Positions 1-64,000 of a DNA stretch of 64,000 nucleotides are shown here, piece after piece (position 1 is the stretch's first letter; each line of letters opens with the position of its first letter). The translations under genes were made by a program, and so were the position numbers. Origin of the DNA: Campylobacteraceae bacterium (GTDB taxonomy: Bacteria; Campylobacterota; Campylobacteria; Campylobacterales; Arcobacteraceae); contig JABSOM010000006.1 of the NCBI GenBank assembly GCA_013215945.1, forward strand, positions 1 to 64,000. The letters run 5' to 3'. The notes under the pieces were generated by a model that worked only from the letters and a program-made list of their open reading frames with translations, was not told where the DNA came from and searched no databases.

Positions 1-21
1 ACATTTGAAGTATCATATTCA

Positions 22-46
22 GTTTATAAAAATTACATTTATAAAC
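22..46 (-). other. Leader hairpin of presumed rRNA operon
   Basis: A perfect 9-bp inverted repeat (GTTTATAAA at 22-30, TTTATAAAC at 38-46) with a 7-nt loop lies downstream of the promoter and boxA on the minus strand. In rRNA leaders such stems often serve processing of the 16S precursor; that role is inferred. Confidence 0.45.
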
Positions 47-53
47 CTTAAGT

Positions 54-65
54 TGTTAAAGATCA
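54..65 (-). promoter_or_regulatory. boxA-like antitermination element
   Basis: On the minus strand positions 65 to 54 read TGATCTTTAACA, which matches the E. coli rrn boxA (TGCTCTTTAACA) at 11 of 12 bases. It lies about 45 nt downstream of a near-consensus promoter. BoxA binds NusB/NusE and marks rRNA leaders, so this supports an rRNA operon running leftward out of the window. Confidence 0.7.
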
Positions 66-107
66 TCCAGTCTCTCACGTGTCAGTTTAAAGTGTCACAC
101 TTGATTT

Positions 108-144
108 GGACGGGAATTATAGGAGGTTTTAGCTTCTTTGTCAA
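108..144 (-). promoter_or_regulatory. Consensus sigma70 promoter, probably rrn P
   Basis: The minus strand carries a perfect -35 TTGACA (139-144), a 17-bp spacer and a perfect -10 TATAAT (116-121). The -10 is followed by a G+C-rich discriminator (TCCCGTCC, 108-115), conspicuous in this A+T-rich DNA. Perfect -35 boxes are uncommon in Campylobacterota. A perfect promoter, a GC-rich discriminator and a downstream boxA together are typical of stringently controlled rRNA promoters. The transcript would start near 108 and leave the window to the left. The 16S gene itself is not visible. Confidence 0.75.
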
Positions 145-269
145 GGGATGAAACATAAATGTAGCTTAAATGTTGAAAGTTTCTATTATTTACTTTTTTT
201 AAGCCTTTTCTATAGGCTTTGTAGTGTTATGATAAATTTTGTTTTATTTAATAATACAGAGAGAAACTT

Positions 270-884
270 TTATTTTGAATATAAGGATACATAACCCGTA
301 GTATTACGAATAACAATTGTAGAAGAATCATTGTTTTGATGAATAATTTCTAAATAACAATCTTTTTTAATTTCATTGTTTTCATTTTGATTGGATAAAG
401 AAGCATAAATCTTTCCAGACGAAGAAAAAGAAATCTGTCCCAAACTTTTTGTTTTATTACAAGAAAGTTTAATTTCTTTAATATTATAGTTTTTACTTAG
501 TAATACATGTTTGGATCTGTTCTTATTTTCTTTACATGAGGAAGTAGCATATAAGTATTTAGAATTAAGTGCATCTTTTAAAGTCTCGCTTTGATTTGCA
601 TGACCTTTCATATTTAAATCACTGAACATAATATAATAAATACCACCTATACTTTTATTACAATTTAAAAATTTTAGTGTCCATCGTTTTTTATACCATT
701 TATCTTCATAAGAATATTTATTGTCAATTAACGCTTGGTATCGAAGATTTTTAAGATGTAAAACCAAGTGTTTACTTACTGTTTGTAAATCATTGTTTAT
801 ATAGTTTATTTTTGCAAATATTAAAAAACCACTCATTATTACTAAAACAAAAAGTAACTCTAAAAGCGTAAAACATCTTTTCAT
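270..884 (-). CDS. Type II secretion/type IV pseudopilin-like protein (GspH/FimT type)
   Basis: This 204-residue protein starts with a short basic leader followed by FTLLELLFVLVI, the class III prepilin motif with the conserved Glu at mature position 5. A PilD-type peptidase would cleave just before the Phe and methylate it. The residue before the cut is Cys (Cys4) where Gly is usual, which is odd and might weaken processing. After one N-terminal helix the remainder is a polar globular domain with several Cys, consistent with a minor pseudopilin. It overlaps the upstream membrane glycosyltransferase gene by 4 bp (ATGA), so the two are probably co-translated. No other pilin or secretion genes are nearby, so the machine it serves is unknown. 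Confidence 0.7.
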   Translation of the reverse strand: MKRCFTLLELLFVLVIMSGFLIFAKINYINNDLQTVSKHLVLHLKNLRYQALIDNKYSYEDKWYKKRWTLKFLNCNKSIGGIYYIMFSDLNMKGHANQSETLKDALNSKYLYATSSCKENKNRSKHVLLSKNYNIKEIKLSCNKTKSLGQISFSSSGKIYASLSNQNENNEIKKDCYLEIIHQNNDSSTIVIRNTTGYVSLYSK

Positions 885-2083
885 TTAATATAATACGTTA
901 CTATCTCTTTGTTTTTATATTTAAATTCAAATTTAAATTGGTATTCATTTTTATATACTTCATTCGTGGTCAAATAATATTTATCCCCAGAATCTATTTG
1001 ATAAAAATTTAAACGTTTCATAATTTCTTTATCATCTGAATACACATAATTAACATTTTTTTCTTTTAAATAAACAGAAAGCTCTTGTGCAAAACTGTAT
1101 TTATAGACAAAATGTCTTTTACTTTTTTCTAAAAATAAATAAATTGGTTTATTATAAAAAATAAGTGAATAATTTAACAACAAAATAAAAAAAACCAAGA
1201 TTGCCATAAAATAATGAAAGCGCCTGAAAGCGGGAAGCCTAACCCTAAAGGTGTGAAAAAAAAGTTTTACCATTAAAGGCATAGCAATTATTACAAAAGG
1301 AGCAAAATCTTCAATATACACCTTTTGTCTAAAAGCAAATAACAAAGAAAAAACCAAAGCAACAAAAGAAATATACCAATAAATAGATCTATAGCCTTTT
1401 ACAGCAATACGGTATTGTGAATAAAAAAAATAAATAAACATCAAGGGTGAAAAAACCGACGCATAAATAGCAAAAGTATCTAATAAGTGCCCTCTTGGTT
1501 TTCCACCTGTATCAAAACCATATATACTCATAGACGCACCAAATAAAATTAAAGAGATATAAAAAAGTTTATTGTATTTTTTTTCAAAAGCATAAAAGAA
1601 TAAAGCCAAGTATAAAATTGCAAAAGAGTTATCGATTAATAAACAAAAAAATAAAATATAATAATTGTGTTTTCCAAAAACTTTATAATAGTATAAATAT
1701 AACAGGGTAAAAAATAAAACAATTATTGCAGTATTTACTAATATTGCAGCAGATACCATTCCAGGCAACATCATAAAAAGTACAATATTTATAAAACGAT
1801 CACTTTCATATTTAAAATAATCTTTTGTTAGTACATACATTAAACAAGTACTCATTGCATAAAATAATATAAAAGGAAGTCTTAATGCAATATCGTTTCC
1901 AGGAAAATAATGCAATAAAGGAAAAGTAATAAAAGTTAATAAAGATTTGTTATCCAAGACATTTAAGGCTTCTTTATAAGAAATACTTAAAGTACTCGCT
2001 ACATAAATTAAAGCAAATATGCTAAAACAAAATAAGATATAAAATAAGTATTTATAATTTTTGTCACTTATATTTGCTTGCAT
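881..2083 (-). CDS. Multi-pass membrane glycosyltransferase-like protein (GT39/ArnT-like)
   Basis: This 400-residue protein has about 9-11 hydrophobic segments. An ALRLPFIL motif near residues 66-73, followed by further TM helices, fits the PMT_2/ArnT group of polyprenyl-phosphate-sugar-using glycosyltransferases. The acidic residue in the first periplasmic loop (SYKEAL) sits where the family carries its catalytic Asp/Glu. The C-terminal roughly 70 residues are soluble, as in ArnT-like proteins. It lies 4 nt downstream of the amidotransferase gene and overlaps the pseudopilin gene by 4 bp. Substrate is unknown; glycosylation of lipid, protein or the neighbouring pseudopilin are all possible. 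The family call rests on topology and short motifs. Confidence 0.5.
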   Translation of the reverse strand: MQANISDKNYKYLFYILFCFSIFALIYVASTLSISYKEALNVLDNKSLLTFITFPLLHYFPGNDIALRLPFILFYAMSTCLMYVLTKDYFKYESDRFINIVLFMMLPGMVSAAILVNTAIIVLFFTLLYLYYYKVFGKHNYYILFFCLLIDNSFAILYLALFFYAFEKKYNKLFYISLILFGASMSIYGFDTGGKPRGHLLDTFAIYASVFSPLMFIYFFYSQYRIAVKGYRSIYWYISFVALVFSLLFAFRQKVYIEDFAPFVIIAMPLMVKLFFHTFRVRLPAFRRFHYFMAILVFFILLLNYSLIFYNKPIYLFLEKSKRHFVYKYSFAQELSVYLKEKNVNYVYSDDKEIMKRLNFYQIDSGDKYYLTTNEVYKNEYQFKFEFKYKNKEIVTYYIK

Positions 2084-2087
2084 TAAT

Positions 2088-2657
2088 TTACAACTTCAAA
2101 AAATTATCAATCATCTCATAACCATATTCACTCATGATTGATTCAGGATGAAATTGCACCCCATAAATTTGTTTACCTTCAATTTCTAAACTCATCATTT
2201 CATTATCATCAAGTGATACTGATGTTGGAATTATAATAGAAGGAAGATCCACATTTTCTACACTTAAAGAGTGATATCTTGTTTGTATAAATGTTGCAGG
2301 TAAACCTTTAAAGATTGCCGTCTCTTTTAATACTTTAATTTTAGAAGTTTTTCCATGCATCATATTTTTAGCGCGAATTATTTTTGCACCAAATACCTGA
2401 GCAATACTTTGATGCCCCAAACAAATACCAAAGATAGGTAGTTTATCGCAAAAATACTCAATAACTTCTAAACAAATTCCTGCATCATCGGGTGTAGAAG
2501 GGCCAGGAGATATTATGATTTTTTCTGGGTTTAAGGCTTCAATTTCTTTTATGTTTAGTTCATCGTTACGTATAATTTTTAAATCCGCCCCAAGTTCTTT
2601 ACAATATTGAACAATGTTATATGTAAATGAATCATAATTATCAATCATAAGAATCAT
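2088..2657 (-). CDS. trpG/pabA: Glutamine amidotransferase, anthranilate/aminodeoxychorismate synthase component II
   Basis: This class I glutamine amidotransferase supplies ammonia to the chorismate-using partner TrpE or PabB. It shows the opening MIDNYDSFTYN, the nucleophile motif GICLGHQSI (Cys), and the HPES motif with the catalytic His and Glu near the C-terminus. At 189 residues it has the normal family length. I start it at the ATG at 2657 because AGGGAA sits 6 nt upstream of it; an in-frame ATG at 2672 has no such site. There is no trpE or pabB neighbour, so sequence alone cannot say whether it serves tryptophan, folate or both. Confidence 0.88.
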   Translation of the reverse strand: MILMIDNYDSFTYNIVQYCKELGADLKIIRNDELNIKEIEALNPEKIIISPGPSTPDDAGICLEVIEYFCDKLPIFGICLGHQSIAQVFGAKIIRAKNMMHGKTSKIKVLKETAIFKGLPATFIQTRYHSLSVENVDLPSIIIPTSVSLDDNEMMSLEIEGKQIYGVQFHPESIMSEYGYEMIDNFLKL

Positions 2658-2779
2658 CAGTATTTCCCTCATCTTTGTCTAAGTAAAATTTATTATATTA
2701 ATTATTCGCATTATATCAAGATAAAGTTAAATAGGAATTTTTTGTTTTTTTATGCAAAGAAGTAACAAATTTGCAAACA

Positions 2780-2794
2780 TAATGATAACCATTA
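2780..2794. promoter_or_regulatory. Candidate Fur box upstream of fbpABC
   Basis: TAATGATAACCATTA matches the central 15 bases of the E. coli Fur consensus (GATAATGATAATCATTATC) at 14 positions. It lies 66 bp before fbpA and overlaps a possible -10 (CATAAT, 2778-2783). Iron repression of the downstream ferric transporter is the natural inference. Confidence 0.65.
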
Positions 2795-2860
2795 CTACTA
2801 TTAAGATTATTTAAAGGTAACTTTCTTTATCATTCCCTTATATAAAAAAAAAGGAAACCC

Positions 2861-3868
2861 ATGTTTAAAAAACTTGTATTAAGTTCATTAGTATTAGCCA
2901 GCTCAGTATTTGCTGCTAACGAGGTAAATGTTTACTCTCACAGACATTACGACACAGATAAAACTCTTTTCAAAATGTTTGAAGAAAAAACAGGAATTAA
3001 AGTAAATGTTGTTAAAGCAAAAGCTTCAGCATTAATTAAAAGAATTGCTTCTGAAGGTGAAAATTCACCAGCAGATATCTTAATTACTGTAGATGCAGGA
3101 AGATTATTTCAAGCAAAATCACAAGATTTATTACAGTCTATTGAATCTGATTATTTAACAAAAAACATTCCTGCTAATTACAGAGATGTTGATAATAAGT
3201 GGTTTGCATTAACTAAAAGATCAAGAGTAGCTGTTTATAAAATTGGTTCAGGTACGGATCAAGAATTATCTACTTATGAAGATTTAGCTAACCCTAAATT
3301 CAAAGGTCAAATTGTTGTAAGATCTTCTAATAACATTTATAACCAATCTTTATTAGCTGCAATGATTGAACATCATGGTGAAGCGTATGCATTATCTTGG
3401 GCTAAAGGTGTAGTTGCAAATATGGCGAGAACTCCAAAAGGTAATGACAGAGCACAAGTTAAAGCAGTAGCTAATGGAATTGGTAAAATTGCGATTGCAA
3501 ATACTTATTACATTGGTAAAATGGTTAATAACAAAGACAAATCTCAAAGAGAAGCTGTTGCAAAAATGAAAATCTTTTTCCCAAAATTTGAAAAAGGTGG
3601 AACACATATTAATGTATCTGGTGCTGGAGTTGCAAAATATGCACCTAATAAAGCAAATGCAATTAAGTTTATTGAATTTTTAGCTTCTGCTGATGCTCAA
3701 AAATTATTTGCTCAAGGAAATTATGAATATCCTGTATTAGCAGGTATAGAATCATCTCCTTTAGTAACATCTTGGGGAACATTTAAAGAAGATAATATTT
3801 CTATTAACTCTTTAGGTCAAAACAATGCAAAAGCTGTTAAAATATTCGATCAAGCTGGATGGAAATAA
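2861..3868 (+). CDS. fbpA: Periplasmic ferric-iron-binding protein of an ABC transporter
   Basis: This 335-residue solute-binding protein captures Fe3+ in the periplasm and hands it to FbpB. A signal peptide spans residues 1-18 (cleavage at VFA-AN). His29-Tyr30 in the YSHRHYD motif, Tyr160, and the pair Tyr216-Tyr217 (NTYYIGK) reproduce the spacing of the five iron ligands described for C. jejuni cFbpA, so an anion-independent five-ligand site is expected. It heads a three-gene operon with fbpB and fbpC behind a candidate Fur box. A good ribosome site (AAAAAGGAAA) precedes the ATG. Confidence 0.92.
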   Translation: MFKKLVLSSLVLASSVFAANEVNVYSHRHYDTDKTLFKMFEEKTGIKVNVVKAKASALIKRIASEGENSPADILITVDAGRLFQAKSQDLLQSIESDYLTKNIPANYRDVDNKWFALTKRSRVAVYKIGSGTDQELSTYEDLANPKFKGQIVVRSSNNIYNQSLLAAMIEHHGEAYALSWAKGVVANMARTPKGNDRAQVKAVANGIGKIAIANTYYIGKMVNNKDKSQREAVAKMKIFFPKFEKGGTHINVSGAGVAKYAPNKANAIKFIEFLASADAQKLFAQGNYEYPVLAGIESSPLVTSWGTFKEDNISINSLGQNNAKAVKIFDQAGWK

Positions 3869-3887
3869 ATTTAACGGATTTTAATAA

Positions 3888-5474
3888 TTGAAATATTTTA
3901 AAAAACTAACAATAAGTAGCGGTATTTTAACCCTACTTATTGCTTTACCTGCTTTACTAATTTTAGTAAATATTCTTAGCCCTAATACTGAAAACTGGCA
4001 ACATCTTAAAGATACAGTTTTGAGTGAGTATGTTTTTAATTCATTGTATATTATGTTTGGTGTCGCATTTTTAACATCAATTATAGGTTTTACTACGGCT
4101 TATATAACAACAATGTATAGTTTTACTTTCTCAAAATTCTATCATTATGCATTAATTTTACCTTTTGCTATTCCTACTTATATTATCTCTTATGTTTACG
4201 CAGGAATGTTTGATATTACAGGTTCAGTTACTATGTTTATTCTTGATTTATTAGGAAAAGAAAATATTACCCAAGTTTATTATATGGATATTATGTCAAT
4301 TGAAGGTGCAATACTTGTAATGTCTTTGGTTTTATATCCTTATGTTTATTTAATATCAAAAACCTATTTAATAGCTGAATCTGCCTCTATTATTGATGCT
4401 TCTAAAACAATGGGATTAAGTCCCTTTGATACCTTTGTAAAAGTAATTATTCCTATTTCACGCCCAGCAATAGTAGCTGGAACTATTTTAGCTGTTATGG
4501 AAGCAGTGGCTGATTTTGGGGTTGTTGATTATTATGGAGTGCCTACTTTTGTAACAGGAATATTTAGAACCTGGTATGGAATGGGTTCTGTTGAAGATGC
4601 ATCAAAATTAGCTTCTATGCTCATGTTATTTGTTTTTACCTTAATCTTTTTAGAACGTTTTCAAAGACGTAATATTAGATACAGATCCTCAGGAAAAGAT
4701 TTCGCACCTATTTGTAAAACACCTTTAAAAGGGAAAGCAAACGTATTCGCTTTTATTATTTGTTTTATACCTGTATTTATGGGATTTATTCTTCCTTTAG
4801 CGCAAATGACTCATTGGTTTATTTTGTCTTATGAAGATGTAATTGATGAAGATTTTATTCGTATTTTACTGCAAACCTTAAGTCTTGGCCTTGGAGGTTC
4901 ACTTTTAATTACAATGCTTGGTTTTATATTTGTTTATAATGTACGTTTACATAAAAACAAAATCAGTGATAATTTAACACAAATTGTTAAATTGGGTTAT
5001 TCAATTCCAGGAGCAGTAGTTGCAGTTGGAGTATTAAGTTTTTTCTCACATATAGATAATGCATTTAATATTTTTATTTCGGGAAGTATACTTTCTATAA
5101 TCTTTGCGTATTGTGTTAGATTTTTAGCAATTTCTATTAATAACTACGAATCTGGATTTTCAAAAATTCCACAATCTTATGATGATGCATGTAAAACAAT
5201 GAGCATAAGTGAAACAGGGAAATTAAGAACCGTCATTTTCCCACTGATAAAAAATTCTGCACTTGCATCTTTTATAGTTGTATTTATTGAAATAATAAAA
5301 GAATTACCCTTGACAATGATTTTACGTCCTTTTAATTTTGATACCTTAGCTGTATATTCTCATGAACTTGTAGGACAAGCTCAATTATATGAATCTTCAG
5401 TACCAGCTATGTTTATTGTTATTTTGGGAATTGTTTCTGTTTTGTTACTGGCTAAAAAAATGATAAAGGATTAA
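3888..5474 (+). CDS. fbpB: Ferric-iron ABC transporter permease (tandem two-domain)
   Basis: This 528-residue inner-membrane permease forms the iron channel of the FbpABC importer. About 12 hydrophobic helices form two homologous halves. Each half has a cytoplasmic coupling EAA-type loop, near residues 165-195 (DASKTMGLSPFDTF) and residues 430-450 (DACKTMSISETGK). The fused double-permease length is normal for the FbpB/ThiP group. I use TTG at 3888 as start: it directly precedes KYFKKLTISSGIL and follows fbpA by 19 nt, with only a weak ribosome site, so translation may depend on coupling to fbpA. Confidence 0.9.
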   Translation: MKYFKKLTISSGILTLLIALPALLILVNILSPNTENWQHLKDTVLSEYVFNSLYIMFGVAFLTSIIGFTTAYITTMYSFTFSKFYHYALILPFAIPTYIISYVYAGMFDITGSVTMFILDLLGKENITQVYYMDIMSIEGAILVMSLVLYPYVYLISKTYLIAESASIIDASKTMGLSPFDTFVKVIIPISRPAIVAGTILAVMEAVADFGVVDYYGVPTFVTGIFRTWYGMGSVEDASKLASMLMLFVFTLIFLERFQRRNIRYRSSGKDFAPICKTPLKGKANVFAFIICFIPVFMGFILPLAQMTHWFILSYEDVIDEDFIRILLQTLSLGLGGSLLITMLGFIFVYNVRLHKNKISDNLTQIVKLGYSIPGAVVAVGVLSFFSHIDNAFNIFISGSILSIIFAYCVRFLAISINNYESGFSKIPQSYDDACKTMSISETGKLRTVIFPLIKNSALASFIVVFIEIIKELPLTMILRPFNFDTLAVYSHELVGQAQLYESSVPAMFIVILGIVSVLLLAKKMIKD

Positions 5475-5475
5475 T

Positions 5476-6474
5476 ATGCTTGGAATTTGTCTTAAAGACT
5501 TCTCAATAGCTTTTGGTAATACACAAATTTTAGAAAATGTATCTTTTGATGTAAAAGATGGAGAAATTGTTACTATTTTAGGAGCCAGTGGTTCAGGAAA
5601 AAGTACAATATTACGTTCAATTTCTTCTCTTGAAGATAAGTATAAAGGGGATATTTATTTACATACGTGTTATTTAAAGAAAAACCAAAATTCATGTGCA
5701 ACGCAAGATATTGGTTATATTTTTCAAGATTATGCCCTCTTTCCTCATTTAAATGTACTTCAAAACATAACATTTGCACTAAAAGACCTAAGTAAAAAAG
5801 AAAAAGAAATACAAGCAGATAAACTCTTAGAACTCTTTGATTTAGAAGAACATAAATACAAACAAATACATGAATTATCAGGTGGACAGCAGCAAAGAGT
5901 TTCAATTGCCAGAGTAATTGCTTATAAACCAAAAGTTCTTTTACTGGATGAGCCTTTTTCAAATCTTGATTCAATTTTACGAAATAAAACAAAAATTTGG
6001 TTAAAAGGTATTATTAAAGAATTTGGATTTTCTGCTATTTTAGTAACCCATGATAAAAAAGAAGCTTTGAGTATTTCAGATAAAATTGCTATTATTCAAA
6101 ACAAAACCATTGTTCAATTTGGAACACCTAAAGAGTTGTTTTCTAATCCTGTGAATAAATATGTTGCAAACTTTTTAGGAGATATTAATGAATTACCAAA
6201 AGAAATTCTAAAAGATTTTGATTTAAAAAATAAAAACAATGATGATCTTATTATAAGAGTTAATAAAACCTTCCTTACCAAGAAAAAAAATGAGCATAAA
6301 CTTCGTTTACTTGATATTTCTTATTGTGGGGATTATTATGAACTGTCTTTGGAGTTCACAAAATATAATAACTACGTAATAATCATTAATGTAGAAGACT
6401 TAAATGGTTACACTAAAGAATCGGAATTGTATTTAGATATAAAAAAAGAAAATCTTATTTTAATTAAACCCTAG
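5476..6474 (+). CDS. fbpC: Ferric-iron ABC transporter ATP-binding protein
   Basis: This 332-residue ATPase powers the FbpAB importer. Visible motifs are Walker A GASGSGKST (near 36-44), the Q-loop segment around IFQDYALFPHL, the signature LSGGQQQRVSIARV, Walker B VLLLDEPFSNLD and the H-loop VTHD. A roughly 100-residue C-terminal extension fits the regulatory domain of FbpC/PotA-type ATPases. It starts one base after the fbpB stop, and a strong hairpin terminator follows its own stop. Confidence 0.93.
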   Translation: MLGICLKDFSIAFGNTQILENVSFDVKDGEIVTILGASGSGKSTILRSISSLEDKYKGDIYLHTCYLKKNQNSCATQDIGYIFQDYALFPHLNVLQNITFALKDLSKKEKEIQADKLLELFDLEEHKYKQIHELSGGQQQRVSIARVIAYKPKVLLLDEPFSNLDSILRNKTKIWLKGIIKEFGFSAILVTHDKKEALSISDKIAIIQNKTIVQFGTPKELFSNPVNKYVANFLGDINELPKEILKDFDLKNKNNDDLIIRVNKTFLTKKKNEHKLRLLDISYCGDYYELSLEFTKYNNYVIIINVEDLNGYTKESELYLDIKKENLILIKP

Positions 6475-6475
6475 G

Positions 6476-6510
6476 ACTTGTAAGAGATCTCTCTTACAAG
6501 TGCCATTTTT
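6476..6510. terminator. Bidirectional hairpin terminator between convergent genes
   Basis: ACTTGTAAGAGA (6476-6487) and TCTCTTACAAGT (6490-6501) form a 12-bp perfect inverted repeat, followed on the plus strand by a run of T (6505-6510). It directly follows the fbpC stop, and it contains the stop codon and last codons of the convergent decarboxylase gene, so it probably ends transcription from both sides. Confidence 0.85.
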
Positions 6511-8308
6511 TCTTAAAAGCATCATCAATATCTATAATGCCACGTTTTTGTAAAGAATCCAACACTTCTTGCGTGCAATCAACATCATCTGGCCATCTTC
6601 TTTTAAAATTATCCATTGTATTTTTATTAGTAGCATCAATGCAAATAGTATTTTCATGAAAGAAAATATCTCTGTTTGAATCAATATTATTAACAACTCT
6701 CCATAACAACATATATTCATTGTTTAAATCGTTTTGGTTCTTTTCATCAATAATAATAAGTATTTTAACATGAGCAGATATTTTTTTGATATCTTCAAAT
6801 AATTCTTTTTGTGAACGCTGTTTATCTACAGTTATAATAGTAATTGGATTTTTAGTATCTAAGAAATATTGTTTTAATTCTTTTATTTCAGAACTCATAG
6901 TTTGCAGTTTTTTTAAAAGTTCTTCATCACTTAGTATCTTAATACCTAATTCTTTAACTTCTTTTCCCGTACAATCAAGTCCTAATTTTCCTCCAAGAGC
7001 AAATCTTGGGCTTGAATGATCCAAAGCATCAACCACACCTCTTGTTATTAATATTTCTTCTATATCAATTCTATTTAATATATAACGCGTTAAATCTTCA
7101 TGAGAAGTAAGAGCAGGTGCATCATGATTAACAAAAATGGCATGTTTTACAAAAGACATTTGTCCAACACCCCAAAAAGCATGCATCATTTGTTGCGCGT
7201 GGCCGGGATAAAGTGTTTTAATTTTAGCAATAATTAAATTATGATAAACACCATTTTCAGGCATGTAATAATCAATTAAATCAGGGCAAGTAGTTTGTAA
7301 TAAAGGTAAAAATATTCTCTCAGTTGCATGCCCCATATATTTATCTTCTAAAGGTGGTTTTCCTACAACTGTTGCTAAAAATACTGCATCTTTCTTTTTT
7401 GTAATGGCGCTTACTTCCATAAAAGGGTATTCTTCTTCAAGGGTATAATATCCCGTATGATCTCCAAAAGGACCTTCTATTTTCATTTTTGAAGGATCTA
7501 CAAAACCTTCAATAACATAATCATTATCAACAGGAATAGCTATATCATTCGTAATACTTTTAACCAATTTTGCATTTTTATTTTTAATAAAACCATAAAG
7601 CATTAATTCAAAAACTCCAATAGGTAAAGGTGCTTGTCCACACCAAATATACATAGGATCGCCTCCAATTCCAATAGATACAGGCATTTTTTTACCAGCT
7701 TCTTTATATTCATGAAAAAAGTGATTTGAATCTTTATGTATTTGCCAATGCATTCCTAGTGTATGATCATCATATACTTGTAGTCTGTACATTCCTAAAT
7801 TTTTCATTTCTCCATTTAAAGAAGTAGTATAAACTTGCCCCATAGTAATAAAAGGACCCCCATCTTGTTCCCAAGTAGTAAGCACTGGTAAATCACTTAA
7901 TTTGGCATCTTTTCCTAAGAGTACAATTTCTTGACAAGCAGCTTTTGCTTTTGAAACTTTGGGAATGGTATTTTTTAATGAAAATAGTTTGCCAAATAAA
8001 GCAAATTTATCACCCAAGGTTTTAGGCGGTTTCATTTTAAGTAAAGACTCTATCTCCGCACCTATTTTATCTCCATCCCCTATAAATAATTCAACTGCTT
8101 TTTCGTTACAAAATACATTCATAAGTACGGGTTCATCAAATTTTTTATTGTTTTTTTTATCTATTACATTCGTAAATAATAATGCTTTTGAATCTTTAGT
8201 TTTAACTTCTATATACGCAATATGTGGAATTTCTAAGTAAATATCAAGTTCATCATCAATAATTCGTAGTAAGTCATGTTCTTTTAGCAGTGCAATTGCT
8301 TCTTTCAT
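6494..8308 (-). CDS. UbiD-family decarboxylase, probably menaquinone biosynthesis (futalosine route)
   Basis: This 604-residue protein belongs to the prenylated-FMN UbiD decarboxylases. The MYRLQVYDD segment and EGPFGDHTGYYT carry the Arg and Glu of the family's E-R-E active site, and DKYMGHATER and PGHAQQMMHAFWG are further family blocks. The length, over 100 residues more than E. coli UbiD, fits the menaquinone decarboxylase subgroup of organisms using the futalosine pathway, where it would decarboxylate the dihydroxynaphthoate precursor. It stands alone, convergent with fbpC. Subgroup assignment is inference from length and phylum; the family assignment is firm. Confidence 0.82.
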   Translation of the reverse strand: MKEAIALLKEHDLLRIIDDELDIYLEIPHIAYIEVKTKDSKALLFTNVIDKKNNKKFDEPVLMNVFCNEKAVELFIGDGDKIGAEIESLLKMKPPKTLGDKFALFGKLFSLKNTIPKVSKAKAACQEIVLLGKDAKLSDLPVLTTWEQDGGPFITMGQVYTTSLNGEMKNLGMYRLQVYDDHTLGMHWQIHKDSNHFFHEYKEAGKKMPVSIGIGGDPMYIWCGQAPLPIGVFELMLYGFIKNKNAKLVKSITNDIAIPVDNDYVIEGFVDPSKMKIEGPFGDHTGYYTLEEEYPFMEVSAITKKKDAVFLATVVGKPPLEDKYMGHATERIFLPLLQTTCPDLIDYYMPENGVYHNLIIAKIKTLYPGHAQQMMHAFWGVGQMSFVKHAIFVNHDAPALTSHEDLTRYILNRIDIEEILITRGVVDALDHSSPRFALGGKLGLDCTGKEVKELGIKILSDEELLKKLQTMSSEIKELKQYFLDTKNPITIITVDKQRSQKELFEDIKKISAHVKILIIIDEKNQNDLNNEYMLLWRVVNNIDSNRDIFFHENTICIDATNKNTMDNFKRRWPDDVDCTQEVLDSLQKRGIIDIDDAFKKKWHL

Positions 8309-8360
8309 GGTTTCCCTCTTTTTAAAATATTTGTTATTCTATCTTATTTTTTATTTTATT

Positions 8361-8369
8361 TGCTATAAT
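8361..8369 (+). promoter_or_regulatory. Extended -10 promoter of the patB-like gene
   Basis: TGCTATAAT is a perfect extended -10 element in a T-rich context, 37 nt before the start codon. This is the usual Campylobacterota sigma70 arrangement, with no clear -35. Confidence 0.6.
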
Positions 8370-8405
8370 TCTATTAAGTAAATCTCTACATAGGAAGAAT
8401 GAAAT

Positions 8406-9566
8406 ATGTATAATTTTGATGAAGAAATAGATAGAAAAAATACTTCTTGTTTAAAACATGATGTTATGAGCGCTTATTTTGGTGATTATAAAGATTTACA
8501 GCCTTTATGGGTTGCAGATATGGATTTAAGAACGCCTGATTTTATAACTCAAGCAATGAGTGAAAAAATACAGCATGGTATATTTGGATATACCAGACCC
8601 ACTCAAACACTTAAAGATGCAGTTGTTGCATGGATGAAAGACAGACATAATTACACAATAAAAGAAGAATACCTTACTTTTGTTAATGGAGTAGTTCCTG
8701 CATACAGTGCTGCAATTGAAGCATTTTCAAAAGAAGGGGATGAAATAATTGTGCAAACCCCTGCTTATTATCCTTTTTTTAATCATGTTAAATCTAATAA
8801 CAGAGTATTAGTATGCAATCCATTAAAAGAAAATGATGGTTACTATACTATGGATTTAGAAGACTTTGAAAATAAAATTACAGCTAAAACAAAAATTCTT
8901 GTTTTATGTTCCCCTCATAACCCAGTAGGAAGAGTTTGGAAAAAAGAAGAACTAAGTGCATTGGCAAAAATTTGTATTAAACACAATATAAAAATTATTT
9001 CTGATGAAATACATGCAGATTTGGTTTTTGAAAAGTTCACTTCTTTGGCTTCAATTTCAGAAGAAATTGCAGATATTACTTTAACACTTAACTCTGCTGG
9101 AAAAACATTTAATATTGCAGGTTTAAATTGTGGTTATGCTATTTGTAAAAATGTAGAAATGAAAAAAAGCTTTGATGAAGTGGTTACAAAAAGAGAAGTA
9201 AATGCTATTAATTTATTTGGATTTGTTGCTCATGAAGCAGCATATACAAAAGGTCATATTTGGTTAGAAGAGTTAAAAAACTACTTACAATCCAATATTG
9301 ATTTCACTTATGACTTTCTAAAAAGTAACAATTCTAAAATAGAATTTGTTAAACCAGAAGCTACTTATTTGCTTTGGTTGAATTTTAGAAAACTTAATAA
9401 TACTCATTCTCAAATAAAACACAGACTACTTGGAGATGCGAAGGTTGCCCTAAATGACGGAACTACCTTTGGGAAAGAAGCAAAAGGTTATTTTAGAATA
9501 AATATTGCCCTTCCAAAAGCCAAACTTAAAATTGCCCTTCAAAAGATTGTTACGAATCTACACTAA
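8406..9566 (+). CDS. PLP-dependent C-S lyase / aminotransferase (PatB/MalY type)
   Basis: This 386-residue fold-type I PLP enzyme resembles PatB/MalY cystathionine beta-lyases. PLADMDL-type ADMDLRTP near residues 37-44, CSPHNPVGRVW (Asn172), SDEIHADL (Asp200) and the Schiff-base motif SAGKTFNIAGL (Lys233) are all present, with a late YFRINIA carrying the carboxylate-binding Arg. Expected activity is beta-elimination of cystathionine or cysteine conjugates to pyruvate, ammonia and a thiol. It is monocistronic with its own promoter. Substrate cannot be read from sequence. Confidence 0.85.
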   Translation: MYNFDEEIDRKNTSCLKHDVMSAYFGDYKDLQPLWVADMDLRTPDFITQAMSEKIQHGIFGYTRPTQTLKDAVVAWMKDRHNYTIKEEYLTFVNGVVPAYSAAIEAFSKEGDEIIVQTPAYYPFFNHVKSNNRVLVCNPLKENDGYYTMDLEDFENKITAKTKILVLCSPHNPVGRVWKKEELSALAKICIKHNIKIISDEIHADLVFEKFTSLASISEEIADITLTLNSAGKTFNIAGLNCGYAICKNVEMKKSFDEVVTKREVNAINLFGFVAHEAAYTKGHIWLEELKNYLQSNIDFTYDFLKSNNSKIEFVKPEATYLLWLNFRKLNNTHSQIKHRLLGDAKVALNDGTTFGKEAKGYFRINIALPKAKLKIALQKIVTNLH

Positions 9567-9590
9567 TTCACTATCCCCTGGGATGGTGAA
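9567..9590 (+). terminator. Hairpin after patB-like gene, possible terminator
   Basis: TTCACTATCCC and GGGATGGTGAA (one G-U pair) form an 11-bp stem with a 2-nt loop directly after the stop codon. No T-run follows, so it may protect the mRNA end rather than terminate intrinsically. Confidence 0.45.
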
Positions 9591-9661
9591 TATTACAAAA
9601 ATTCACAATAATTCATATAGTTAACAATTCTATTATCCATAAAAGAAAAATGGCATAAACT

Positions 9662-9667
9662 TATAGT
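9662..9667 (+). promoter_or_regulatory. Possible -10 box of the nuo operon
   Basis: TATAGT lies 38 nt before the preferred nuoA start in the only sizeable gap upstream of the operon. There is no convincing -35. Confidence 0.35.
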
Positions 9668-9704
9668 ACACTTGGATAAATAAATTTATTAATGGATAAT
9701 GCAT

Positions 9705-10067
9705 ATGTCAAATGAATTAGTATTAGCATCTATTGTCTTTGTTTTAATTGGTATTATTTTAGTTGGAGTATTTTTTTCAACTAGAAAACTAGGGCCACAA
9801 AACAAAGAAGACCCTGCTAAAAACACAGTATATGAATCAGGTGTATCAAACCCTGTTGGCGGAACTAACTTACGATTTTCAATCAAATTTTACCTCGTAG
9901 CAATCTTATTTGTTTTATTTGATGTGGAAATTATTTTTATGTTTCCTTGGGCTGTAAATATAAAAGAACTTGGATACCTTGGTTTATTTGAGATGTTTAT
10001 GTTTATGGGACTATTGTATGCAGGATTAATTTATATCTATAAGAAAAAGGCACTATCATGGGATTAG
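9705..10067 (+). CDS. nuoA: NADH-quinone oxidoreductase subunit A
   Basis: This small membrane subunit of complex I has three TM helices and the conserved GGTNLRFSIKFYLVAILFV and LFDVEI blocks; the Asp and Glu of FDVEI lie in the quinone-site region. An in-frame ATG exists at 9699, but the GGA at 9694-9696 is well spaced (8 nt) only for the ATG at 9705, giving 120 residues, normal for the family. It opens a 14-gene operon. Confidence 0.93.
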   Translation: MSNELVLASIVFVLIGIILVGVFFSTRKLGPQNKEDPAKNTVYESGVSNPVGGTNLRFSIKFYLVAILFVLFDVEIIFMFPWAVNIKELGYLGLFEMFMFMGLLYAGLIYIYKKKALSWD

Positions 10068-10573
10068 GAGCAGAAGCAGCACTTGGTGATACCGTTGTTA
10101 CAACGAGATTAGATCAAGCAGTAAACTGGGCGAGGTCATATTCTTTATGGCCAATGGTATTTGGTACGGCATGTTGTGGAATTGAGTTTATGTCACTTGC
10201 TGCATCAAGATATGATTTATCTAGATTTGGGGCTGAAGTAGTAAGGTTTTCACCAAGACAAGCAGATTTAATGATTGTTGCAGGAACCATTTCTTATAAA
10301 CAAGCACCTATTCTTAAAAAAATATATGATCAAATGTGTGAACCTAAATGGGTTATTTCTATGGGAGCCTGTGCCTGTTCTGGTGGTTTTTATGATAATT
10401 ATACAACCCTTCAAGGAATTGATGAAATTATACCTGTAGATGAATATGTCTCAGGTTGTCCGCCAAGACCTGAAGCCGTTTTAGATGCTATTATGAGAAT
10501 TCAAGAACGATGTAAAGCTGATTCTGGAATTGTTGAGCGAGTTAGTACTTTCAAAGGACTCTTGGATGCATAA
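10058..10573 (+). CDS. nuoB: NADH-quinone oxidoreductase subunit B (N2 cluster)
   Basis: This 171-residue peripheral-arm subunit holds the terminal N2 [4Fe-4S] cluster that reduces quinone. The ligands Cys39-Cys40 (TACCGIEF), Cys105 (GACACSGG) and Cys134 (GCPPRPE) have the spacing known from the Thermus subunit. Its start overlaps nuoA by 10 bp, so coupled translation is likely. Confidence 0.95.
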   Translation: MGLGAEAALGDTVVTTRLDQAVNWARSYSLWPMVFGTACCGIEFMSLAASRYDLSRFGAEVVRFSPRQADLMIVAGTISYKQAPILKKIYDQMCEPKWVISMGACACSGGFYDNYTTLQGIDEIIPVDEYVSGCPPRPEAVLDAIMRIQERCKADSGIVERVSTFKGLLDA

Positions 10574-12200
10574 CAGAGAGATTATAGTTTCGAGTGATAA
10601 AATCAAATCAACTATAGAAAATTTAAAAAACAAAGAAGATTTTAATTTATTATTAGACATCACTGCAATTGATTATTTAAAATTTCCTGATGTTACACCT
10701 TCACGTTTTGCTTTGGTTTATATATTAAGAGACAGAACATTTAAAAAAGAAGTAGTTGTAAAATCATATGTAGATGACCATAATTTAATTGTTGATTCTA
10801 TTACAGATTTATATTATGCAGCAGATTGGGCTGAGAGAGAAGTTTATGATCAATATGGAATCAAATTTAGAGGTCATAAAAATCTAAAAAGAGTTCTTAA
10901 TCATCACCAATTTGTAGGCCATCCTTTACGAAAAGATTATCCAATAACTAAAGGACAAATCTGTACAGAAACCCATGATTTAATGGATGAAATGACTCCT
11001 TTATTAAAATCTTATGGTGTTACCCCTGAAGATATGGAAGAAATCATGTTATTAAATGTAGGGCCAGCGCATCCAGCAACCCATGGAACAATAAGAAACT
11101 TTGTTGCTATGGAAGGGGAAAGTATTCTTGCTTGTGTAACTGAAATTGGTTATTTACACAGAGGTTTCGAAAAATCTTGCGAAAATCATACCTATAACCA
11201 AATCATTCCATATACTGACAGATTAAACTATTGTAGTGCAATTTTAAATAATATTGGATACTCAAAAGCAGTTGAAGATATGTTACAAATTGAAATTACT
11301 CCACGTGCAAAAATGATCAGAATAGTTACGGGTGAATTATCAAGAATCATTGACCACCTTGTTTGTAATGCTGCAAATATGGTAGATTTAGGTGGATTAA
11401 CAAACTTTTGGTATTTATTTGGACCAAGAGATCTAGCTTATGATTTATTTTCTAAATTAACAGGTGCTAGACTTACCAATTCATATACAAGAATTGGTGG
11501 TTTAGAGCATGATTTATACCAAGGTTTTGAAGAAGACTTAGAAGCAATTTTAGTAAATACAGAAGAAGCAATTGATAAAGCTTTATCTTTAATTGCACAC
11601 AATAAAATATTCTTAGACAGAACACAAGATGTAGGAATTATAAAAGCAGATTTTGCAATAAATGCAGGAATAACTGGTCCTAATTTAAGAGCAGCTGGAA
11701 TAGCATTTGATTTAAGAAAAGACAAACCTTATTACGGTTATGACAACTTTGATTTTGATGTAGTTGTGGGTTCTCATGGCGATGTATACGATAGAGTTAT
11801 GTGTCGTTTCGAAGAAATGATACAAAGTATAAGAATTATCAGACAAGCTATGAAAAATATGCCAGGTGGCCCTATTAATGTTGATCATCAAGGTATCGTT
11901 TTACCTGCAAAAAAAGATGTTTATACAAATATTGAAGGTTTAATGAATCAATTTAAAGTTACTTTTGAAGGAATTAAAGTACCTCAAGGTGAATATTATT
12001 CATCTACTGAAGCAGGAAATGGAGAACTTGGTTTTCATATTACCTCTGATGGAAGTGGAACACCTTATAAAGTTAAGTGTAGACCACCATGTTTTTACTC
12101 ACTTGCGGCATTTCCACGAATTGCTGAAAAAGGTATGTTAGCAGATGCTGTTATTACAATGGCTTCAATGAATTTTATTGCAGGGGAGTTTGACAGATAA
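10566..12200 (+). CDS. nuoCD: NADH-quinone oxidoreductase fused subunit C/D
   Basis: This 544-residue protein fuses the 30-kDa NuoC domain (about residues 1-140, with AADWAEREVYDQYGIKF and GHPLRKDYP) to the 49-kDa NuoD domain (from about 155; MLLNVGPAHPATHGTIR and EIGYLHRGFEKSCE near the quinone cavity). The start is placed at 10566, the ATG preceded by AAAGGA and overlapping the end of nuoB by 8 bp. A further upstream ATG (10530) lies deep within nuoB and would add 12 residues. Fused C/D forms are also known from E. coli and others. Confidence 0.93.
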   Translation: MHNREIIVSSDKIKSTIENLKNKEDFNLLLDITAIDYLKFPDVTPSRFALVYILRDRTFKKEVVVKSYVDDHNLIVDSITDLYYAADWAEREVYDQYGIKFRGHKNLKRVLNHHQFVGHPLRKDYPITKGQICTETHDLMDEMTPLLKSYGVTPEDMEEIMLLNVGPAHPATHGTIRNFVAMEGESILACVTEIGYLHRGFEKSCENHTYNQIIPYTDRLNYCSAILNNIGYSKAVEDMLQIEITPRAKMIRIVTGELSRIIDHLVCNAANMVDLGGLTNFWYLFGPRDLAYDLFSKLTGARLTNSYTRIGGLEHDLYQGFEEDLEAILVNTEEAIDKALSLIAHNKIFLDRTQDVGIIKADFAINAGITGPNLRAAGIAFDLRKDKPYYGYDNFDFDVVVGSHGDVYDRVMCRFEEMIQSIRIIRQAMKNMPGGPINVDHQGIVLPAKKDVYTNIEGLMNQFKVTFEGIKVPQGEYYSSTEAGNGELGFHITSDGSGTPYKVKCRPPCFYSLAAFPRIAEKGMLADAVITMASMNFIAGEFDR

Positions 12201-12676
12201 TGAATACTTTTACTTATACAAAAGAAAATGAAGAAAAGTTCCAAATTGAACTTAAAAAATATCCAAATTCAGATTCTATGATGTTACCTGCTGTTTGGTT
12301 GGTTCAAGACCAATTGGGATGGGTAAGTCCTGAAGCTATGATTTTTATAGCTAATAAACTTAAAAAAGCACCCATTGAAGTACACAGTTTTGTATCTTTT
12401 TATACTATGTTCAATTTGAAACCTATTGGTACCTATCATATAGAATTGTGTAAAACACTTTCTTGTATGATGATGGGTTCAAGAGATTTAAAAAAGTTTA
12501 TCAAAAATACTATTGGTATTGATCCAGGTCAAACAAGCAAAGATGGAAAGTTTCACTTATCTGAAGTTGAATGTCTTGGTGCCTGTGGTGGAGCTCCTAT
12601 GTTTTCTTTAAATGGAGCTTACCATGAAAATCAAAGTATTCAATCTTTGGAAAAACTTTTAAAGGAGTGTAAATAA
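12200..12676 (+). CDS. nuoE: NADH-quinone oxidoreductase subunit E
   Basis: This 158-residue 24-kDa-type subunit carries the N1a [2Fe-2S] cluster. Ligands Cys84, Cys89 (CKTLSC), Cys125 and Cys129 (CLGACGGAP) match the thioredoxin-like family pattern. It overlaps the nuoCD stop by one base (TAATG) and abuts nuoF in the same way. Its presence means this complex accepts NADH in the standard way, unlike the Campylobacter/Helicobacter enzyme that lacks NuoE and NuoF. Confidence 0.95.
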   Translation: MNTFTYTKENEEKFQIELKKYPNSDSMMLPAVWLVQDQLGWVSPEAMIFIANKLKKAPIEVHSFVSFYTMFNLKPIGTYHIELCKTLSCMMMGSRDLKKFIKNTIGIDPGQTSKDGKFHLSEVECLGACGGAPMFSLNGAYHENQSIQSLEKLLKECK

Positions 12677-13926
12677 TGTTAGTTAAAGTAGTAAGCAAAA
12701 ACTTCGATATAGCAGATTCACATACTTTAAAAGTAGCACTTGAATGCGGCACTTATGATGCAATTGATGCTATGTTTAAAATGAGTCCAGATGAAGTTAC
12801 GCAAGAAGTTGTAAAATCAGGACTTAGAGGAAAAGGTGGCGGAGGAGCTGCTTGTGGACCTAAGTGGCAAATGATGCCTAAAAATGATCCAAGACCTGCA
12901 TATTTAATAGTAAATGGAGATGAATCAGAACCAGGTACTTTTAAAGACAGACAAATTTTCGAGTACGATCCACATTTATTAATTGAAGGAATTATATATT
13001 CTTGTTATGCGATTAATGCCCATGCTGCTTATATTTATATTAGAGGTGAGTATGAATGGTTTATTAAGCGATTAAATAAAGCCATCGATGAAGCTTATGA
13101 AGCAGGTATTATTGGTGAAAAAATCATGGGACATGATTTCAAACTTGATATTACTATTCAAAGAGGAGCAGGTGCTTATATTTGTGGAGAAAAGTCTGCA
13201 CTTATAGAATCGCTGGAAGGCAAAAGAGGCCATCCCAGATTAAAACCAAAACAAAAAGAATGTGAATGGTATTTTGGAAACCCAGCAACTGTTAATAATG
13301 TAGAAACCATTGCAACAGTACCTTTTATTGTAAAAAATGGTTATGAAGCATATACAGCTCATGGAACATCTAAATCTCCCGGTACTATGTTATTCGCAAT
13401 GAGTGGCGCAGTTAAAAATCCAGGTGTATATGAACTTGCTTTTGGAAATAAAATGATAGATTTCATCAATGACATAGGTGGAGGAATGCAAGACGGGAAG
13501 AAGTTAAAAGCTTTAATCCCTGGAGGCTCATCCTGTCCCATCTTAACAGCTGATGAAGTTAATAATGCAGTATTGGACTATGAATCAATGTGGGATATTG
13601 GATCCACATTGGGAACTGGGGGAATGATTGTAATAGATGATTCTCAAAACATGGTTGATGTAGCAAAAAATTTAATTGAATTTTATCATCATGAATCGTG
13701 TGGACAATGTACACCATGTAGAGAGGGTACATCTTGGATTGATAAAATTTTGGCTGAAATTTTAGAAGGAAATGGCAAAGAACAAGACCTAGATACACTT
13801 TTAGAAGTATGTGATACGATGAATGGTAAAACTATTTGTGTTTTTGCACCAGCAGTTAAAGATATCATTAAGAGTATTGTTATTAAATTTAGAAGTGAAT
13901 TTCTAGCAGAATTTAAAACAAATTAA
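12676..13926 (+). CDS. nuoF: NADH-quinone oxidoreductase subunit F (NADH/FMN site)
   Basis: This 416-residue subunit binds NADH and FMN and the N3 [4Fe-4S] cluster. The glycine-rich LRGKGGGGAACGPKW (50-64) and NGDESEPGTFKDR form the nucleotide and FMN sites. Cys342, Cys345, Cys348 (SCGQCTPCREG) and Cys388 (TICVFAPA) are the N3 ligands. With nuoE it completes the NADH-oxidising module. The citrate synthase gene starts 11 nt downstream. Confidence 0.95.
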   Translation: MLVKVVSKNFDIADSHTLKVALECGTYDAIDAMFKMSPDEVTQEVVKSGLRGKGGGGAACGPKWQMMPKNDPRPAYLIVNGDESEPGTFKDRQIFEYDPHLLIEGIIYSCYAINAHAAYIYIRGEYEWFIKRLNKAIDEAYEAGIIGEKIMGHDFKLDITIQRGAGAYICGEKSALIESLEGKRGHPRLKPKQKECEWYFGNPATVNNVETIATVPFIVKNGYEAYTAHGTSKSPGTMLFAMSGAVKNPGVYELAFGNKMIDFINDIGGGMQDGKKLKALIPGGSSCPILTADEVNNAVLDYESMWDIGSTLGTGGMIVIDDSQNMVDVAKNLIEFYHHESCGQCTPCREGTSWIDKILAEILEGNGKEQDLDTLLEVCDTMNGKTICVFAPAVKDIIKSIVIKFRSEFLAEFKTN

Positions 13927-13937
13927 TAGGAGAATAA

Positions 13938-15224
13938 ATGGCTAAAGATACGTTTACATTAACAGATAATAGAAGTGGTAAAAGTTATGAATACAGTATA
14001 CTACATGGAACAAGAGGACCTTCTGTAGTTGATATTAGAACATTCTACAAAGATTCAGGAATGTTTACTTATGATCCTGGTTATACATCTACTGCTGCTT
14101 GTGAATCAAAAATTACTTTTATTGATGGGGAAAAATCTGAGTTAAGATACAGAGGTTATGTTATTGCAGACTTAGCTGGTAAAAAATCTTACTTAGATGT
14201 ATGTTATTTATTAATGACGGGAAAACTACCAAATGAAGAAGAATCAAAAAACTTTGATTTAGAAATCAGACATCGGTCTTTTTTACATGAAGGACTAATA
14301 AGAATATTTGATGCTTTTCCAGATCACGCACATCCAATGGCTACACTTGGTGCTGCAACTATGGCACTAGCAACATTTTATAAAGAACATTTAAATCCTC
14401 AAGGGGAAGAAGAATTCAGAGAAATGAGAAGAAGAATTGTTGCAAAAATGCCAACAATTGCTGCTATGGCATACAGAAATTCTATTGGAGTTCCTCCTAT
14501 TTATCCTGATGTTGACAGATATTTTACTGAAAACTTCTTATATATGATGAGAGCTTATCCTGGTGGAAAAATGAAAAACCTAGGAAACGGGTTAACAGAT
14601 GAAATCAAACAAGTAGAAGTAGATGCCCTTGATGCAATTTTTACTTTACATGCTGATCATGAACAAAATGCTTCAACTACAACTGTAAGAAATGTAGCTT
14701 CAACAGAAGCCCATCCTTATGTTGCTATTGCTTCTGGAATTGCTGCATTATGGGGAGCTGCACATGGTGGAGCTAATGAAAAAGTAATGGATCAATTAAG
14801 ACTAATTGGTGATGTTAAAAATGTAGATACTTATATAGCAAAAGCAAAAGACAGAAATGATCCCTTTAGACTTATGGGATTTGGTCACAGAGTTTACAAA
14901 AACAGAGATCCAAGAGCTGAAAGTTTAAAAGGTTTACAAGATCAATTAAGAGAAGAATTAAATCTTGACTCTAAACTATTAGATATTGCTGCTGCTGTTG
15001 AAGAAGCTGCTTTAAAAGATGAATATTTTATTAAACGTGGTTTATATCCAAATATTGATTTTTATTCTGGTGTTATTTTAACAGCACTTAGAATTCCACC
15101 TGAAATGTTTACTCCTATTTTTGTTATTGGAAGAACAGTTGGTTGGATTACTCAGTGGTCAGAATTAAAACAAGATCCAACAACAAAAATAGCACGTCCT
15201 AGACAATTATATACTGGTAAATAA
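13938..15224 (+). CDS. gltA: Citrate synthase, hexameric type II
   Basis: This 428-residue citrate synthase condenses oxaloacetate and acetyl-CoA. The catalytic set is visible: His in GAAHGGANEKVM, His in MGFGHRVYKNRDPR, and Asp in NIDFYSGV. The N-terminal domain and length fit the NADH-sensitive type II enzymes of Gram-negative bacteria. The gene is placed inside the complex I operon, 11 nt after nuoF and 26 nt before nuoG, with ribosome site AGGAGAA. This would co-express TCA-cycle entry with the enzyme that oxidises its NADH. Confidence 0.95.
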   Translation: MAKDTFTLTDNRSGKSYEYSILHGTRGPSVVDIRTFYKDSGMFTYDPGYTSTAACESKITFIDGEKSELRYRGYVIADLAGKKSYLDVCYLLMTGKLPNEEESKNFDLEIRHRSFLHEGLIRIFDAFPDHAHPMATLGAATMALATFYKEHLNPQGEEEFREMRRRIVAKMPTIAAMAYRNSIGVPPIYPDVDRYFTENFLYMMRAYPGGKMKNLGNGLTDEIKQVEVDALDAIFTLHADHEQNASTTTVRNVASTEAHPYVAIASGIAALWGAAHGGANEKVMDQLRLIGDVKNVDTYIAKAKDRNDPFRLMGFGHRVYKNRDPRAESLKGLQDQLREELNLDSKLLDIAAAVEEAALKDEYFIKRGLYPNIDFYSGVILTALRIPPEMFTPIFVIGRTVGWITQWSELKQDPTTKIARPRQLYTGK

Positions 15225-15250
15225 AAAAGCAAACAAGGAAGATAACTGAT

Positions 15251-16687
15251 ATGAGTGAAATGGTAAAAATAATAATTAATGATAAGGAAATGGAAGCAGA
15301 AGTTGGTAGTTTACTAATTGATAAATTATTAGATGAAAATATTCATATTCCTCATTTTTGTTATCACAAATCCCTTGGTAAAGATGGTAATTGCCGAATG
15401 TGTATGGTGGAAATCAAAGGTCAGAAACGACCTCAGATTTCCTGTGATACTTTTGTTAGCGCTGGTATGGAAGTATCAACTGTTAGCGAAAACATCATGC
15501 AAGTAAGAAAAGACATACTTGAACTTCAATTATTAAATCATCCCATTGACTGTCCAACCTGTGATCAAGCAGGGGAATGTAAATTACAAGATTTTTATAT
15601 GGAATCTGGTTTTTACAGCTCAAGAATGGAATTAAATAAAAAGAATCATGCTAGAAAAAGAGAAGACTTAGGTGCTAATGTTATGTTAGACCAAGAAAGA
15701 TGTGTCCTTTGTACAAGATGTGTACGATTTTGTTCTGATGTAACAGGAACAAATGAATTAGGCGTAGTAGCAAGGGCAGATCATTCTGTAATCGCAACTT
15801 TCCCTGGAATGAAATTGCATAATCCTTATGCAATGAATGTAGTAGACTTATGCCCAGTTGGAGCACTAACTTCTAAAGATTTTAGATTTCAACAAAGAGT
15901 ATGGTTTTTAGAATCTTTTAAAGCTATTTGTAATGGTTGTTCTAAGGGCTGTAATATAGATGTAGACCATAGAAAAGAAAAATACAAAGATGATATTATT
16001 TTTAGATTTAGACCCAGACATAATGATGCTGTAAATGGTTATTTTATGTGTGACGAGGGAAGATTATCGTATAAAAAAAATCAAGACAATAGAGTAGAAG
16101 TAGCATTAATTAATAAAAAAGAAGTAGAAGAGAATACTGCTTTAGCTGTTTTATATAAAGAACTTTCTACTAATAAAAATTCATTAATTTTAGTAGGACC
16201 TAATTTAAGTTTAGAAGAATTAAGTAATACTCAAGCTTTTGCTAAAAGTATAGGCGCTAATATTTCTGGATATTCCCCAACATATATAGATGAAAGTTTT
16301 GGAGATGATTATTTAAAAGACAATGATAAAGCAGCCAACAGAGCAGCCTTTTTTGAATTAGGTATTTCTCAATCGCAAGAAGATTTTAAAGCTCATCTTA
16401 AAAGTTCAAAACTAGTTGTGATTTTAGAGAACAATTATTTTGATGAAAACTTAAAAGAACTAGACCAAAAGAAAATTATATCTTGTTTTGCTAATACTTG
16501 TACAACGGTTGAACATTCAAGTGTTGTTATTCCAATGGCATCATTTTATGAGAAAAATGGAACCTATATTAATAAAGATGGAATCAAACAAAAAGTTATA
16601 TCTGGGATGAATAAAGATAAATATTTAATGAATGCTTCTACTTTAATAGAAAATATTCAATCTATGTTAGAAAAAGGAAATATATGA
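15251..16687 (+). CDS. nuoG: NADH-quinone oxidoreductase subunit G, short form
   Basis: This subunit carries the electron wire. N1b ligands are Cys37, 48, 51 and 65; N5 ligands are His97, Cys101, 104 and 110; N4 ligands are Cys151, 154, 157 and 201. The extra N7 motif is also complete (Cys227, 230, 234 and 267). At 478 residues it is little over half the length of E. coli NuoG (about 900): the molybdopterin-oxidoreductase-like C-terminal region is cut to roughly 200 residues. The stop overlaps the nuoH start (ATGA), so no lost C-terminus follows in another frame. All cluster ligands being intact argues for function. Confidence 0.92.
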   Translation: MSEMVKIIINDKEMEAEVGSLLIDKLLDENIHIPHFCYHKSLGKDGNCRMCMVEIKGQKRPQISCDTFVSAGMEVSTVSENIMQVRKDILELQLLNHPIDCPTCDQAGECKLQDFYMESGFYSSRMELNKKNHARKREDLGANVMLDQERCVLCTRCVRFCSDVTGTNELGVVARADHSVIATFPGMKLHNPYAMNVVDLCPVGALTSKDFRFQQRVWFLESFKAICNGCSKGCNIDVDHRKEKYKDDIIFRFRPRHNDAVNGYFMCDEGRLSYKKNQDNRVEVALINKKEVEENTALAVLYKELSTNKNSLILVGPNLSLEELSNTQAFAKSIGANISGYSPTYIDESFGDDYLKDNDKAANRAAFFELGISQSQEDFKAHLKSSKLVVILENNYFDENLKELDQKKIISCFANTCTTVEHSSVVIPMASFYEKNGTYINKDGIKQKVISGMNKDKYLMNASTLIENIQSMLEKGNI

Positions 16688-17964
16688 GTACGGCATCAAT
16701 AATTGTTATTGTTGTAAATATACTATTGGCTGTTGTTTTAGCAGTGGGACTTACTCCTGTTTTTGTATGGTGGGAAAGAAGAGTTGCTGGTTTAATTCAA
16801 GACAGATTAGGACCAAATAGATGTCACATTGGTGGTTTCAGATTAGGTGGTGTTATTCAAAGTATTGCAGATATGTTAAAACTTGTTTTTAAAGAAGATT
16901 TTACACCCTCTTTTATTAAATACAAATTTTTATTCACCCTAGCACCTGGAATTGTATTTATTTGTTATTTTTTAACTTTTGGGGTTATTCCTTTTGCAGA
17001 TAATATTGTACTTGATGGTATTTCACATCAAATGCAAGCATTGCCAATGAATATTGGAATTATGTGGTTTATTGCATTTGCTGGATTAAGTGTTTATGGG
17101 ATTATATTAGGTGGATATGCTTCTCAAAGTAAATTTGGACTTTTAGGTTCAATAAGAGCGTCTGCTCAAGTTATATCTTATGAAGCAGCTATGGGACTTT
17201 CTCTTATTTCTATGCTTTTAACGTATGGTTCTATTCATTTAAATGATATGGTTGTAGCACAAGGGGATTTATTATTTGGATTTATTCCAGCCTGGGGTAT
17301 ATTTATGCAACCTTTAGCTTGTATTATATTTATTGTAACTGTATTTGCAGAAACCAATAGAGCACCCTTTGATTTAGCAGAAGGTGAATCAGAAATTGTG
17401 GCTGGTTATCATACTGAATATTCAGCTATGCGTTTTGGTTTATTTCAAGTTTCTGAATTTGCTGCTATGAGTGGTGGAGCTGCTATTATTGTTACTATAT
17501 TTTTCGGTGGATATCAAGTTCCTTATTTAAATACAGAAGCATTAAAAGAGCATATTTCTATTATTCTAATGGTATTGATGGTTGTGGTTCCTCTTTCACT
17601 TGTAATATTTACAGGCTGGATTAAAAAGAATAATGTATGGCCAGATAAAAATGATATCAGATTTAGAGAAACAGCTATTTTAGTAAAAATATTTTTAGGA
17701 ATGGCTTTCTCTCTTTTCGTTTTATTAGCGTATTTGGCATTTACAGGTTTAAGTGCTAATGGAACAAGTATAGCAGTCACAATTATACAAGTAAGTACAT
17801 TTTTAGCTAAGTTCTTTATGATGGTACTTGTATTTATGTGGGTACGATGGACGCTATTGAGAATTAGATATGATCAATTGCAAATGCTTGGTTGGAAAAT
17901 ATTATTACCTTTATCTTTATTAAACATAATAATAACAGCAACCGTAATAGTAGTAGGACAGTAA
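16684..17964 (+). CDS. nuoH: NADH-quinone oxidoreductase subunit H, extended
   Basis: This membrane subunit forms the quinone chamber at the joint of the two arms. The family blocks WWERRVAGLIQDRLGPNR and AETNRAPFDLAEGESEIV are present. At 426 residues it is about 100 longer than E. coli NuoH. The surplus seems to lie in the region after residue 280, where additional hydrophobic segments (KEHISIILMVLMVVVPL; VKIFLGMAFSLFVLLAYLAF) precede the conserved C-terminal WVRWTLLRIRYDQLQMLGWK. It overlaps nuoG by 4 bp. Confidence 0.93.
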   Translation: MSTASIIVIVVNILLAVVLAVGLTPVFVWWERRVAGLIQDRLGPNRCHIGGFRLGGVIQSIADMLKLVFKEDFTPSFIKYKFLFTLAPGIVFICYFLTFGVIPFADNIVLDGISHQMQALPMNIGIMWFIAFAGLSVYGIILGGYASQSKFGLLGSIRASAQVISYEAAMGLSLISMLLTYGSIHLNDMVVAQGDLLFGFIPAWGIFMQPLACIIFIVTVFAETNRAPFDLAEGESEIVAGYHTEYSAMRFGLFQVSEFAAMSGGAAIIVTIFFGGYQVPYLNTEALKEHISIILMVLMVVVPLSLVIFTGWIKKNNVWPDKNDIRFRETAILVKIFLGMAFSLFVLLAYLAFTGLSANGTSIAVTIIQVSTFLAKFFMMVLVFMWVRWTLLRIRYDQLQMLGWKILLPLSLLNIIITATVIVVGQ

Positions 17965-17965
17965 A

Positions 17966-18472
17966 ATGGGAATAAAAGTAGTAAAAAGACATGGTAGTAG
18001 TCTTAAAGATAAATTGTATCTACCAGCAATCTTTGGCGGAATGAAAACAACCTTTAAACACTTCTCCAAAAATCTTAAAGATACCAGTAAAATTATCTCA
18101 ATGGCATATCCAGAGGTTCAACCATCTGATATTACAGAAAATTACAGAGGGGTTCACCGTTTAACAAAATGGGATGATGGAAGTGAAAAATGTGTTGCAT
18201 GTTATATGTGTGCAACTGCCTGCCCTGCTGAATGTATTTTTATAGAAGCAGAAGAAAGATTTGATGATAAAGCAGAAAAAAGACCCACTGCTTTTTCAAT
18301 TGATTTATTAGAATGTGTTTATTGTGGATACTGTGTAGAAGCCTGTCCATGTGATGCAATTAGAATGGATACTGGAATATTTTCTTTTGTTGCAAGCAAA
18401 AGATCAGATTTTTTAGTTGACAAAGAATATTTAATGAACAACGAAAGAGGAAAGGATTTCCCTAATGATTGA
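17966..18472 (+). CDS. nuoI: NADH-quinone oxidoreductase subunit I
   Basis: This 168-residue ferredoxin-like subunit carries clusters N6a and N6b. The two CxxCxxCxxxC sets are Cys76, 79, 82, 86 (CVACYMCATAC) and Cys117, 120, 123, 127 (CVYCGYCVEAC). It relays electrons from NuoG to NuoB. It overlaps nuoJ by 8 bp. Confidence 0.95.
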   Translation: MGIKVVKRHGSSLKDKLYLPAIFGGMKTTFKHFSKNLKDTSKIISMAYPEVQPSDITENYRGVHRLTKWDDGSEKCVACYMCATACPAECIFIEAEERFDDKAEKRPTAFSIDLLECVYCGYCVEACPCDAIRMDTGIFSFVASKRSDFLVDKEYLMNNERGKDFPND

Positions 18473-18977
18473 TATTGTATTTTTAGCATTGAGTTTTTTC
18501 GCAATTGGTGGAGCACTTGCAATGTTATTAAACCATAATCCTATGTACAGTGCGCTTGGATTATTAATTTGTGTTTTAAGTATTGCAGGTTTATTTGCAC
18601 TCTTAAGCGCAACTTTCCTTTTCATGGTTCAGCTTATCGTTTACGCAGGTGCAATTATGACTCTGGTAATCTTTTTATTAATGTTTTTAAATATTAATGA
18701 AGAAGACATGCCAAAAGAACCTAATAAACATAAATATATGATAATGGCAGCTGTTGTGATGATTCCTTTTAATTTAGTAATTATAAAAGCTGTTTCAAAC
18801 CTTCCAAATGCTGATTTATCAATAGTACCAGAAGGGTTTGGTGGGATTAAAGATGTAGGAATGCATTTATATACCGATTGGCTTTTGTCTTTTGAACTTA
18901 TTTCTATTTTGCTTTTGGTTGCTTTAATTGGTGCCGTAGTTTTAGCTAAAAAGAAAAAATCAAGAAGGGCTGAATAA
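18465..18977 (+). CDS. nuoJ: NADH-quinone oxidoreductase subunit J
   Basis: This 170-residue membrane subunit has five predicted TM helices. The conserved third-helix region QLIVYAGAIMTLVIFLLMF contains the pi-bulge Tyr-Ala-Gly stretch typical of NuoJ/ND6. It overlaps nuoI by 8 bp and nuoK by 1 bp. Confidence 0.93.
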   Translation: MIDIVFLALSFFAIGGALAMLLNHNPMYSALGLLICVLSIAGLFALLSATFLFMVQLIVYAGAIMTLVIFLLMFLNINEEDMPKEPNKHKYMIMAAVVMIPFNLVIIKAVSNLPNADLSIVPEGFGGIKDVGMHLYTDWLLSFELISILLLVALIGAVVLAKKKKSRRAE

Positions 18978-19291
18978 TGATTTCTTTAACATCTTATGCT
19001 TTTGTTTCAATGACTTTATTCACTATAGGTGCCATAGGTGTTGTTTCAAGAAGAAATGTTTTTGTAATATATATGTCAATTGAGTTAATGTTAAATGGAA
19101 TCAATTTATTTTTAGTTACTTTTGCACGATACCATATGAATTTAGATGGACAAATTATAACAATTATGGTTATAGCAATTGCTGCTGCTGAAGCTGCAAT
19201 ATTCTTATCTGTTATTATTTTACTCTTTAGATCTAAAAAATCTTTAGATACAGATATGTTTACAGAACTTAAAGACAAGGAGATCAAATAA
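18977..19291 (+). CDS. nuoK: NADH-quinone oxidoreductase subunit K
   Basis: This 104-residue, three-helix membrane subunit (ND4L family) retains both key buried acids, Glu36 (SIELMLNGINL) and Glu72 (AAAEAAIFL), which lie on the proton path. It overlaps nuoJ and nuoL by one base each. Confidence 0.94.
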   Translation: MISLTSYAFVSMTLFTIGAIGVVSRRNVFVIYMSIELMLNGINLFLVTFARYHMNLDGQIITIMVIAIAAAEAAIFLSVIILLFRSKKSLDTDMFTELKDKEIK

Positions 19292-21180
19292 TGGAATCTG
19301 GTTTAATTATTTGGATTATTTTAGCTCCATTATTAGGTGCTTTATTAAATGGCGGATTATATTTTTATCATATAACACAAAGAGCAATACCTCAAAGATT
19401 GTTTTCACTCATTGGAACTCTTAGCCCTATTTTAGGTTTTGTTTTTACATTCATTTTATTTTTAGATATGAAAGAAACAGGGAATGTCTACTCTCAAGAT
19501 TTATTTACCTGGTTAGAAGTTGGTAATCTTTATATTTCTATGAAATTATTAGCAGATAATTTGTCTATTTTTATGGCAATGTTTGTTACTTTTGTTGGTT
19601 CTTTAATTCATATTTATGCCATTGGTTATATGCATAAAGATCCTGGATTTGGAAAGTTTTTTGCGTATTTCAACCTTTTCTTAGCATCTATGTTAATTTT
19701 AGTATTAGCTGATAACCCTATTGTATTATTTATAGGATGGGAAGGCGTAGGAGTTTGTTCTTATTTACTTATTAAATTTTATTATGGAAAAGCAGAAAAT
19801 GTTAAAGCTGCTAATAAAGCTTTTATTGTAAACAGAGTTGGAGATTTAGGATTTTTATTAGGAGTTGTTACTTTATTTTTTGCAGTGGGAGAAGGAGATA
19901 TGTCTTTTTCTTCATTAGAAGCAAATATTGGAAATGCAAGTTCTGAGTTGTTAGTACTTTCAGGCGTACTTCTTTTTGTAGGAGCTATGGGGAAATCAGC
20001 ACAAATTCCTTTATTTACCTGGCTTCCAGATGCAATGGCAGGACCTACTCCTATATCTGCTTTAATACATGCAGCTACTATGGTAACTGCTGGTATTTAT
20101 ATGGTTGCAAGATTTCACTTTTTATACGAAGGTGTTGAAGGTGTTGGAATTTATATTGCTTATGTGGGAGCTGCTTCAGCACTTTTTGCAGCGGTTATTG
20201 CATGCAAACAACAAGATATTAAAAAAATACTTGCTTATTCTACTATGAGTCAATTAGGTTATATGTTTATTGGTGTGGGTCTTGGATATTATTCTTCTGG
20301 ATTATTTCATGTTTTCACCCATGCATTTTTTAAAGCTATGTTATTTATGGGTGCGGGTGGTATTATTATTGCCGTTCATCATCATCAAAATATTTTTAAA
20401 ATTGCACAAGAAAGAGTTAATCTTCCTATAATTTCTGCTACTTTTTTGGTGGGAGTTATAGCTATTTCAGGTATTCCTCCTTTTTCAGGATTTTTCTCCA
20501 AAGATGCTATTTTAGCGGCCGCTTTTGCAGAAGGCGAATATTTAATTTGGGCAGTAGGAATGTTTACTGCTTTTTTAACTGCTTTTTATATGTTTAGATT
20601 GTATTTTATACTTTTTGTAGCTCCTAATAAAAAAGTAGGAAACCCTTATGTTTATACCTCTAAAACAATAACTATTCCTTTAGCTATTTTAGCCCTTGGT
20701 GCAATTGGTGCAGGGTTTTTAAACCTTCCTTCTGTTTTATGGGGTGAGCATTTAGTTGATACATGGTTACTTCAACTTAACTCAAAAGTATTACACATGT
20801 CCCATCTAACTGAGTGGATATTAATGATTTTATCTGTAGGAGTTGCCAGTGCTGGTATTTATGTTTCATATAAAAAATATGCTAACTTTGATGTATTTAA
20901 ACCAGAAAGTGAAGAAGGGCTTATTGCTAATAAGTTTTATGTAGATGAGTTTTATGATAAAACATTGGTAAAACCAATACAAAAACTTTCTGTTTTTATT
21001 GACAAAGTGGTTGATACCAAGATCATTGATGGTTTTATTATGGGTACTTGTAATAAATTTGTTGAGTTTGGTAAAATAGTTGGTACCTTACAAACTGCTA
21101 ATGTTAGATTTTATGCTGCTTTCATGCTTGTTGGTATGAGTAGCATCTTTATTTACTTATATATTTCTTTAGGATTGTAA
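19291..21180 (+). CDS. nuoL: NADH-quinone oxidoreductase subunit L (antiporter-like)
   Basis: This 629-residue distal proton-pumping subunit has about 16 TM helices. It carries the antiporter motifs FIGWEGVGVCSYLLI (key Glu), LPDAMAGPTPISALIHAATMVTAGIYM (Lys/His region) and the discontinuous-helix IPPFSGFFSKD. A long C-terminal amphipathic helix followed by a final TM anchor, typical of NuoL, fits residues after about 530. Confidence 0.95.
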   Translation: MESGLIIWIILAPLLGALLNGGLYFYHITQRAIPQRLFSLIGTLSPILGFVFTFILFLDMKETGNVYSQDLFTWLEVGNLYISMKLLADNLSIFMAMFVTFVGSLIHIYAIGYMHKDPGFGKFFAYFNLFLASMLILVLADNPIVLFIGWEGVGVCSYLLIKFYYGKAENVKAANKAFIVNRVGDLGFLLGVVTLFFAVGEGDMSFSSLEANIGNASSELLVLSGVLLFVGAMGKSAQIPLFTWLPDAMAGPTPISALIHAATMVTAGIYMVARFHFLYEGVEGVGIYIAYVGAASALFAAVIACKQQDIKKILAYSTMSQLGYMFIGVGLGYYSSGLFHVFTHAFFKAMLFMGAGGIIIAVHHHQNIFKIAQERVNLPIISATFLVGVIAISGIPPFSGFFSKDAILAAAFAEGEYLIWAVGMFTAFLTAFYMFRLYFILFVAPNKKVGNPYVYTSKTITIPLAILALGAIGAGFLNLPSVLWGEHLVDTWLLQLNSKVLHMSHLTEWILMILSVGVASAGIYVSYKKYANFDVFKPESEEGLIANKFYVDEFYDKTLVKPIQKLSVFIDKVVDTKIIDGFIMGTCNKFVEFGKIVGTLQTANVRFYAAFMLVGMSSIFIYLYISLGL

Positions 21181-21182
21181 AA

Positions 21183-22664
21183 ATGAGTGCTGATATTTTA
21201 ACTTTTATAATATTTCTTCCCGCTGTTACCGCATTTGCTTTAATGGTAACAACAAAAAACGTACAAGCAGTAAGAAATATTGCTTTTTTATCTACTTTAG
21301 CAATTTTAGTGCTTGTTTTAAAACTATACATTAGTTTTGAGCCCCAAGCACAAATGCAATTTGTAACCAATGTCCCTTGGATTGTAGAGTATGGTATTAG
21401 ATACTATATTGGAGTAGATGGATTTTCATTAACTATTTTAATGATGATTGCTATTTTAATTCCAACTGCATATTTATTATTGTGGGATGGACGAACAAAA
21501 GGATACTGGATCAATATGTTATTGGTTCAAACAGGTGTTACAGGAACCCTACTTTCTTTAGATATTGTATTGTTTTATTTTTTCTGGGAAGTTATGTTAT
21601 TACCAGTCTTTTTAATGATTGGTATTATGGGAACAGGAAATAAAGTATTTACAACGATTAAAGTTACTGTTTATACTATGGGTGGTTCTTTATTAATGTT
21701 TTTAGCCATTATGTACCTAGGTGTTGCTTATTTTAATGAGTTTGGAGAATGGTCTTTTCAATACGATAAATTAACAGAAATTACAACACTAAGTCATACT
21801 GAAAGACTTTATTGTTTTTTTGCATTTGTTATTGCATTTGGAATAAAGATTCCTTTATTTCCTTTACATACTTGGATTATGGATACGTATAAAAATGCTC
21901 CTACTGGAGCTGTATTTTTATTATCTTCCATTATGGCAAAACTAGGAGTGTATGCAATTGTACGATTTATGATTCCATTATTTCCAGATATTTATGTTGA
22001 GTTCTCAACCTATTTTGTATGTTTAGGTCTTTTTGGTCTCGTTTATTTTGGAATCGCAGCATTAAAACAAGATGATATGAAAAGAATGTTTGCGTATTCA
22101 TCTGCATCTCACCTTTCTTTTATTGCAGCAGGAATATTTTCATTAAATTCTTACGGGATTAATGGAGCTTTATACTTAATGATTGCACATGCAATGGCAA
22201 CAGGAGCCTTGTTTTTATTAGTAGGATTAATTCACTATAAAACAGGATATAAAACAATATCAGATTTAGGAGGACTTGCAAAACAAGCCCCTATTTTAAC
22301 CTTTGTATTTGCCATTATGTTATTTGCAAATGTTGGATTACCAGGAACAAATGGTTTTGTTGCTGAGTTATTAATTATCTTTGGAATTTATGAATTTAAT
22401 CATACCTTAGGTTATATAGCAGGTTTTACTGTTGTTATTGGGGCTTCTTATATGTTATGGATGTTTCAGCGAGCAATATTACAAGACAGAGTGGGTGAGC
22501 CCTTAAAAATGAGTGATTTAAAAATGAAAGAAATTATTGGTTTTGCACCATGGATTGTACTTGTATTTTTAATGGGAATTGCACCAGATTTATTTATTGA
22601 TAAGTTTGAACCAACAGTAACATACTTTTTAGATGATATATTAAAAATAGGAGAAGTGAAATAA
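21183..22664 (+). CDS. nuoM: NADH-quinone oxidoreductase subunit M (antiporter-like)
   Basis: This 493-residue proton-pumping subunit has about 14 TM helices. [14 protein letters not shown] holds the key Glu, [32 protein letters not shown] the central Lys region, and [13 protein letters not shown] the second discontinuous helix. It lies between nuoL (2-nt gap) and nuoN (1-bp overlap). Confidence 0.95.
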
Positions 22665-24163
22665 TGGAAGATTTAATACCATTTATACCAGCAATTACTA
22701 TCTTAGTTGGTGCCCTTACTTTGATGTTTATGTCTTTGAACGAAACACTAAAAACGAAACATTTTTTAATTGTTTCAAGTTTGTTTTTAATAGTTGCTCT
22801 AGGAAATTCTTTTGTTCCTTTTGGAAACTTATATACATCAAGACCTTTTAATCACATCTTTAATGATGTTTTGATTTTTGATAGTTTTTCAGATTTTTTC
22901 CACGTATTATTAATTGGGGGAACCTTATTCACTATTTTAATTGGCGAGCATTATTTCCAAGCTAAGACTTATTTTAAGGGTGAGTTTTTCGCTATTTTAT
23001 TATTTGCATTATTTGGAATGATGATATTAGCAAATGCAAATGAATTAATTACTGCGTATATTGCTTTAGAAATTGCATCTTTTTCTGTTTATATTATGGT
23101 TGGATTTAATACAGAAGACTCAAAAAGAGTTGAAGCGATATTTAAATACTTAGTACTAGGTTCTTTTATTGGTGCTTTTTATCTATTAGGTACAGTATTA
23201 ATTTATGGAGCAACAGGAACTACTAACTTTACTCAAATTGGTGAATTTATTGCAACAGAAGGGAATAATTTAGACCTTGTATATATTGGTATCACTTTAT
23301 TATTATTTACTTTTCTCTTCAAAATTGCTTCTTTTCCTTTCCAATCTTGGGTTCTTGATGTATACAGAGGTGCACCTATGCTTATTACTGCGTATATGGC
23401 ATCCGTATTTAAAATTGCCATATTCTCTTTATTTATGAGAGTTTTCATCAGTGATTTTGCACCTCTTCAAGATTATTGGGACAATATCATTTATGTACTA
23501 GCTGTAGTTACTTTAATCTTTGGTACCTGGTTAGCAGTTACTCAAACTATTATTAAAAGAATGCTTGCAGCTTCTTCTATTGTACATACAGGGTATATGT
23601 TAATGGCCTTTTTATCATTGGGACAAAATATTGCTTCTGCATATGCAACTATGTTTTATTTAATTGCTTATTTACTCTCAGCAGTAGGTGCTTTTGGTTT
23701 AATTTCTCATATTATTTCAGAAACAAAAGTAAGAGTTACTTTTGCTGATTTTAAAGGTCTTGCTCACGAGCGTCCATTTTTAGCAGCAATGATGACTATT
23801 TTCTTATTCTCACTTGCAGGAATTCCTTCAACTATTGGATTTATTGGTAAGTTTTACGTTTTTACGGAAACTATAAACGCAGGATACACAGCACTTACAG
23901 TCCTGGCTATTGTTGCAACCATTGTTTCAATATATTATTACTTTAGATTAATAGCTATGATGTACTTTTACCCAGCAGCATTAACCTGTGAAATAGAAGG
24001 TTTTAATGATAAAAGAGTTTCCACTTATGCAGTAGCTTTTATTGCTGCTTTAGTTGTTTGGGGTGGAATTGGTTCTGCTATTGTATTTTTTATTCCCGTA
24101 CCAAATATTGATGCAATTATAGATATTTCAAAAATTGCAGTTGAGTCATTATTCTTAAAGTAA
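22664..24163 (+). CDS. nuoN: NADH-quinone oxidoreductase subunit N (antiporter-like)
   Basis: This 499-residue proton-pumping subunit closes the operon. [20 protein letters not shown] holds the key Glu of the antiporter fold, [28 protein letters not shown] is the central Lys block, and [17 protein letters not shown] the later broken helix. A hairpin terminator follows about 66 nt downstream. Confidence 0.95.
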
Positions 24164-24229
24164 TACTGTGTTGTAAGGTAACAGTCCTTGCATAACAATT
24201 TACATAATAGTGACTTTTACTCTCATTTT

Positions 24230-24251
24230 AAAGCCCATTAATTTGGGTTTT
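24230..24251 (+). terminator. Terminator of the nuo operon
   Basis: AAAGCCCA (24230-24237) pairs with TGGGTTTT (24244-24251) with one G-U pair and a 6-nt loop. The 3' arm supplies a short U-run. Confidence 0.55.
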
Positions 24252-24263
24252 AAATCTAATACC

Positions 24264-24300
24264 GTACAAGAACTGTACATGAACTGTAAAAATATTGTAC
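24264..24300 (+). repeat. TGTAC-type repeats upstream of frdCAB
   Basis: Two adjacent 11-bp direct repeats (ACAAGAACTGT, 24266-24276; ACATGAACTGT, 24277-24287) overlap an inverted repeat GTACA-N5-TGTAC (24264-24278). A further TGTAC lies at 24296-24300. The block sits about 35-70 bp upstream of the probable -10, the position of an activator site. The binding factor is unknown. Confidence 0.5.
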
Positions 24301-24334
24301 ATCTAACAATGCTGTTATAAAAGCACTTTTGAGA

Positions 24335-24340
24335 TATAAT
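24335..24340 (+). promoter_or_regulatory. Probable -10 box of frdCAB
   Basis: A perfect TATAAT lies 41 nt before the frdC start and about 35 bp downstream of the TGTAC repeats. A transcription start near 24347 would leave a short leader containing the AAAGGATG ribosome site. Confidence 0.6.
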
Positions 24341-24381
24341 GTTGCTTGCAAACAATTTTCATATAAAAGAAAGGATGTCAA

Positions 24382-25167
24382 ATGAGTGACCTAATAGAAG
24401 GCTATATAGGTGTAACCGTTGAAAGAAAAAAGAGTAGAACCCCTGCTAAACTTGATTATCTACAAAGTGCTACAGGACTAATTCTTGGTTTATTTATGTG
24501 GGGACACATGTTACTTGTCTCTTCAATTTTAATTTCAAAAGATTTTATGTATCAAATAACAAAGTTATTGGAAGCCAGTTTTATAATTGATGGCGGAAGT
24601 CCTTTATTGGTTTCGGCAACTGCTATTGTAATATTTGCAATATTTATTACCCATGCAGCTTTAGGAATGAGAAAACTTCCAGCTAACTTTAAACAATACC
24701 AAGTGATGAAAGCACATGCTAATCACATGGATCATGAAGATACAAAATTATGGTTTACACAAGCCTTTACTGGTTTTTCTATGTTCTTCTTAGGTTCTAT
24801 TCATTTATTTATTATAATGACTAACTCCGACAAAATTGGACCTTATGCATCTGCTGATAGAATTTGGTCTGAATGGATGTGGCCTTTATATATTCTTTTA
24901 TTATTAGCTGTTGAATTCCATGGAACAATTGGTTTATACAGACTCTGTATCAAGTGGGGATGGTTTGATGGAACTGACCCACGTGCAACAAGAATTAAAC
25001 TTAAAAAGATTAAAAAAATATTGACTGTATTCTTCTTAGTATTAGGTTTTATAACCCTAGCTGCTTATATGAAAATTGGTTATGATCATGCACCTAATAA
25101 AGGTGAAAGATATGTACCTAGTGCACAAATAATAGAATATACAACTACAAATAAAAGGCTTGCATAA
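24382..25167 (+). CDS. frdC: Fumarate reductase di-haem cytochrome b subunit
   Basis: This 261-residue membrane anchor with five TM helices oxidises menaquinol for fumarate reduction. His42, His91, His141 and His180 correspond, shifted by two, to the four haem ligands of Wolinella FrdC (44, 93, 143, 182). Glu178 matches the essential Glu180 of its proton pathway (EFHG). This makes it a type B quinol:fumarate reductase anchor rather than the two-subunit E. coli type. It overlaps frdA by one base. Confidence 0.93.
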
Positions 25168-27152
25168 TGAAAATAATTTACTGTGATGCGCTCATCATTG
25201 GTGGAGGACTTGCTGGTTTAAGAGTCAGTGTTGCTGCACAGAAAAAAGGGCTAAATGCAATTGTTTTATCATTAGTACCTGTTAAACGATCACACAGTGC
25301 TGCTGCTCAAGGTGGTATGCAAGCTTCTTTAGGTAACTCTAAAATGGCAGATGGGGATAATGAAGACTTACACTTCTCTGATACTGTAAAAGGTTCAGAT
25401 TGGGGATGTGATCAAGAAGTAGCAAGAATGTTTGTACATACTGCACCAAAAGCTATTAGAGAACTTGCAGCTTGGGGAGTTCCATGGTCTAGAGTTAAAG
25501 AAGGCGATCGAGAAGCAGTAATTAATGCTAAAAAAACGACTATTACAGAAAATGCAGACAGACATGGACTTATTACATCAAGAGATTTTGGTGGAACTAA
25601 AAAATGGAGAACATGTTATACAGCTGATGCTACAGGGCATACTATGTTATTTTCTGTTGCTAATGAAGCCTTAAAAGCAGATGTAGATATCAGAGACAGA
25701 AAAGAAACTATTTCATTAATTCATGATAATGGAAGATGTTATGGAGCGATTGTACGAGATTTAATAACGGGTGAATTAGAAGCTTATGTTTCAAAAGCAA
25801 CATGTATTTCTACTGGTGGATATGGAAGAATCTTTAAACAAACAACTAATGCAGTAATTTGTGAAGGTACTGGGCAAGCCATTGCTTTAGAAACGGGAAT
25901 AGCAACATTAGGAAATATGGAAGCTATTCAATTTCACCCAACACCTATTGTTCCTTCAGGTATTTTATTAACAGAAGGGTGTAGAGGAGATGGTGGAATC
26001 TTAAGAGATGTAGATGGTCACAGATTTATGCCAGATTATGAGCCTGAGAAAAAAGAGCTTGCTTCAAGAGATGTTGTATCAAGAAGAATGATTGAACACA
26101 TTAGAAATGGGAAAGGTGCACCTTCACCATATGGAGATCATCTTTGGTTAGATATTTCTATATTGGGCCGAGCACATATTGAAAAAAACTTAAGAGATGT
26201 ACAAGAAATCTGTCAAATATTTAATGGTATTGATCCAGCAGATGAAGGTAAAAAAGGATGGGCACCGGTACTTCCTATGCAACATTATTCTATGGGTGGA
26301 ATTCGTACTAAAAAAACAGGAGAATCTCAAACGCTAAACGGTTTATTTTCTTGTGGAGAAGCTGCTTGTTGGGATATGCATGGATTTAACCGTCTTGGAG
26401 GAAATTCAGTATCTGAAACAGTTGTTGCTGGAATGATTGTTGGAAATTATTTTGCGGATTATTGTATAAACAATGATATTGAAATTAAAACAGCAACTGT
26501 ACAAAAATTTCTTGACGAACAAGATGAGTATTTAAATGAGATTATAGCTTACGATGGGCCTGAAAATATTTTTAAAATAAAAAATACTATGCAAAATCTT
26601 ATGGATAATAAAGTAGGAATTTTTAGAGATGGTGTAAGGTTACAAGAAGCAGTAACAGAATTAGAAGAATTATTAGTTAAAACAAAACACATTAATATTA
26701 CTTCTAAAGAAAGAATAGGAAACCCAGAGCTTGAAGAAGCTTATAGAGTTCCTAGAATGTTAAAACTTGCTCTTTGTGCAGCTCATGGAGCACTGGCACG
26801 AACAGAGTCAAGAGGTGCACATTACAGAGAAGATTTCTTAAAAAGAGATGATGAAAAGTGGTTAAACAGATCTATTACCACATGGCCAAATAAAAATGAT
26901 ACTAAACCCACTCTTACTTATGAAAAAATTGATATTATGAGTATGGAATTACCTCCAGGTTTTAGAGGATATGGAGCTAAGGGTATGATTATTGAAAATG
27001 AATTATCAGCAGTCAGACAAGAAGAAGTAGATGAAATTGTTGAAAAACTTGAAGCAGAAGGTAAAGACAGGCACGAAATACAAGATGCTTTGATGCCATT
27101 TGATTTACCGATGAACTATAGACTGTTAAATGAAAGAGTAGGAGATTTATAA
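25167..27152 (+). CDS. frdA: Fumarate reductase flavoprotein subunit
   Basis: This 661-residue catalytic subunit reduces fumarate to succinate. The N-terminal GGGLAGLRV dinucleotide fold and [12 protein letters not shown] place the covalent FAD on His43, the same position as in Wolinella FrdA. The active-site blocks ([25 protein letters not shown]) and a C-terminal extension typical of the type B enzyme are present. It could in principle also run as succinate dehydrogenase in an organism with a TCA cycle; no separate sdh is in view. Confidence 0.94.
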
Positions 27153-27883
27153 TGAGTATTGCAAAAGGTAGAGAAATAACTATTTCCGTACTAAAGTTTA
27201 ATCCCCGAGCAAAAAGTTCTAAACCAGGCTTTGTGGATTATGTTTTAGAAGAAACACCAGGAATGACACTTTTTATTGCTTTGATGAAAATAAGAGAAGA
27301 GTATGATCCTGATTTATCATTTGACTTTGTATGTCGTGCAGGAATTTGTGGTTCTTGTGGAATGATTGTAAATGGAAAACCTGTACTTGGTTGTAGAACA
27401 TTAATTGCTAATTACCCTACAGGAAAATTACAAGTAATGCCTATGCCTGCTTTTGAATTGATCAAAGATTTATCTGTTAATACTGGAAAATGGATGGATG
27501 CTATGAGTGTTAAAGTACAATCATGGATAGTAACCAACAAAGAAACTGATATTTCAAAAATTGAAGAGCGCATTGAACCTGAAGTTGCAGATGAAGTATT
27601 TGAACTTGATAGATGTATTGAGTGTGGAATTTGTGTTGCATCTTGTGGTACAAAACTAATGAGACCTGATTTTATTGGGGCGGTTGGGCTTAATAGAGTA
27701 GCACGTTTTGAAGTTGATCCTCATGATAATAGAACAGCAGAAGATTTTTACGAATTAATTGGTGATGATGATGGAATCTTTGGTTGTATGTCTTTAATGG
27801 CATGTGAAGATCACTGTCCAAAACATTTACCATTACAAAGTAAAATTGCTTATTTACGAAGAAGATTAGTAGCACTAAGATAA
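27152..27883 (+). CDS. frdB: Fumarate reductase iron-sulfur subunit
   Basis: This 243-residue subunit transfers electrons between the haems and FAD. The [2Fe-2S] ligands are Cys61, 66, 69 and 81 ([10 protein letters not shown]...GC). [11 protein letters not shown] and [12 protein letters not shown] supply the [4Fe-4S] and [3Fe-4S] centres. It ends the frdCAB operon just before two successive hairpins. Confidence 0.94.
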
Positions 27884-27886
27884 AAG

Positions 27887-27904
27887 TGGTAGGGAAACCT
27901 ACCA
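27887..27904 (+). other. Stem with GAAA tetraloop after frdB
   Basis: TGGTAGG and CCTACCA form a 7-bp stem capped by a GAAA tetraloop a few nt after the frdB stop. It precedes the real terminator and may protect the 3' end. Confidence 0.45.
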
Positions 27905-27916
27905 TTAGCCAAAAAT

Positions 27917-27955
27917 AAAAAAAGTTAATTATCTTTAAGGTAATTAACTTTTTTT
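27917..27955 (+). terminator. Strong intrinsic terminator of frdCAB
   Basis: An A-run plus GTTAATTA (917-931) pairs with TAATTAAC plus a T-run (941-955), a 15-bp stem with a 9-nt loop and at least 7 T. Confidence 0.85.
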
Positions 27956-27968
27956 ATTTATATATTAA

Positions 27969-27998
27969 AGATATAAGATATAAGATATAAGATACAAT
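27969..27998 (+). repeat. Heptanucleotide tandem repeat abutting a -10 box
   Basis: AGATATA is repeated three times (27969-27989) plus a partial fourth unit AGATAC. TACAAT (27993-27998) directly behind it can act as -10 box, 29 nt before the start codon of the first dynamin-like gene. The array therefore fills the -35/-10 spacer region, where copy-number change would alter promoter geometry. Confidence 0.6.
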
Positions 27999-28026
27999 AA
28001 TAAAATCAAAAGATTATGGAGAACAA

Positions 28027-30363
28027 ATGGGCTTAAGTAATGACTACTTTTTATTATACCATGGGAAAAACATAGAACAAACAAGTACCTACGAAACTGC
28101 TGATTATAAAAATACAGAAGATTTTTTTGATATTTCTGCACTTATTTTAAGCGCCAATAGAAAAGACTATGAAAAATTCATACAATTGGATAGTTTTAAA
28201 ACACTTCTTTCCTTAATTACAAGACGTGAAATAAAATCTTTAGATGATTTACACCAGTGCCAGTATTGTTTATTACAAAGCATACAAAATGATACACAAA
28301 AGGAGCATATTGATAAACTGCATTCTGCTTTTGAATATTTAAAAAATGAAAAAATCATTAATGAAGCCAATTATAATAAACTTATCTCTTTATTTGACCC
28401 AGAAGAATTGGGTGTTTGTGATGAAATAGATGTAAGTGATGATATTATTATTGAAGAAAATCTCTCTTTCCAAGATAATAAAATACTTATAGAAGATTTA
28501 ATTACAGAACTAAATGATGTATTTTCTTCAAAAGACTTAAAAAATGAACTTACAGATTCATTCACATATTTAAACAATCAAAAATTTTCAATTGGAATTA
28601 CTGGTGTTATGAATGCTGGAAAATCGACTATGTTAAATGCATTAATGGGACAAGAAATTCTAGGTTCAGCCGTAGTTCCTGAAACTGCAAACTTAACTAT
28701 TGTAAAATATGGTAAACCCAGCGCAAAAGTTTTTTATTGGAATAAAAAAGAATGGGCAAAAATTGAAAAAAGTGCACAAGAAATTGCCTCAATCAAAGAT
28801 TTTATAAATGAAACACATAAAATATTTGGAGATAAACTTCATAATATTATTAAAGAAGAATCTTTTTGTGAAAATGTAGACATCCATAATCTGGCTGCTT
28901 ATACGTCAGCAGAAGCATCAGGTAAAAAATGTAATTTGGTAAAATATGTAGAATTAAAATCAGATTTAAATTTTTTAAAAGATGGTATTGAAATAGTTGA
29001 TACCCCAGGACTTGATGATCCAGTAATACAGCGAGAAGAAATAACAAAAGAATATTTAAGTACTTGTGATTTAATGCTTCATTTAATGAATGTAAGCCAA
29101 AGTGCAACGCTAAAAGATGTTGAATTTATAATTGATGCTTTGTTATACCAAAACGTTAGTAAACTATTAATTGTAATTACAAGAGCAGATACCGTTTCTA
29201 AAAAAGAGTTGGATGAAGTAATATCTTATACAAAAAAATCCATTAAAGCACAACTTAGCAAACAAAATAAAGATTCATCTTTAGATTATATTTTAAAAAG
29301 CATACAGTTTATTCCTATTTCTGGGAAAATGGCACTTTTACACAGAACAGGAAGAGCACAAGAAGCTAGAGATGCAGGTTATGAATTAGAACAAACAGGT
29401 ATTTTAGAAATTGAAGAATACTTGCATGAAACCTTATTTGGAACAGGTTCATCAAAATCTGAACTAATAATAAGAAGTGTTAAAAATAAACTCTTAAAAA
29501 CAATTGATAAAGAAATCAAATCTTTTAATTACGAACTTATCTTACTTGGAAAATCAAAAGAAGAATTACAGAATGATTTACATGATTTTAATAAAACGAA
29601 ACTAAAAAATGAACTTGTATTTAAAAATATGAATTCTGATATTCTTGGATATAAAAATGATGCAAAAACATATATTCAAACTTTAGAAACTTTTTTAAGT
29701 AATGAACTTTTGGATCTGCAAAAAATAATAAAACAACGTGTATTCTCTGATGTAAAATATTCTTTTGAGAAAACAAAAAAACGTCCTTTGGGAGAGCGAA
29801 TAAAAGTAATTATACAAACAGCAATCAAAGATGGAATCATAGATATTATTAGAGATTATAGATATAAGTTTATCAAAAAATCAGAAAGTATAGGCGAAGT
29901 TTGTGAACAGAAATATCAAGATTATGGTTTTTCAATGGGGCATAAAAATGACAATTTTAATGCAATGGGTTTTTTTCAGGATGATTTTAAAAGTGGTTTT
30001 TTAACCGCTTCAAATGAAGTCTTAATTACAAAAATTTTAAAAGAAGTGTTAAAAACAAAAGCAAGTAAACTCAATGAATTTGACAGAAATATTGAAGCCT
30101 ATATTAAAGAAGAATTTGGCAGTATTGAAGAAAATATAAAAAATAAAGCGAAAGAAATTTCCCTTATTTTAATGGAGAATTTTTTTACTGCTTTAGTAGA
30201 ACCTCTTAAAACATTTGAAGAACGCTTAAATAAAGATGTTCAAGCCTTAGAAAAATCTTTAAAAACCTTTGAGAATAATGAAATAAATAAAGATGAAGAA
30301 ACAATACATATTCATAAAAGAATAAAAAAACTTGAAACAATCTCTAAAGGAATAAAAATATGA
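28027..30363 (+). CDS. Dynamin-like GTPase, first of a pair (DLP1-like)
   Basis: This large GTPase has 778 residues. The P-loop GVMNAGKSTMLNAL lies near residue 197, with G3 DTPGLDDP, G4 ITRAD and a long helical stalk-like C-terminal half. About 190 residues precede the GTPase domain and show no motif I recognise. It overlaps a second dynamin-like gene by 4 bp (ATGA). In C. jejuni two adjacent dynamin-like proteins form a hetero-oligomer that tethers membranes; the order and sizes here fit that pair. The ribosome site GGAGAACAA is good. Role in the cell is not established from sequence. Confidence 0.85.
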   Translation: MGLSNDYFLLYHGKNIEQTSTYETADYKNTEDFFDISALILSANRKDYEKFIQLDSFKTLLSLITRREIKSLDDLHQCQYCLLQSIQNDTQKEHIDKLHSAFEYLKNEKIINEANYNKLISLFDPEELGVCDEIDVSDDIIIEENLSFQDNKILIEDLITELNDVFSSKDLKNELTDSFTYLNNQKFSIGITGVMNAGKSTMLNALMGQEILGSAVVPETANLTIVKYGKPSAKVFYWNKKEWAKIEKSAQEIASIKDFINETHKIFGDKLHNIIKEESFCENVDIHNLAAYTSAEASGKKCNLVKYVELKSDLNFLKDGIEIVDTPGLDDPVIQREEITKEYLSTCDLMLHLMNVSQSATLKDVEFIIDALLYQNVSKLLIVITRADTVSKKELDEVISYTKKSIKAQLSKQNKDSSLDYILKSIQFIPISGKMALLHRTGRAQEARDAGYELEQTGILEIEEYLHETLFGTGSSKSELIIRSVKNKLLKTIDKEIKSFNYELILLGKSKEELQNDLHDFNKTKLKNELVFKNMNSDILGYKNDAKTYIQTLETFLSNELLDLQKIIKQRVFSDVKYSFEKTKKRPLGERIKVIIQTAIKDGIIDIIRDYRYKFIKKSESIGEVCEQKYQDYGFSMGHKNDNFNAMGFFQDDFKSGFLTASNEVLITKILKEVLKTKASKLNEFDRNIEAYIKEEFGSIEENIKNKAKEISLILMENFFTALVEPLKTFEERLNKDVQALEKSLKTFENNEINKDEETIHIHKRIKKLETISKGIKI

Positions 30364-32372
30364 GTATCTTAAATTCTTTTGTGCTTGAATACAATGACAA
30401 ATATATCCAAAAAGAAATTGTATATGAAGAGGGGCTATTAGGAGATATAAATAAAATCTCTGCTGCTTTATTAAACGATACTTTTTTACCATCCGTTCAA
30501 TTAAAATCTATTTTAGATAAACAATTAAGACGGGCAAGATATCCCATGGAAGTCGCTATTACTGGGCAATTTTCTTCTGGTAAATCAACTTTTTTAAATG
30601 CGTTATTATCAAGAAATATATTACCAACGGGAATCACACCTGTAACATCAAAAGTGAATTTTATTAATTATGGAGAAGAATACAAACTAAAAATAACCTA
30701 TTATTCAGGTGCACAAGAATATGCAAGTATTGATAAAATTGCTGAATTTACCGATCAAAGAGAAGATGAAATGAAAAACATCAAATATCTAACTCTTTAT
30801 GCACCTATGGATATTTTAAAAGAAATCTCATTCGTAGATACTCCTGGACTTAATTCACAGTCACAAAGTGATACAGATACAACCAGGAAAGTATTAAGAG
30901 ATGTGGGAGGTATTATTTGGTTAACCCTAATAGATAATGCAGGAAAAATGTCTGAGTCCCAAGTACTTGAAGAATACATGGAAAATTTTAAAAATAAATC
31001 TTTATGTGTCTTAAATCAAAAAGACAAATTCACCCAAGAACAAATTGAAACAACTACTGCTTATGTAGAAAAAAAGTTTTCTAAGTATTTTGCACAAGTC
31101 ACACCAATATCGGCGAAAATGGCACTTGAATCAAGAGCTTCACAAAAAGAAATTCTTATTCAAGATGAATATGAAAAAATTGTTAAGAGTTTTAAAGACG
31201 AGTTGAAAAATCATGAAACACAAGATTTAGATTTTTTTGAAGAATCTTTCTCAAAATACCATGAAACAGTAGCTAAGATAGAAAATACAGATGCTTCTAC
31301 TAACAATCAACAACTATTAGACTCTAATATTCAAGAAGTATTGGATTTCATAGAAAATACGATACGTCCACAAGCGCAAGAAGATAAAGAATTTGCTATC
31401 AAAAAAGATTTAAAAGGTATTTGTGATATTTTAATTAAAGAATACTCTACTATTATTGGTGTATATGATAGTCTTATTACTATTTTAGAGGATTCTGATG
31501 AAATATTAGTGGCTTTTGATAATATTTATAAGGTGTATTCTAAAGAACTTTTTGGGATTTATAACTCCTTAGAAACAATTATGGAAAAAATATCTCATGA
31601 AACATTCAAAAATATAAAAACAGTAAAAGCGCACAGATATGAAGAAAAAACTTCTTTTTTATCAAAAGACAATTTTCTTAAAATTGAGTATGATACTTAC
31701 TATATTGATTCAAATAATGTATACAAAAACTTATTTTATGATGACCAAACCATTGATAAAATGTTTAAAAAAACGATTAAAGAATTAAAAAAGATTGAGA
31801 TTAATACAGACGAAGCCTATAGAAATGTTTACAGAATTTTAAAACACAATGTGGCTAGATGGCAAGAACCTTATGAGTTAATACGAAAACAAAGAGAAAT
31901 AGCTTCTGATTTAGAGTTTTCTATGACAAGACATTTTGCTGCAAAAGTATATGAAAATGTTCTGGTTAATTATCATCGAGCTATTTTAGAGAATATTTCT
32001 GCTTTAAGAAAAAAGTTTGCATACTTTAATGGAGCTTTATCGTATTCTTATATACAAACAACGCAGGCAACTATTGCTCATTTTGAACAGCAAATTGCAG
32101 AATCTGTCATTTTATATGAAAAAGAACCCACAAAATTTACCGTAGCACATCCAAGAGAAGATGAAATATTAACCAAACTAAAAGCCAATTTTGCATTTGA
32201 AAAAATCGAAGATTTTCTAACATCAAAACGTAACTATCTTTATAAAATAATTAAGTATTCAAAAGAACAATATTTAGAAATCAATGAAAAAAGTATTCTT
32301 TTTGTAAAAAATAAAAAAGAAAACTATATAGAAAAAATAAGTGCTTTGGAAAAAATAAGAGATGACATTTAA
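30360..32372 (+). CDS. Dynamin-like GTPase, second of a pair (DLP2-like)
   Basis: This 670-residue dynamin-like GTPase has P-loop GQFSSGKST (69-76 region), switch Thr in GITPVTSKVNF, G3 VDTPGLNSQS, and G4 LNQKDKF. The C-terminal 450 residues are long charged helices typical of a dynamin stalk, with a hydrophobic-poor tip. The GTPase domain begins close to the N-terminus, unlike its partner, matching the asymmetric pair in Campylobacter. Its stop lies 6 nt from the stop of the convergent kinase-like gene, leaving no room for a terminator. Confidence 0.85.
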   Translation: MSILNSFVLEYNDKYIQKEIVYEEGLLGDINKISAALLNDTFLPSVQLKSILDKQLRRARYPMEVAITGQFSSGKSTFLNALLSRNILPTGITPVTSKVNFINYGEEYKLKITYYSGAQEYASIDKIAEFTDQREDEMKNIKYLTLYAPMDILKEISFVDTPGLNSQSQSDTDTTRKVLRDVGGIIWLTLIDNAGKMSESQVLEEYMENFKNKSLCVLNQKDKFTQEQIETTTAYVEKKFSKYFAQVTPISAKMALESRASQKEILIQDEYEKIVKSFKDELKNHETQDLDFFEESFSKYHETVAKIENTDASTNNQQLLDSNIQEVLDFIENTIRPQAQEDKEFAIKKDLKGICDILIKEYSTIIGVYDSLITILEDSDEILVAFDNIYKVYSKELFGIYNSLETIMEKISHETFKNIKTVKAHRYEEKTSFLSKDNFLKIEYDTYYIDSNNVYKNLFYDDQTIDKMFKKTIKELKKIEINTDEAYRNVYRILKHNVARWQEPYELIRKQREIASDLEFSMTRHFAAKVYENVLVNYHRAILENISALRKKFAYFNGALSYSYIQTTQATIAHFEQQIAESVILYEKEPTKFTVAHPREDEILTKLKANFAFEKIEDFLTSKRNYLYKIIKYSKEQYLEINEKSILFVKNKKENYIEKISALEKIRDDI

Positions 32373-32378
32373 AAAGTC

Positions 32379-33179
32379 TTAAAACTCATTCTTTAATAGA
32401 GATAATATTTTTTTTATAAATATATCTCTTTTACTTTTTTGATTGTAGGCATTAAACCATAAAAGAGACAAAGCTAAATATAGAATTTTAAACAAATATA
32501 GTTTATTTTTATTGCAGCTTTGTTTATTTTTAAAATACTGCTTTAAAAATGATTCTTCCTCTTTTTTATTAAAATCATATTCAATAATTACATTCGCTAA
32601 ATCAAAGTACTTATCGTTCAGGCAAGAATATTCCCAATCAATTAGTTTTACCTCTTTATTAAATAATATATTGCCTTGGTTTAAATCATTGTGACAAAAA
32701 ACCAACTCACTGCTATAATCCTTAATAGCAGAGAAATAAAAATCTAGTTTACTAATTGTTTCTTTATTTAAACACTCTTTATTATAGTTTTTATATTCAT
32801 TTTGTAAATCAACTGGCTGGGACCTTAAGTTAATACTGTGAAGCGTACTTAAACACAGAACCAATGAAGACATGCCTTTTTTAGATAAGGTCTCTTTATG
32901 CACACCTTCTATGTAATCACAGAGCATTAAATCAGCATTAGAACTTAGGAAATATGCTTTTGCTGCAAGGTTGTTCTCATAGGCAAGATTTTGATGGAAA
33001 AATTCATTTTTTCTATTGATAGAAATTTTTGTATTTAATTCTCTAAGAAGATAAGTCTTTTTTTTACTATATAACAAATAATTTGTATTGCATAAGCCTT
33101 GATTATTCAATAGTTTTAATTCTAGAAGTTTTAAGTCTTTAAAAAAATCTAACTCTTGAATTTTAGAAATATCTAGCAT
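32379..33179 (-). CDS. Choline/ethanolamine-kinase-like phosphotransferase (LicA type)
   Basis: This 266-residue protein has the aminoglycoside/choline kinase fold. The Brenner catalytic loop FCHNDLNQGNIL, the metal-binding LIDWEYS and the following FDLANVIIEYDF are typical of choline and ethanolamine kinases and LicA. In LicA systems the product feeds phosphocholine decoration of surface glycans, but no licB, licC or licD partner is nearby. Thiamine or another alcohol could be the substrate instead. A 26-codon micro-ORF lies 32 nt upstream in the same direction. Confidence 0.75.
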   Translation of the reverse strand: MLDISKIQELDFFKDLKLLELKLLNNQGLCNTNYLLYSKKKTYLLRELNTKISINRKNEFFHQNLAYENNLAAKAYFLSSNADLMLCDYIEGVHKETLSKKGMSSLVLCLSTLHSINLRSQPVDLQNEYKNYNKECLNKETISKLDFYFSAIKDYSSELVFCHNDLNQGNILFNKEVKLIDWEYSCLNDKYFDLANVIIEYDFNKKEEESFLKQYFKNKQSCNKNKLYLFKILYLALSLLWFNAYNQKSKRDIFIKKILSLLKNEF

Positions 33180-33211
33180 AGTATGTATCTTATTTCTTTT
33201 ATAATAAAATC

Positions 33212-33292
33212 CTAGTCTTTATTTAATTTAAAAGCGAAAAATACGCTAATTATTAGCATAATACTAAGATAAATATACGCGTCATCTGGCAT
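33212..33292 (-). CDS. 26-residue single-TM membrane micro-protein
   Basis: This short ORF begins ATG at 33292, preceded by a strong AAAAAGGA ribosome site at ideal spacing. It encodes an acidic N-terminus (MPDDAY), a hydrophobic helix of about 16 residues (IYLSIMLIISVFFAF) and a basic tail (KLNKD), ending with TAG at 33212. This is the layout of real small membrane subunits or regulators. It precedes the choline-kinase-like gene by 32 nt on the same strand. I do not recognise it; chance cannot be excluded at this length. Confidence 0.5.
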   Translation of the reverse strand: MPDDAYIYLSIMLIISVFFAFKLNKD

Positions 33293-33417
33293 TTTAGTCC
33301 TTTTTATAATTTAATTATATAAAAACTTTACATAAAAAACACTTTTTTGTCTAGACTTTAATCATTTATAAAGTTATTTAATGCTTTAATAATAAACTAT
33401 ATTATTAAAGGAAAACA

Positions 33418-33717
33418 GTGCAAAAAATTAAAAATTTCTCTGACCAAGATATTCTTTATATTAAAAATCTAATGTTAATAGAAAAAGAAAAAAATAATTC
33501 TAAAATAAAAGATATTTCAAGGCTTAAAGAGAATACAATCTTGGTTCTTATATCAATCTTTGTTTTTATTTTATGCAATTATCTTTATACAAAAATCAAT
33601 GCATTATTTTATTTTGAAGATGTAAATACATATAATGTATTTTTATCATCACTTAATATCTTTATTCCACTATCAATTACAGTAGTACTAGTAGGTATTT
33701 ATATTCTAAAAAAGTGA
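33418..33717 (+). CDS. Small two-TM membrane protein of unknown function
   Basis: This 99-residue protein starts with GTG at 33418, preceded by AAAGGAAAACA. A charged helical N-terminal half of about 40 residues (rich in Lys, Glu, Asp) is followed by two TM helices (NTILVLISIFVFILCNYLY; IFIPLSITVVLVGIYIL). It stands alone between divergent and convergent genes. No family recognised. Confidence 0.65.
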   Translation: MQKIKNFSDQDILYIKNLMLIEKEKNNSKIKDISRLKENTILVLISIFVFILCNYLYTKINALFYFEDVNTYNVFLSSLNIFIPLSITVVLVGIYILKK

Positions 33718-33763
33718 GTATCTCACACATAAAAGACGCTCACTTTAATAAAATTTAATTAAA

Positions 33764-35335
33764 CTAAGCTTCTAAAGATACTTTATGTAAATAATCTTTA
33801 AAGGATGTACTTTCTTTTGGATCTTCTTTGTAGGCATTTATTAAATCACTAATATAATCTAATAATTTTGAAGCTTCAACTTTTTTCCCTATTTTTTGTG
33901 CAAAACGACTGAGTTTTTCACCTTCTAAATTTCCACCTAATATTACTTCATAACCTTCAACTCTCTTACCCTCATCATTTCTAACCTTAAGGCCAGTAAA
34001 ACCTATATCAGAAATTTGAGGGTGTGAACAGGCATTTCCACAACCAGAAATTGCAATAGTAATATTCTCATCAAAATTAGGGAATCTGTTCTCAAGTTCA
34101 ACTAATATCTTTTTTGAAAACTCTTTTGTTTCAGTAATTCCAAATTTACAAAACTCGTTTCCTGTACATGAATTTAATCTTGCTCTAAAAGGACTTGGTT
34201 TATAAGGATAACCCAAAGCATCAAATTCATCTGCTAAGGCTTGAGCATCTTCATCTTTTACACCATAAACAACAAAGTTCTGAGTAGATGTAAGCGCCAA
34301 ACCTTTTGCATTGTATTTACTTAAGATTTCATGCATGGCTTTAAAATCTTCCCCTGCAACACGACCTGAATTTGTAGCGAAACCTATATACGATTCACCT
34401 TCTTGTTTTGCTTTATTAATTCCAAAATGATTTCTGTGTTCAAAAGAAGTAATTATAGGTTCTTTTTCACCAACTTGTAATGCATAACCCAATTTTTCTT
34501 CAATTTTGGCTACAAATTTTTCCAGTCCCCATTCATTTACAAGATGTCTTACTCTTGCTTTTCCACGATTTGCTCTGTTTCCATGTTCTCTAAAAATTTC
34601 AGCACAAACAATTGCTATTTCTTGAACTTGTGATTCTTTTACATAACGATTGGCTCTAAATGCAATTTGCTTAGATTTGGATAAACCTCCACCTACACAT
34701 AAATCAAACAATACCTCATCATTTTCATCTTTAAATGCTGTAAAGGATATATCTTGTACTTCGTGTGTTGGACAGTGACAGGCGCAACCAGATACCCCTA
34801 TTTTATATTTTCTTGGAAAATTGCAAAATTGATCATCATTTTTATCAAAGTACGTATCAATTGAACGAACCAAGGGGCTGGCATCAAAAATTTCCTTTTT
34901 ATCAATTCCTGCTACGGGACAGGACATAATTGGTCTGGGACCATCACCTGATGCCATTCTTGAGGTTAAATTAACACTGTCTAAGAGTTCGAAAATTTTA
35001 GGAATATCTTTGATTTGAATAAAATGAAACTGAATATTTTGTCTTGTTGTAAAATCAACCAAACCTTGTGCATATTCTTGACCTATTTTTGCCATAACGC
35101 CTAATTGTTCTAAATTCATAGTAGTATCAACTAATTTAACACGTTTCATGAAATATTTTTTATCTTCTGTTTCATCATTATTAATGTGTGGATACATTCC
35201 ATACCACTTTAATAATCCAATATGCTCCTCACTTAAAGGCGTTCCACCTTTGGCTTCTTCAAACATATCTTGTACTACATGTAAAGGGTTTCTAGAAGCT
35301 TTTAGTATTTCTAGTTTTGATAATTCTTTGCTCAT
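33764..35335 (-). CDS. Ferredoxin-type nitrite/sulfite reductase (siroheme, [4Fe-4S])
   Basis: This 523-residue assimilatory reductase performs six-electron reduction of nitrite to ammonia or sulfite to sulfide. The C-terminal NSCTGNEFCKFG (CxxxxxC) and SGCGNACSHPQ (CxxxC) supply the four Cys that hold the cluster and bridge to siroheme. The two-fold repeated domain structure is visible: SGCACHCPTHEVQDI in the N half mirrors SGCGNACSHPQISDI in the C half. The ribosome site is GTGGAGC. No flavoprotein partner is adjacent, so electrons likely come from ferredoxin. Nitrite versus sulfite cannot be decided by eye. Confidence 0.85.
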   Translation of the reverse strand: MSKELSKLEILKASRNPLHVVQDMFEEAKGGTPLSEEHIGLLKWYGMYPHINNDETEDKKYFMKRVKLVDTTMNLEQLGVMAKIGQEYAQGLVDFTTRQNIQFHFIQIKDIPKIFELLDSVNLTSRMASGDGPRPIMSCPVAGIDKKEIFDASPLVRSIDTYFDKNDDQFCNFPRKYKIGVSGCACHCPTHEVQDISFTAFKDENDEVLFDLCVGGGLSKSKQIAFRANRYVKESQVQEIAIVCAEIFREHGNRANRGKARVRHLVNEWGLEKFVAKIEEKLGYALQVGEKEPIITSFEHRNHFGINKAKQEGESYIGFATNSGRVAGEDFKAMHEILSKYNAKGLALTSTQNFVVYGVKDEDAQALADEFDALGYPYKPSPFRARLNSCTGNEFCKFGITETKEFSKKILVELENRFPNFDENITIAISGCGNACSHPQISDIGFTGLKVRNDEGKRVEGYEVILGGNLEGEKLSRFAQKIGKKVEASKLLDYISDLINAYKEDPKESTSFKDYLHKVSLEA

Positions 35336-35377
35336 TTTTGCTCCACTATTAACTTCCTTTTAAAAACATTTATATTT

Positions 35378-35383
35378 ACTATA
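35378..35383 (-). promoter_or_regulatory. Possible -10 box of the siroheme reductase gene
   Basis: On the minus strand TATAGT lies about 45 nt upstream of the start codon, behind a T-rich stretch, the common Campylobacterota promoter layout. Confidence 0.4.
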
Positions 35384-35516
35384 GTGCATTTAAAAAAAAG
35401 TGTCTTATTTTATATATATTTATTAGGAATTATATTATTCAAATGCTTTAAATGTAGAATTTTAGGAGATTTAATTTCCTAAGTGTAGACATTAGCTACA
35501 CGTAATTTAGTCAAGA

Positions 35517-36653
35517 TTAACCTAAGTTCATTTTTAAACACTTAGCAATACTATTAGATGTCTGCTCTAAATTGTATTTTGCATTTTGTTTTAAAAGAGA
35601 AAAACTTGAATTAATGGGGGTACAATCAAATACAATATCTACGCCTTTTTTAAGTATTAGTTCATAACCTTCACCTAAACAGCCTGCAATTACTATTGTT
35701 TTAATCTTGTGTTTAGAACTTAGTTTAGCAAGACCCATAATTGTTTTCCCATCTAAGGTTTGTTTATCAATTTTGCCTTCTCCTGTAATTAATAAGGTGG
35801 CATTTTTAATTTTATCTTCAAGGCTTAAATGTTCAAGAACCAAATCAATACCAGAGACTAAAGGTGCTTCTAAAAAAGCAAGAAGTGCAAAACCTAAACC
35901 TCCAGCAGCCCCTGCTCCTTCACATTTTGAATAGTCTTTTTTAAATATTCTTGCACACAGTACTGCAAAAGATTCTAAACCAGAATCTAGTATTTTAATG
36001 TCTTCTTCACTTGCACCTTTTTGTTTTGCAAATATATAAGAAGCACCATGTTCTCCATATAAAGGATTTTGAACATCACAAGCCACTTCTATAGTAATAT
36101 TTTTAAACGTTTTAATTAAAGCACTTGCATCAAACGCAATGATTTTAGATACATTTTTGGAATTACTTCTTATTTCTAGCTTATTTTTATCATAAAATTT
36201 CACACCCAAAGCGTTTAACATTCCTATTCCTGCATCATTAGTGGCAGATCCGCCTAAACACAAAATGAGATGTTTTGCACCCTTATGTATTGCATGCAAT
36301 ATAAGTTCTCCAAAACCATAGGTAGAACTGTTCATAATATCACGGTCTTCTTCTTTTATCTGTTCTAAACCACTTGCTGCAGCCATTTCTATTACAGCTG
36401 TATTCTTATCATTGATTAAACCATAAAAGGAGTCAATTTTTTCTCCTAAGGCATTTTGCACCCTTGTTTTAACTATAGTGCCATTTTCTGAATATACCAT
36501 AGAAGAAACAGTACCCTCACCTCCATCCCCTAAAGGCGCTAATACATAAGTGGCTTCAGGAAAAATACTTAAAAAACCTTTTTTTATACTTCTAGCTACT
36601 TCTATAGAACTTAAGCTTTCTTTATAAGAATCAGGTGCAATCACTATTGTCAT
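35517..36653 (-). CDS. Glycerate kinase (GarK/GlxK family)
   Basis: This 378-residue enzyme phosphorylates D-glycerate, usually to 2-phosphoglycerate in this family. The opening IAPDSYKESLSS, GDGGEGT, and LCLGGSATNDAGIGMLNALG are diagnostic of GlxK-type kinases, as are GEGKIDKQTLDGKT and the VIAGCLG segment. Length is normal. It stands alone, so whether glycerate comes from photorespiratory-like glycolate salvage, serine or sugar-acid breakdown is open. Confidence 0.9.
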   Translation of the reverse strand: MTIVIAPDSYKESLSSIEVARSIKKGFLSIFPEATYVLAPLGDGGEGTVSSMVYSENGTIVKTRVQNALGEKIDSFYGLINDKNTAVIEMAAASGLEQIKEEDRDIMNSSTYGFGELILHAIHKGAKHLILCLGGSATNDAGIGMLNALGVKFYDKNKLEIRSNSKNVSKIIAFDASALIKTFKNITIEVACDVQNPLYGEHGASYIFAKQKGASEEDIKILDSGLESFAVLCARIFKKDYSKCEGAGAAGGLGFALLAFLEAPLVSGIDLVLEHLSLEDKIKNATLLITGEGKIDKQTLDGKTIMGLAKLSSKHKIKTIVIAGCLGEGYELILKKGVDIVFDCTPINSSFSLLKQNAKYNLEQTSNSIAKCLKMNLG

Positions 36654-36725
36654 TTTATACCTTATTTCAATTTAATAATTAGTTTACAAGGATTCATATT
36701 AAACTTTGTATTCCAAATAATATAG

Positions 36726-36739
36726 TATACTTAAGTATA
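36726..36739. promoter_or_regulatory. 14-bp palindrome in a divergent promoter region
   Basis: TATACTTAAGTATA is a perfect palindrome in the 127-bp gap between the divergent glycerate kinase and YgjP-like genes, an operator-like position. No regulator is known. Confidence 0.4.
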
Positions 36740-36780
36740 TTACTGCTTAGGAATACATATCCTCTGAGGTAGCATATACA

Positions 36781-37359
36781 TTGTATAAACTAAAAAATGT
36801 TCTATTCTTAATACATTGGAAGGTTTTAATAAAAAGTACAACAAGATACAAGGGAAAAAAGATCAATAACTTTCTACAACATTACCCACAAAACATAATT
36901 GATGATGTTAATACCTTAATCAAAAACAATCAATTGGATAAATATTTAAAAAATAAATATAAAGCACAACATCAAATCACTTCAGATAAAGCACTGTATA
37001 CCTATGTTAGTAAACTTAAAAGCATGTATTTTAAAAAGTATAACTTACATAAGGTTCTTTTTGATTCAAAAATTAATGTTATTAATAATGCCTTAGGTTT
37101 ACATACTTTTATTTCGCGCGTTCAAGGCAACAAATTAAAAGCAAAAAATGAAATTCGTATTTCTCATATTTTTAAAGATGCTCCGAAAGAGTTTCTTGAA
37201 ATGATTGTCGTTCATGAACTAGCCCATTTAAAAGAAAAAGAACATAATAAGGCTTTTTACAAATTATGCCATCATATGTTAAATAACTACGCACAAGTAG
37301 AATTTGACTTAAGATTGTATTTATTTAATGACTATCTTAAGAAAAAAAATAACACTTAA
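36781..37359 (+). CDS. YgjP-like zinc metalloprotein (M48-type HExxH)
   Basis: This 192-residue protein of the YgjP/DUF45 group shows VVHELAHLKEKEHNKAFY: HExxH followed by a third His six residues later, the gluzincin-like metal site of this family. It is cytoplasmic with a charged N-terminal half. TTG at 36781 is taken as start because a GAGG stretch lies 11 nt upstream and no in-frame ATG precedes the conserved region; the true start could be later. Substrate unknown. Confidence 0.7.
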   Translation: MYKLKNVLFLIHWKVLIKSTTRYKGKKINNFLQHYPQNIIDDVNTLIKNNQLDKYLKNKYKAQHQITSDKALYTYVSKLKSMYFKKYNLHKVLFDSKINVINNALGLHTFISRVQGNKLKAKNEIRISHIFKDAPKEFLEMIVVHELAHLKEKEHNKAFYKLCHHMLNNYAQVEFDLRLYLFNDYLKKKNNT

Positions 37360-37431
37360 ATAATGTATTAATTTTAATCTTATCTTGCATATAATAATTA
37401 TATATCGTGACTTTTGTTATTTAGGCTAATT

Positions 37432-38301
37432 ATGAAATTAATTTTTTTATTTTTTATCTTATCCATACATTTATACGCAATTGACAAAATCAATGTTGGC
37501 TTATATGTAGAAGAAAAAGTAAATATTAAAAATATTAAATTTATTACCAGTGTTGTCGAAAAGTCTATTAACAAAAATAATGAGAAGATTAATATTTCTA
37601 TCAAATCCTATTATTCCCCTGAAAAAATTTTAAAAGATTTTAAAGAAAATAGATTAAAAGTAATATTACTTAGAAGTTATTTTTATTTTAAAAATAAAAA
37701 TAAAATCCTAGATGATTTTGATACAAAATGGCACTTACAATTTGGAAAAAGTAAATACCAACAATATTATTTAATTGCAAATAATACGGCTAATACAAGT
37801 GATATATTTAATAGTAAAGAAACATACTCAATAATTAGTCATGCGGGTTATATGAATTCACTTTTATGGTTTGATTATTTAAAATATTCTAAAACAAAAA
37901 AAATACAAAAAAAATTTGAATATATATACACTACAAAATTTAATAAACTAAGCAATAAGGTTTTTTTTAATAAAAACTATCTTGCTGTTCTTAAAAAAGA
38001 AGTATATGAAAGCGCAATAGAACTCAATCCACAATTAAAAAGAAAAATAAAGATTTTACATAAATCAAAAAATATTTTTAGCACATATATCGCATTTACT
38101 CATAAATCCTTAACAAAAAGTGAAAAAAATAATCTTTTTCAATTAGCAAGAAATATTACAAATATTTTAGATAAGTCAAGAATTTCTGATTCAATAACGG
38201 TACAATTACTGCCTTCTTTATCAAAAGACGATTTCAGAGAACTTGATCATTTTTTCTCCCAATATGAGAAATTAAAAAAAATCTATTTAAAGAAAAAATA
38301 A
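37432..38301 (+). CDS. Periplasmic PhnD-like binding protein
   Basis: This 289-residue protein has a signal peptide (MKLIFLFFILSIHLYA). It has the outline of PhnD-type periplasmic proteins: an early INVGLYVEE strand, a central YYLIANN..TYSIISHAGYMNS stretch resembling the hinge and ligand loop, and a late QLLPSLSKDDFRELDHFF tail. Start taken at the ATG at 37432 so the signal peptide is N-terminal; a TTG at 37414 would add six residues. No ABC permease or ATPase is adjacent, so it may be a sensor partner or orphan rather than a transporter part. Confidence 0.45.
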   Translation: MKLIFLFFILSIHLYAIDKINVGLYVEEKVNIKNIKFITSVVEKSINKNNEKINISIKSYYSPEKILKDFKENRLKVILLRSYFYFKNKNKILDDFDTKWHLQFGKSKYQQYYLIANNTANTSDIFNSKETYSIISHAGYMNSLLWFDYLKYSKTKKIQKKFEYIYTTKFNKLSNKVFFNKNYLAVLKKEVYESAIELNPQLKRKIKILHKSKNIFSTYIAFTHKSLTKSEKNNLFQLARNITNILDKSRISDSITVQLLPSLSKDDFRELDHFFSQYEKLKKIYLKKK

Positions 38302-38371
38302 ATTCCCATTAAAAGATTTACGCACACTTAATCATAATTTTGTTATTCTACAAATTATTTTAGGAGACAAA

Positions 38372-39541
38372 ATGAATTTACATGAATACCAAGCCAAAAA
38401 CCTTTATAGAAAATATGACATTCCTACAACCAAAGGAAAACTATTAACTCATCCAAGCCAATTGGATAATATTTTAAATACCATTGGAAAAGACAAGTGG
38501 GTTATAAAAGCCCAAGTTCATGCAGGAGGAAGAGGAAAAGCAGGTGGTGTGGTAATAGTAGATTCAAAAGCAGAAGCGAACAAAGAAGTAAGACGTTTAC
38601 TTGGTTCTAAACTAGTAACGCATCAAACATCAAGCGAAGGACAGAGTGTTAATTCTATTTATATTGAAGAACCATGTGAAATACTTCAACAAATTTATTT
38701 GGCTTTTATAGTTGATAGAACAAGCTCAAGAATTATGATTATAACTTCTTCGCAAGGTGGAATTGAAATTGAAGAAGTAGCTAAAAATACTCCGGAAAAA
38801 ATCCTAAAAAATACTATCAACCCAGTAGTAGGAATTATGCCTGCTCAATGTAGACAAATTTGTGAAGATTTAAATTTGGATAAAACACTTTCTTCTCAAA
38901 TGATAGATTTAATGCAAAAAACCTACAAAATGTTTGTAGAAAATGACCTCTCACTTGTTGAAGTAAATCCACTTGTTGTTACAAAACAAGGGTATTTAAT
39001 TTGTTTAGATGCAAAAATACAAGTAGATGATTCTGCTTTATACAGACAAGAAAAAATGAATGAAAGCAGAGACGACTCTCAAGAAGATGAAAGAGAATTA
39101 AAAGCTTCAAAACTGGATTTAAATTATATATCTTTAGATGGTAATATTGCTTGTATGGTAAATGGTGCTGGATTAGCTATGGCCACTATGGATTTAATTA
39201 AAACTTATGGAGGAGAACCTGCTAACTTCTTAGATGTAGGTGGAAGTGTTAATGAAAAACGTGTTATTGAAGCTTTTGAGATTATTTTAAGTGATAAAAA
39301 AGTCAATGGTATTTTAATTAATATTTTTGGAGGAATTGTACGTTGTGATATTATTGCTTCTGGAATTATAGAAGCTACAAAAGCTATGGATATATCTGTT
39401 CCTATTGTTGTAAGATTAGAAGGTACCAATGCAAAAGAAGGTTTAGATTTAATTAAAGCCTCAAAATTGAATATTTATGAAGAAAATGATTTAGATAAAG
39501 CCAGTAAAAAAATCATTGAATTAACACAAGGATTAAAGTAA
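38372..39541 (+). CDS. sucC: Succinyl-CoA synthetase beta subunit (ADP-forming)
   Basis: This 389-residue subunit has an ATP-grasp N-terminal domain ([27 protein letters not shown]) and a C-terminal CoA-ligase domain ([27 protein letters not shown]). It interconverts succinyl-CoA and succinate with phosphorylation of ADP. It precedes sucD with a one-base overlap. The ribosome site TTAGGAGA is strong. Confidence 0.95.
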
Positions 39542-40410
39542 TGGCTATTTTAATTAATAAAAATACACGCGTAATTGTTCAAGGATTTACAGGAGCACAA
39601 GCAAGTTTCCATTCAAAAAACGCACTTGATTATGGAACAAATATTGTTTCAGGTGTAGTTCCAGGAAAGCGTGGTCAAAAACACTTAGGTATACCTATTT
39701 ATAATACCGTTGAGTGTGCAAAAAGACTTACAGGTGCAAATGCTTCAATTATATATGTTCCCGCACCTTTTTGTAAAGATGCAATCATAGAAGCCGCTGA
39801 AAATGGAATTGAAACAATAGTATGTATAACAGAAGGAATTCCTACTATTGATATGTTAAACATAAAAGCAGCCATTGATTTAAATGGAGCACGTTTAATT
39901 GGACCAAATTGTCCTGGTATTATTACCCCTGATGAATGTAAAATGGGAATTATGCCTGCTAATATTCATCAAAAAGGTTCCGTTGGAATTATTTCACGCT
40001 CAGGAACACTTACTTATGAAGCAGTTTACCAATCAACAAAAGTTGGACTGGGGCAATCTACTTGTGTAGGTATTGGGGGCGATTCTGTTCCTGGCAGTGA
40101 TTTTATTGATATCTTAAAACTTTTTGAAGAAGATGAACAAACCAAATCTATTATTTTAATTGGTGAAATAGGTGGAGCTAAAGAAGAAGCAGCTGCTGAA
40201 TATATCAAGTCTCATATTACAAAACCTGTTGTATCTTATATTGCAGGAGTAACAGCACCTAGAGGAAAAAGAATGGGCCATGCAGGTGCTATTATTGATG
40301 GAAGTGCTGGAAGTGCAGAAGATAAATACAGAGCCCTAGAAAATGCAGGGGTTAGAACAGTACGAACCATTACAGCTCTAGGACAGGCATTATTAGAAGT
40401 ACAAAAATAA
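39541..40410 (+). CDS. sucD: Succinyl-CoA synthetase alpha subunit
   Basis: This 289-residue CoA-binding subunit has the N-terminal CoA fold ([20 protein letters not shown]), the PNCPGIITP block and the catalytic phosphohistidine in [10 protein letters not shown]. With SucC it completes the TCA-cycle step, complementing gltA and frd elsewhere in the window. A clear terminator follows. Confidence 0.95.
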
Positions 40411-40416
40411 ACAAAC

Positions 40417-40453
40417 AAAATGTAACAATAAAGGAATAATTGTTACATTTTTC
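40417..40453 (+). terminator. Intrinsic terminator of sucCD
   Basis: AATGTAACAAT (40419-40429) pairs perfectly with ATTGTTACATT (40439-40449). The stem is extended by flanking A and T and followed by T-run to 40452. Confidence 0.85.
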
Positions 40454-40511
40454 GCCCTCTTAAACATTCTCAAACAAATACTACTAACAAACAAGATTTT
40501 TAAGGACATTT

Positions 40512-40533
40512 TTTTTACACAACTGTGTAAAAA
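40512..40533. promoter_or_regulatory. 22-bp inverted repeat upstream of als-like gene
   Basis: TTTTTACACA (40512-40521) and TGTGTAAAAA (40524-40533) are perfect 10-bp arms with 2-nt centre. The T-run precedes the stem on the plus strand, so it is not a terminator for sucCD. An operator is more likely. Confidence 0.5.
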
Positions 40534-40539
40534 GTAAAC

Positions 40540-40551
40540 AGTAAATTTACT
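40540..40551. promoter_or_regulatory. 12-bp palindrome upstream of als-like gene
   Basis: AGTAAATTTACT is a perfect palindrome between the larger repeat and the probable promoter. Confidence 0.35.
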
Positions 40552-40584
40552 TCTAATTAGACTTAGGAAGTATTATTTTATTTT

Positions 40585-40608
40585 TATATTGATTTAACAC
40601 AAATTGTG
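40585..40608 (+). promoter_or_regulatory. Probable -10 box with overlapping CACAAATTGTG operator
   Basis: TATATT (40585-40590) is a fair -10. CACAA-A-TTGTG (40598-40608) is a perfect 11-bp palindrome covering the expected transcription start, the classic place for a repressor. Related CACAATTG half-sites recur before the aldehyde dehydrogenase gene. Confidence 0.45.
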
Positions 40609-40648
40609 AGAAAATGTGGGAATTTAAATAAATTAACTCGGAGATAAC

Positions 40649-42295
40649 ATGAAAGCATCAGCTCTATTTGTAAAAGCTTTAGAAAACGAAGGTGTAGAAT
40701 ATATATTTGGAATTCCTGGAGAAGAAAATCTTGATTTTCTTGACTCTATGAAAGATTCAAATATTAAACTAATATTAACAAGACATGAACAAGGTGCTGG
40801 TTTTATGGCCGCAACTTACGGTAGACTTACTGGTAAAGTCGGTGTTTGTTTAGCAACACTTGGCCCTGGAGCTACTAACTTTATAACATCTGCTGCTTAT
40901 GCACAATTAGGTGGTATGCCAATCCTAATGATTACGGGTCAAAAACCTATTAAAAAATCTAAACAAGGTAGATTTCAAATTATTGACATTGTTAATTTAA
41001 TGAAACCTGTTACTAAATATGCTAAACAAGTTGTAAATGGAAATAATATTCCATCTATGGTAAGAGAAGCTTTTAAAATTGCTACTGCTGAGAGACCTGG
41101 AGCTGTTCATATTGAATTACCTGAAGATATTGCGGCTGAAGAGTGTGATGATAATATTTATGCTGTTAATCCTGTACGATATCCAAAAGCAGATGAAACA
41201 TCAATCGAAGATGCTGTTAAAATGATTGAAAATGCTAAAATGCCTTTATTGCTTGTAGGAGCAGGAGCTAATAGAACACGAATTGGTGATGCTTTAAAAA
41301 ACTTTGTTAATTCTACTGGAATTCCTTTTTTCTCTACTCAAATGGGTAAAGGTGTAATTGATGATGGTCATGAATTATGTTTAGGAACGGCTGCTTTAAG
41401 TGCAAATGATTTTATTCATTGTGCAATTGATCGAGCTGATTTAATTATTAATGTTGGTCATGATGTAATTGAAAAACCACCATTTTTCATGGAAAATGAT
41501 GAAAATTCAACTAAAGTTATCCACTTAAACTTTTTTCCATCAGAAGTTGATGATACTTACTTCCCACAATTAGATGTAATTGGAGATATTGCTTCAAATG
41601 TTACTTCTTTAACTGAAGCAATTACAAACCAAAACACTTGGGAATTTGATTATTTTAAAAGAGTAGTTAAAGAAGTAAGAACACATACTTCTAAATACTT
41701 TGAAGATACAAGATTTCCAATCTTACCTCAAAGAGCTGTAAATACTATTAGAAAACAATTAGCAGATGATGATATTCTTACTTTAGATAATGGAGTATAT
41801 AAAATCTGGTTTGCAAGAAACTATGATTGTGCTAAACCTAATACTTTATTATTAGATAATGCACTTGCAACTATGGGTGCTGGACTTCCTTCTGCAATGG
41901 CAGCTAAAATGGTTCATCCTGATAAAAAAGTTGTTGCTGTTTGTGGTGATGGTGGATTTATGATGAACTCACAAGAAATGGAAACTGCAATCAGATTAAA
42001 ACTTAACTTAACTGTTATTATTTTAAATGATAATGCATACGGAATGATTAAATGGAAACAAACAGGAATGGGATTTGAAACATTTGGATTAGATTTAGGA
42101 AACCCTGATTTTGTTAAATATGCAGAAGCATATGGTGCAAAAGGATACAGACCTTCTTCTTGTGAAGAATTTGAAAAAACATTAAATGATTGTGTAAATT
42201 CTGATGGTTTACATTTAATTGACTTAGCAGTTGATTATTCATTAAATCATTCAATCTTATTTGATTTATTAGAGAAAAAAGAGTGTATTTTATAA
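40649..42295 (+). CDS. Acetolactate-synthase-like thiamine-diphosphate enzyme
   Basis: This 548-residue TPP enzyme has the conserved activating Glu47 (LTRHEQGAGFMA), the pyruvate-binding segment around QGRFQIIDIVNLMKPVTKYAK, and the TPP/Mg motif GDGGFMMNSQEME...NDNAYGMI. The closest match by eye is the acetolactate synthase large-subunit family, perhaps the catabolic AlsS-like branch, as no small regulatory subunit (ilvN) or alsD follows. Instead an aldehyde dehydrogenase gene follows 94 nt downstream, so carboligase or 2-keto-acid decarboxylase chemistry giving an aldehyde is also conceivable. The promoter is palindrome-rich. The start is backed by CGGAGATAAC. Confidence 0.75.
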   Translation: MKASALFVKALENEGVEYIFGIPGEENLDFLDSMKDSNIKLILTRHEQGAGFMAATYGRLTGKVGVCLATLGPGATNFITSAAYAQLGGMPILMITGQKPIKKSKQGRFQIIDIVNLMKPVTKYAKQVVNGNNIPSMVREAFKIATAERPGAVHIELPEDIAAEECDDNIYAVNPVRYPKADETSIEDAVKMIENAKMPLLLVGAGANRTRIGDALKNFVNSTGIPFFSTQMGKGVIDDGHELCLGTAALSANDFIHCAIDRADLIINVGHDVIEKPPFFMENDENSTKVIHLNFFPSEVDDTYFPQLDVIGDIASNVTSLTEAITNQNTWEFDYFKRVVKEVRTHTSKYFEDTRFPILPQRAVNTIRKQLADDDILTLDNGVYKIWFARNYDCAKPNTLLLDNALATMGAGLPSAMAAKMVHPDKKVVAVCGDGGFMMNSQEMETAIRLKLNLTVIILNDNAYGMIKWKQTGMGFETFGLDLGNPDFVKYAEAYGAKGYRPSSCEEFEKTLNDCVNSDGLHLIDLAVDYSLNHSILFDLLEKKECIL

Positions 42296-42324
42296 TCTAA
42301 GTACAATATTACATATATAAAATT

Positions 42325-42371
42325 CACAATTGCATGGATGAAATCTTTAGATTTTCATTTGTGCAATTGTG
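42325..42371 (+). other. Near-complete intercistronic hairpin before aldehyde dehydrogenase
   Basis: CACAATTGCA (42325-42334) and TGCAATTGTG (42362-42371) are perfect outer arms. Three G-U pairs continue the stem to an inner ATGAAATCT/AGATTTTCAT stem with one bulge and a 2-nt loop. No T-run follows, so it is not a simple terminator. It ends 18 nt before the start codon and leaves the AAAGGATAG ribosome site free. Roles could be mRNA processing, an RNA switch, or an operator in DNA form. Confidence 0.6.
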
Positions 42372-42389
42372 CTTTAAAAAAGGATAGAA

Positions 42390-43781
42390 ATGAGCACTAT
42401 TGAAGTTACATCACCATTTGATGGTAGAGTTGTTGGTACAGTAAAGTTTTCTTCAGTTGAAGAAGTACAAGGTGCTATTGATTTAGCATATACTACATTT
42501 GAAGATCACAAAAATGCCCTTCCTAAATACAGAAGAGTAGAGATTTTAGAAAAATTAGTAGAAATTATGAGCTCACAAATCGAAGACTTAACTATTCTTT
42601 GTGCATCTGAGGGTGGAAAACCTTATATGGATTCTAAAGTAGAAATCCAAAGAGCTATTAATGGAGTTAAACTTGCAATTGAAGGTTTATCATCATTTGA
42701 AGGAACTGAAGTTGCTATGGGTCATACTGCATCAAGTGCAAATAGAATGGCTTATACCTTTAAAGAACCTATTGGTGTTGTTGCTGCTGTATCTGCTTTT
42801 AATCACCCCTTTAACCTAGCAATTCATCAAGTAATTCCTGCACTTGCTGTTGGATGTTCAGTTATTATTAAACCTGCTACTCAAACGCCAATGTCAGCTC
42901 TTAAACTAATTGAATTATTAGCAGAGGCTGGATTACCAAAAGGTTGGGCGCAAGCAGTTGTTTGTGACAGAGTTGGGGGAGAATTATTAGCTACTTCACC
43001 TAAGATTAATTTCTTAACGTTTATTGGTTCTGGTAAAGTTGGTTGGTACTTAAATTCTAAAGTTGCTAATGGAACGAGAGTTGCATTAGAACATGGTGGA
43101 GTTGCACCTGTAATTGTTGAAAAAGATGCTGATATATCTGAATTAATTCCTGCTTTAGCTAAGGGTGGTTTTTACCATGCTGGACAAGTTTGTGTATCTG
43201 TTCAACGAGTATATGTACATAAAGATATTATAGATGAAGTTGCAAGTAAATTAAGTGAAGCTGCATCTAAATTAATCGTAGGAGATCAATTAGATCCAAA
43301 AACTGAAGTGGGTCCATTAATTAACCATAATGAAGTAAACAGAGTTGAAGAATGGGTTAACGATGCAGTATCTAATGGTGGTAAGATTTTAACAGGTGGA
43401 AAAAGAATTTCTGATTCTTTATTTGAAGCTACTGTTATTTTAAATACAAGTGATGATGCAATTATTTCTAAGAATGAAATCTTTGGACCAGTTGTTTGTT
43501 TATATACTTATGATGATATAGAAGAAGCATTTGATAGAGCAAATTCTTTAGATGTATCTTTCCAAGCTGCTATTTTTACTAAAAACATTGATACTGCTTT
43601 ATTAGCAGTTAAAAGATTAAGTGGAACGGCAGTTATGGTTAATGATCATACAGCATTTAGAGTTGATTGGATGCCTTTTGGAGGAGCTAAAGCTTCCGGA
43701 TTAGGAATGGGTGGAATTCATCACTCAATGACTGAAATGTCAAAAGAAAAATTAATGGTATTAAAATCACCCGTATTATAA
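42390..43781 (+). CDS. NAD(P)-dependent aldehyde dehydrogenase
   Basis: This 463-residue aldehyde dehydrogenase oxidises an aldehyde to a carboxylate. FNHPFNLAIHQVIPAL holds the oxyanion Asn, LEHGGVAPVIV the general base Glu, and HAGQVCVSVQRV the nucleophile Cys. The LEHGG form replaces the usual LELGG, as in the lactaldehyde/sulfolactaldehyde dehydrogenase-like branch. It is downstream of the acetolactate-synthase-like gene, separated by a large hairpin, and closed by a strong terminator; both probably share one pathway. Confidence 0.85.
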   Translation: MSTIEVTSPFDGRVVGTVKFSSVEEVQGAIDLAYTTFEDHKNALPKYRRVEILEKLVEIMSSQIEDLTILCASEGGKPYMDSKVEIQRAINGVKLAIEGLSSFEGTEVAMGHTASSANRMAYTFKEPIGVVAAVSAFNHPFNLAIHQVIPALAVGCSVIIKPATQTPMSALKLIELLAEAGLPKGWAQAVVCDRVGGELLATSPKINFLTFIGSGKVGWYLNSKVANGTRVALEHGGVAPVIVEKDADISELIPALAKGGFYHAGQVCVSVQRVYVHKDIIDEVASKLSEAASKLIVGDQLDPKTEVGPLINHNEVNRVEEWVNDAVSNGGKILTGGKRISDSLFEATVILNTSDDAIISKNEIFGPVVCLYTYDDIEEAFDRANSLDVSFQAAIFTKNIDTALLAVKRLSGTAVMVNDHTAFRVDWMPFGGAKASGLGMGGIHHSMTEMSKEKLMVLKSPVL

Positions 43782-43797
43782 TATAAATTAATTTTAG

Positions 43798-43827
43798 AAA
43801 AGGCAGAGCTAACTCTGCCTTTTTTTA
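43798..43827 (+). terminator. Strong intrinsic terminator
   Basis: AAAAGGCAGAG (43798-43808) pairs perfectly with CTCTGCCTTTT (43813-43823) around a CTAA loop, followed by further T to 43827. Confidence 0.92.
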
Positions 43828-43849
43828 TGCATTTTTGCTATACTCTCTT

Positions 43850-44767
43850 ATGAAATTCTTATTAATTTTTTCACTCTTATTTTCTTCCTTATTCTCACAA
43901 AATTTAGAAATGAGAAAAGATTTTTTATTAGAAGTAATAGAAATACCTGTTTATAAAAAACGTTTTCCTGCTTATTTAAATAAACTTTGCAAAAAAGATA
44001 CTTCTTGTTTAAGAGAAAAAATACTAAATATTAAAAGCTGGTCCACAACACCAAAAGATAAAAAACTCACAAAACTACTAAAAAGAAGACTCAAAAATAT
44101 AGAAATTAATGCTGAGTATTTTAATAAAATACAAAACAAAGTTCTTCAAATATTTAAAGATAAAAAAATTAGAAACAAACAATATCTTTCTATCGTAGAT
44201 TTATCAAAACAAGTTCTTATTTTAGTTGTTTATGAAAATGATTCAATTAAATACATAGGCTCAGACCTAGTATCTACAGGTGATATGTATAGGGAAAGAG
44301 AAATAATCTTTGGAGAAAACCATTATTTTAATACTCCAAGTGGTTTGTTTAAAGCACATAGAGGCTGGCGCTCTGTGGGAGATTTAGGTTCTGATAAAGT
44401 ATCATTGGGTTATGGAAAAAAAGGAAGATATATTTTTTATTTTGGTAAACAAAAATCAAAAAGATTTAATACATTTAGAGCAAATAAAACAAAGATTATA
44501 AATGAAGATAATTGGAGTATTATCAATGATACTTTACAATTAGCTATGCATGCACATGAAAGCTCTTACCCTAAAGGAAAAGCGTATTCTCATGGATGTA
44601 TTAGACTTAACAATGAAACAAATATATTTTTAGATAATAATCTATTTTTACACAAAAAAAGCATTGTAAATAATACCTGGAAAAACCCCTATTCACACGC
44701 TCCCAAAGAAATAAAATACAGTTCTTATATAGGTCAATACTTATTAATAGAAAAAAGTTTCAATTAG
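43850..44767 (+). CDS. L,D-transpeptidase (YkuD family)
   Basis: This 305-residue exported enzyme has a signal peptide (MKFLLIFSLLFSSLFSQ). The YkuD catalytic motif appears as AMHAHESSYPKGKAYSHGCIRLNN, with the catalytic His and nucleophile Cys in SHGCIRL. It would form or edit 3-3 cross-links or attach proteins to peptidoglycan in the periplasm; helical-cell-shape homologues (Csd6/Pgp2) exist in relatives. Start placed at ATG 43850, which puts the signal peptide first; the upstream TTG at 43835 lies almost on the previous terminator. Confidence 0.85.
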   Translation: MKFLLIFSLLFSSLFSQNLEMRKDFLLEVIEIPVYKKRFPAYLNKLCKKDTSCLREKILNIKSWSTTPKDKKLTKLLKRRLKNIEINAEYFNKIQNKVLQIFKDKKIRNKQYLSIVDLSKQVLILVVYENDSIKYIGSDLVSTGDMYREREIIFGENHYFNTPSGLFKAHRGWRSVGDLGSDKVSLGYGKKGRYIFYFGKQKSKRFNTFRANKTKIINEDNWSIINDTLQLAMHAHESSYPKGKAYSHGCIRLNNETNIFLDNNLFLHKKSIVNNTWKNPYSHAPKEIKYSSYIGQYLLIEKSFN

Positions 44768-44837
44768 CGTGATAAAAAATTTATTATTTATTAGAGATAT
44801 AGTATAATTAATTTTTAATTTGAAGCAAAGAAAAAAA

Positions 44838-45575
44838 ATGAATTTAACACACAATCAAAAAAAAGAATTTCATGAAAATGGATTTTTAGTTCTTAAACGT
44901 TTTGCGCAAAAAAATATCTGTGATGATATTTTAAAACAAGCACAAAAAGAACTTGATGAAAAAATTGCACCTTATGAAACTGAACAAGAATATTACAATG
45001 AAGTAGAGAGTTCTGTAACTCTTAGACGTTTACGTCAAGTATATCAACGAAACGATTTATTTAAAGCATGGATGGAAAATAAAGAAATTTTGCCTATTCT
45101 AGAAGATTTACTTCAAGATAAAGTGGTATTAACTCTTGCACATCATAATTCAATTATGACAAAACAAGCCAAAATCTCAACCGTTACTTTTTGGCATCAA
45201 GACAGAAGATATTGGAATTTTAAAAACGATGATTTAATATCTGTTTGGTTATGTTTAGATGATGAGTATTTAGAGAATGGTTTATTAGAATTTATTCCAG
45301 GCTCTCATAAACTGGATTTTGAAAAAGATCAGTTCGATAAAAATTCAAATTTTTTAGATGAACATGCAAAAAATAAAGAACTTATTAAAAAACGTGTACA
45401 TCAAAATCTTTATAAAGGGGATGTTGTATTGTTTCACTGTAAAACACTGCATCATGCTTCTAAAAACATGAGCAAGAAAAACAAAATATCTTTTGTTTAT
45501 ACGGTAAAAGCACTTTCTAATGATGCTATTAAAAATACTCGAAGTGATGACAAAGAAATTCTACTCTCACACTAA
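44838..45575 (+). CDS. Phytanoyl-CoA dioxygenase-like Fe(II)/2-oxoglutarate enzyme
   Basis: This 245-residue PhyH-family oxygenase has the iron-binding HxD in FWHQDRRYWNF and the distal His in LFHCKTLHHAS. The family WLCLDDEYLENGLLEFIPGSHKL block is clear. Expected chemistry is hydroxylation of an unactivated carbon using O2 and 2-oxoglutarate. Start placed at ATG 44838 (MNLTHNQKKEF), the typical N-terminus; a TTG at 44820 adds six residues. The 3' end is embedded in a terminator. Substrate unknown. Confidence 0.82.
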   Translation: MNLTHNQKKEFHENGFLVLKRFAQKNICDDILKQAQKELDEKIAPYETEQEYYNEVESSVTLRRLRQVYQRNDLFKAWMENKEILPILEDLLQDKVVLTLAHHNSIMTKQAKISTVTFWHQDRRYWNFKNDDLISVWLCLDDEYLENGLLEFIPGSHKLDFEKDQFDKNSNFLDEHAKNKELIKKRVHQNLYKGDVVLFHCKTLHHASKNMSKKNKISFVYTVKALSNDAIKNTRSDDKEILLSH

Positions 45576-45587
45576 GAGTAGATTTTT
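45560..45587. terminator. Terminator overlapping the end of the PhyH gene
   Basis: TCTACTCT (45560-45567) and AGAGTAGA (45575-45582) form a perfect 8-bp stem with a 7-nt loop containing the stop codon, followed by TTTTT. The convergent asparaginase-like gene ends next to it, so it may serve both strands. Confidence 0.8.
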
Positions 45588-46079
45588 CTATTTTACTAAA
45601 AACTTCCCCATTTTTTTATCTTTATATATTTTTTTATGTGAACAAACTATTCCATGTAACGCTATATAAATTCCTTTATCTACTCTTGCATTTAAAAACC
45701 CATAAGCAGAAGCAAAATTCATAACAGCCTCAGTAGTATCTATACTCATAGGTATCATAGCACCAGTAATTACAATGTTTTTATCTTTTATTCGTTCATC
45801 TAAATATAAAGCCGTTTCATTCATAGTATCTGTTCCATGAATAATGATTATATTTTCATTTTGAGATTCTTTGATATTTTTAATAATAATATCTCTGTGT
45901 TTATCTTTTATCTCTAAAGAATCTAAGGCTAAAATATTTTTTACTTCAAAATCAACATTGTGCGTCCAGTTTAATATTTTTTCCAAAGAAAAAGCATCAT
46001 CTCTAACATCTAATGCCCCTTTTATTAAATTGTACTTTTTATTAAATGTTCCACCTGTATTTATTATAGTGATCTTCAC
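45588..46079 (-). CDS. Single-domain asparaginase-like protein
   Basis: This 163-residue protein corresponds to only the N-terminal domain of type I/II L-asparaginases (about 330 residues). The two catalytic Thr regions are present (IINTGGTFNKKY; IHGTDTMNETA with the Asp), as is VITGAMIPM, and Lys-rich SHKKIYKDKKMGKF aligns with the segment carrying the catalytic Lys. The C-terminal domain, which contributes to the neighbouring active site in tetramers, is absent. The gene is intact and follows aspA by 9 nt, so it is probably a genuine short family rather than a fragment. Activity is unproven. Confidence 0.7.
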   Translation of the reverse strand: MKITIINTGGTFNKKYNLIKGALDVRDDAFSLEKILNWTHNVDFEVKNILALDSLEIKDKHRDIIIKNIKESQNENIIIIHGTDTMNETALYLDERIKDKNIVITGAMIPMSIDTTEAVMNFASAYGFLNARVDKGIYIALHGIVCSHKKIYKDKKMGKFLVK

Positions 46080-46088
46080 TTATTTTCC

Positions 46089-47480
46089 TTATTTCAACAT
46101 GTTTTTTGGTAATAATAACTCATCTAATTCATCTTGTGTAAACAGTTCTTGCTCCAGCACCAAATCATAAACTCTTTTTTTTGTTTTAAGTGCTTCTTTA
46201 GCTAATGCAGAGCACTTTTCATATCCTAAAATAGGATTTAAATACGTAACAATTGTAACTGAGTTTAAAACATTTTCTAAACATACGTCCGCATTAGCAG
46301 TAATACCATCCACACACTTATCTGCAAGTGTATAAAAAGAGCGTCTCATAATATTAATAGAAGTAAAAAGTTTATAGGCAATTAAAGGTTCGAATACATT
46401 TAATTGTAACTGACCTCCTTCACAAGCCATAGAAATAGTAGTATCAGCCCCTATTACTTCATAAGCTACTTGATTAACAACTTCTGGAATAACGGGGTTT
46501 ACTTTTCCTGGCATTATTGAGCTACCTGGTTGCATAGCTGGTAAATTAATTTCATTAAAGCCAGCACGTGGACCTGAACTTAAAAGACGTAAATCATTAC
46601 ACACTTTGGATATTTTAATAACTACTCGTTTTAATATTCCAGACACATGAATAAAAACACCTGTATCTTGTGTAGCTTCAATTAAATTACCTGAATTATC
46701 AAAGTCAACGCCAGTTACTTCTTTTAAATGTCTAATAACAACATGACGGTATTCACTTTTAGTATTAATACCTGTTCCAATAGCAGTAGCTCCTAAATTT
46801 ATTTCTTTTAACAAAGCTTGTGCTTCTCTTAATCTAAAAACATCTTCTTCAATCATTATTGCATAGGTTTTAAATTCTTGGCCCAAAGTCATTGGAACTG
46901 CATCTTGAAGTTGGGTTCGTCCCATTTTGATAACATCTTTAAATTCTTCTGCTTTTTTATCAAAACTTTCTCCTAAATAACGTAAAGAATCTTTTAATTT
47001 AAAAATCAGTTCATAAAGAGTAATTTTAATAGCAGTAGGATAAGCATCATTGGTTGATTGTGAACGATTAACATCATTATTAGGATGAATGATATGATAA
47101 GCAGCCCTTGGATGACCTAAGATTTCTAAAGCTCTATTAGCAATAACTTCGTTTGCATTCATATTAGTAGAAGTTCCAGCTCCTCCTTGAATAGGATCAA
47201 CAATAAACTGTTCTACAAGTTTACCATCAATTATTTCATCACAAGCCTGTACAATTGCATCTTTTTGCTCTAAGGATAAATCCCCTAATTCATAATTAGC
47301 TAAAGCACAGGCTTTTTTTACTTTTCCCAAAGATTTAATAAAGTTAGGAAACAAAGAAATATTCGTACGTGTGATATCAAAATTATTCTTAGCTCTTAAG
47401 CTTTGAATTCCATAGTATGCGTGAATATCTATATTCATTTCACCTAAAAAATCTTTTTCTACTCTAAATGCATTTTCCAT
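46089..47480 (-). CDS. aspA: Aspartate ammonia-lyase
   Basis: This 463-residue member of the fumarase/aspartase superfamily has the signature GSSIMPGKVNPVIPE (flexible loop with catalytic Ser), TSTNMNANEVIANRA, and GRTQLQDAVPMTLGQEF. It converts aspartate to fumarate and ammonia. Fumarate would serve FrdCAB as electron acceptor or enter the TCA cycle. Operon partner downstream is the short asparaginase-like gene. Fumarase is the closest alternative, but the motif spelling favours AspA. Confidence 0.9.
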   Translation of the reverse strand: MENAFRVEKDFLGEMNIDIHAYYGIQSLRAKNNFDITRTNISLFPNFIKSLGKVKKACALANYELGDLSLEQKDAIVQACDEIIDGKLVEQFIVDPIQGGAGTSTNMNANEVIANRALEILGHPRAAYHIIHPNNDVNRSQSTNDAYPTAIKITLYELIFKLKDSLRYLGESFDKKAEEFKDVIKMGRTQLQDAVPMTLGQEFKTYAIMIEEDVFRLREAQALLKEINLGATAIGTGINTKSEYRHVVIRHLKEVTGVDFDNSGNLIEATQDTGVFIHVSGILKRVVIKISKVCNDLRLLSSGPRAGFNEINLPAMQPGSSIMPGKVNPVIPEVVNQVAYEVIGADTTISMACEGGQLQLNVFEPLIAYKLFTSINIMRRSFYTLADKCVDGITANADVCLENVLNSVTIVTYLNPILGYEKCSALAKEALKTKKRVYDLVLEQELFTQDELDELLLPKNMLK

Positions 47481-47635
47481 TTTTACCTCAAAATTAATTT
47501 ATTTTAATAGCTAACAATATGTTTTCAAGTGCGATTATATTTAAAATATCTTAAAAATATTCACAGTACTGGGACTAGTTTTTTTCTTTTTTTATATTTT
47601 AAGTTTATGATTTTACTTAAATCACAAAAGTAGAA

Positions 47636-48001
47636 CTAAATTATTTTTTCTAAATTATGAGGAGTGGGTTGTTTGTTAAAATCCAAAGCCACAATAACCA
47701 TTTCTTCTACAATTAAAATGATTTTATTACTCGTTTTATTTTTAATCTCACAGCGTACAGTAATAGATGTTCTTCCAATTTTTACAAGTTCAGTACCCAT
47801 AATTACGATATCTCCAATATTGGCAATATTTTTGAAAACAACTTCTGACATTTTTACTAAAGCAATTTTACTTGTTTTTAAAAGATTGGTTGCAAAAATA
47901 ATAGCCTCTTCATCAATCCAAGCCAAAGCCATTCCTCCAAAAAGAATTCCTGCTGCATTTAAGTGAGGATACATAACCATGCGATGAGAAGTATATTCCA
48001 A
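47636..48001 (-). CDS. Acyl-CoA thioesterase, hotdog fold (YciA-like)
   Basis: This 121-residue single hotdog domain has HLNAAGILFGGMALAWIDEEA, in which the Asn-Gly-FGG helix and the Asp are the family's catalytic block; members hydrolyse acyl-CoA esters as hexamers. TTG at 48001 is used as start, preceded by AAAGG at a spacing of about 7; an ATG lies seven codons in. Confidence 0.82.
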   Translation of the reverse strand: MEYTSHRMVMYPHLNAAGILFGGMALAWIDEEAIIFATNLLKTSKIALVKMSEVVFKNIANIGDIVIMGTELVKIGRTSITVRCEIKNKTSNKIILIVEEMVIVALDFNKQPTPHNLEKII

Positions 48002-48044
48002 GTTAAACCTTTATATTTAATTTTTTCTTTATACTGTAATTTGT

Positions 48045-48806
48045 TTAAAAAAACAACTCATAGTTTTTAAGTGTACTTCTAAAAGAATCAAATTCTTTTT
48101 GTTTTAAGCCTTTTTGTTTTAAAGCAATTTTTACAATTTCTTTATTATATGCAAAAGCATCTTCATCATTAATATATCTTTGCACATCTGTCCATTTACA
48201 TTCTAGTATTTCGTTTGTATCTTGAATATTAATTTCACTTGACAGTGCTTTTGCTATGCACAAAATATATAAATTGCTTTGATTAAATTGATGTGGAAAA
48301 AAATGTCCCAAAGAAACAATACTCTCAAACACTACATCTATTCCTGTTTCTTCTTTTACTTCTCGTTTAACAGCAGAAGTAATTAATTCTCCATCATCAA
48401 TATGCCCTCCTGGTAATTTAAAACCAATATTGGAGTATTTTTCTTTAACCAATAATACTTCATTCTTCTCATTAAAAACGACAACTCCCACACCTAAAGT
48501 ATGATTTGAAGCCGTTGGAATAATGGAATTTTTTATAAGCTCTTTTACCAATAAGAGTTTTTTCTCTTCACAGGTATGAAAAGTAAAACCCATCTTTGTT
48601 AAAATAGGAATATAAGAAGCTTGTTCTATGTCTAAAGGAACCCATAAGAGTTTTCTTTTTTCTTTTCTTAACGTTAGAATCAACTCTTCTATATTTTCTT
48701 TAAAATCTTTTGTATCCAAAAATACTTTTTTATTATCAAGCGTGAAACCATTGTATTTATCTTCTTTTAAAAAGAATGTTTTATATTGAAGTGCATCATT
48801 TTTCAT
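48045..48806 (-). CDS. Nudix hydrolase with N-terminal pre-Nudix domain
   Basis: This 253-residue protein has the full Nudix box GGHIDDGELITSAVKREVKEE (GX5EX7REUXEE) near residues 133-155 and a separate N-terminal domain of about 100 residues (KLLWVPLDIEQASYIPILTKMGF), the GNAT-like pre-Nudix module of NUDT6 and plant Nudix proteins. Substrate is a nucleoside diphosphate derivative that cannot be named. Its start overlaps the end of recQ by 11 bp, so the two are translationally coupled. Confidence 0.82.
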   Translation of the reverse strand: MKNDALQYKTFFLKEDKYNGFTLDNKKVFLDTKDFKENIEELILTLRKEKRKLLWVPLDIEQASYIPILTKMGFTFHTCEEKKLLLVKELIKNSIIPTASNHTLGVGVVVFNEKNEVLLVKEKYSNIGFKLPGGHIDDGELITSAVKREVKEETGIDVVFESIVSLGHFFPHQFNQSNLYILCIAKALSSEINIQDTNEILECKWTDVQRYINDEDAFAYNKEIVKIALKQKGLKQKEFDSFRSTLKNYELFF

Positions 48807-50907
48807 TTAAATCCTTCAAGTATTCATACAAATATAAATCTTGTTTTAGTTCTTTTAATGTTTTTAGCTCTAAACCTTCTTCAATCCAAGAAAGAACATT
48901 CTTATCAATTTTAATAGGCTCTAGAAGTTTATCTTTTTGCTCTTCCGTGATTTTTTGATGTTGCTTCAATAATTTCAGATGAGATAAAATAGAAACAAGA
49001 CCTAAGTCTCTTATTTGAGATACTTCTTCTAAACTTTTATTGTCTTCTAATAAAACTAGGGTTTCTAAATAGGTTTTTGTTAATTTTTTAAGCTCTACTC
49101 TGTCTTTTAATTTATCTTCGAATTCTTCTTTAATACTTACACATAAATTTAAAAACACTTCACCGTATTTATCATATTTAACCTGTCCAATACCATTAAT
49201 ATCCAACATTTCATCTTGTGTGCTTGGTAATTTTGAACAAAGTTCTTTTAAAGTTTTATCTCCAAAAATCACATAAGCAGGGACTTCTTTTTCATTGGAT
49301 AACTCACGTCTTAAACTTCTAAATTTCTCAAATAACTCTTCATCAAAAGTAAGTTCTTCCTCTACAAGTTCTTCTTGAACACTTTGTCCCATTTTATCAG
49401 AATCAATAAAAACTTTGCTCTTTGATTTTAAAATCTCAAAAGCAGCACTTGAGAGTTTAAGCACTCGATACTCACCTAAAGAAATAACATCAGAATCAAT
49501 TAACTTATCCGCAATAGCAATCCATTCATTCTTATTTTTATGCTCCCCAATTCCATAAACAGTGAGTTTATCGTGATTCATATCTAAAAGTTTTTGATTT
49601 TTTGAAGCCCTTAAAATATCAATAATATGATTTAAACCAAAACGTTGTTCTGCTCTGTAAATACAAGAAAGTAATTTTTGTGCATCAAGAGTAATATCTA
49701 TTTGTTCCACTTCTTCTTTGGTACAATTATCACATGATGTTAAACAGTGATCAATCTTATCATCAAAATAAGAAGCAATAATAGTATGGCGACAATTATT
49801 TGAAATACAATACCTATACATTTTCTCTAATTTATCTAAAGCAGTACTTTTATAGGCATTATCTAAACCATCATTTATTTGTATTTTTCTCTTGATCTCA
49901 TCACTTTTAGAATACAATAAATACACATAAGACAAATCTCCATCACGCCCTGCACGCCCTATTTCTTGGTAATAGTTCTCTAAGGTTTTAGGCATAGAAG
50001 TATGAATAACAAAACGAATATTGGATTTGTCAATTCCCATCCCAAATGCAATGGTTGCAACTACAATATCAATTTTTTCATAAACAAAATCATCAAAAAC
50101 TTCATTTTTAATCTCAGCACTTAATCCGGCGTGATAAGCTTTTGCTTTATACCCCTGTTCATTTAAATATTTAGCAGTAGATTCTGTTTCTTTTCTTGTA
50201 AAGGTATAAATAATTCCACACATTCCTTTATGCGATTTTAAAAAAGATAAAATTTGATTTTTTCCATTAGAAGCTCGAGGTTTACAGGAAATAATTAAAT
50301 TATCTCTTTTTGTTTTGGCTCTGAATTCTTTTGCATTGTTTAAACGCAAAGATGTTTTCATATCTTCTTGTACTTTATACGTAGCCGTTGCTGTAAATGC
50401 AGCAATAGAAGTATCAGGGAAAAATTGTTTTAATCTGTCTAAGTTTCTATACTCAGCTCTAAATTCATGCCCCCAAGCAGATACACAATGGGCTTCATCT
50501 ATTACAAAATAATTAATATTTACTCTTTGTAAAACTCCGACAAAATCATTCGAAGTAAAACGCTCAGGTGCAACATAAACAAATTTTAATTCATTTTTTA
50601 ACAAAGCTTGTAATATTTCATTGTTTTCATTAGGAGTTTGAAGAGAGTTAATCATTGAAGCTTTTATATTTAGATCTTTTAAGGCTCTAACTTGATCTTG
50701 CATTAAAGCAATCAAAGGAGAAATTACAACAGTAACTCCTTGCATTAATAAAGCAGGCAATTGATAACAAAGTGATTTTCCACCACCTGTAGGAAGAATA
50801 GTAAGGACATCCTCTTTTGCAATAATAGCATCAACCACTTCTTCTTGAAAAGAGCGAAAATTTTCGTGGCCAAAGGTATTTTTTAATATTTCATATTTAT
50901 TTATCAT
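48796..50907 (-). CDS. recQ: ATP-dependent DNA helicase RecQ
   Basis: This 3'-5' helicase of about 700 residues has Walker A LPTGGGKSLCYQLPAL, VIDEAHCVSAWGHEFR, SATNING-type helicase motifs through IGRAGRDGD, and a RecQ zinc-binding region with Cys (CISNNCRHTIIASYFDD...CDNCTKEE). A winged helix and an HRDC domain (VPAYVIFGDKTLKELC) follow. About 100 additional C-terminal residues resemble the helix-turn-helix tail of some RecQ proteins. I prefer the ATG at 50907 over that at 50922; neither has a clear ribosome site. Coupled to a Nudix gene. Confidence 0.92.
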   Translation of the reverse strand: MINKYEILKNTFGHENFRSFQEEVVDAIIAKEDVLTILPTGGGKSLCYQLPALLMQGVTVVISPLIALMQDQVRALKDLNIKASMINSLQTPNENNEILQALLKNELKFVYVAPERFTSNDFVGVLQRVNINYFVIDEAHCVSAWGHEFRAEYRNLDRLKQFFPDTSIAAFTATATYKVQEDMKTSLRLNNAKEFRAKTKRDNLIISCKPRASNGKNQILSFLKSHKGMCGIIYTFTRKETESTAKYLNEQGYKAKAYHAGLSAEIKNEVFDDFVYEKIDIVVATIAFGMGIDKSNIRFVIHTSMPKTLENYYQEIGRAGRDGDLSYVYLLYSKSDEIKRKIQINDGLDNAYKSTALDKLEKMYRYCISNNCRHTIIASYFDDKIDHCLTSCDNCTKEEVEQIDITLDAQKLLSCIYRAEQRFGLNHIIDILRASKNQKLLDMNHDKLTVYGIGEHKNKNEWIAIADKLIDSDVISLGEYRVLKLSSAAFEILKSKSKVFIDSDKMGQSVQEELVEEELTFDEELFEKFRSLRRELSNEKEVPAYVIFGDKTLKELCSKLPSTQDEMLDINGIGQVKYDKYGEVFLNLCVSIKEEFEDKLKDRVELKKLTKTYLETLVLLEDNKSLEEVSQIRDLGLVSILSHLKLLKQHQKITEEQKDKLLEPIKIDKNVLSWIEEGLELKTLKELKQDLYLYEYLKDLNEK

Positions 50908-50995
50908 AAGAGATATTAACATAATTTGTATTTAATATATTGCTTTAAAAAATTAAAAATTGTTATACTTATACTTATTTTAATAAATATTTAAT

Positions 50996-53395
50996 TTAGC
51001 TATTTTCTTTATTTAAACTAAGTGTATTTAAGTTTTTCAGTTCTTTATTAACAAGATAATTTAATGAGTTCTTAGTAAAAGTTCCATCTTTTTTTCTTTT
51101 TCCTGCTTCAATACCCATAAGAAGTTTTATTCCATCATCAAGATGATTAATAGCATATATCTTAAATTGACCTTTTCTCACAGCACTTAGAACATCTTCT
51201 TTTAACATCAAGTTTTTAACATTTGAGGCAGGAATAATAACAGCAGAACAAAAGTTCTCATCTTTTAATTTACAAACATCATAAAAACCTTCTATTTTTT
51301 CATTAACCCCACCAATAGCTTGTACATCTCCATTTTGATTAATAGATCCAGTAATAGCAAAGTTTTGTTTTATTTTGATTTTCGAAATAGAAGATAAAAG
51401 AGCATAAAGCTCAGCCAAAGATGCAGAATCTCCATCAACCACACTGTAAGATTGTTCAAATACTAAAGAAGCACTAAGACTTAAAGAAAAATCAGGAGCA
51501 TAACGTGAAGCCAAATAAGAAGATATAATTAATACACCTTTTGAATGAATAGAACCAGAAAGATCAACTTCTCTCTCGATAGTTACAACACCTTCTTTCC
51601 CGACCCTTGTTAAACATGATATTTTCATAGGAATGCAAAAAGAATAATTTCCAAAATCTATTAAAGCAAGACCATTAATATGTCCCACTTTTTCACCTTT
51701 TGTATTAATCTGTATTGTTTCTTCTTTGATATGCGTATAAACCTCTTCTTTTATTCTCTCTTTTCTATATATTCTTTCTTTTAAAACATTTAATATATCT
51801 TTTTCATTAATTGTTTTTCTATTGTTTTTTTTGGCCAGATAATTGGCTTCTTGTAATAAATCACTAATAGCTGAAAAATCACTTGATAAATAAGAAGCAT
51901 TCGAACAAAGCCTTGAAGAAAATTCTATTATTTTACAAAGCGCATTTTTGCCAAGTGTTAATAGTTTTTTTTCCTTGCTTATATTTGTGATAATATTTAT
52001 ATATAAAAGAGTATTCTCTTTATTCCTTATTATTTTATCTTCGAAATCTGCTTCTATTTTAAACAATTCTTTAAAATCTTCATCATTAAAAAAAAGCAAA
52101 GAATAAATTTCTCGAGAACCAATCAAGATTATTTTTATATCTAAAGGAACACTTTGGGGACTTAAGGAAAGTAAACTGGTATATCCCATTGATTCTTCTA
52201 TACTTTCTAAATGAATCAAAGAAGATTTTAACATTCGTTTTAAACCTTCCCATGCATGAGGATTAGATAATAAACTTATAGCATCAATAATTAAATAACC
52301 TCCATTTGCTTGATGCAAAGAACCTGCTTTAATTAAATTAAAATCTGTACTTATTGTTCCCATATGCGATATATGATCAATTCTTCCAAATAAGTTTGCA
52401 TAACGGGGATTGTCTTCGTAAATAATAGGCAGAGATTTTACTTTCTCATTATTTACTAAAATATTAATATTATATATATCGAAGGAGATTTCATGTTCCA
52501 GATTTTGTTTTAATACACTTTCAAAAGCATTCAGTATATTTTCATTTTCTGTTTTGACAAAGTACCTATAATGTTCTAAAATATCTTTTTCTACATCAGA
52601 TAAATAAAGAAGTACTTGTTCATAAGATGAAAATTTCTCTGCTAAACCTTGCATGGATTTTTTAAGAATTTCTTTTATAAATAGTTTGTCTAAGTCATTT
52701 AATTTTTCAAGAAATTTATTGCTTAAGTCTAATTCTTCTTTTGAATTTTCATCGACTTTTTCTTGGTATTTAATAATATTTTTTTCAAGCTTATCTCTTT
52801 GTTTTAAAGCCAATGCACTGTATTCTTCACTTGTAAAAAGTTTTCCTTCTTTTAAAGAAGCGATAACAATCCCATTGGGAGTATCTGATATAGAAATATT
52901 CTCTTGCAGTGCTAAACTTTTTAATTTATTAAAAAGTTTGTCTTGTTCCTCTTTTGTGTATTTTTCTAGAGATTTTTTTTGATTTAGGTATTTTTTTGAT
53001 TTTAAGACTTGTGTTATTTTTATTTTAAGATTTTCCACCAAGTTTAACATGGATTTTTTAAAAGATTTAGCCAGTCCTGCTTTTAGTTTTATTATTATAG
53101 GTTTGTTATCATCATTAAAATTATTTACATAACACCAATCATAAATATTTTTACCATTTTTACTTTTTGTTTCTAATATTTTTTTAATAAGTGAGTGTTT
53201 ACCTCTTCCTTTTTCACCCATAACAAAAAGATTAAAGCCCTCTTCTTCTATTCCAAGAGCAGTATCAATTGCACTTAAGGCTCTTCCTTGTAAAATTATT
53301 TGATTTGTTTTTTTGGCTTCTTCTGTATTTTTAAAAGAAAATATTGACTTATTACATTTATTGTAAAGCTCTTTAACTTTTAGTTCTTTTATCAT
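50996..53395 (-). CDS. Lon-like AAA+ protease (LonB/LonH-type)
   Basis: This 799-residue protein has a Walker A GEKGRGKHSL near residue 60, a long insertion rich in charged coiled-coil (about 110-280), an AAA-like segment with GGYLIIDAISLLSNPHAW (Walker B-like), and a C-terminal Lon protease domain. The Ser-Lys dyad is in VDGDSASLAELYALLSS and IGGVNEKIEGFY. No N-terminal Lon substrate domain is present, which separates it from housekeeping LonA and resembles the E. coli YcbZ/LonH group. The Walker A Lys precedes His rather than Ser/Thr (GKHS), a mild deviation that may affect ATP hydrolysis. Confidence 0.85.
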   Translation of the reverse strand: MIKELKVKELYNKCNKSIFSFKNTEEAKKTNQIILQGRALSAIDTALGIEEEGFNLFVMGEKGRGKHSLIKKILETKSKNGKNIYDWCYVNNFNDDNKPIIIKLKAGLAKSFKKSMLNLVENLKIKITQVLKSKKYLNQKKSLEKYTKEEQDKLFNKLKSLALQENISISDTPNGIVIASLKEGKLFTSEEYSALALKQRDKLEKNIIKYQEKVDENSKEELDLSNKFLEKLNDLDKLFIKEILKKSMQGLAEKFSSYEQVLLYLSDVEKDILEHYRYFVKTENENILNAFESVLKQNLEHEISFDIYNINILVNNEKVKSLPIIYEDNPRYANLFGRIDHISHMGTISTDFNLIKAGSLHQANGGYLIIDAISLLSNPHAWEGLKRMLKSSLIHLESIEESMGYTSLLSLSPQSVPLDIKIILIGSREIYSLLFFNDEDFKELFKIEADFEDKIIRNKENTLLYINIITNISKEKKLLTLGKNALCKIIEFSSRLCSNASYLSSDFSAISDLLQEANYLAKKNNRKTINEKDILNVLKERIYRKERIKEEVYTHIKEETIQINTKGEKVGHINGLALIDFGNYSFCIPMKISCLTRVGKEGVVTIEREVDLSGSIHSKGVLIISSYLASRYAPDFSLSLSASLVFEQSYSVVDGDSASLAELYALLSSISKIKIKQNFAITGSINQNGDVQAIGGVNEKIEGFYDVCKLKDENFCSAVIIPASNVKNLMLKEDVLSAVRKGQFKIYAINHLDDGIKLLMGIEAGKRKKDGTFTKNSLNYLVNKELKNLNTLSLNKENS

Positions 53396-53516
53396 AATAT
53401 ATCCTTTAGGACATGCTAAGTCTATAGTAAAGTATAGCAGTAAATAAATATGATACTAATAGAAGAAAAACAAAAAATAAGATTAATATTTTTTATTCTT
53501 TATTACGTTTTTTAAT

Positions 53517-54674
53517 TTAAGCCAGATTCTCTAACCAAAGATTTGCCATTGCACTGGCTTGTTTATGTCCATTCGTATTTTGTGAGTGTATATTTCTTTT
53601 TAAACAAAACTCTTTATCATCATTAAATATTGAAAAAGCAAGTGCTCTGCCACCCATTGTAATATTATTTGTTTTTTTTATTCTTATTTTTGTAAAAGAT
53701 TCAAAAGCATGTGTTAAGTTTTTTGAATTTTCTTTTAAACAAGAGGCTAAATGCCATGCATCCTCTAAGGCTTGACAAGCACCTTGCCCAGACGTTGGTA
53801 AAGCAGCATGTGCACAATCTCCTATTAAAATAACATTATTTTTATGCCATGTAGAAAGTGGGTCATGATCATGTACATATATTTTATTAATACCAGAGTC
53901 TTTTGTATTTTTTATAATATTTAGAATATTTGAAGGCCAGTCTTTAAACTCATGCAATAATTCATTTTTATATAAAGAAGGATTTTTTGTTTCTATATTT
54001 TTAGATGTCATTCCACCTGCCCAATATGCCTGATTTTTTGAAATGGGAACAATACCAAAACGTTTTCCAATACCCCAATAATCACTTACACTCAAATTAG
54101 TAAAAATATCATTCTTACTTTTAATAATACCTACCCAGTTAATAAAACCTTGATACTTAGGTGTATTATCACCCTTCACATATTCTCTAGTAAGTGAGTT
54201 CATTCGTCCATCTGCCCCAATAATAACATCAGCTTTGATTATTTTTTTATTGGTAAATTTTGCACTTACAAGATTATTATTGTTTACAAAAGAAAGTAAG
54301 TTATGATTAAAATGTATGGAAATTTTCATTTCATTTATTTTGTTATTTAAAATACGCATTAAATCGCAACGTAGAATAGATAAACTGGGATAAGACATCA
54401 TTTCATTGATTGTAGTTATATCTATTGAACCAATGTTTACACCTTCGCTTGAAAAACGATTCATTGAAGTTACTTTTCCTGATACTTTAAGAACTTCTTC
54501 TAAAAGGCCCAGTTTATCTAGAATATTTGAAGCATTGGGCCAAGATATAATACCTGCCCCAATGTCTGTTATAGAAGAATTTTTTTCAGCTATTTTTACA
54601 TTAAAACCTTGCAGTTTCAAAGATATTGCTGTGCTCAAACCAGCTATTCCAGCTCCAATAATAAGTATATTCAC
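53517..54674 (-). CDS. FAD-dependent aromatic-type monooxygenase
   Basis: This 385-residue group A flavoprotein monooxygenase has the FAD fold IIGAGIAGLSTAISLKLQG, the DG motif VIIGADGRMNSLTRE and the second FAD motif LIGDCAHAALPTSGQGACQALEDAW. Relatives include salicylate hydroxylase and zeaxanthin-epoxidase-like enzymes. It would hydroxylate or epoxidise a small substrate with NAD(P)H and O2. The gene starts 16 nt after a truncated haemoglobin gene on the same strand, so they form a pair. Substrate unknown. Confidence 0.82.
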   Translation of the reverse strand: MNILIIGAGIAGLSTAISLKLQGFNVKIAEKNSSITDIGAGIISWPNASNILDKLGLLEEVLKVSGKVTSMNRFSSEGVNIGSIDITTINEMMSYPSLSILRCDLMRILNNKINEMKISIHFNHNLLSFVNNNNLVSAKFTNKKIIKADVIIGADGRMNSLTREYVKGDNTPKYQGFINWVGIIKSKNDIFTNLSVSDYWGIGKRFGIVPISKNQAYWAGGMTSKNIETKNPSLYKNELLHEFKDWPSNILNIIKNTKDSGINKIYVHDHDPLSTWHKNNVILIGDCAHAALPTSGQGACQALEDAWHLASCLKENSKNLTHAFESFTKIRIKKTNNITMGGRALAFSIFNDDKEFCLKRNIHSQNTNGHKQASAMANLWLENLA

Positions 54675-54690
54675 CTTATTTCCCTTGATT

Positions 54691-55122
54691 CTAGTCTCGT
54701 GTATTCATCATCCAAATTGAGAAAATATCCAAATAAGTCCAGAAAGATTCTTTTAATTCTTCACTTAAATTACTCTCTTCTAAAAGTGTTGCATACGCTT
54801 CTAACCAGATAACTCTTGCAGCTTGATCAATTTTAAAAGGAGAATGTCTTGCTGCCATCATTGGTCTTCCTCTGTTTTGATCAAAATGTCTTTGACCTCC
54901 ACAAATTTGTATAAAAAAATCAGAGGCATGTTTTACTGCCATTTCAATTCCAGCATCATGTGGTGGAAATAAATCTTTTATCTCTGAGTGTCTTAATATC
55001 TCATAATGTTCTTTCGTCAAAGCTCTCATACCATCTTCGCCAAGAACATTTAAAATTTCTGGGTTAGGTAAAGTAACATTGGGTCTAACTCCAACTATGC
55101 CTTGTGTGATTTTGTATTCCAT
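54691..55122 (-). CDS. Truncated haemoglobin, group II-like
   Basis: This 143-residue globin has the proximal His93 in MAARHSPFKID and Trp106 (G8) in RVIWLEAY, both typical of group II truncated haemoglobins. The GGQRHFDQNRGRPMM stretch before the F helix fits too. Such proteins bind O2 and NO and often serve in nitrosative stress or O2 delivery. It differs from the Campylobacter Cgb and group III Ctb. It precedes and is probably co-transcribed with a flavin monooxygenase. The ribosome site AAGAAGG is good. Confidence 0.82.
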   Translation of the reverse strand: MEYKITQGIVGVRPNVTLPNPEILNVLGEDGMRALTKEHYEILRHSEIKDLFPPHDAGIEMAVKHASDFFIQICGGQRHFDQNRGRPMMAARHSPFKIDQAARVIWLEAYATLLEESNLSEELKESFWTYLDIFSIWMMNTRD

Positions 55123-55163
55123 AATTAACCTTCTTTTGTTCTAATAATTTTCTTCAATATATC

Positions 55164-55178
55164 AAATACTTAGTATTT
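55164..55178. promoter_or_regulatory. Palindrome upstream of truncated haemoglobin gene
   Basis: AAATACT-T-AGTATTT, a perfect palindrome with one central base, lies about 42 bp upstream of the globin start codon, between it and the methyltransferase stop. It does not match the C. jejuni NssR site (TTAAC-N4-GTTAA). Confidence 0.4.
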
Positions 55179-55206
55179 TTTGCATTAAATTATTGATATT
55201 TAACTT

Positions 55207-55995
55207 TTACTTTTTATCCCAAGCTATAATTGCCCATTCTACGTATGTATCTTCTTTTTGATCTTTTATTTTATCTTGATAATGTGTTTTTAAAAGATTT
55301 ATTTCTTCTTGTTTTAACTCTCCTAAACTCCACATAACAGAAGATATAAAATCTTCTTCATTTTTATAGCTAATATTTCTGGCTTCACTTTTTATAAAGT
55401 TTAAAGAAGCATTAATTCCCATATTATATAAGATGTTTAAAATATATATGTAATCAGGTTTTTTATTAATATCTTTATTTAAAGCACTTAAAATATCTAA
55501 AGATAAAAAACTTCCTCCTACTTTATAAGAAAGTACGACTTTTTTAAGCGCTTGATTGTTTAGTTTTTCTAAGGCTTTTTGCATGTTTTTTACTTCCATA
55601 GAACGCGATGCAATAACTAAGTCTGTTTTAGGAACCTCAGCCCAATCATCGTACCATGAAAGATTAAAGCTTTTGATATTTGTGCATTTTTCTTTTTTGG
55701 CATTCTTTTTTAAAAAATCCAGCATTTTATCTGAAAAATCCAAGCAGTAAATATTTTTAAGTTTTTTTGATAATAAAAGAGACAAGTTGCCAACACCACA
55801 ACCAACATCTAAAGAAGAATTTATTCCTTCTAGTTTTATGTGATTTAAAAAGTTCTGATTGTAAATTGATTTATGAATATTTTTATTCATTGTAGAAGCT
55901 TTACTGTTCCAAGCCTCTTTATTTTTGGCTTGGAAAGTAGTTTTATTTTTTTGTTCTATATACATTTCATTAAAATTAATTGTTTCAATTTCCAT
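55207..55995 (-). CDS. Class I SAM-dependent methyltransferase
   Basis: This 262-residue methyltransferase has SAM motif I SLDVGCGVGNLSLLL near residue 59, an acidic end of strand 2 (CLDFSDKMLDFL) and a later TDLVIASRSMEV strand. The N-terminal QAKNEAWNSKA-type segment is seen in related methyltransferases. Substrate unknown. It starts 16 nt after the stop of the GntR-type regulator and may share its transcript. Confidence 0.75.
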   Translation of the reverse strand: MEIETINFNEMYIEQKNKTTFQAKNKEAWNSKASTMNKNIHKSIYNQNFLNHIKLEGINSSLDVGCGVGNLSLLLSKKLKNIYCLDFSDKMLDFLKKNAKKEKCTNIKSFNLSWYDDWAEVPKTDLVIASRSMEVKNMQKALEKLNNQALKKVVLSYKVGGSFLSLDILSALNKDINKKPDYIYILNILYNMGINASLNFIKSEARNISYKNEEDFISSVMWSLGELKQEEINLLKTHYQDKIKDQKEDTYVEWAIIAWDKK

Positions 55996-56011
55996 AGTTC
56001 TCTTTTATTTT

Positions 56012-56791
56012 TTAAATATTTGAAAGCCTATCATTGGACAAAATAATTTTATGTTTATACATATTGGCTTTAATTAAAATATCAGAATACTCTACAGGAT
56101 TATTATATTTATCAAAAGAGAGACGGTGTAAAGATAACAAAGCATCTCTTTCATTGATATCTAATTTTTGCGCTTCTGTTATACTGGCATTTTTAGCTTC
56201 CACTGTTTCTTCTGCATTATAAAATTCAATTTTATATTCATCTTTTAAAAAAGTATACAAAGATTCAATTTTGAAATTTTCTTCTATATTAGGAACAGAA
56301 TCAAAATCCAAATAATTGCACATTAAAGCAAAAGGAACATTGTTTAATAAACGTATACGTTTAATACATAAGAGTTTACTACACTTAAGTAAATCTTTTA
56401 CGTAATGTTCTCCTTCAACAATTAAAAAGTGAAGAGATTCTGTTTTTATAATATCTTTTTGTTTAGCAAGTCTTTGTGTTAAAGAACCAATAGAGTTTGC
56501 ATCGTATAAAATTTTATGTGCTTTAACAAAAGTACCCTTCCCTTGTTTACGCTCTAAAACATTTTCTTTTTCAAGTACTTCAATCGCTTTTCTAACCGTA
56601 ATACGGCTAACTTCATATTGTTTTTCTAACTTGATCTCTGCTGGGATCATATCCCCAACTTTATAATTCTCTTTAATATCTTTTAAGAGTTTATTCTTTA
56701 ATTGTGTATATAAAGGTATACCATTTTTATGAAACAAATTATATGTCCTTGCATTCAAAATAAAACTGTCTTTGTTATGTTGTATTAACAT
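56012..56791 (-). CDS. GntR-family (HutC/UTRA) transcriptional regulator
   Basis: This 259-residue repressor has an N-terminal winged helix (IPLYTQLKNKLLKDI...SRITVRKAIEVLEKENVLERKQGKGTFV, about residues 25-93) and a C-terminal UTRA ligand domain (LSLHRLSFDKYNNPVEYSDILI). The HutC type usually senses a small sugar or amino-acid derivative. A perfect 19-bp inverted repeat lies 12-30 bp upstream, suggesting autoregulation. Adjacent to eda and kdgK, it is the best candidate controller of the sugar-acid genes. Confidence 0.85.
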   Translation of the reverse strand: MLIQHNKDSFILNARTYNLFHKNGIPLYTQLKNKLLKDIKENYKVGDMIPAEIKLEKQYEVSRITVRKAIEVLEKENVLERKQGKGTFVKAHKILYDANSIGSLTQRLAKQKDIIKTESLHFLIVEGEHYVKDLLKCSKLLCIKRIRLLNNVPFALMCNYLDFDSVPNIEENFKIESLYTFLKDEYKIEFYNAEETVEAKNASITEAQKLDINERDALLSLHRLSFDKYNNPVEYSDILIKANMYKHKIILSNDRLSNI

Positions 56792-56802
56792 TATAACCTA
56801 TT

Positions 56803-56821
56803 AAACATTGAAACAATGTTT
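56803..56821. promoter_or_regulatory. Candidate GntR operator
   Basis: AAACATTG-AAA-CAATGTTT is a perfect 8+3+8 inverted repeat in the 55-bp gap between eda and the regulator gene, immediately upstream of the regulator start. Confidence 0.5.
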
Positions 56822-56846
56822 TTGATATTTTTCTTATCTTTTATTC

Positions 56847-57458
56847 TTAACTTTTAAGCATAGAGCTAATATTTTTAGCTTCACTTCTAATATCATTTAA
56901 AGACATAGTTTTTGTATTAACCATCCAAGAACCACCTAAACATACAACATTTTTTAATTCTAAATATTCTTTAAAATCTTTTTGCCCTATTCCACCTGTT
57001 GGACAAAAGGATACATCTTCAAATATATTCGCATAAGCTTGAAGCATTTTATACCCCCCTGAGTTTCCTGAATGAAAAAATTTTTGGAAAAATATTCCTT
57101 CTTCCATTAATGCAATTATTTCACTTGGTGTTGATGCGCCTGGTAAATAATTCATATTAATTCTTTTTGCTTCTTTTATAAGTGTTTTTGTAGCACCTGG
57201 GCTTACTGCAAAATTACAACCAATATTTTGTATTTGAAGTAATTGTTCTTTTTTTACAATAGTTCCAGCTCCTACATTTGCACTTGGAAACTCTTTTATT
57301 ATTGCTTCTATACAAGCTAATGCATTAGGCGTTCTTAGCGTAATTTCTAAATTTGTCAAACCTTCTTCTACTAATACTTCTGATATTTCCAGGCTTTCTT
57401 TTACATCATTAAATGTTAAAACAGGAATTACGGGTGAATTTTTAAAATCATTAATCAT
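56847..57458 (-). CDS. eda: 2-keto-3-deoxy-6-phosphogluconate aldolase
   Basis: This 203-residue class I aldolase splits KDPG to pyruvate and glyceraldehyde 3-phosphate. Glu in LEITLRTPNAL and the Schiff-base Lys in FFQKFFHSGNSGG are present, with SFCPTGGI binding phosphate. The usual KFFPAE is here KFFHSG, an unusual spelling that might reflect a related substrate such as the galactonate form. It overlaps the end of kdgK by 8 bp, with ribosome site AAAGGAT inside kdgK. Confidence 0.9.
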   Translation of the reverse strand: MINDFKNSPVIPVLTFNDVKESLEISEVLVEEGLTNLEITLRTPNALACIEAIIKEFPSANVGAGTIVKKEQLLQIQNIGCNFAVSPGATKTLIKEAKRINMNYLPGASTPSEIIALMEEGIFFQKFFHSGNSGGYKMLQAYANIFEDVSFCPTGGIGQKDFKEYLELKNVVCLGGSWMVNTKTMSLNDIRSEAKNISSMLKS

Positions 57459-58359
57459 TTTTATCCTTTGGCATAATTGCGCCTTTATGCATAATTACTT
57501 TTGCCGCTAATTTTTTGGCTTTTTTTATTGACTTGTTAACACTTTTTTCTTTTAATCTTGATGCTAGGTATTGTCCATTAAAAGAATCTCCTGCTGATGT
57601 TGAATCTACGATATTTTTTAATTGTTTTGTTTTTTTATGAACCGTTATTCCCTCATAATGACAAACAATATCTTCTTTTCCACAGGTAATTATAATTTCT
57701 TTTATTCCTGCTTCTAAGGATTTTTTTATAATATCTGAAGGTGTACTTCTTCCCCATAAATCAATCTCATCATCAATAGAAGGCAAAAATATATCTGTAT
57801 AATTAACTACTTGTTTGTATATTCTTCTTGCATCATCTTGATTGTTATACAATCTTGGACGATAATTTGAATCAAAGGCTATTTTTACACCGGCCGCTCT
57901 TGCTTTTTTAATGATTTTAAAAAGATTTTCTCTTCCTTTTTCACTCATTATTGCCAAAGTAATAGCGGAAAAATAAATTAAATCAAAAGTTAATAAATCT
58001 TTTGATAATTTATCTAAGCTTTGTGTTAAAAACAATTCTTTTGCAGCTGCTTGTCCTCTCCAATAATCAAAACTTCTCTCACCCTTATGTGTGTCTATAA
58101 TATATAAACCCGGTTTTTTATCTTTTAGTCTGTCTACATAAGTAGTCTCTAAATTTTCTTTATGAAAAAAGTCTAACATTTGTGAAGAACGTGCATCTTC
58201 ACCTAATACTGTAATGTATTCTACTTTTGCATTTTTTAATGATCGTTTTAAATATACCGCACAATTAAAAGTATCTCCTCCAAATGTTTGTTTATACGAG
58301 CCTTTTTCATCTTGGTACAGCTCAACCATACATTCGCCTATTACTGCTATTTTGATCAT
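57451..58359 (-). CDS. kdgK: 2-keto-3-deoxygluconate kinase (PfkB family)
   Basis: This 302-residue PfkB-type kinase phosphorylates 2-keto-3-deoxygluconate to KDPG. Key features are ECMVELYQDEKG, TFGGDTFNCAVYL near the N-terminus, FDSNYRPRLY and the catalytic Asp in DSTSAGDSFNGQYLA. It is followed by eda in an overlapping arrangement, so product passes directly to the aldolase. The ribosome site is AAGGAAATACAAGA. Confidence 0.9.
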   Translation of the reverse strand: MIKIAVIGECMVELYQDEKGSYKQTFGGDTFNCAVYLKRSLKNAKVEYITVLGEDARSSQMLDFFHKENLETTYVDRLKDKKPGLYIIDTHKGERSFDYWRGQAAAKELFLTQSLDKLSKDLLTFDLIYFSAITLAIMSEKGRENLFKIIKKARAAGVKIAFDSNYRPRLYNNQDDARRIYKQVVNYTDIFLPSIDDEIDLWGRSTPSDIIKKSLEAGIKEIIITCGKEDIVCHYEGITVHKKTKQLKNIVDSTSAGDSFNGQYLASRLKEKSVNKSIKKAKKLAAKVIMHKGAIMPKDKND

Positions 58360-58661
58360 TCTTGTATTTCCTTATACTTTTCTATTTATATTTTATAATG
58401 GATTTTTAACATAGAAGCTCTCTAAGTAAACCCTTGTTTTCTACAAATTTAATTTTTAAAATAATAACACTTTTCATCCCTTGATTTAAAAGGATGTTTT
58501 ACATATGAAAAACTAAAGGTATTTAAATATGATGTATCTAATTTATTTAATTTGTTATGTTATCTTATCATTATAATCATTAAGCTTTCTATAAGTAATT
58601 ACTTGAAATCAGATTGTATGTAATGTTCTTCATACAAGAAGAATAAAGAGTTCTTAATTAA
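58360..58661. other. 302-bp gap between kdgK and the S24 repressor gene
   Basis: The gap contains the probable kdgK promoter (TATAAA-like, minus strand, near 58390-58397). It also holds a perfect palindrome AAGTAATTACTT (58593-58604), a hairpin TTGTATG-N10-CATACAA (58614-58637) just after the repressor gene, and a possible 15-codon hydrophobic ORF on the plus strand. No longer gene is supported. Confidence 0.5.
58529..58576 (+). CDS. Possible 15-residue hydrophobic peptide
   Basis: AAAGG (58515-58519) and 9 nt later ATG open a reading frame for MMYLIYLICYVILSL, ending in TAA. Length, double Met and composition resemble Ibs-type toxin peptides of type I toxin-antitoxin pairs. In A+T-rich DNA such a frame can arise by chance, and no antisense RNA promoter was identified with confidence. 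Confidence 0.2.
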   Translation: MMYLIYLICYVILSL

Positions 58662-59369
58662 CTAAATAATATCTTCAAAGGTACACTTAAAAATAACACG
58701 TCCCAGAACTTTAAAATCATCTAAACCACTTTCTGGAATTTCAAATGTCTCATATCTCTCGTTATCTGATATTAGGCGTACTGATTTTGTTACAGGGTTA
58801 ACTTGAATACGTTTAATATAGGTTCTGTTTTTATAAACAACTAAATACATAATACTATTGAATAACTCTTCATCACTAGCAACTGTAGAAATAAATACCT
58901 TATCTCCATTATTAATAGTAGGACTCATAGAAGATCCTACAATAGTTACCATTTTTAATTCATCTAATTTTTCGCCTTCTGCGAAACGATCAAGAATGTT
59001 TTGGGAGACTGATAAATAATGTTTGTCTTTTAAATGTTCTTCTACTGCTAGAATATCTATATTTTTATGTTCTTTATTAAAGAATGAATTAATAACGATA
59101 TTGTCATCTTTTTTTTCCTGCCCATATAAATTGTCATTCTTAACCCCTGCTAATAACCAGTCCAAAGAAATATCTCGCTTAATACATAATGCAATTAATA
59201 ACTCATAAGGAATTTTTTCTCTTCTAATCCAAGTTGAAAAAGTTGCATAATTCACTTCAAGTAAATCACTTAAATCTTTGGATTGACTTACATTAAAATA
59301 TGTCATCAATCTTTCTATAATGGCAGAAAAGCTTGTTTTGTTTTCATTATAACTCTCTATTATTTTCAT
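58662..59369 (-). CDS. CI-like repressor with S24 peptidase-type domain
   Basis: This 235-residue regulator has an N-terminal phage-CI-type helix-turn-helix (about 30-75, ending SLDWLLAG) and a C-terminal LexA/S24 domain with nucleophile Ser147 in VGSSMSPT and general-base Lys186 (TYIKRI). The only Ala-Gly lies at 74-75, 72 residues before the Ser, against about 35 in LexA, so a standard self-cleavage site is not apparent. No integrase or phage structural gene is near. It is divergent from the TRAP operon. Confidence 0.82.
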   Translation of the reverse strand: MKIIESYNENKTSFSAIIERLMTYFNVSQSKDLSDLLEVNYATFSTWIRREKIPYELLIALCIKRDISLDWLLAGVKNDNLYGQEKKDDNIVINSFFNKEHKNIDILAVEEHLKDKHYLSVSQNILDRFAEGEKLDELKMVTIVGSSMSPTINNGDKVFISTVASDEELFNSIMYLVVYKNRTYIKRIQVNPVTKSVRLISDNERYETFEIPESGLDDFKVLGRVIFKCTFEDII

Positions 59370-59451
59370 TTTTGCCTCTTTTAAAGTATTTTATATTCGT
59401 ATTGTACAATAAAAAGTGTATTTATGAAACATTTTGCATATTTATAACTTA

Positions 59452-59492
59452 CAATATTCAATATTGACATTTTTTTTCAATTTTAATGTAAT
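59452..59492 (+). promoter_or_regulatory. TRAP operon promoter with palindrome over -35
   Basis: TTGACA (59464-59469), a 17-bp spacer and TGTAAT (59487-59492) make a near-consensus sigma70 promoter, rare in this genome. The palindrome CAATATT-C-AATATTG (59452-59466) overlaps the -35 box. The transcript would have a leader of about 165 nt before dctQ. Confidence 0.6.
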
Positions 59493-59518
59493 AATTTAAA
59501 ATGTTATATAGTTATTTG

Positions 59519-59539
59519 GTAAATTTAAAATAAATTTAC
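59519..59539. promoter_or_regulatory. 21-bp palindrome downstream of the TRAP promoter
   Basis: GTAAATTTA-AAA-TAAATTTAC, 9-bp perfect arms with an AAA centre, lies about +20 to +40 from the predicted start, where a bound repressor would block transcription. The arm-AAA-arm form repeats that of the palindromes at 56803 and 62718. Confidence 0.5.
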
Positions 59540-59664
59540 AATAAAATGGATTTTTGAATATATCAAATAAAAAAAACTTTAAATATGAATAATAATTATC
59601 TTTTTTTCATTCAATTGGAAATTTATTCTGTGTTTAAGGGTTTTTATTAAAAAAAGGAGTAGAG

Positions 59665-60198
59665 ATGTTAAATAATGTTAAAAAAATCTTTGGAAACATT
59701 AGTGAAGCTATTAGTAAAGTCAATGCTGTAGTTATTGTCATTTTAATGATGATTTTAGTTATTGATGTATGGATTGGCGTTTTAGACAGATATGTATTTG
59801 GCTGGGAAATTGCATGGATTGAAGAAATGGCAAGATACTTTATGATTTGGGCTGTTTTATTGGCAGTACCATGTGCTTTGGCGAAAAGAGAACATATAGG
59901 ACTTTTTTTAGTTTTAAATAAAATGCCTAGGGCTTTAAGAATTCCGGTTCTAGTAATTCTAGACATTATAACTTTTATCTTTTTTCTTATTATCTTTATA
60001 TATGGACTTGATTTTGCCAACAGTGGAGCAGAAAAATATGTTGACTCTATTATAGGAGTTACTATGTTTGTTCCTTATCTTAGCATTCCTACTTTTGCTT
60101 TCATTTCATGCCTACAAGTCATTTGTACGGGAATAAGGGATTTTGGAGATATTCATGTTTATGATTTAGATGAAAAATCGCATAGGAGTTTTACATGA
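59665..60198 (+). CDS. dctQ: TRAP transporter small membrane subunit
   Basis: This 177-residue protein with four TM helices is the DctQ subunit of a tripartite ATP-independent periplasmic transporter. WIGVLDRYVFGWEIAWIEEMARYFMIWAVLLAV is the conserved DctQ core. It precedes dctM with a 4-bp overlap (ATGA). The ribosome site AAAAAGGAGTAG is strong. Confidence 0.92.
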   Translation: MLNNVKKIFGNISEAISKVNAVVIVILMMILVIDVWIGVLDRYVFGWEIAWIEEMARYFMIWAVLLAVPCALAKREHIGLFLVLNKMPRALRIPVLVILDIITFIFFLIIFIYGLDFANSGAEKYVDSIIGVTMFVPYLSIPTFAFISCLQVICTGIRDFGDIHVYDLDEKSHRSFT

Positions 60199-61475
60199 TT
60201 GTTTTATTTACTTTTTTTGGTCTTTTGATTTTAGGTTTAAGAATAGGCGTTGTTGTTGGGATTAGTGGAATAGTTGGCATTATGACCATATCTGGTTTTG
60301 ATTTCATGTCTGTTGTTCCCCAAAAAATATTCAATGGTTTAAATCTTTTTCCATTTTTAGCCATGCCATTTTTTATTTTAGCAGGTGAAATTATGAATCA
60401 TATTGGAATTACAAGTAAAATAATTGCTTTTGCAAATGTTCTAGTAGGACATAAACCAGGAGGATTAGCCCATGCAAATATGATTTCTTCTGTGTTTTTT
60501 GCAGGAGTAAGTGGAGCAGCTACTAGTGATGCGGCCGCTTTTGGAAGAACACTAGTACCAGCCATGGTAAAAGCAGGTTATGACAGACCCTTTGCCTGTG
60601 CAGTTACAGCAGCAGGTTCTATTATTGGCCCTACTATTCCACCTTCTGGTTTAATGGTAGTTTATGGTTCTTTAATGGGAGTATCCATTGGGGGTTTATT
60701 TGCAGCAGGAATTCTTCCTGGTATTTTAATTTGTATTGTTTGTATGATGGTAATTACTGTTGTATCAAAACGTAGAAATTTTCCAATGGCTGCAAAAAGA
60801 GCTTCTTTTAAAGATGTTATTCATGCGTTAAAAGAAGCTTATTTAGCACTGATTATGCCTTTAATCATTTTAGGTGGAATTATTTTTGGTATTTTTACTC
60901 CAACAGAAGCTGCTTCAATTGCTGTTGCTTATGCTTTAATTTTAGGCGTTTTTGTATATAGAAATTTAAGTTTTTCTGCTTTGTCTTCTATTATTCTAAG
61001 TACTTCAAGAATTTGTGGAGTAATTTTCTTAATTATTGCTTCTGCTTCTATTTTAGGTTGGTATTTAAGTTTTGAACAAATCCCTCAAGCTTTGACTTCG
61101 GCAATTATTGGGATTACAGAAAACCCCTATTTGATTTTATTACTGATTATTGTGTTTTTACTTGTGGTTGGAATGATTATGGATATTACAGCCATGTTAA
61201 TTATTTTAGCGCCTATTTTAGTGCCTATAACAGCTAGCATTGGAATTGATCCCTTACATGCAGGTATTATTTTTGTTCTTGCTTTAAATATATCACTCAT
61301 GACTCCTCCTATTGGAGCTTGTCTTTTTGTACTGTCTTCTGTTACAGGAGAAAAAATGGAACGTATAGCTGCTAGTTTATGGCCATTTTTAATTGTAGAA
61401 ATAGCTGTATTATTTTTGTTTGCTTATTGGGCAGATTTTGCTTTATTTATTCCAAGGTTATTGGGATTTTTATAA
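60195..61475 (+). CDS. dctM: TRAP transporter large membrane subunit
   Basis: This 426-residue channel subunit with about 12 TM helices is of the DctM type. Family blocks FFILAGEIMNHIGIT, GVSGAATSDAAAFG, GPTIPPSGLMVVYG and NISLMTPPIGACLFV are present. It uses a Na+ or H+ gradient to import a substrate delivered by DctP. Context suggests a sugar acid. Confidence 0.93.
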   Translation: MIVLFTFFGLLILGLRIGVVVGISGIVGIMTISGFDFMSVVPQKIFNGLNLFPFLAMPFFILAGEIMNHIGITSKIIAFANVLVGHKPGGLAHANMISSVFFAGVSGAATSDAAAFGRTLVPAMVKAGYDRPFACAVTAAGSIIGPTIPPSGLMVVYGSLMGVSIGGLFAAGILPGILICIVCMMVITVVSKRRNFPMAAKRASFKDVIHALKEAYLALIMPLIILGGIIFGIFTPTEAASIAVAYALILGVFVYRNLSFSALSSIILSTSRICGVIFLIIASASILGWYLSFEQIPQALTSAIIGITENPYLILLLIIVFLLVVGMIMDITAMLIILAPILVPITASIGIDPLHAGIIFVLALNISLMTPPIGACLFVLSSVTGEKMERIAASLWPFLIVEIAVLFLFAYWADFALFIPRLLGFL

Positions 61476-61493
61476 GAATTTATAAATTTATAA

Positions 61494-61550
61494 GGGAGGA
61501 AATATTTATTTTGAAAAGAGATTGTGAAGCGAGATGTTAACTCTTTGCTT
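61494..61550 (+). other. Orphan ribosome site and hairpin before dctP
   Basis: GGGAGGA (61494-61500) is a strong ribosome-binding sequence with no ATG behind it; the nearest frame is a 9-codon TTG ORF at 61511. AAGCGAG (61527-61533) pairs with CTC-TTT-GCTT (61541-61550) with a bulge, forming a stem just upstream of dctP that may raise the stability of the dctP mRNA segment. Confidence 0.3.
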
Positions 61551-61574
61551 GAAAAGAATTAAAAAGGATAAAAA

Positions 61575-62603
61575 ATGAAAAAAATAGTAACAAGTGTATT
61601 ATTAACAGGACTTATGATTAGTGGTGCTTATGCACAAAAAACAATTAAATTTGCTCATGACAATAAAGAGGATGTATTTGAAAACCCTGCTCATGCTTTT
61701 GCAGGAACATTCAAAAGTATTGTAGAAACAGCAAGTAATGGCGAAATTAAAGTTGAAATTTATCCTTCAAATCAATTAGGTTCTTCTAAAGAACATTTAT
61801 CAATGACAAGAAAAGGAATTATACAAGCCACCATCACAAGTGTAGGAGCAATGGCATCATCTTACCCACGAATTGGTATTATTGATTTGCCTTTTGCTTT
61901 TAACTCTTATATTGCAGCTTACAGTGTTTGGGATGGTGCTTTTGGGGAAGCAATGGCTTCTGATATGGAAAAAGAATTAAAAGATGTAAAAGTACTTGGT
62001 TTTCCTGATACGGGTGGTTTTTTTGGAATTACGAATTCAAAGCGCGCAATTAAAACATTAGAAGATTTTAAAGGTATAAGAATTAGAACTATGACCTTGG
62101 CTTCCCATCAAAAAATTCTAAATTCTTTAGGTGCACAAGCGTATCCTTTATCATGGGCTGAAGTATATTCAGGTTTACAAACAGGTGTAATTGATGGACA
62201 AATGAATCCAATTCCAACAGTAAGTTTTGCCAAATTTTATGAAGTACAAAAGTACTTAACTGTAACAAATCATTTATTCACGCCTTATACTTTTACTATG
62301 AATAAAAAATTCTATAAGTCTTTAAGTGAAGATGAAAAAAGAATTATAAACAGAGCTACAAAAGCTGGAATAATAGCAGGTCGTGGTGTTTCTTTAGCTA
62401 TTGCTAATTCCGATTCAAGAGGTCTTGCTTTTTTATCTACAAAAATGGAAGTCACTTCCTTAAGTGCCAAAGAACTAAACAGAATGAGAGCAGTTTCACA
62501 ACCCGCAGTAAAAAAACTTATTGAAGAAAAATACGATGCAAAAGCGAAAGAACTTTTAAGCGTATATATCCAAGAAGTAGACAAAGCAAATCAAAAATAC
62601 TAA
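61575..62603 (+). CDS. dctP: TRAP transporter substrate-binding protein
   Basis: This 342-residue periplasmic protein has the signal peptide MKKIVTSVLLTGLMISGAYA. DctP hallmarks are LDLPFAF-like IIDLPFAFNSY, KGIRIRTM with the Arg that salt-bridges the substrate carboxylate, and GVIDGQMNPIPT. The Arg predicts an organic-acid ligand. The gene order Q-M-P is less usual than P-Q-M. It follows dctM by 99 nt and ends in a terminator. Confidence 0.93.
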   Translation: MKKIVTSVLLTGLMISGAYAQKTIKFAHDNKEDVFENPAHAFAGTFKSIVETASNGEIKVEIYPSNQLGSSKEHLSMTRKGIIQATITSVGAMASSYPRIGIIDLPFAFNSYIAAYSVWDGAFGEAMASDMEKELKDVKVLGFPDTGGFFGITNSKRAIKTLEDFKGIRIRTMTLASHQKILNSLGAQAYPLSWAEVYSGLQTGVIDGQMNPIPTVSFAKFYEVQKYLTVTNHLFTPYTFTMNKKFYKSLSEDEKRIINRATKAGIIAGRGVSLAIANSDSRGLAFLSTKMEVTSLSAKELNRMRAVSQPAVKKLIEEKYDAKAKELLSVYIQEVDKANQKY

Positions 62604-62610
62604 AAAGATT

Positions 62611-62644
62611 AAAAAGAGGCATATCTTAAATGTGCTTCTTTTTT
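62611..62644 (+). terminator. Intrinsic terminator of dctQMP
   Basis: AAAAAGAGGCATA (62611-62623) pairs with TGTGCTTCTTTTT (62631-62643), 13 bp including two G-U pairs, with a T-rich 3' end. Confidence 0.82.
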
Positions 62645-62717
62645 GCATAGCTTATCTCACAAAAACACTACTACCACTCTTTTTTTTAAATATTTCATAT
62701 TTAAATAATTTAGGCTA

Positions 62718-62742
62718 AATATATTTCAAAATGAAATATATT
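62718..62742. promoter_or_regulatory. 25-bp palindrome, TTTCA-AAA-TGAAA core
   Basis: AATATATTTCA-AAA-TGAAATATATT has perfect 11-bp arms. It lies upstream of the dehydratase gene and shares its core with the palindrome at 62806. Confidence 0.5.
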
Positions 62743-62805
62743 ACTGATAATAATATTCATAACAATGAATAATAAAACAAAATGAATTCAAGTTTATTAT
62801 TAAAA

Positions 62806-62820
62806 GTTTCAATTTGAAAC
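62806..62820. promoter_or_regulatory. 15-bp palindrome, TTTCA-ATT-TGAAA core
   Basis: GTTTCAA-T-TTGAAAC is a perfect palindrome 64 bp after the 62718 palindrome (about six helical turns). Its half-site TTGAAAC also occurs within the operator candidate at 56803. Confidence 0.5.
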
Positions 62821-62976
62821 ATAATTGATATTTAAAGCTTGAATTATTCAATAAATCTTTTTTTCTGCTAATTTAATGTCATAATTGAATATATATTTAC
62901 AATCAGATATTCATTTAATACTTTTTCTTAAGTTAATATGAAATTTTGAACCTATATAATATTTTAAAGGATATTT

Positions 62977-64000
62977 ATGAAGAATAACAAAATCAAATCT
63001 TTTCATTTCACAGAAGTTATCGTACCCGCAAAAGAAGGCATGATATCAAGTAAGAGTATTAACAAACCCTTACATATGTTACCTGTGATAAAAAAAGCAA
63101 GTGATGGCTGGTCTGCACAGTTTGATGAACTTCCTAAACTAATTGTTCGAATGGAATTAGAAAATGGAATCATTGGTTTTGGTGAGTTCTATAGAGACCA
63201 TAACATGGACTTGGTTAAAAATATCGCACAATCCCTTATTGGTGTTGATTTAAGTGATTTGTCTTTAAGAAAACTTCCTATTGGTTTGTACAGAGAATAT
63301 GACGGTTTTGAGTGTTGTATTTGGGATGCTTATGCTAAATCACACGAATTAAGAGTGGTTGATTTATTAGGAGGGCCATTACAAGATAAAGTAAAAGTTG
63401 GTTCTTGGTCATCACATAGAGAAGTATCTGAAGTTGGAGCAGTTGCTAAAAATTTTGCAGATATGGGATATGACAGTATTAAGTTTAAAGCTGATTTAGA
63501 GGATGATGTAGTAGCAACATGTGAAGAGATTAAAAAAGCTGCTCCTAATATGACAGTAATTTTTGATCCCAATCAACGATGGGAAAATTTAGGTGAAACT
63601 AAAAAAATTGTAAGAGACTTAGAAAAAGTAGGAAATGTTTTTTGTTTAGAAGATCCTATGCCTTTTTGGATGATTCAAGATTATGCAAGTTTAAGAGAAT
63701 TCACAGATATAAAGATTGTTAGACATGTTTCTTTACCTTATATTTATCAAGGGCAGAGAATTCATGATGTAATTAATATTTTAAATCACAGATCAGCAGA
63801 TGGTTTTAACTTTAATGCAGGACTTGCAAAATTTCAACAACAAGATTTAATTGCAAATGCTGCAAATATGTATTCTTGGCATGGATCTGAAATTGATTTA
63901 GGTATTTTAGAAGCAATGTATATCCACCAAGTAAGTGCAACTCAAAATTGTATTTGGCCAAGTGATATTTTTGGAAGACTAATAAGAAGTCATGATTTAT
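62977..64000 (+). CDS. Enolase-superfamily sugar-acid dehydratase-like protein (cut by window end)
   Basis: At least 341 residues of a mandelate racemase/muconate lactonizing-type protein are open at the right edge. The base Lys pair is seen in SIKFKAD, and metal ligands in IFDPNQRW (Asp) and FCLEDPMP (Glu). At the place of the third acidic ligand, expected about 25 residues on, I read KIVRHVSLPY, with His and no Glu/Asp. YSWHGSEIDLGILEA provides a possible catalytic His. Context (TRAP, kdgK, eda) suggests dehydration of an aldonic or uronic acid to a 2-keto-3-deoxy acid. The ribosome site AAAGG is at good spacing. Confidence 0.75.
   Translation, partial: MKNNKIKSFHFTEVIVPAKEGMISSKSINKPLHMLPVIKKASDGWSAQFDELPKLIVRMELENGIIGFGEFYRDHNMDLVKNIAQSLIGVDLSDLSLRKLPIGLYREYDGFECCIWDAYAKSHELRVVDLLGGPLQDKVKVGSWSSHREVSEVGAVAKNFADMGYDSIKFKADLEDDVVATCEEIKKAAPNMTVIFDPNQRWENLGETKKIVRDLEKVGNVFCLEDPMPFWMIQDYASLREFTDIKIVRHVSLPYIYQGQRIHDVINILNHRSADGFNFNAGLAKFQQQDLIANAANMYSWHGSEIDLGILEAMYIHQVSATQNCIWPSDIFGRLIRSHDL

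Follow-up and report, generated by a model that had tools for sequence, protein, structure and literature searches.

A 26-codon open reading frame conserved among Arcobacter relatives very probably encodes a small, predicted single-pass membrane protein

We describe a micro-ORF of 26 codons plus stop (33212..33292, minus strand, ATG to TAG) in a 64-kb stretch of DNA, hereafter the window. Comparison of its sequence across genera indicates that this is very probably a real protein-coding gene. On balance, we consider it reasonably probable that the micro-ORF is a gene for a single-pass inner-membrane microprotein of 25-28 residues, probably an accessory helix to a membrane protein whose gene lies at another place.

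The predicted single-pass membrane product, MPDDAYIYLSIMLIISVFFAFKLNKD (26 aa), has an acidic head (D3, D4), a mostly hydrophobic stretch from position 6 to 21 with a Kyte-Doolittle maximum of 2.6 (15-residue window) and the tail KLNKD. The sequence upstream of the start is attataaaaaggactaaaATG. A Shine-Dalgarno-like site, AAAAAGGA (33298..33305, minus strand), lies 5 nt before the ATG and is the same in the close relative G001. The first-pass annotation had drawn the micro-ORF in just this way, with a ribosome site, acidic head, hydrophobic helix and basic tail, 32 nt before a kinase-like gene. A possible sigma-70-type promoter, TAGACA-17-TAAAGT, was located at 33325..33353 (minus strand, 9/12 match); promoter-like sites in the scanned region show no excess, with 14 found against 12.4 (sd 3.4) in shuffles. 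In the whole window, two ATG ORFs combine a Shine-Dalgarno-like site with equal hydrophobicity, compared with 1.05 (sd 1.24) expected from 20 first-order Markov windows; for the 238-nt intergenic stretch of the micro-ORF, 0.17% of 3000 simulations contained such an ORF. Because about one ORF of this kind is expected per window, the evidence for a gene lies in conservation and not in these surface features. The sole further ORF in the window to pass the same filter lies at 61356-61475 (plus strand) and, by eye, presumably reflects an internal start within a larger transporter gene.

A tblastn search of the peptide against 60 relatives recovered an identical sequence in G001 and relatives at 56% (G012), 50% (G011) and 44% (G028) identity. 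Together with the window genome itself (G000), homologues of 25-28 aa that are 42-100% identical are carried by five of the 104 genomes of the family and span three genera. When a profile of the five peptides was searched against the 104 family genomes, the same five were returned at 60.7-66.2 bits, the next match scoring 20.8, with a single strong copy in each carrier genome. A pattern scan of genome contigs from 84,980 species gave 109 pattern matches, among which three micro-ORF loci were confirmed, in NORP36 and EP1 (both Arcobacter sp.) and UBA4036 (Epsilonproteobacteria bacterium); these belong to the five known carriers and are not additional members.

The five genomes provide only four distinct peptides, as those of G000 and G001 are the same, the two genes differing by one synonymous base change. 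Summed in frame over the four distinct rows, the BLOSUM62 score comes to 526. Column permutations of the alignment averaged 134 (sd 50); none of 5000 reached 526 and only 31 of them were stop-free. Read in the five other frames, the four rows contain 6-11 stops. Base differences from the window genome at codon positions 1, 2 and 3 number 10, 5 and 16 for G012, 10, 4 and 18 for G011, and 11, 3 and 16 for G028, with about half falling at third positions and the fewest at second positions. Among differing codons, 5-9 of 17-21 per pair are synonymous (G000/G001 excluded), the majority being nonsynonymous; divergence of the micro-ORF between genera is therefore large. Seven columns are nevertheless invariant in the five rows (P2, Y6, Y8, L9, L13, F19 and N24). 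All five rows have an acidic head, positions 22 and 25 are always K or R, and the C-terminal pattern is K/R-[LI]-N-K/R. Aromatic residues flank the hydrophobic stretch on both sides (Y6 and Y8; [FY]18, F19 and [FWY]21). A Shine-Dalgarno-like sequence, judged by eye, precedes all five copies. Conservation of the frame in relatives had been named by the first-pass annotation as a check on its proposal, and we find the frame, the length to within three residues and the Shine-Dalgarno-like site kept in three genera. The proposal of a real micro-protein is well supported by this cross-genus protein conservation, the permutation test and synteny.

Neighbourhoods spanning roughly 20 kb were compared for the five carrier genomes and showed one shared gene order: three fumarate-reductase-like genes are followed by a pair of dynamin-like genes, then by an interval, and finally by an acetolactate-synthase-like gene. 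A YgjP-like gene lies inside the interval in every carrier. The labels fumarate reductase, YgjP and acetolactate synthase, along with NhaA in the same neighbourhoods, are those that we presume for these genes. In the window, the synteny anchors are two overlapping dynamin-like GTPase genes (28027-30363 and 30360-32372, plus strand), the second of which is matched in 81 of the 104 family genomes at E <= 1e-40. All five micro-ORF copies lie within this one syntenic interval, on the strand opposite the dynamin genes. The direct neighbours differ. In G000 and G001 the micro-ORF adjoins the kinase-like gene, and in G011 and G028 the order is sensor kinase, micro-ORF, nhaA, with a 70-aa ORF that we take to be DUF2892-like between the sensor kinase and the micro-ORF of G028. 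The sensor kinase of G028 has Pfam matches to dCache_2 and HATPase_c. In G011 the start of the micro-ORF and the end of the sensor-kinase gene share 14 nt, and in G012 a 103-aa ORF ends 10 nt before the micro-ORF begins; this spacing is like that of genes in an operon. At E <= 1, neither Pfam nor NCBIfam gives a match for the 103-aa ORF itself (L080 9706-10017, minus strand). Since no adjoining gene is common to all copies, no partner can be named from the neighbourhood.

A lone conserved helix is too short for a catalytic fold, making an accessory helix the most economical reading of the micro-ORF product. Positively charged ends of membrane helices are cytoplasmic according to the positive-inside rule, and the C-terminus of the product is thus expected to be cytoplasmic. 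The peptide would insert N-out/C-in, its acidic N-terminus outside and its basic C-terminus inside. The helix would most likely pack against some larger membrane protein whose gene lies elsewhere, stabilizing or tuning this partner as CydX, CioY, KdpF and AcrZ do theirs. Conservation along the helix has no significant 100-degree periodicity (p = 0.83), and we consequently claim no packing face.

Lone short helices that act by binding a large membrane protein include KdpF, AcrZ and MgtS. The micro-ORF product resembles these in being a predicted lone short helix, but differs in that no partner gene adjoins all its copies; a reference for this class of small membrane proteins is PMC11539335. A second likeness is to CydX and CydY (renamed CioY), which serve cytochrome bd-type oxidases as small subunits (PMC4325964, PMC11955535). 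CydY/CioY binds CioA in Campylobacter jejuni (PMC11955535) and is present in the same phylum, a figure legend (Figure 10) naming Arcobacter butzleri (PMC4325964). Like these subunits, the micro-ORF product is small, of a predicted single-helix membrane type and easily missed by annotation. Unlike them, it lacks in all five rows the tryptophan at the helix start that is a feature of CydX/CydY/CioY (PMC4325964), and in none of the five neighbourhoods is it downstream of cydB or in a cydAB operon. Furthermore, CydA/CioA (PF01654) was matched in none of the five carrier genomes, and in two of five chosen non-carriers (G066 and G107). Identity with CydX/CydY/CioY was rejected on these three grounds.

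Other known families were searched with similar outcome. The four distinct peptides have no NCBIfam match at E <= 1, the best Pfam match of the micro-ORF peptides (16.2 bits) is below the cut-off of 25, and none of the five members matches PHROGs at E <= 0.1; solved structures yielded a single match, which was partial (12.7 bits, E 0.72). An RNA element at this position was rejected, the fold being like that of shuffles (z 0.12), and the two Rfam matches in the region 32300-33900 (microRNA and snoRNA families) are far below their gathering scores. Among the literature matches listed, we recognized no description of this family. The family is apparently new, although ordinary in kind, as far as can be judged from the papers listed; a global small-protein catalogue (PMC11364881) could contain it. 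More tentatively, and with a little less than even confidence, we suggest that this is an undescribed microprotein family, confined to one syntenic interval in a handful of Arcobacter-related genera, and that it supplies a subunit or regulator to a membrane complex for which none has been known.

The flanking genes of genus g9 would make it an accessory helix of an NhaA-type antiporter or of a dCache sensor kinase, which we regard as unlikely: the order of sensor kinase, micro-ORF and nhaA recurs in G011 and G028, and two related sensor kinases lie within the same interval of G012, yet only two of the 30 best nhaA loci, those same two genomes, carry the micro-ORF (one of the 30, L091, begins so close to the end of its contig that no judgement was possible). 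On this count nhaA was rejected as a general link. Among the matches listed, moreover, the NhaA relatives of the window genome are only 45% identical and are on other contigs. Each of ten genomes tested, whether or not it has the micro-ORF, contains 24-89 sensor-kinase matches, numbers too high for the sensor kinase to discriminate. NhaA or the adjoining sensor kinase is probably not the partner of the micro-ORF product.

Equally improbable is a small hydrophobic type I toxin with an antisense RNA, patchily present in a variable interval. Toxins of this type, such as TisB, Fst and AapA, are short, hydrophobic and made from stand-alone mRNAs. The micro-ORF product shares the size and hydrophobicity, and both its patchy presence and the variability of the interval would suit a toxin. 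In contrast to TisB, Fst and AapA, the head is acidic and conserved, each genome has one strong copy, and the spacing to upstream genes in G011 and G012 is unlike that of stand-alone toxin mRNAs; no antisense element was found, in that the region 32300-33900 has no Rfam match of toxin-antisense type and there is no promoter-like site on the plus strand from 32797 to 33365.

The downstream gene encodes a choline/thiamine-kinase-like protein of 266 aa (32379..33179, minus strand). It matches Choline_kinase (8.5e-15) and APH (4e-11) in Pfam, and its best NCBIfam match is a thiamine kinase model at 76.4 bits, far under the cut-off of 299.45; it fits thiamine-kinase, choline-kinase and aminoglycoside-phosphotransferase models at broad-family level only. 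The first-pass annotation implied a tie between the two genes, and the micro-ORF might be a translated leader (uORF) or co-transcribed partner with a role linked to the kinase. They are on the same strand, the micro-ORF stop ending at 33212 and the kinase ATG beginning at 33179 to leave 32 nt, with no terminator-like site found between them, and the arrangement is identical in G001. Against this, kinase matches at E <= 1e-5 are patchily distributed, occurring in 46 of 150 genomes but not in G011, G012 and G028, all of which keep the peptide, and among the 30 best kinase loci the micro-ORF is upstream in G000 and G001 alone; the shuffle-like fold of the RNA around the micro-ORF also offers nothing to a leader. 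Since three of the five carriers lack a kinase match and 28 of the 30 best loci lack the ORF, the implied tie did not hold; to judge from these genomes, the product is not a dedicated kinase partner, and we rate a role tied to the kinase as more doubtful still than an antiporter subunit or a toxin. Least credible of all is a chance ORF without product, for which ORFs of comparable surface features are expected about once in a window of such composition and codon differences between genera are mostly nonsynonymous, but against which stand a protein conserved across genera, a constant frame and length, and synteny.

An accessory microprotein, as we prefer to read the micro-ORF, would be restricted to a part of one bacterial family, the Arcobacter relatives, as far as the genomes searched indicate. 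It is absent from all 60 other stretches that follow the second dynamin gene in the family (ten of them shorter than 6 kb), the best of which scores 10.7 bits as against at least 63.0 where it is present; the same-genus stretches of G002 and G003 both end within 0.5 kb and are thus uninformative on the interval. Mapped onto a tree built from 30 dynamin proteins, the carriers require three changes, a patchy distribution. Because the micro-ORF copies share one place, one old origin followed by several losses is the simplest reading. A 52%-identical tblastn match elsewhere in G002 (E 0.043) was considered as a decayed same-genus copy; it lacks a start codon, is interrupted by one stop and carries charged residues midway, and was taken as most likely due to chance. 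Searches of 398 genomes of the order and 298 of the phylum, two draws that overlap, returned no new member and, beyond the known members, nothing above 24.5 bits, the residual matches listed spanning only part of the profile model. A phage or plasmid origin was also rejected, tblastn of the G011 peptide against phage and plasmid collections giving nothing at E <= 10; in viral contigs, 73 pattern matches included no confirmed relative.

These findings illustrate how a prediction made by reading raw sequence can be supported as coding by comparison across genera, and how the adjoining gene in a single genome can mislead about the role of a microprotein. Genes shorter than 30 codons fall under the usual limit of gene callers, and for that reason such microprotein families stay invisible. 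Tagging or ribosome profiling can now be aimed at a defined gene. The divergent neighbour of the micro-ORF, a 99-aa ORF with a GTG start (33418..33717, plus strand) that we treat as context only, has a frame that is broken in two in the close relative G001 (L002 1078-1376, minus strand), where the micro-ORF is intact.
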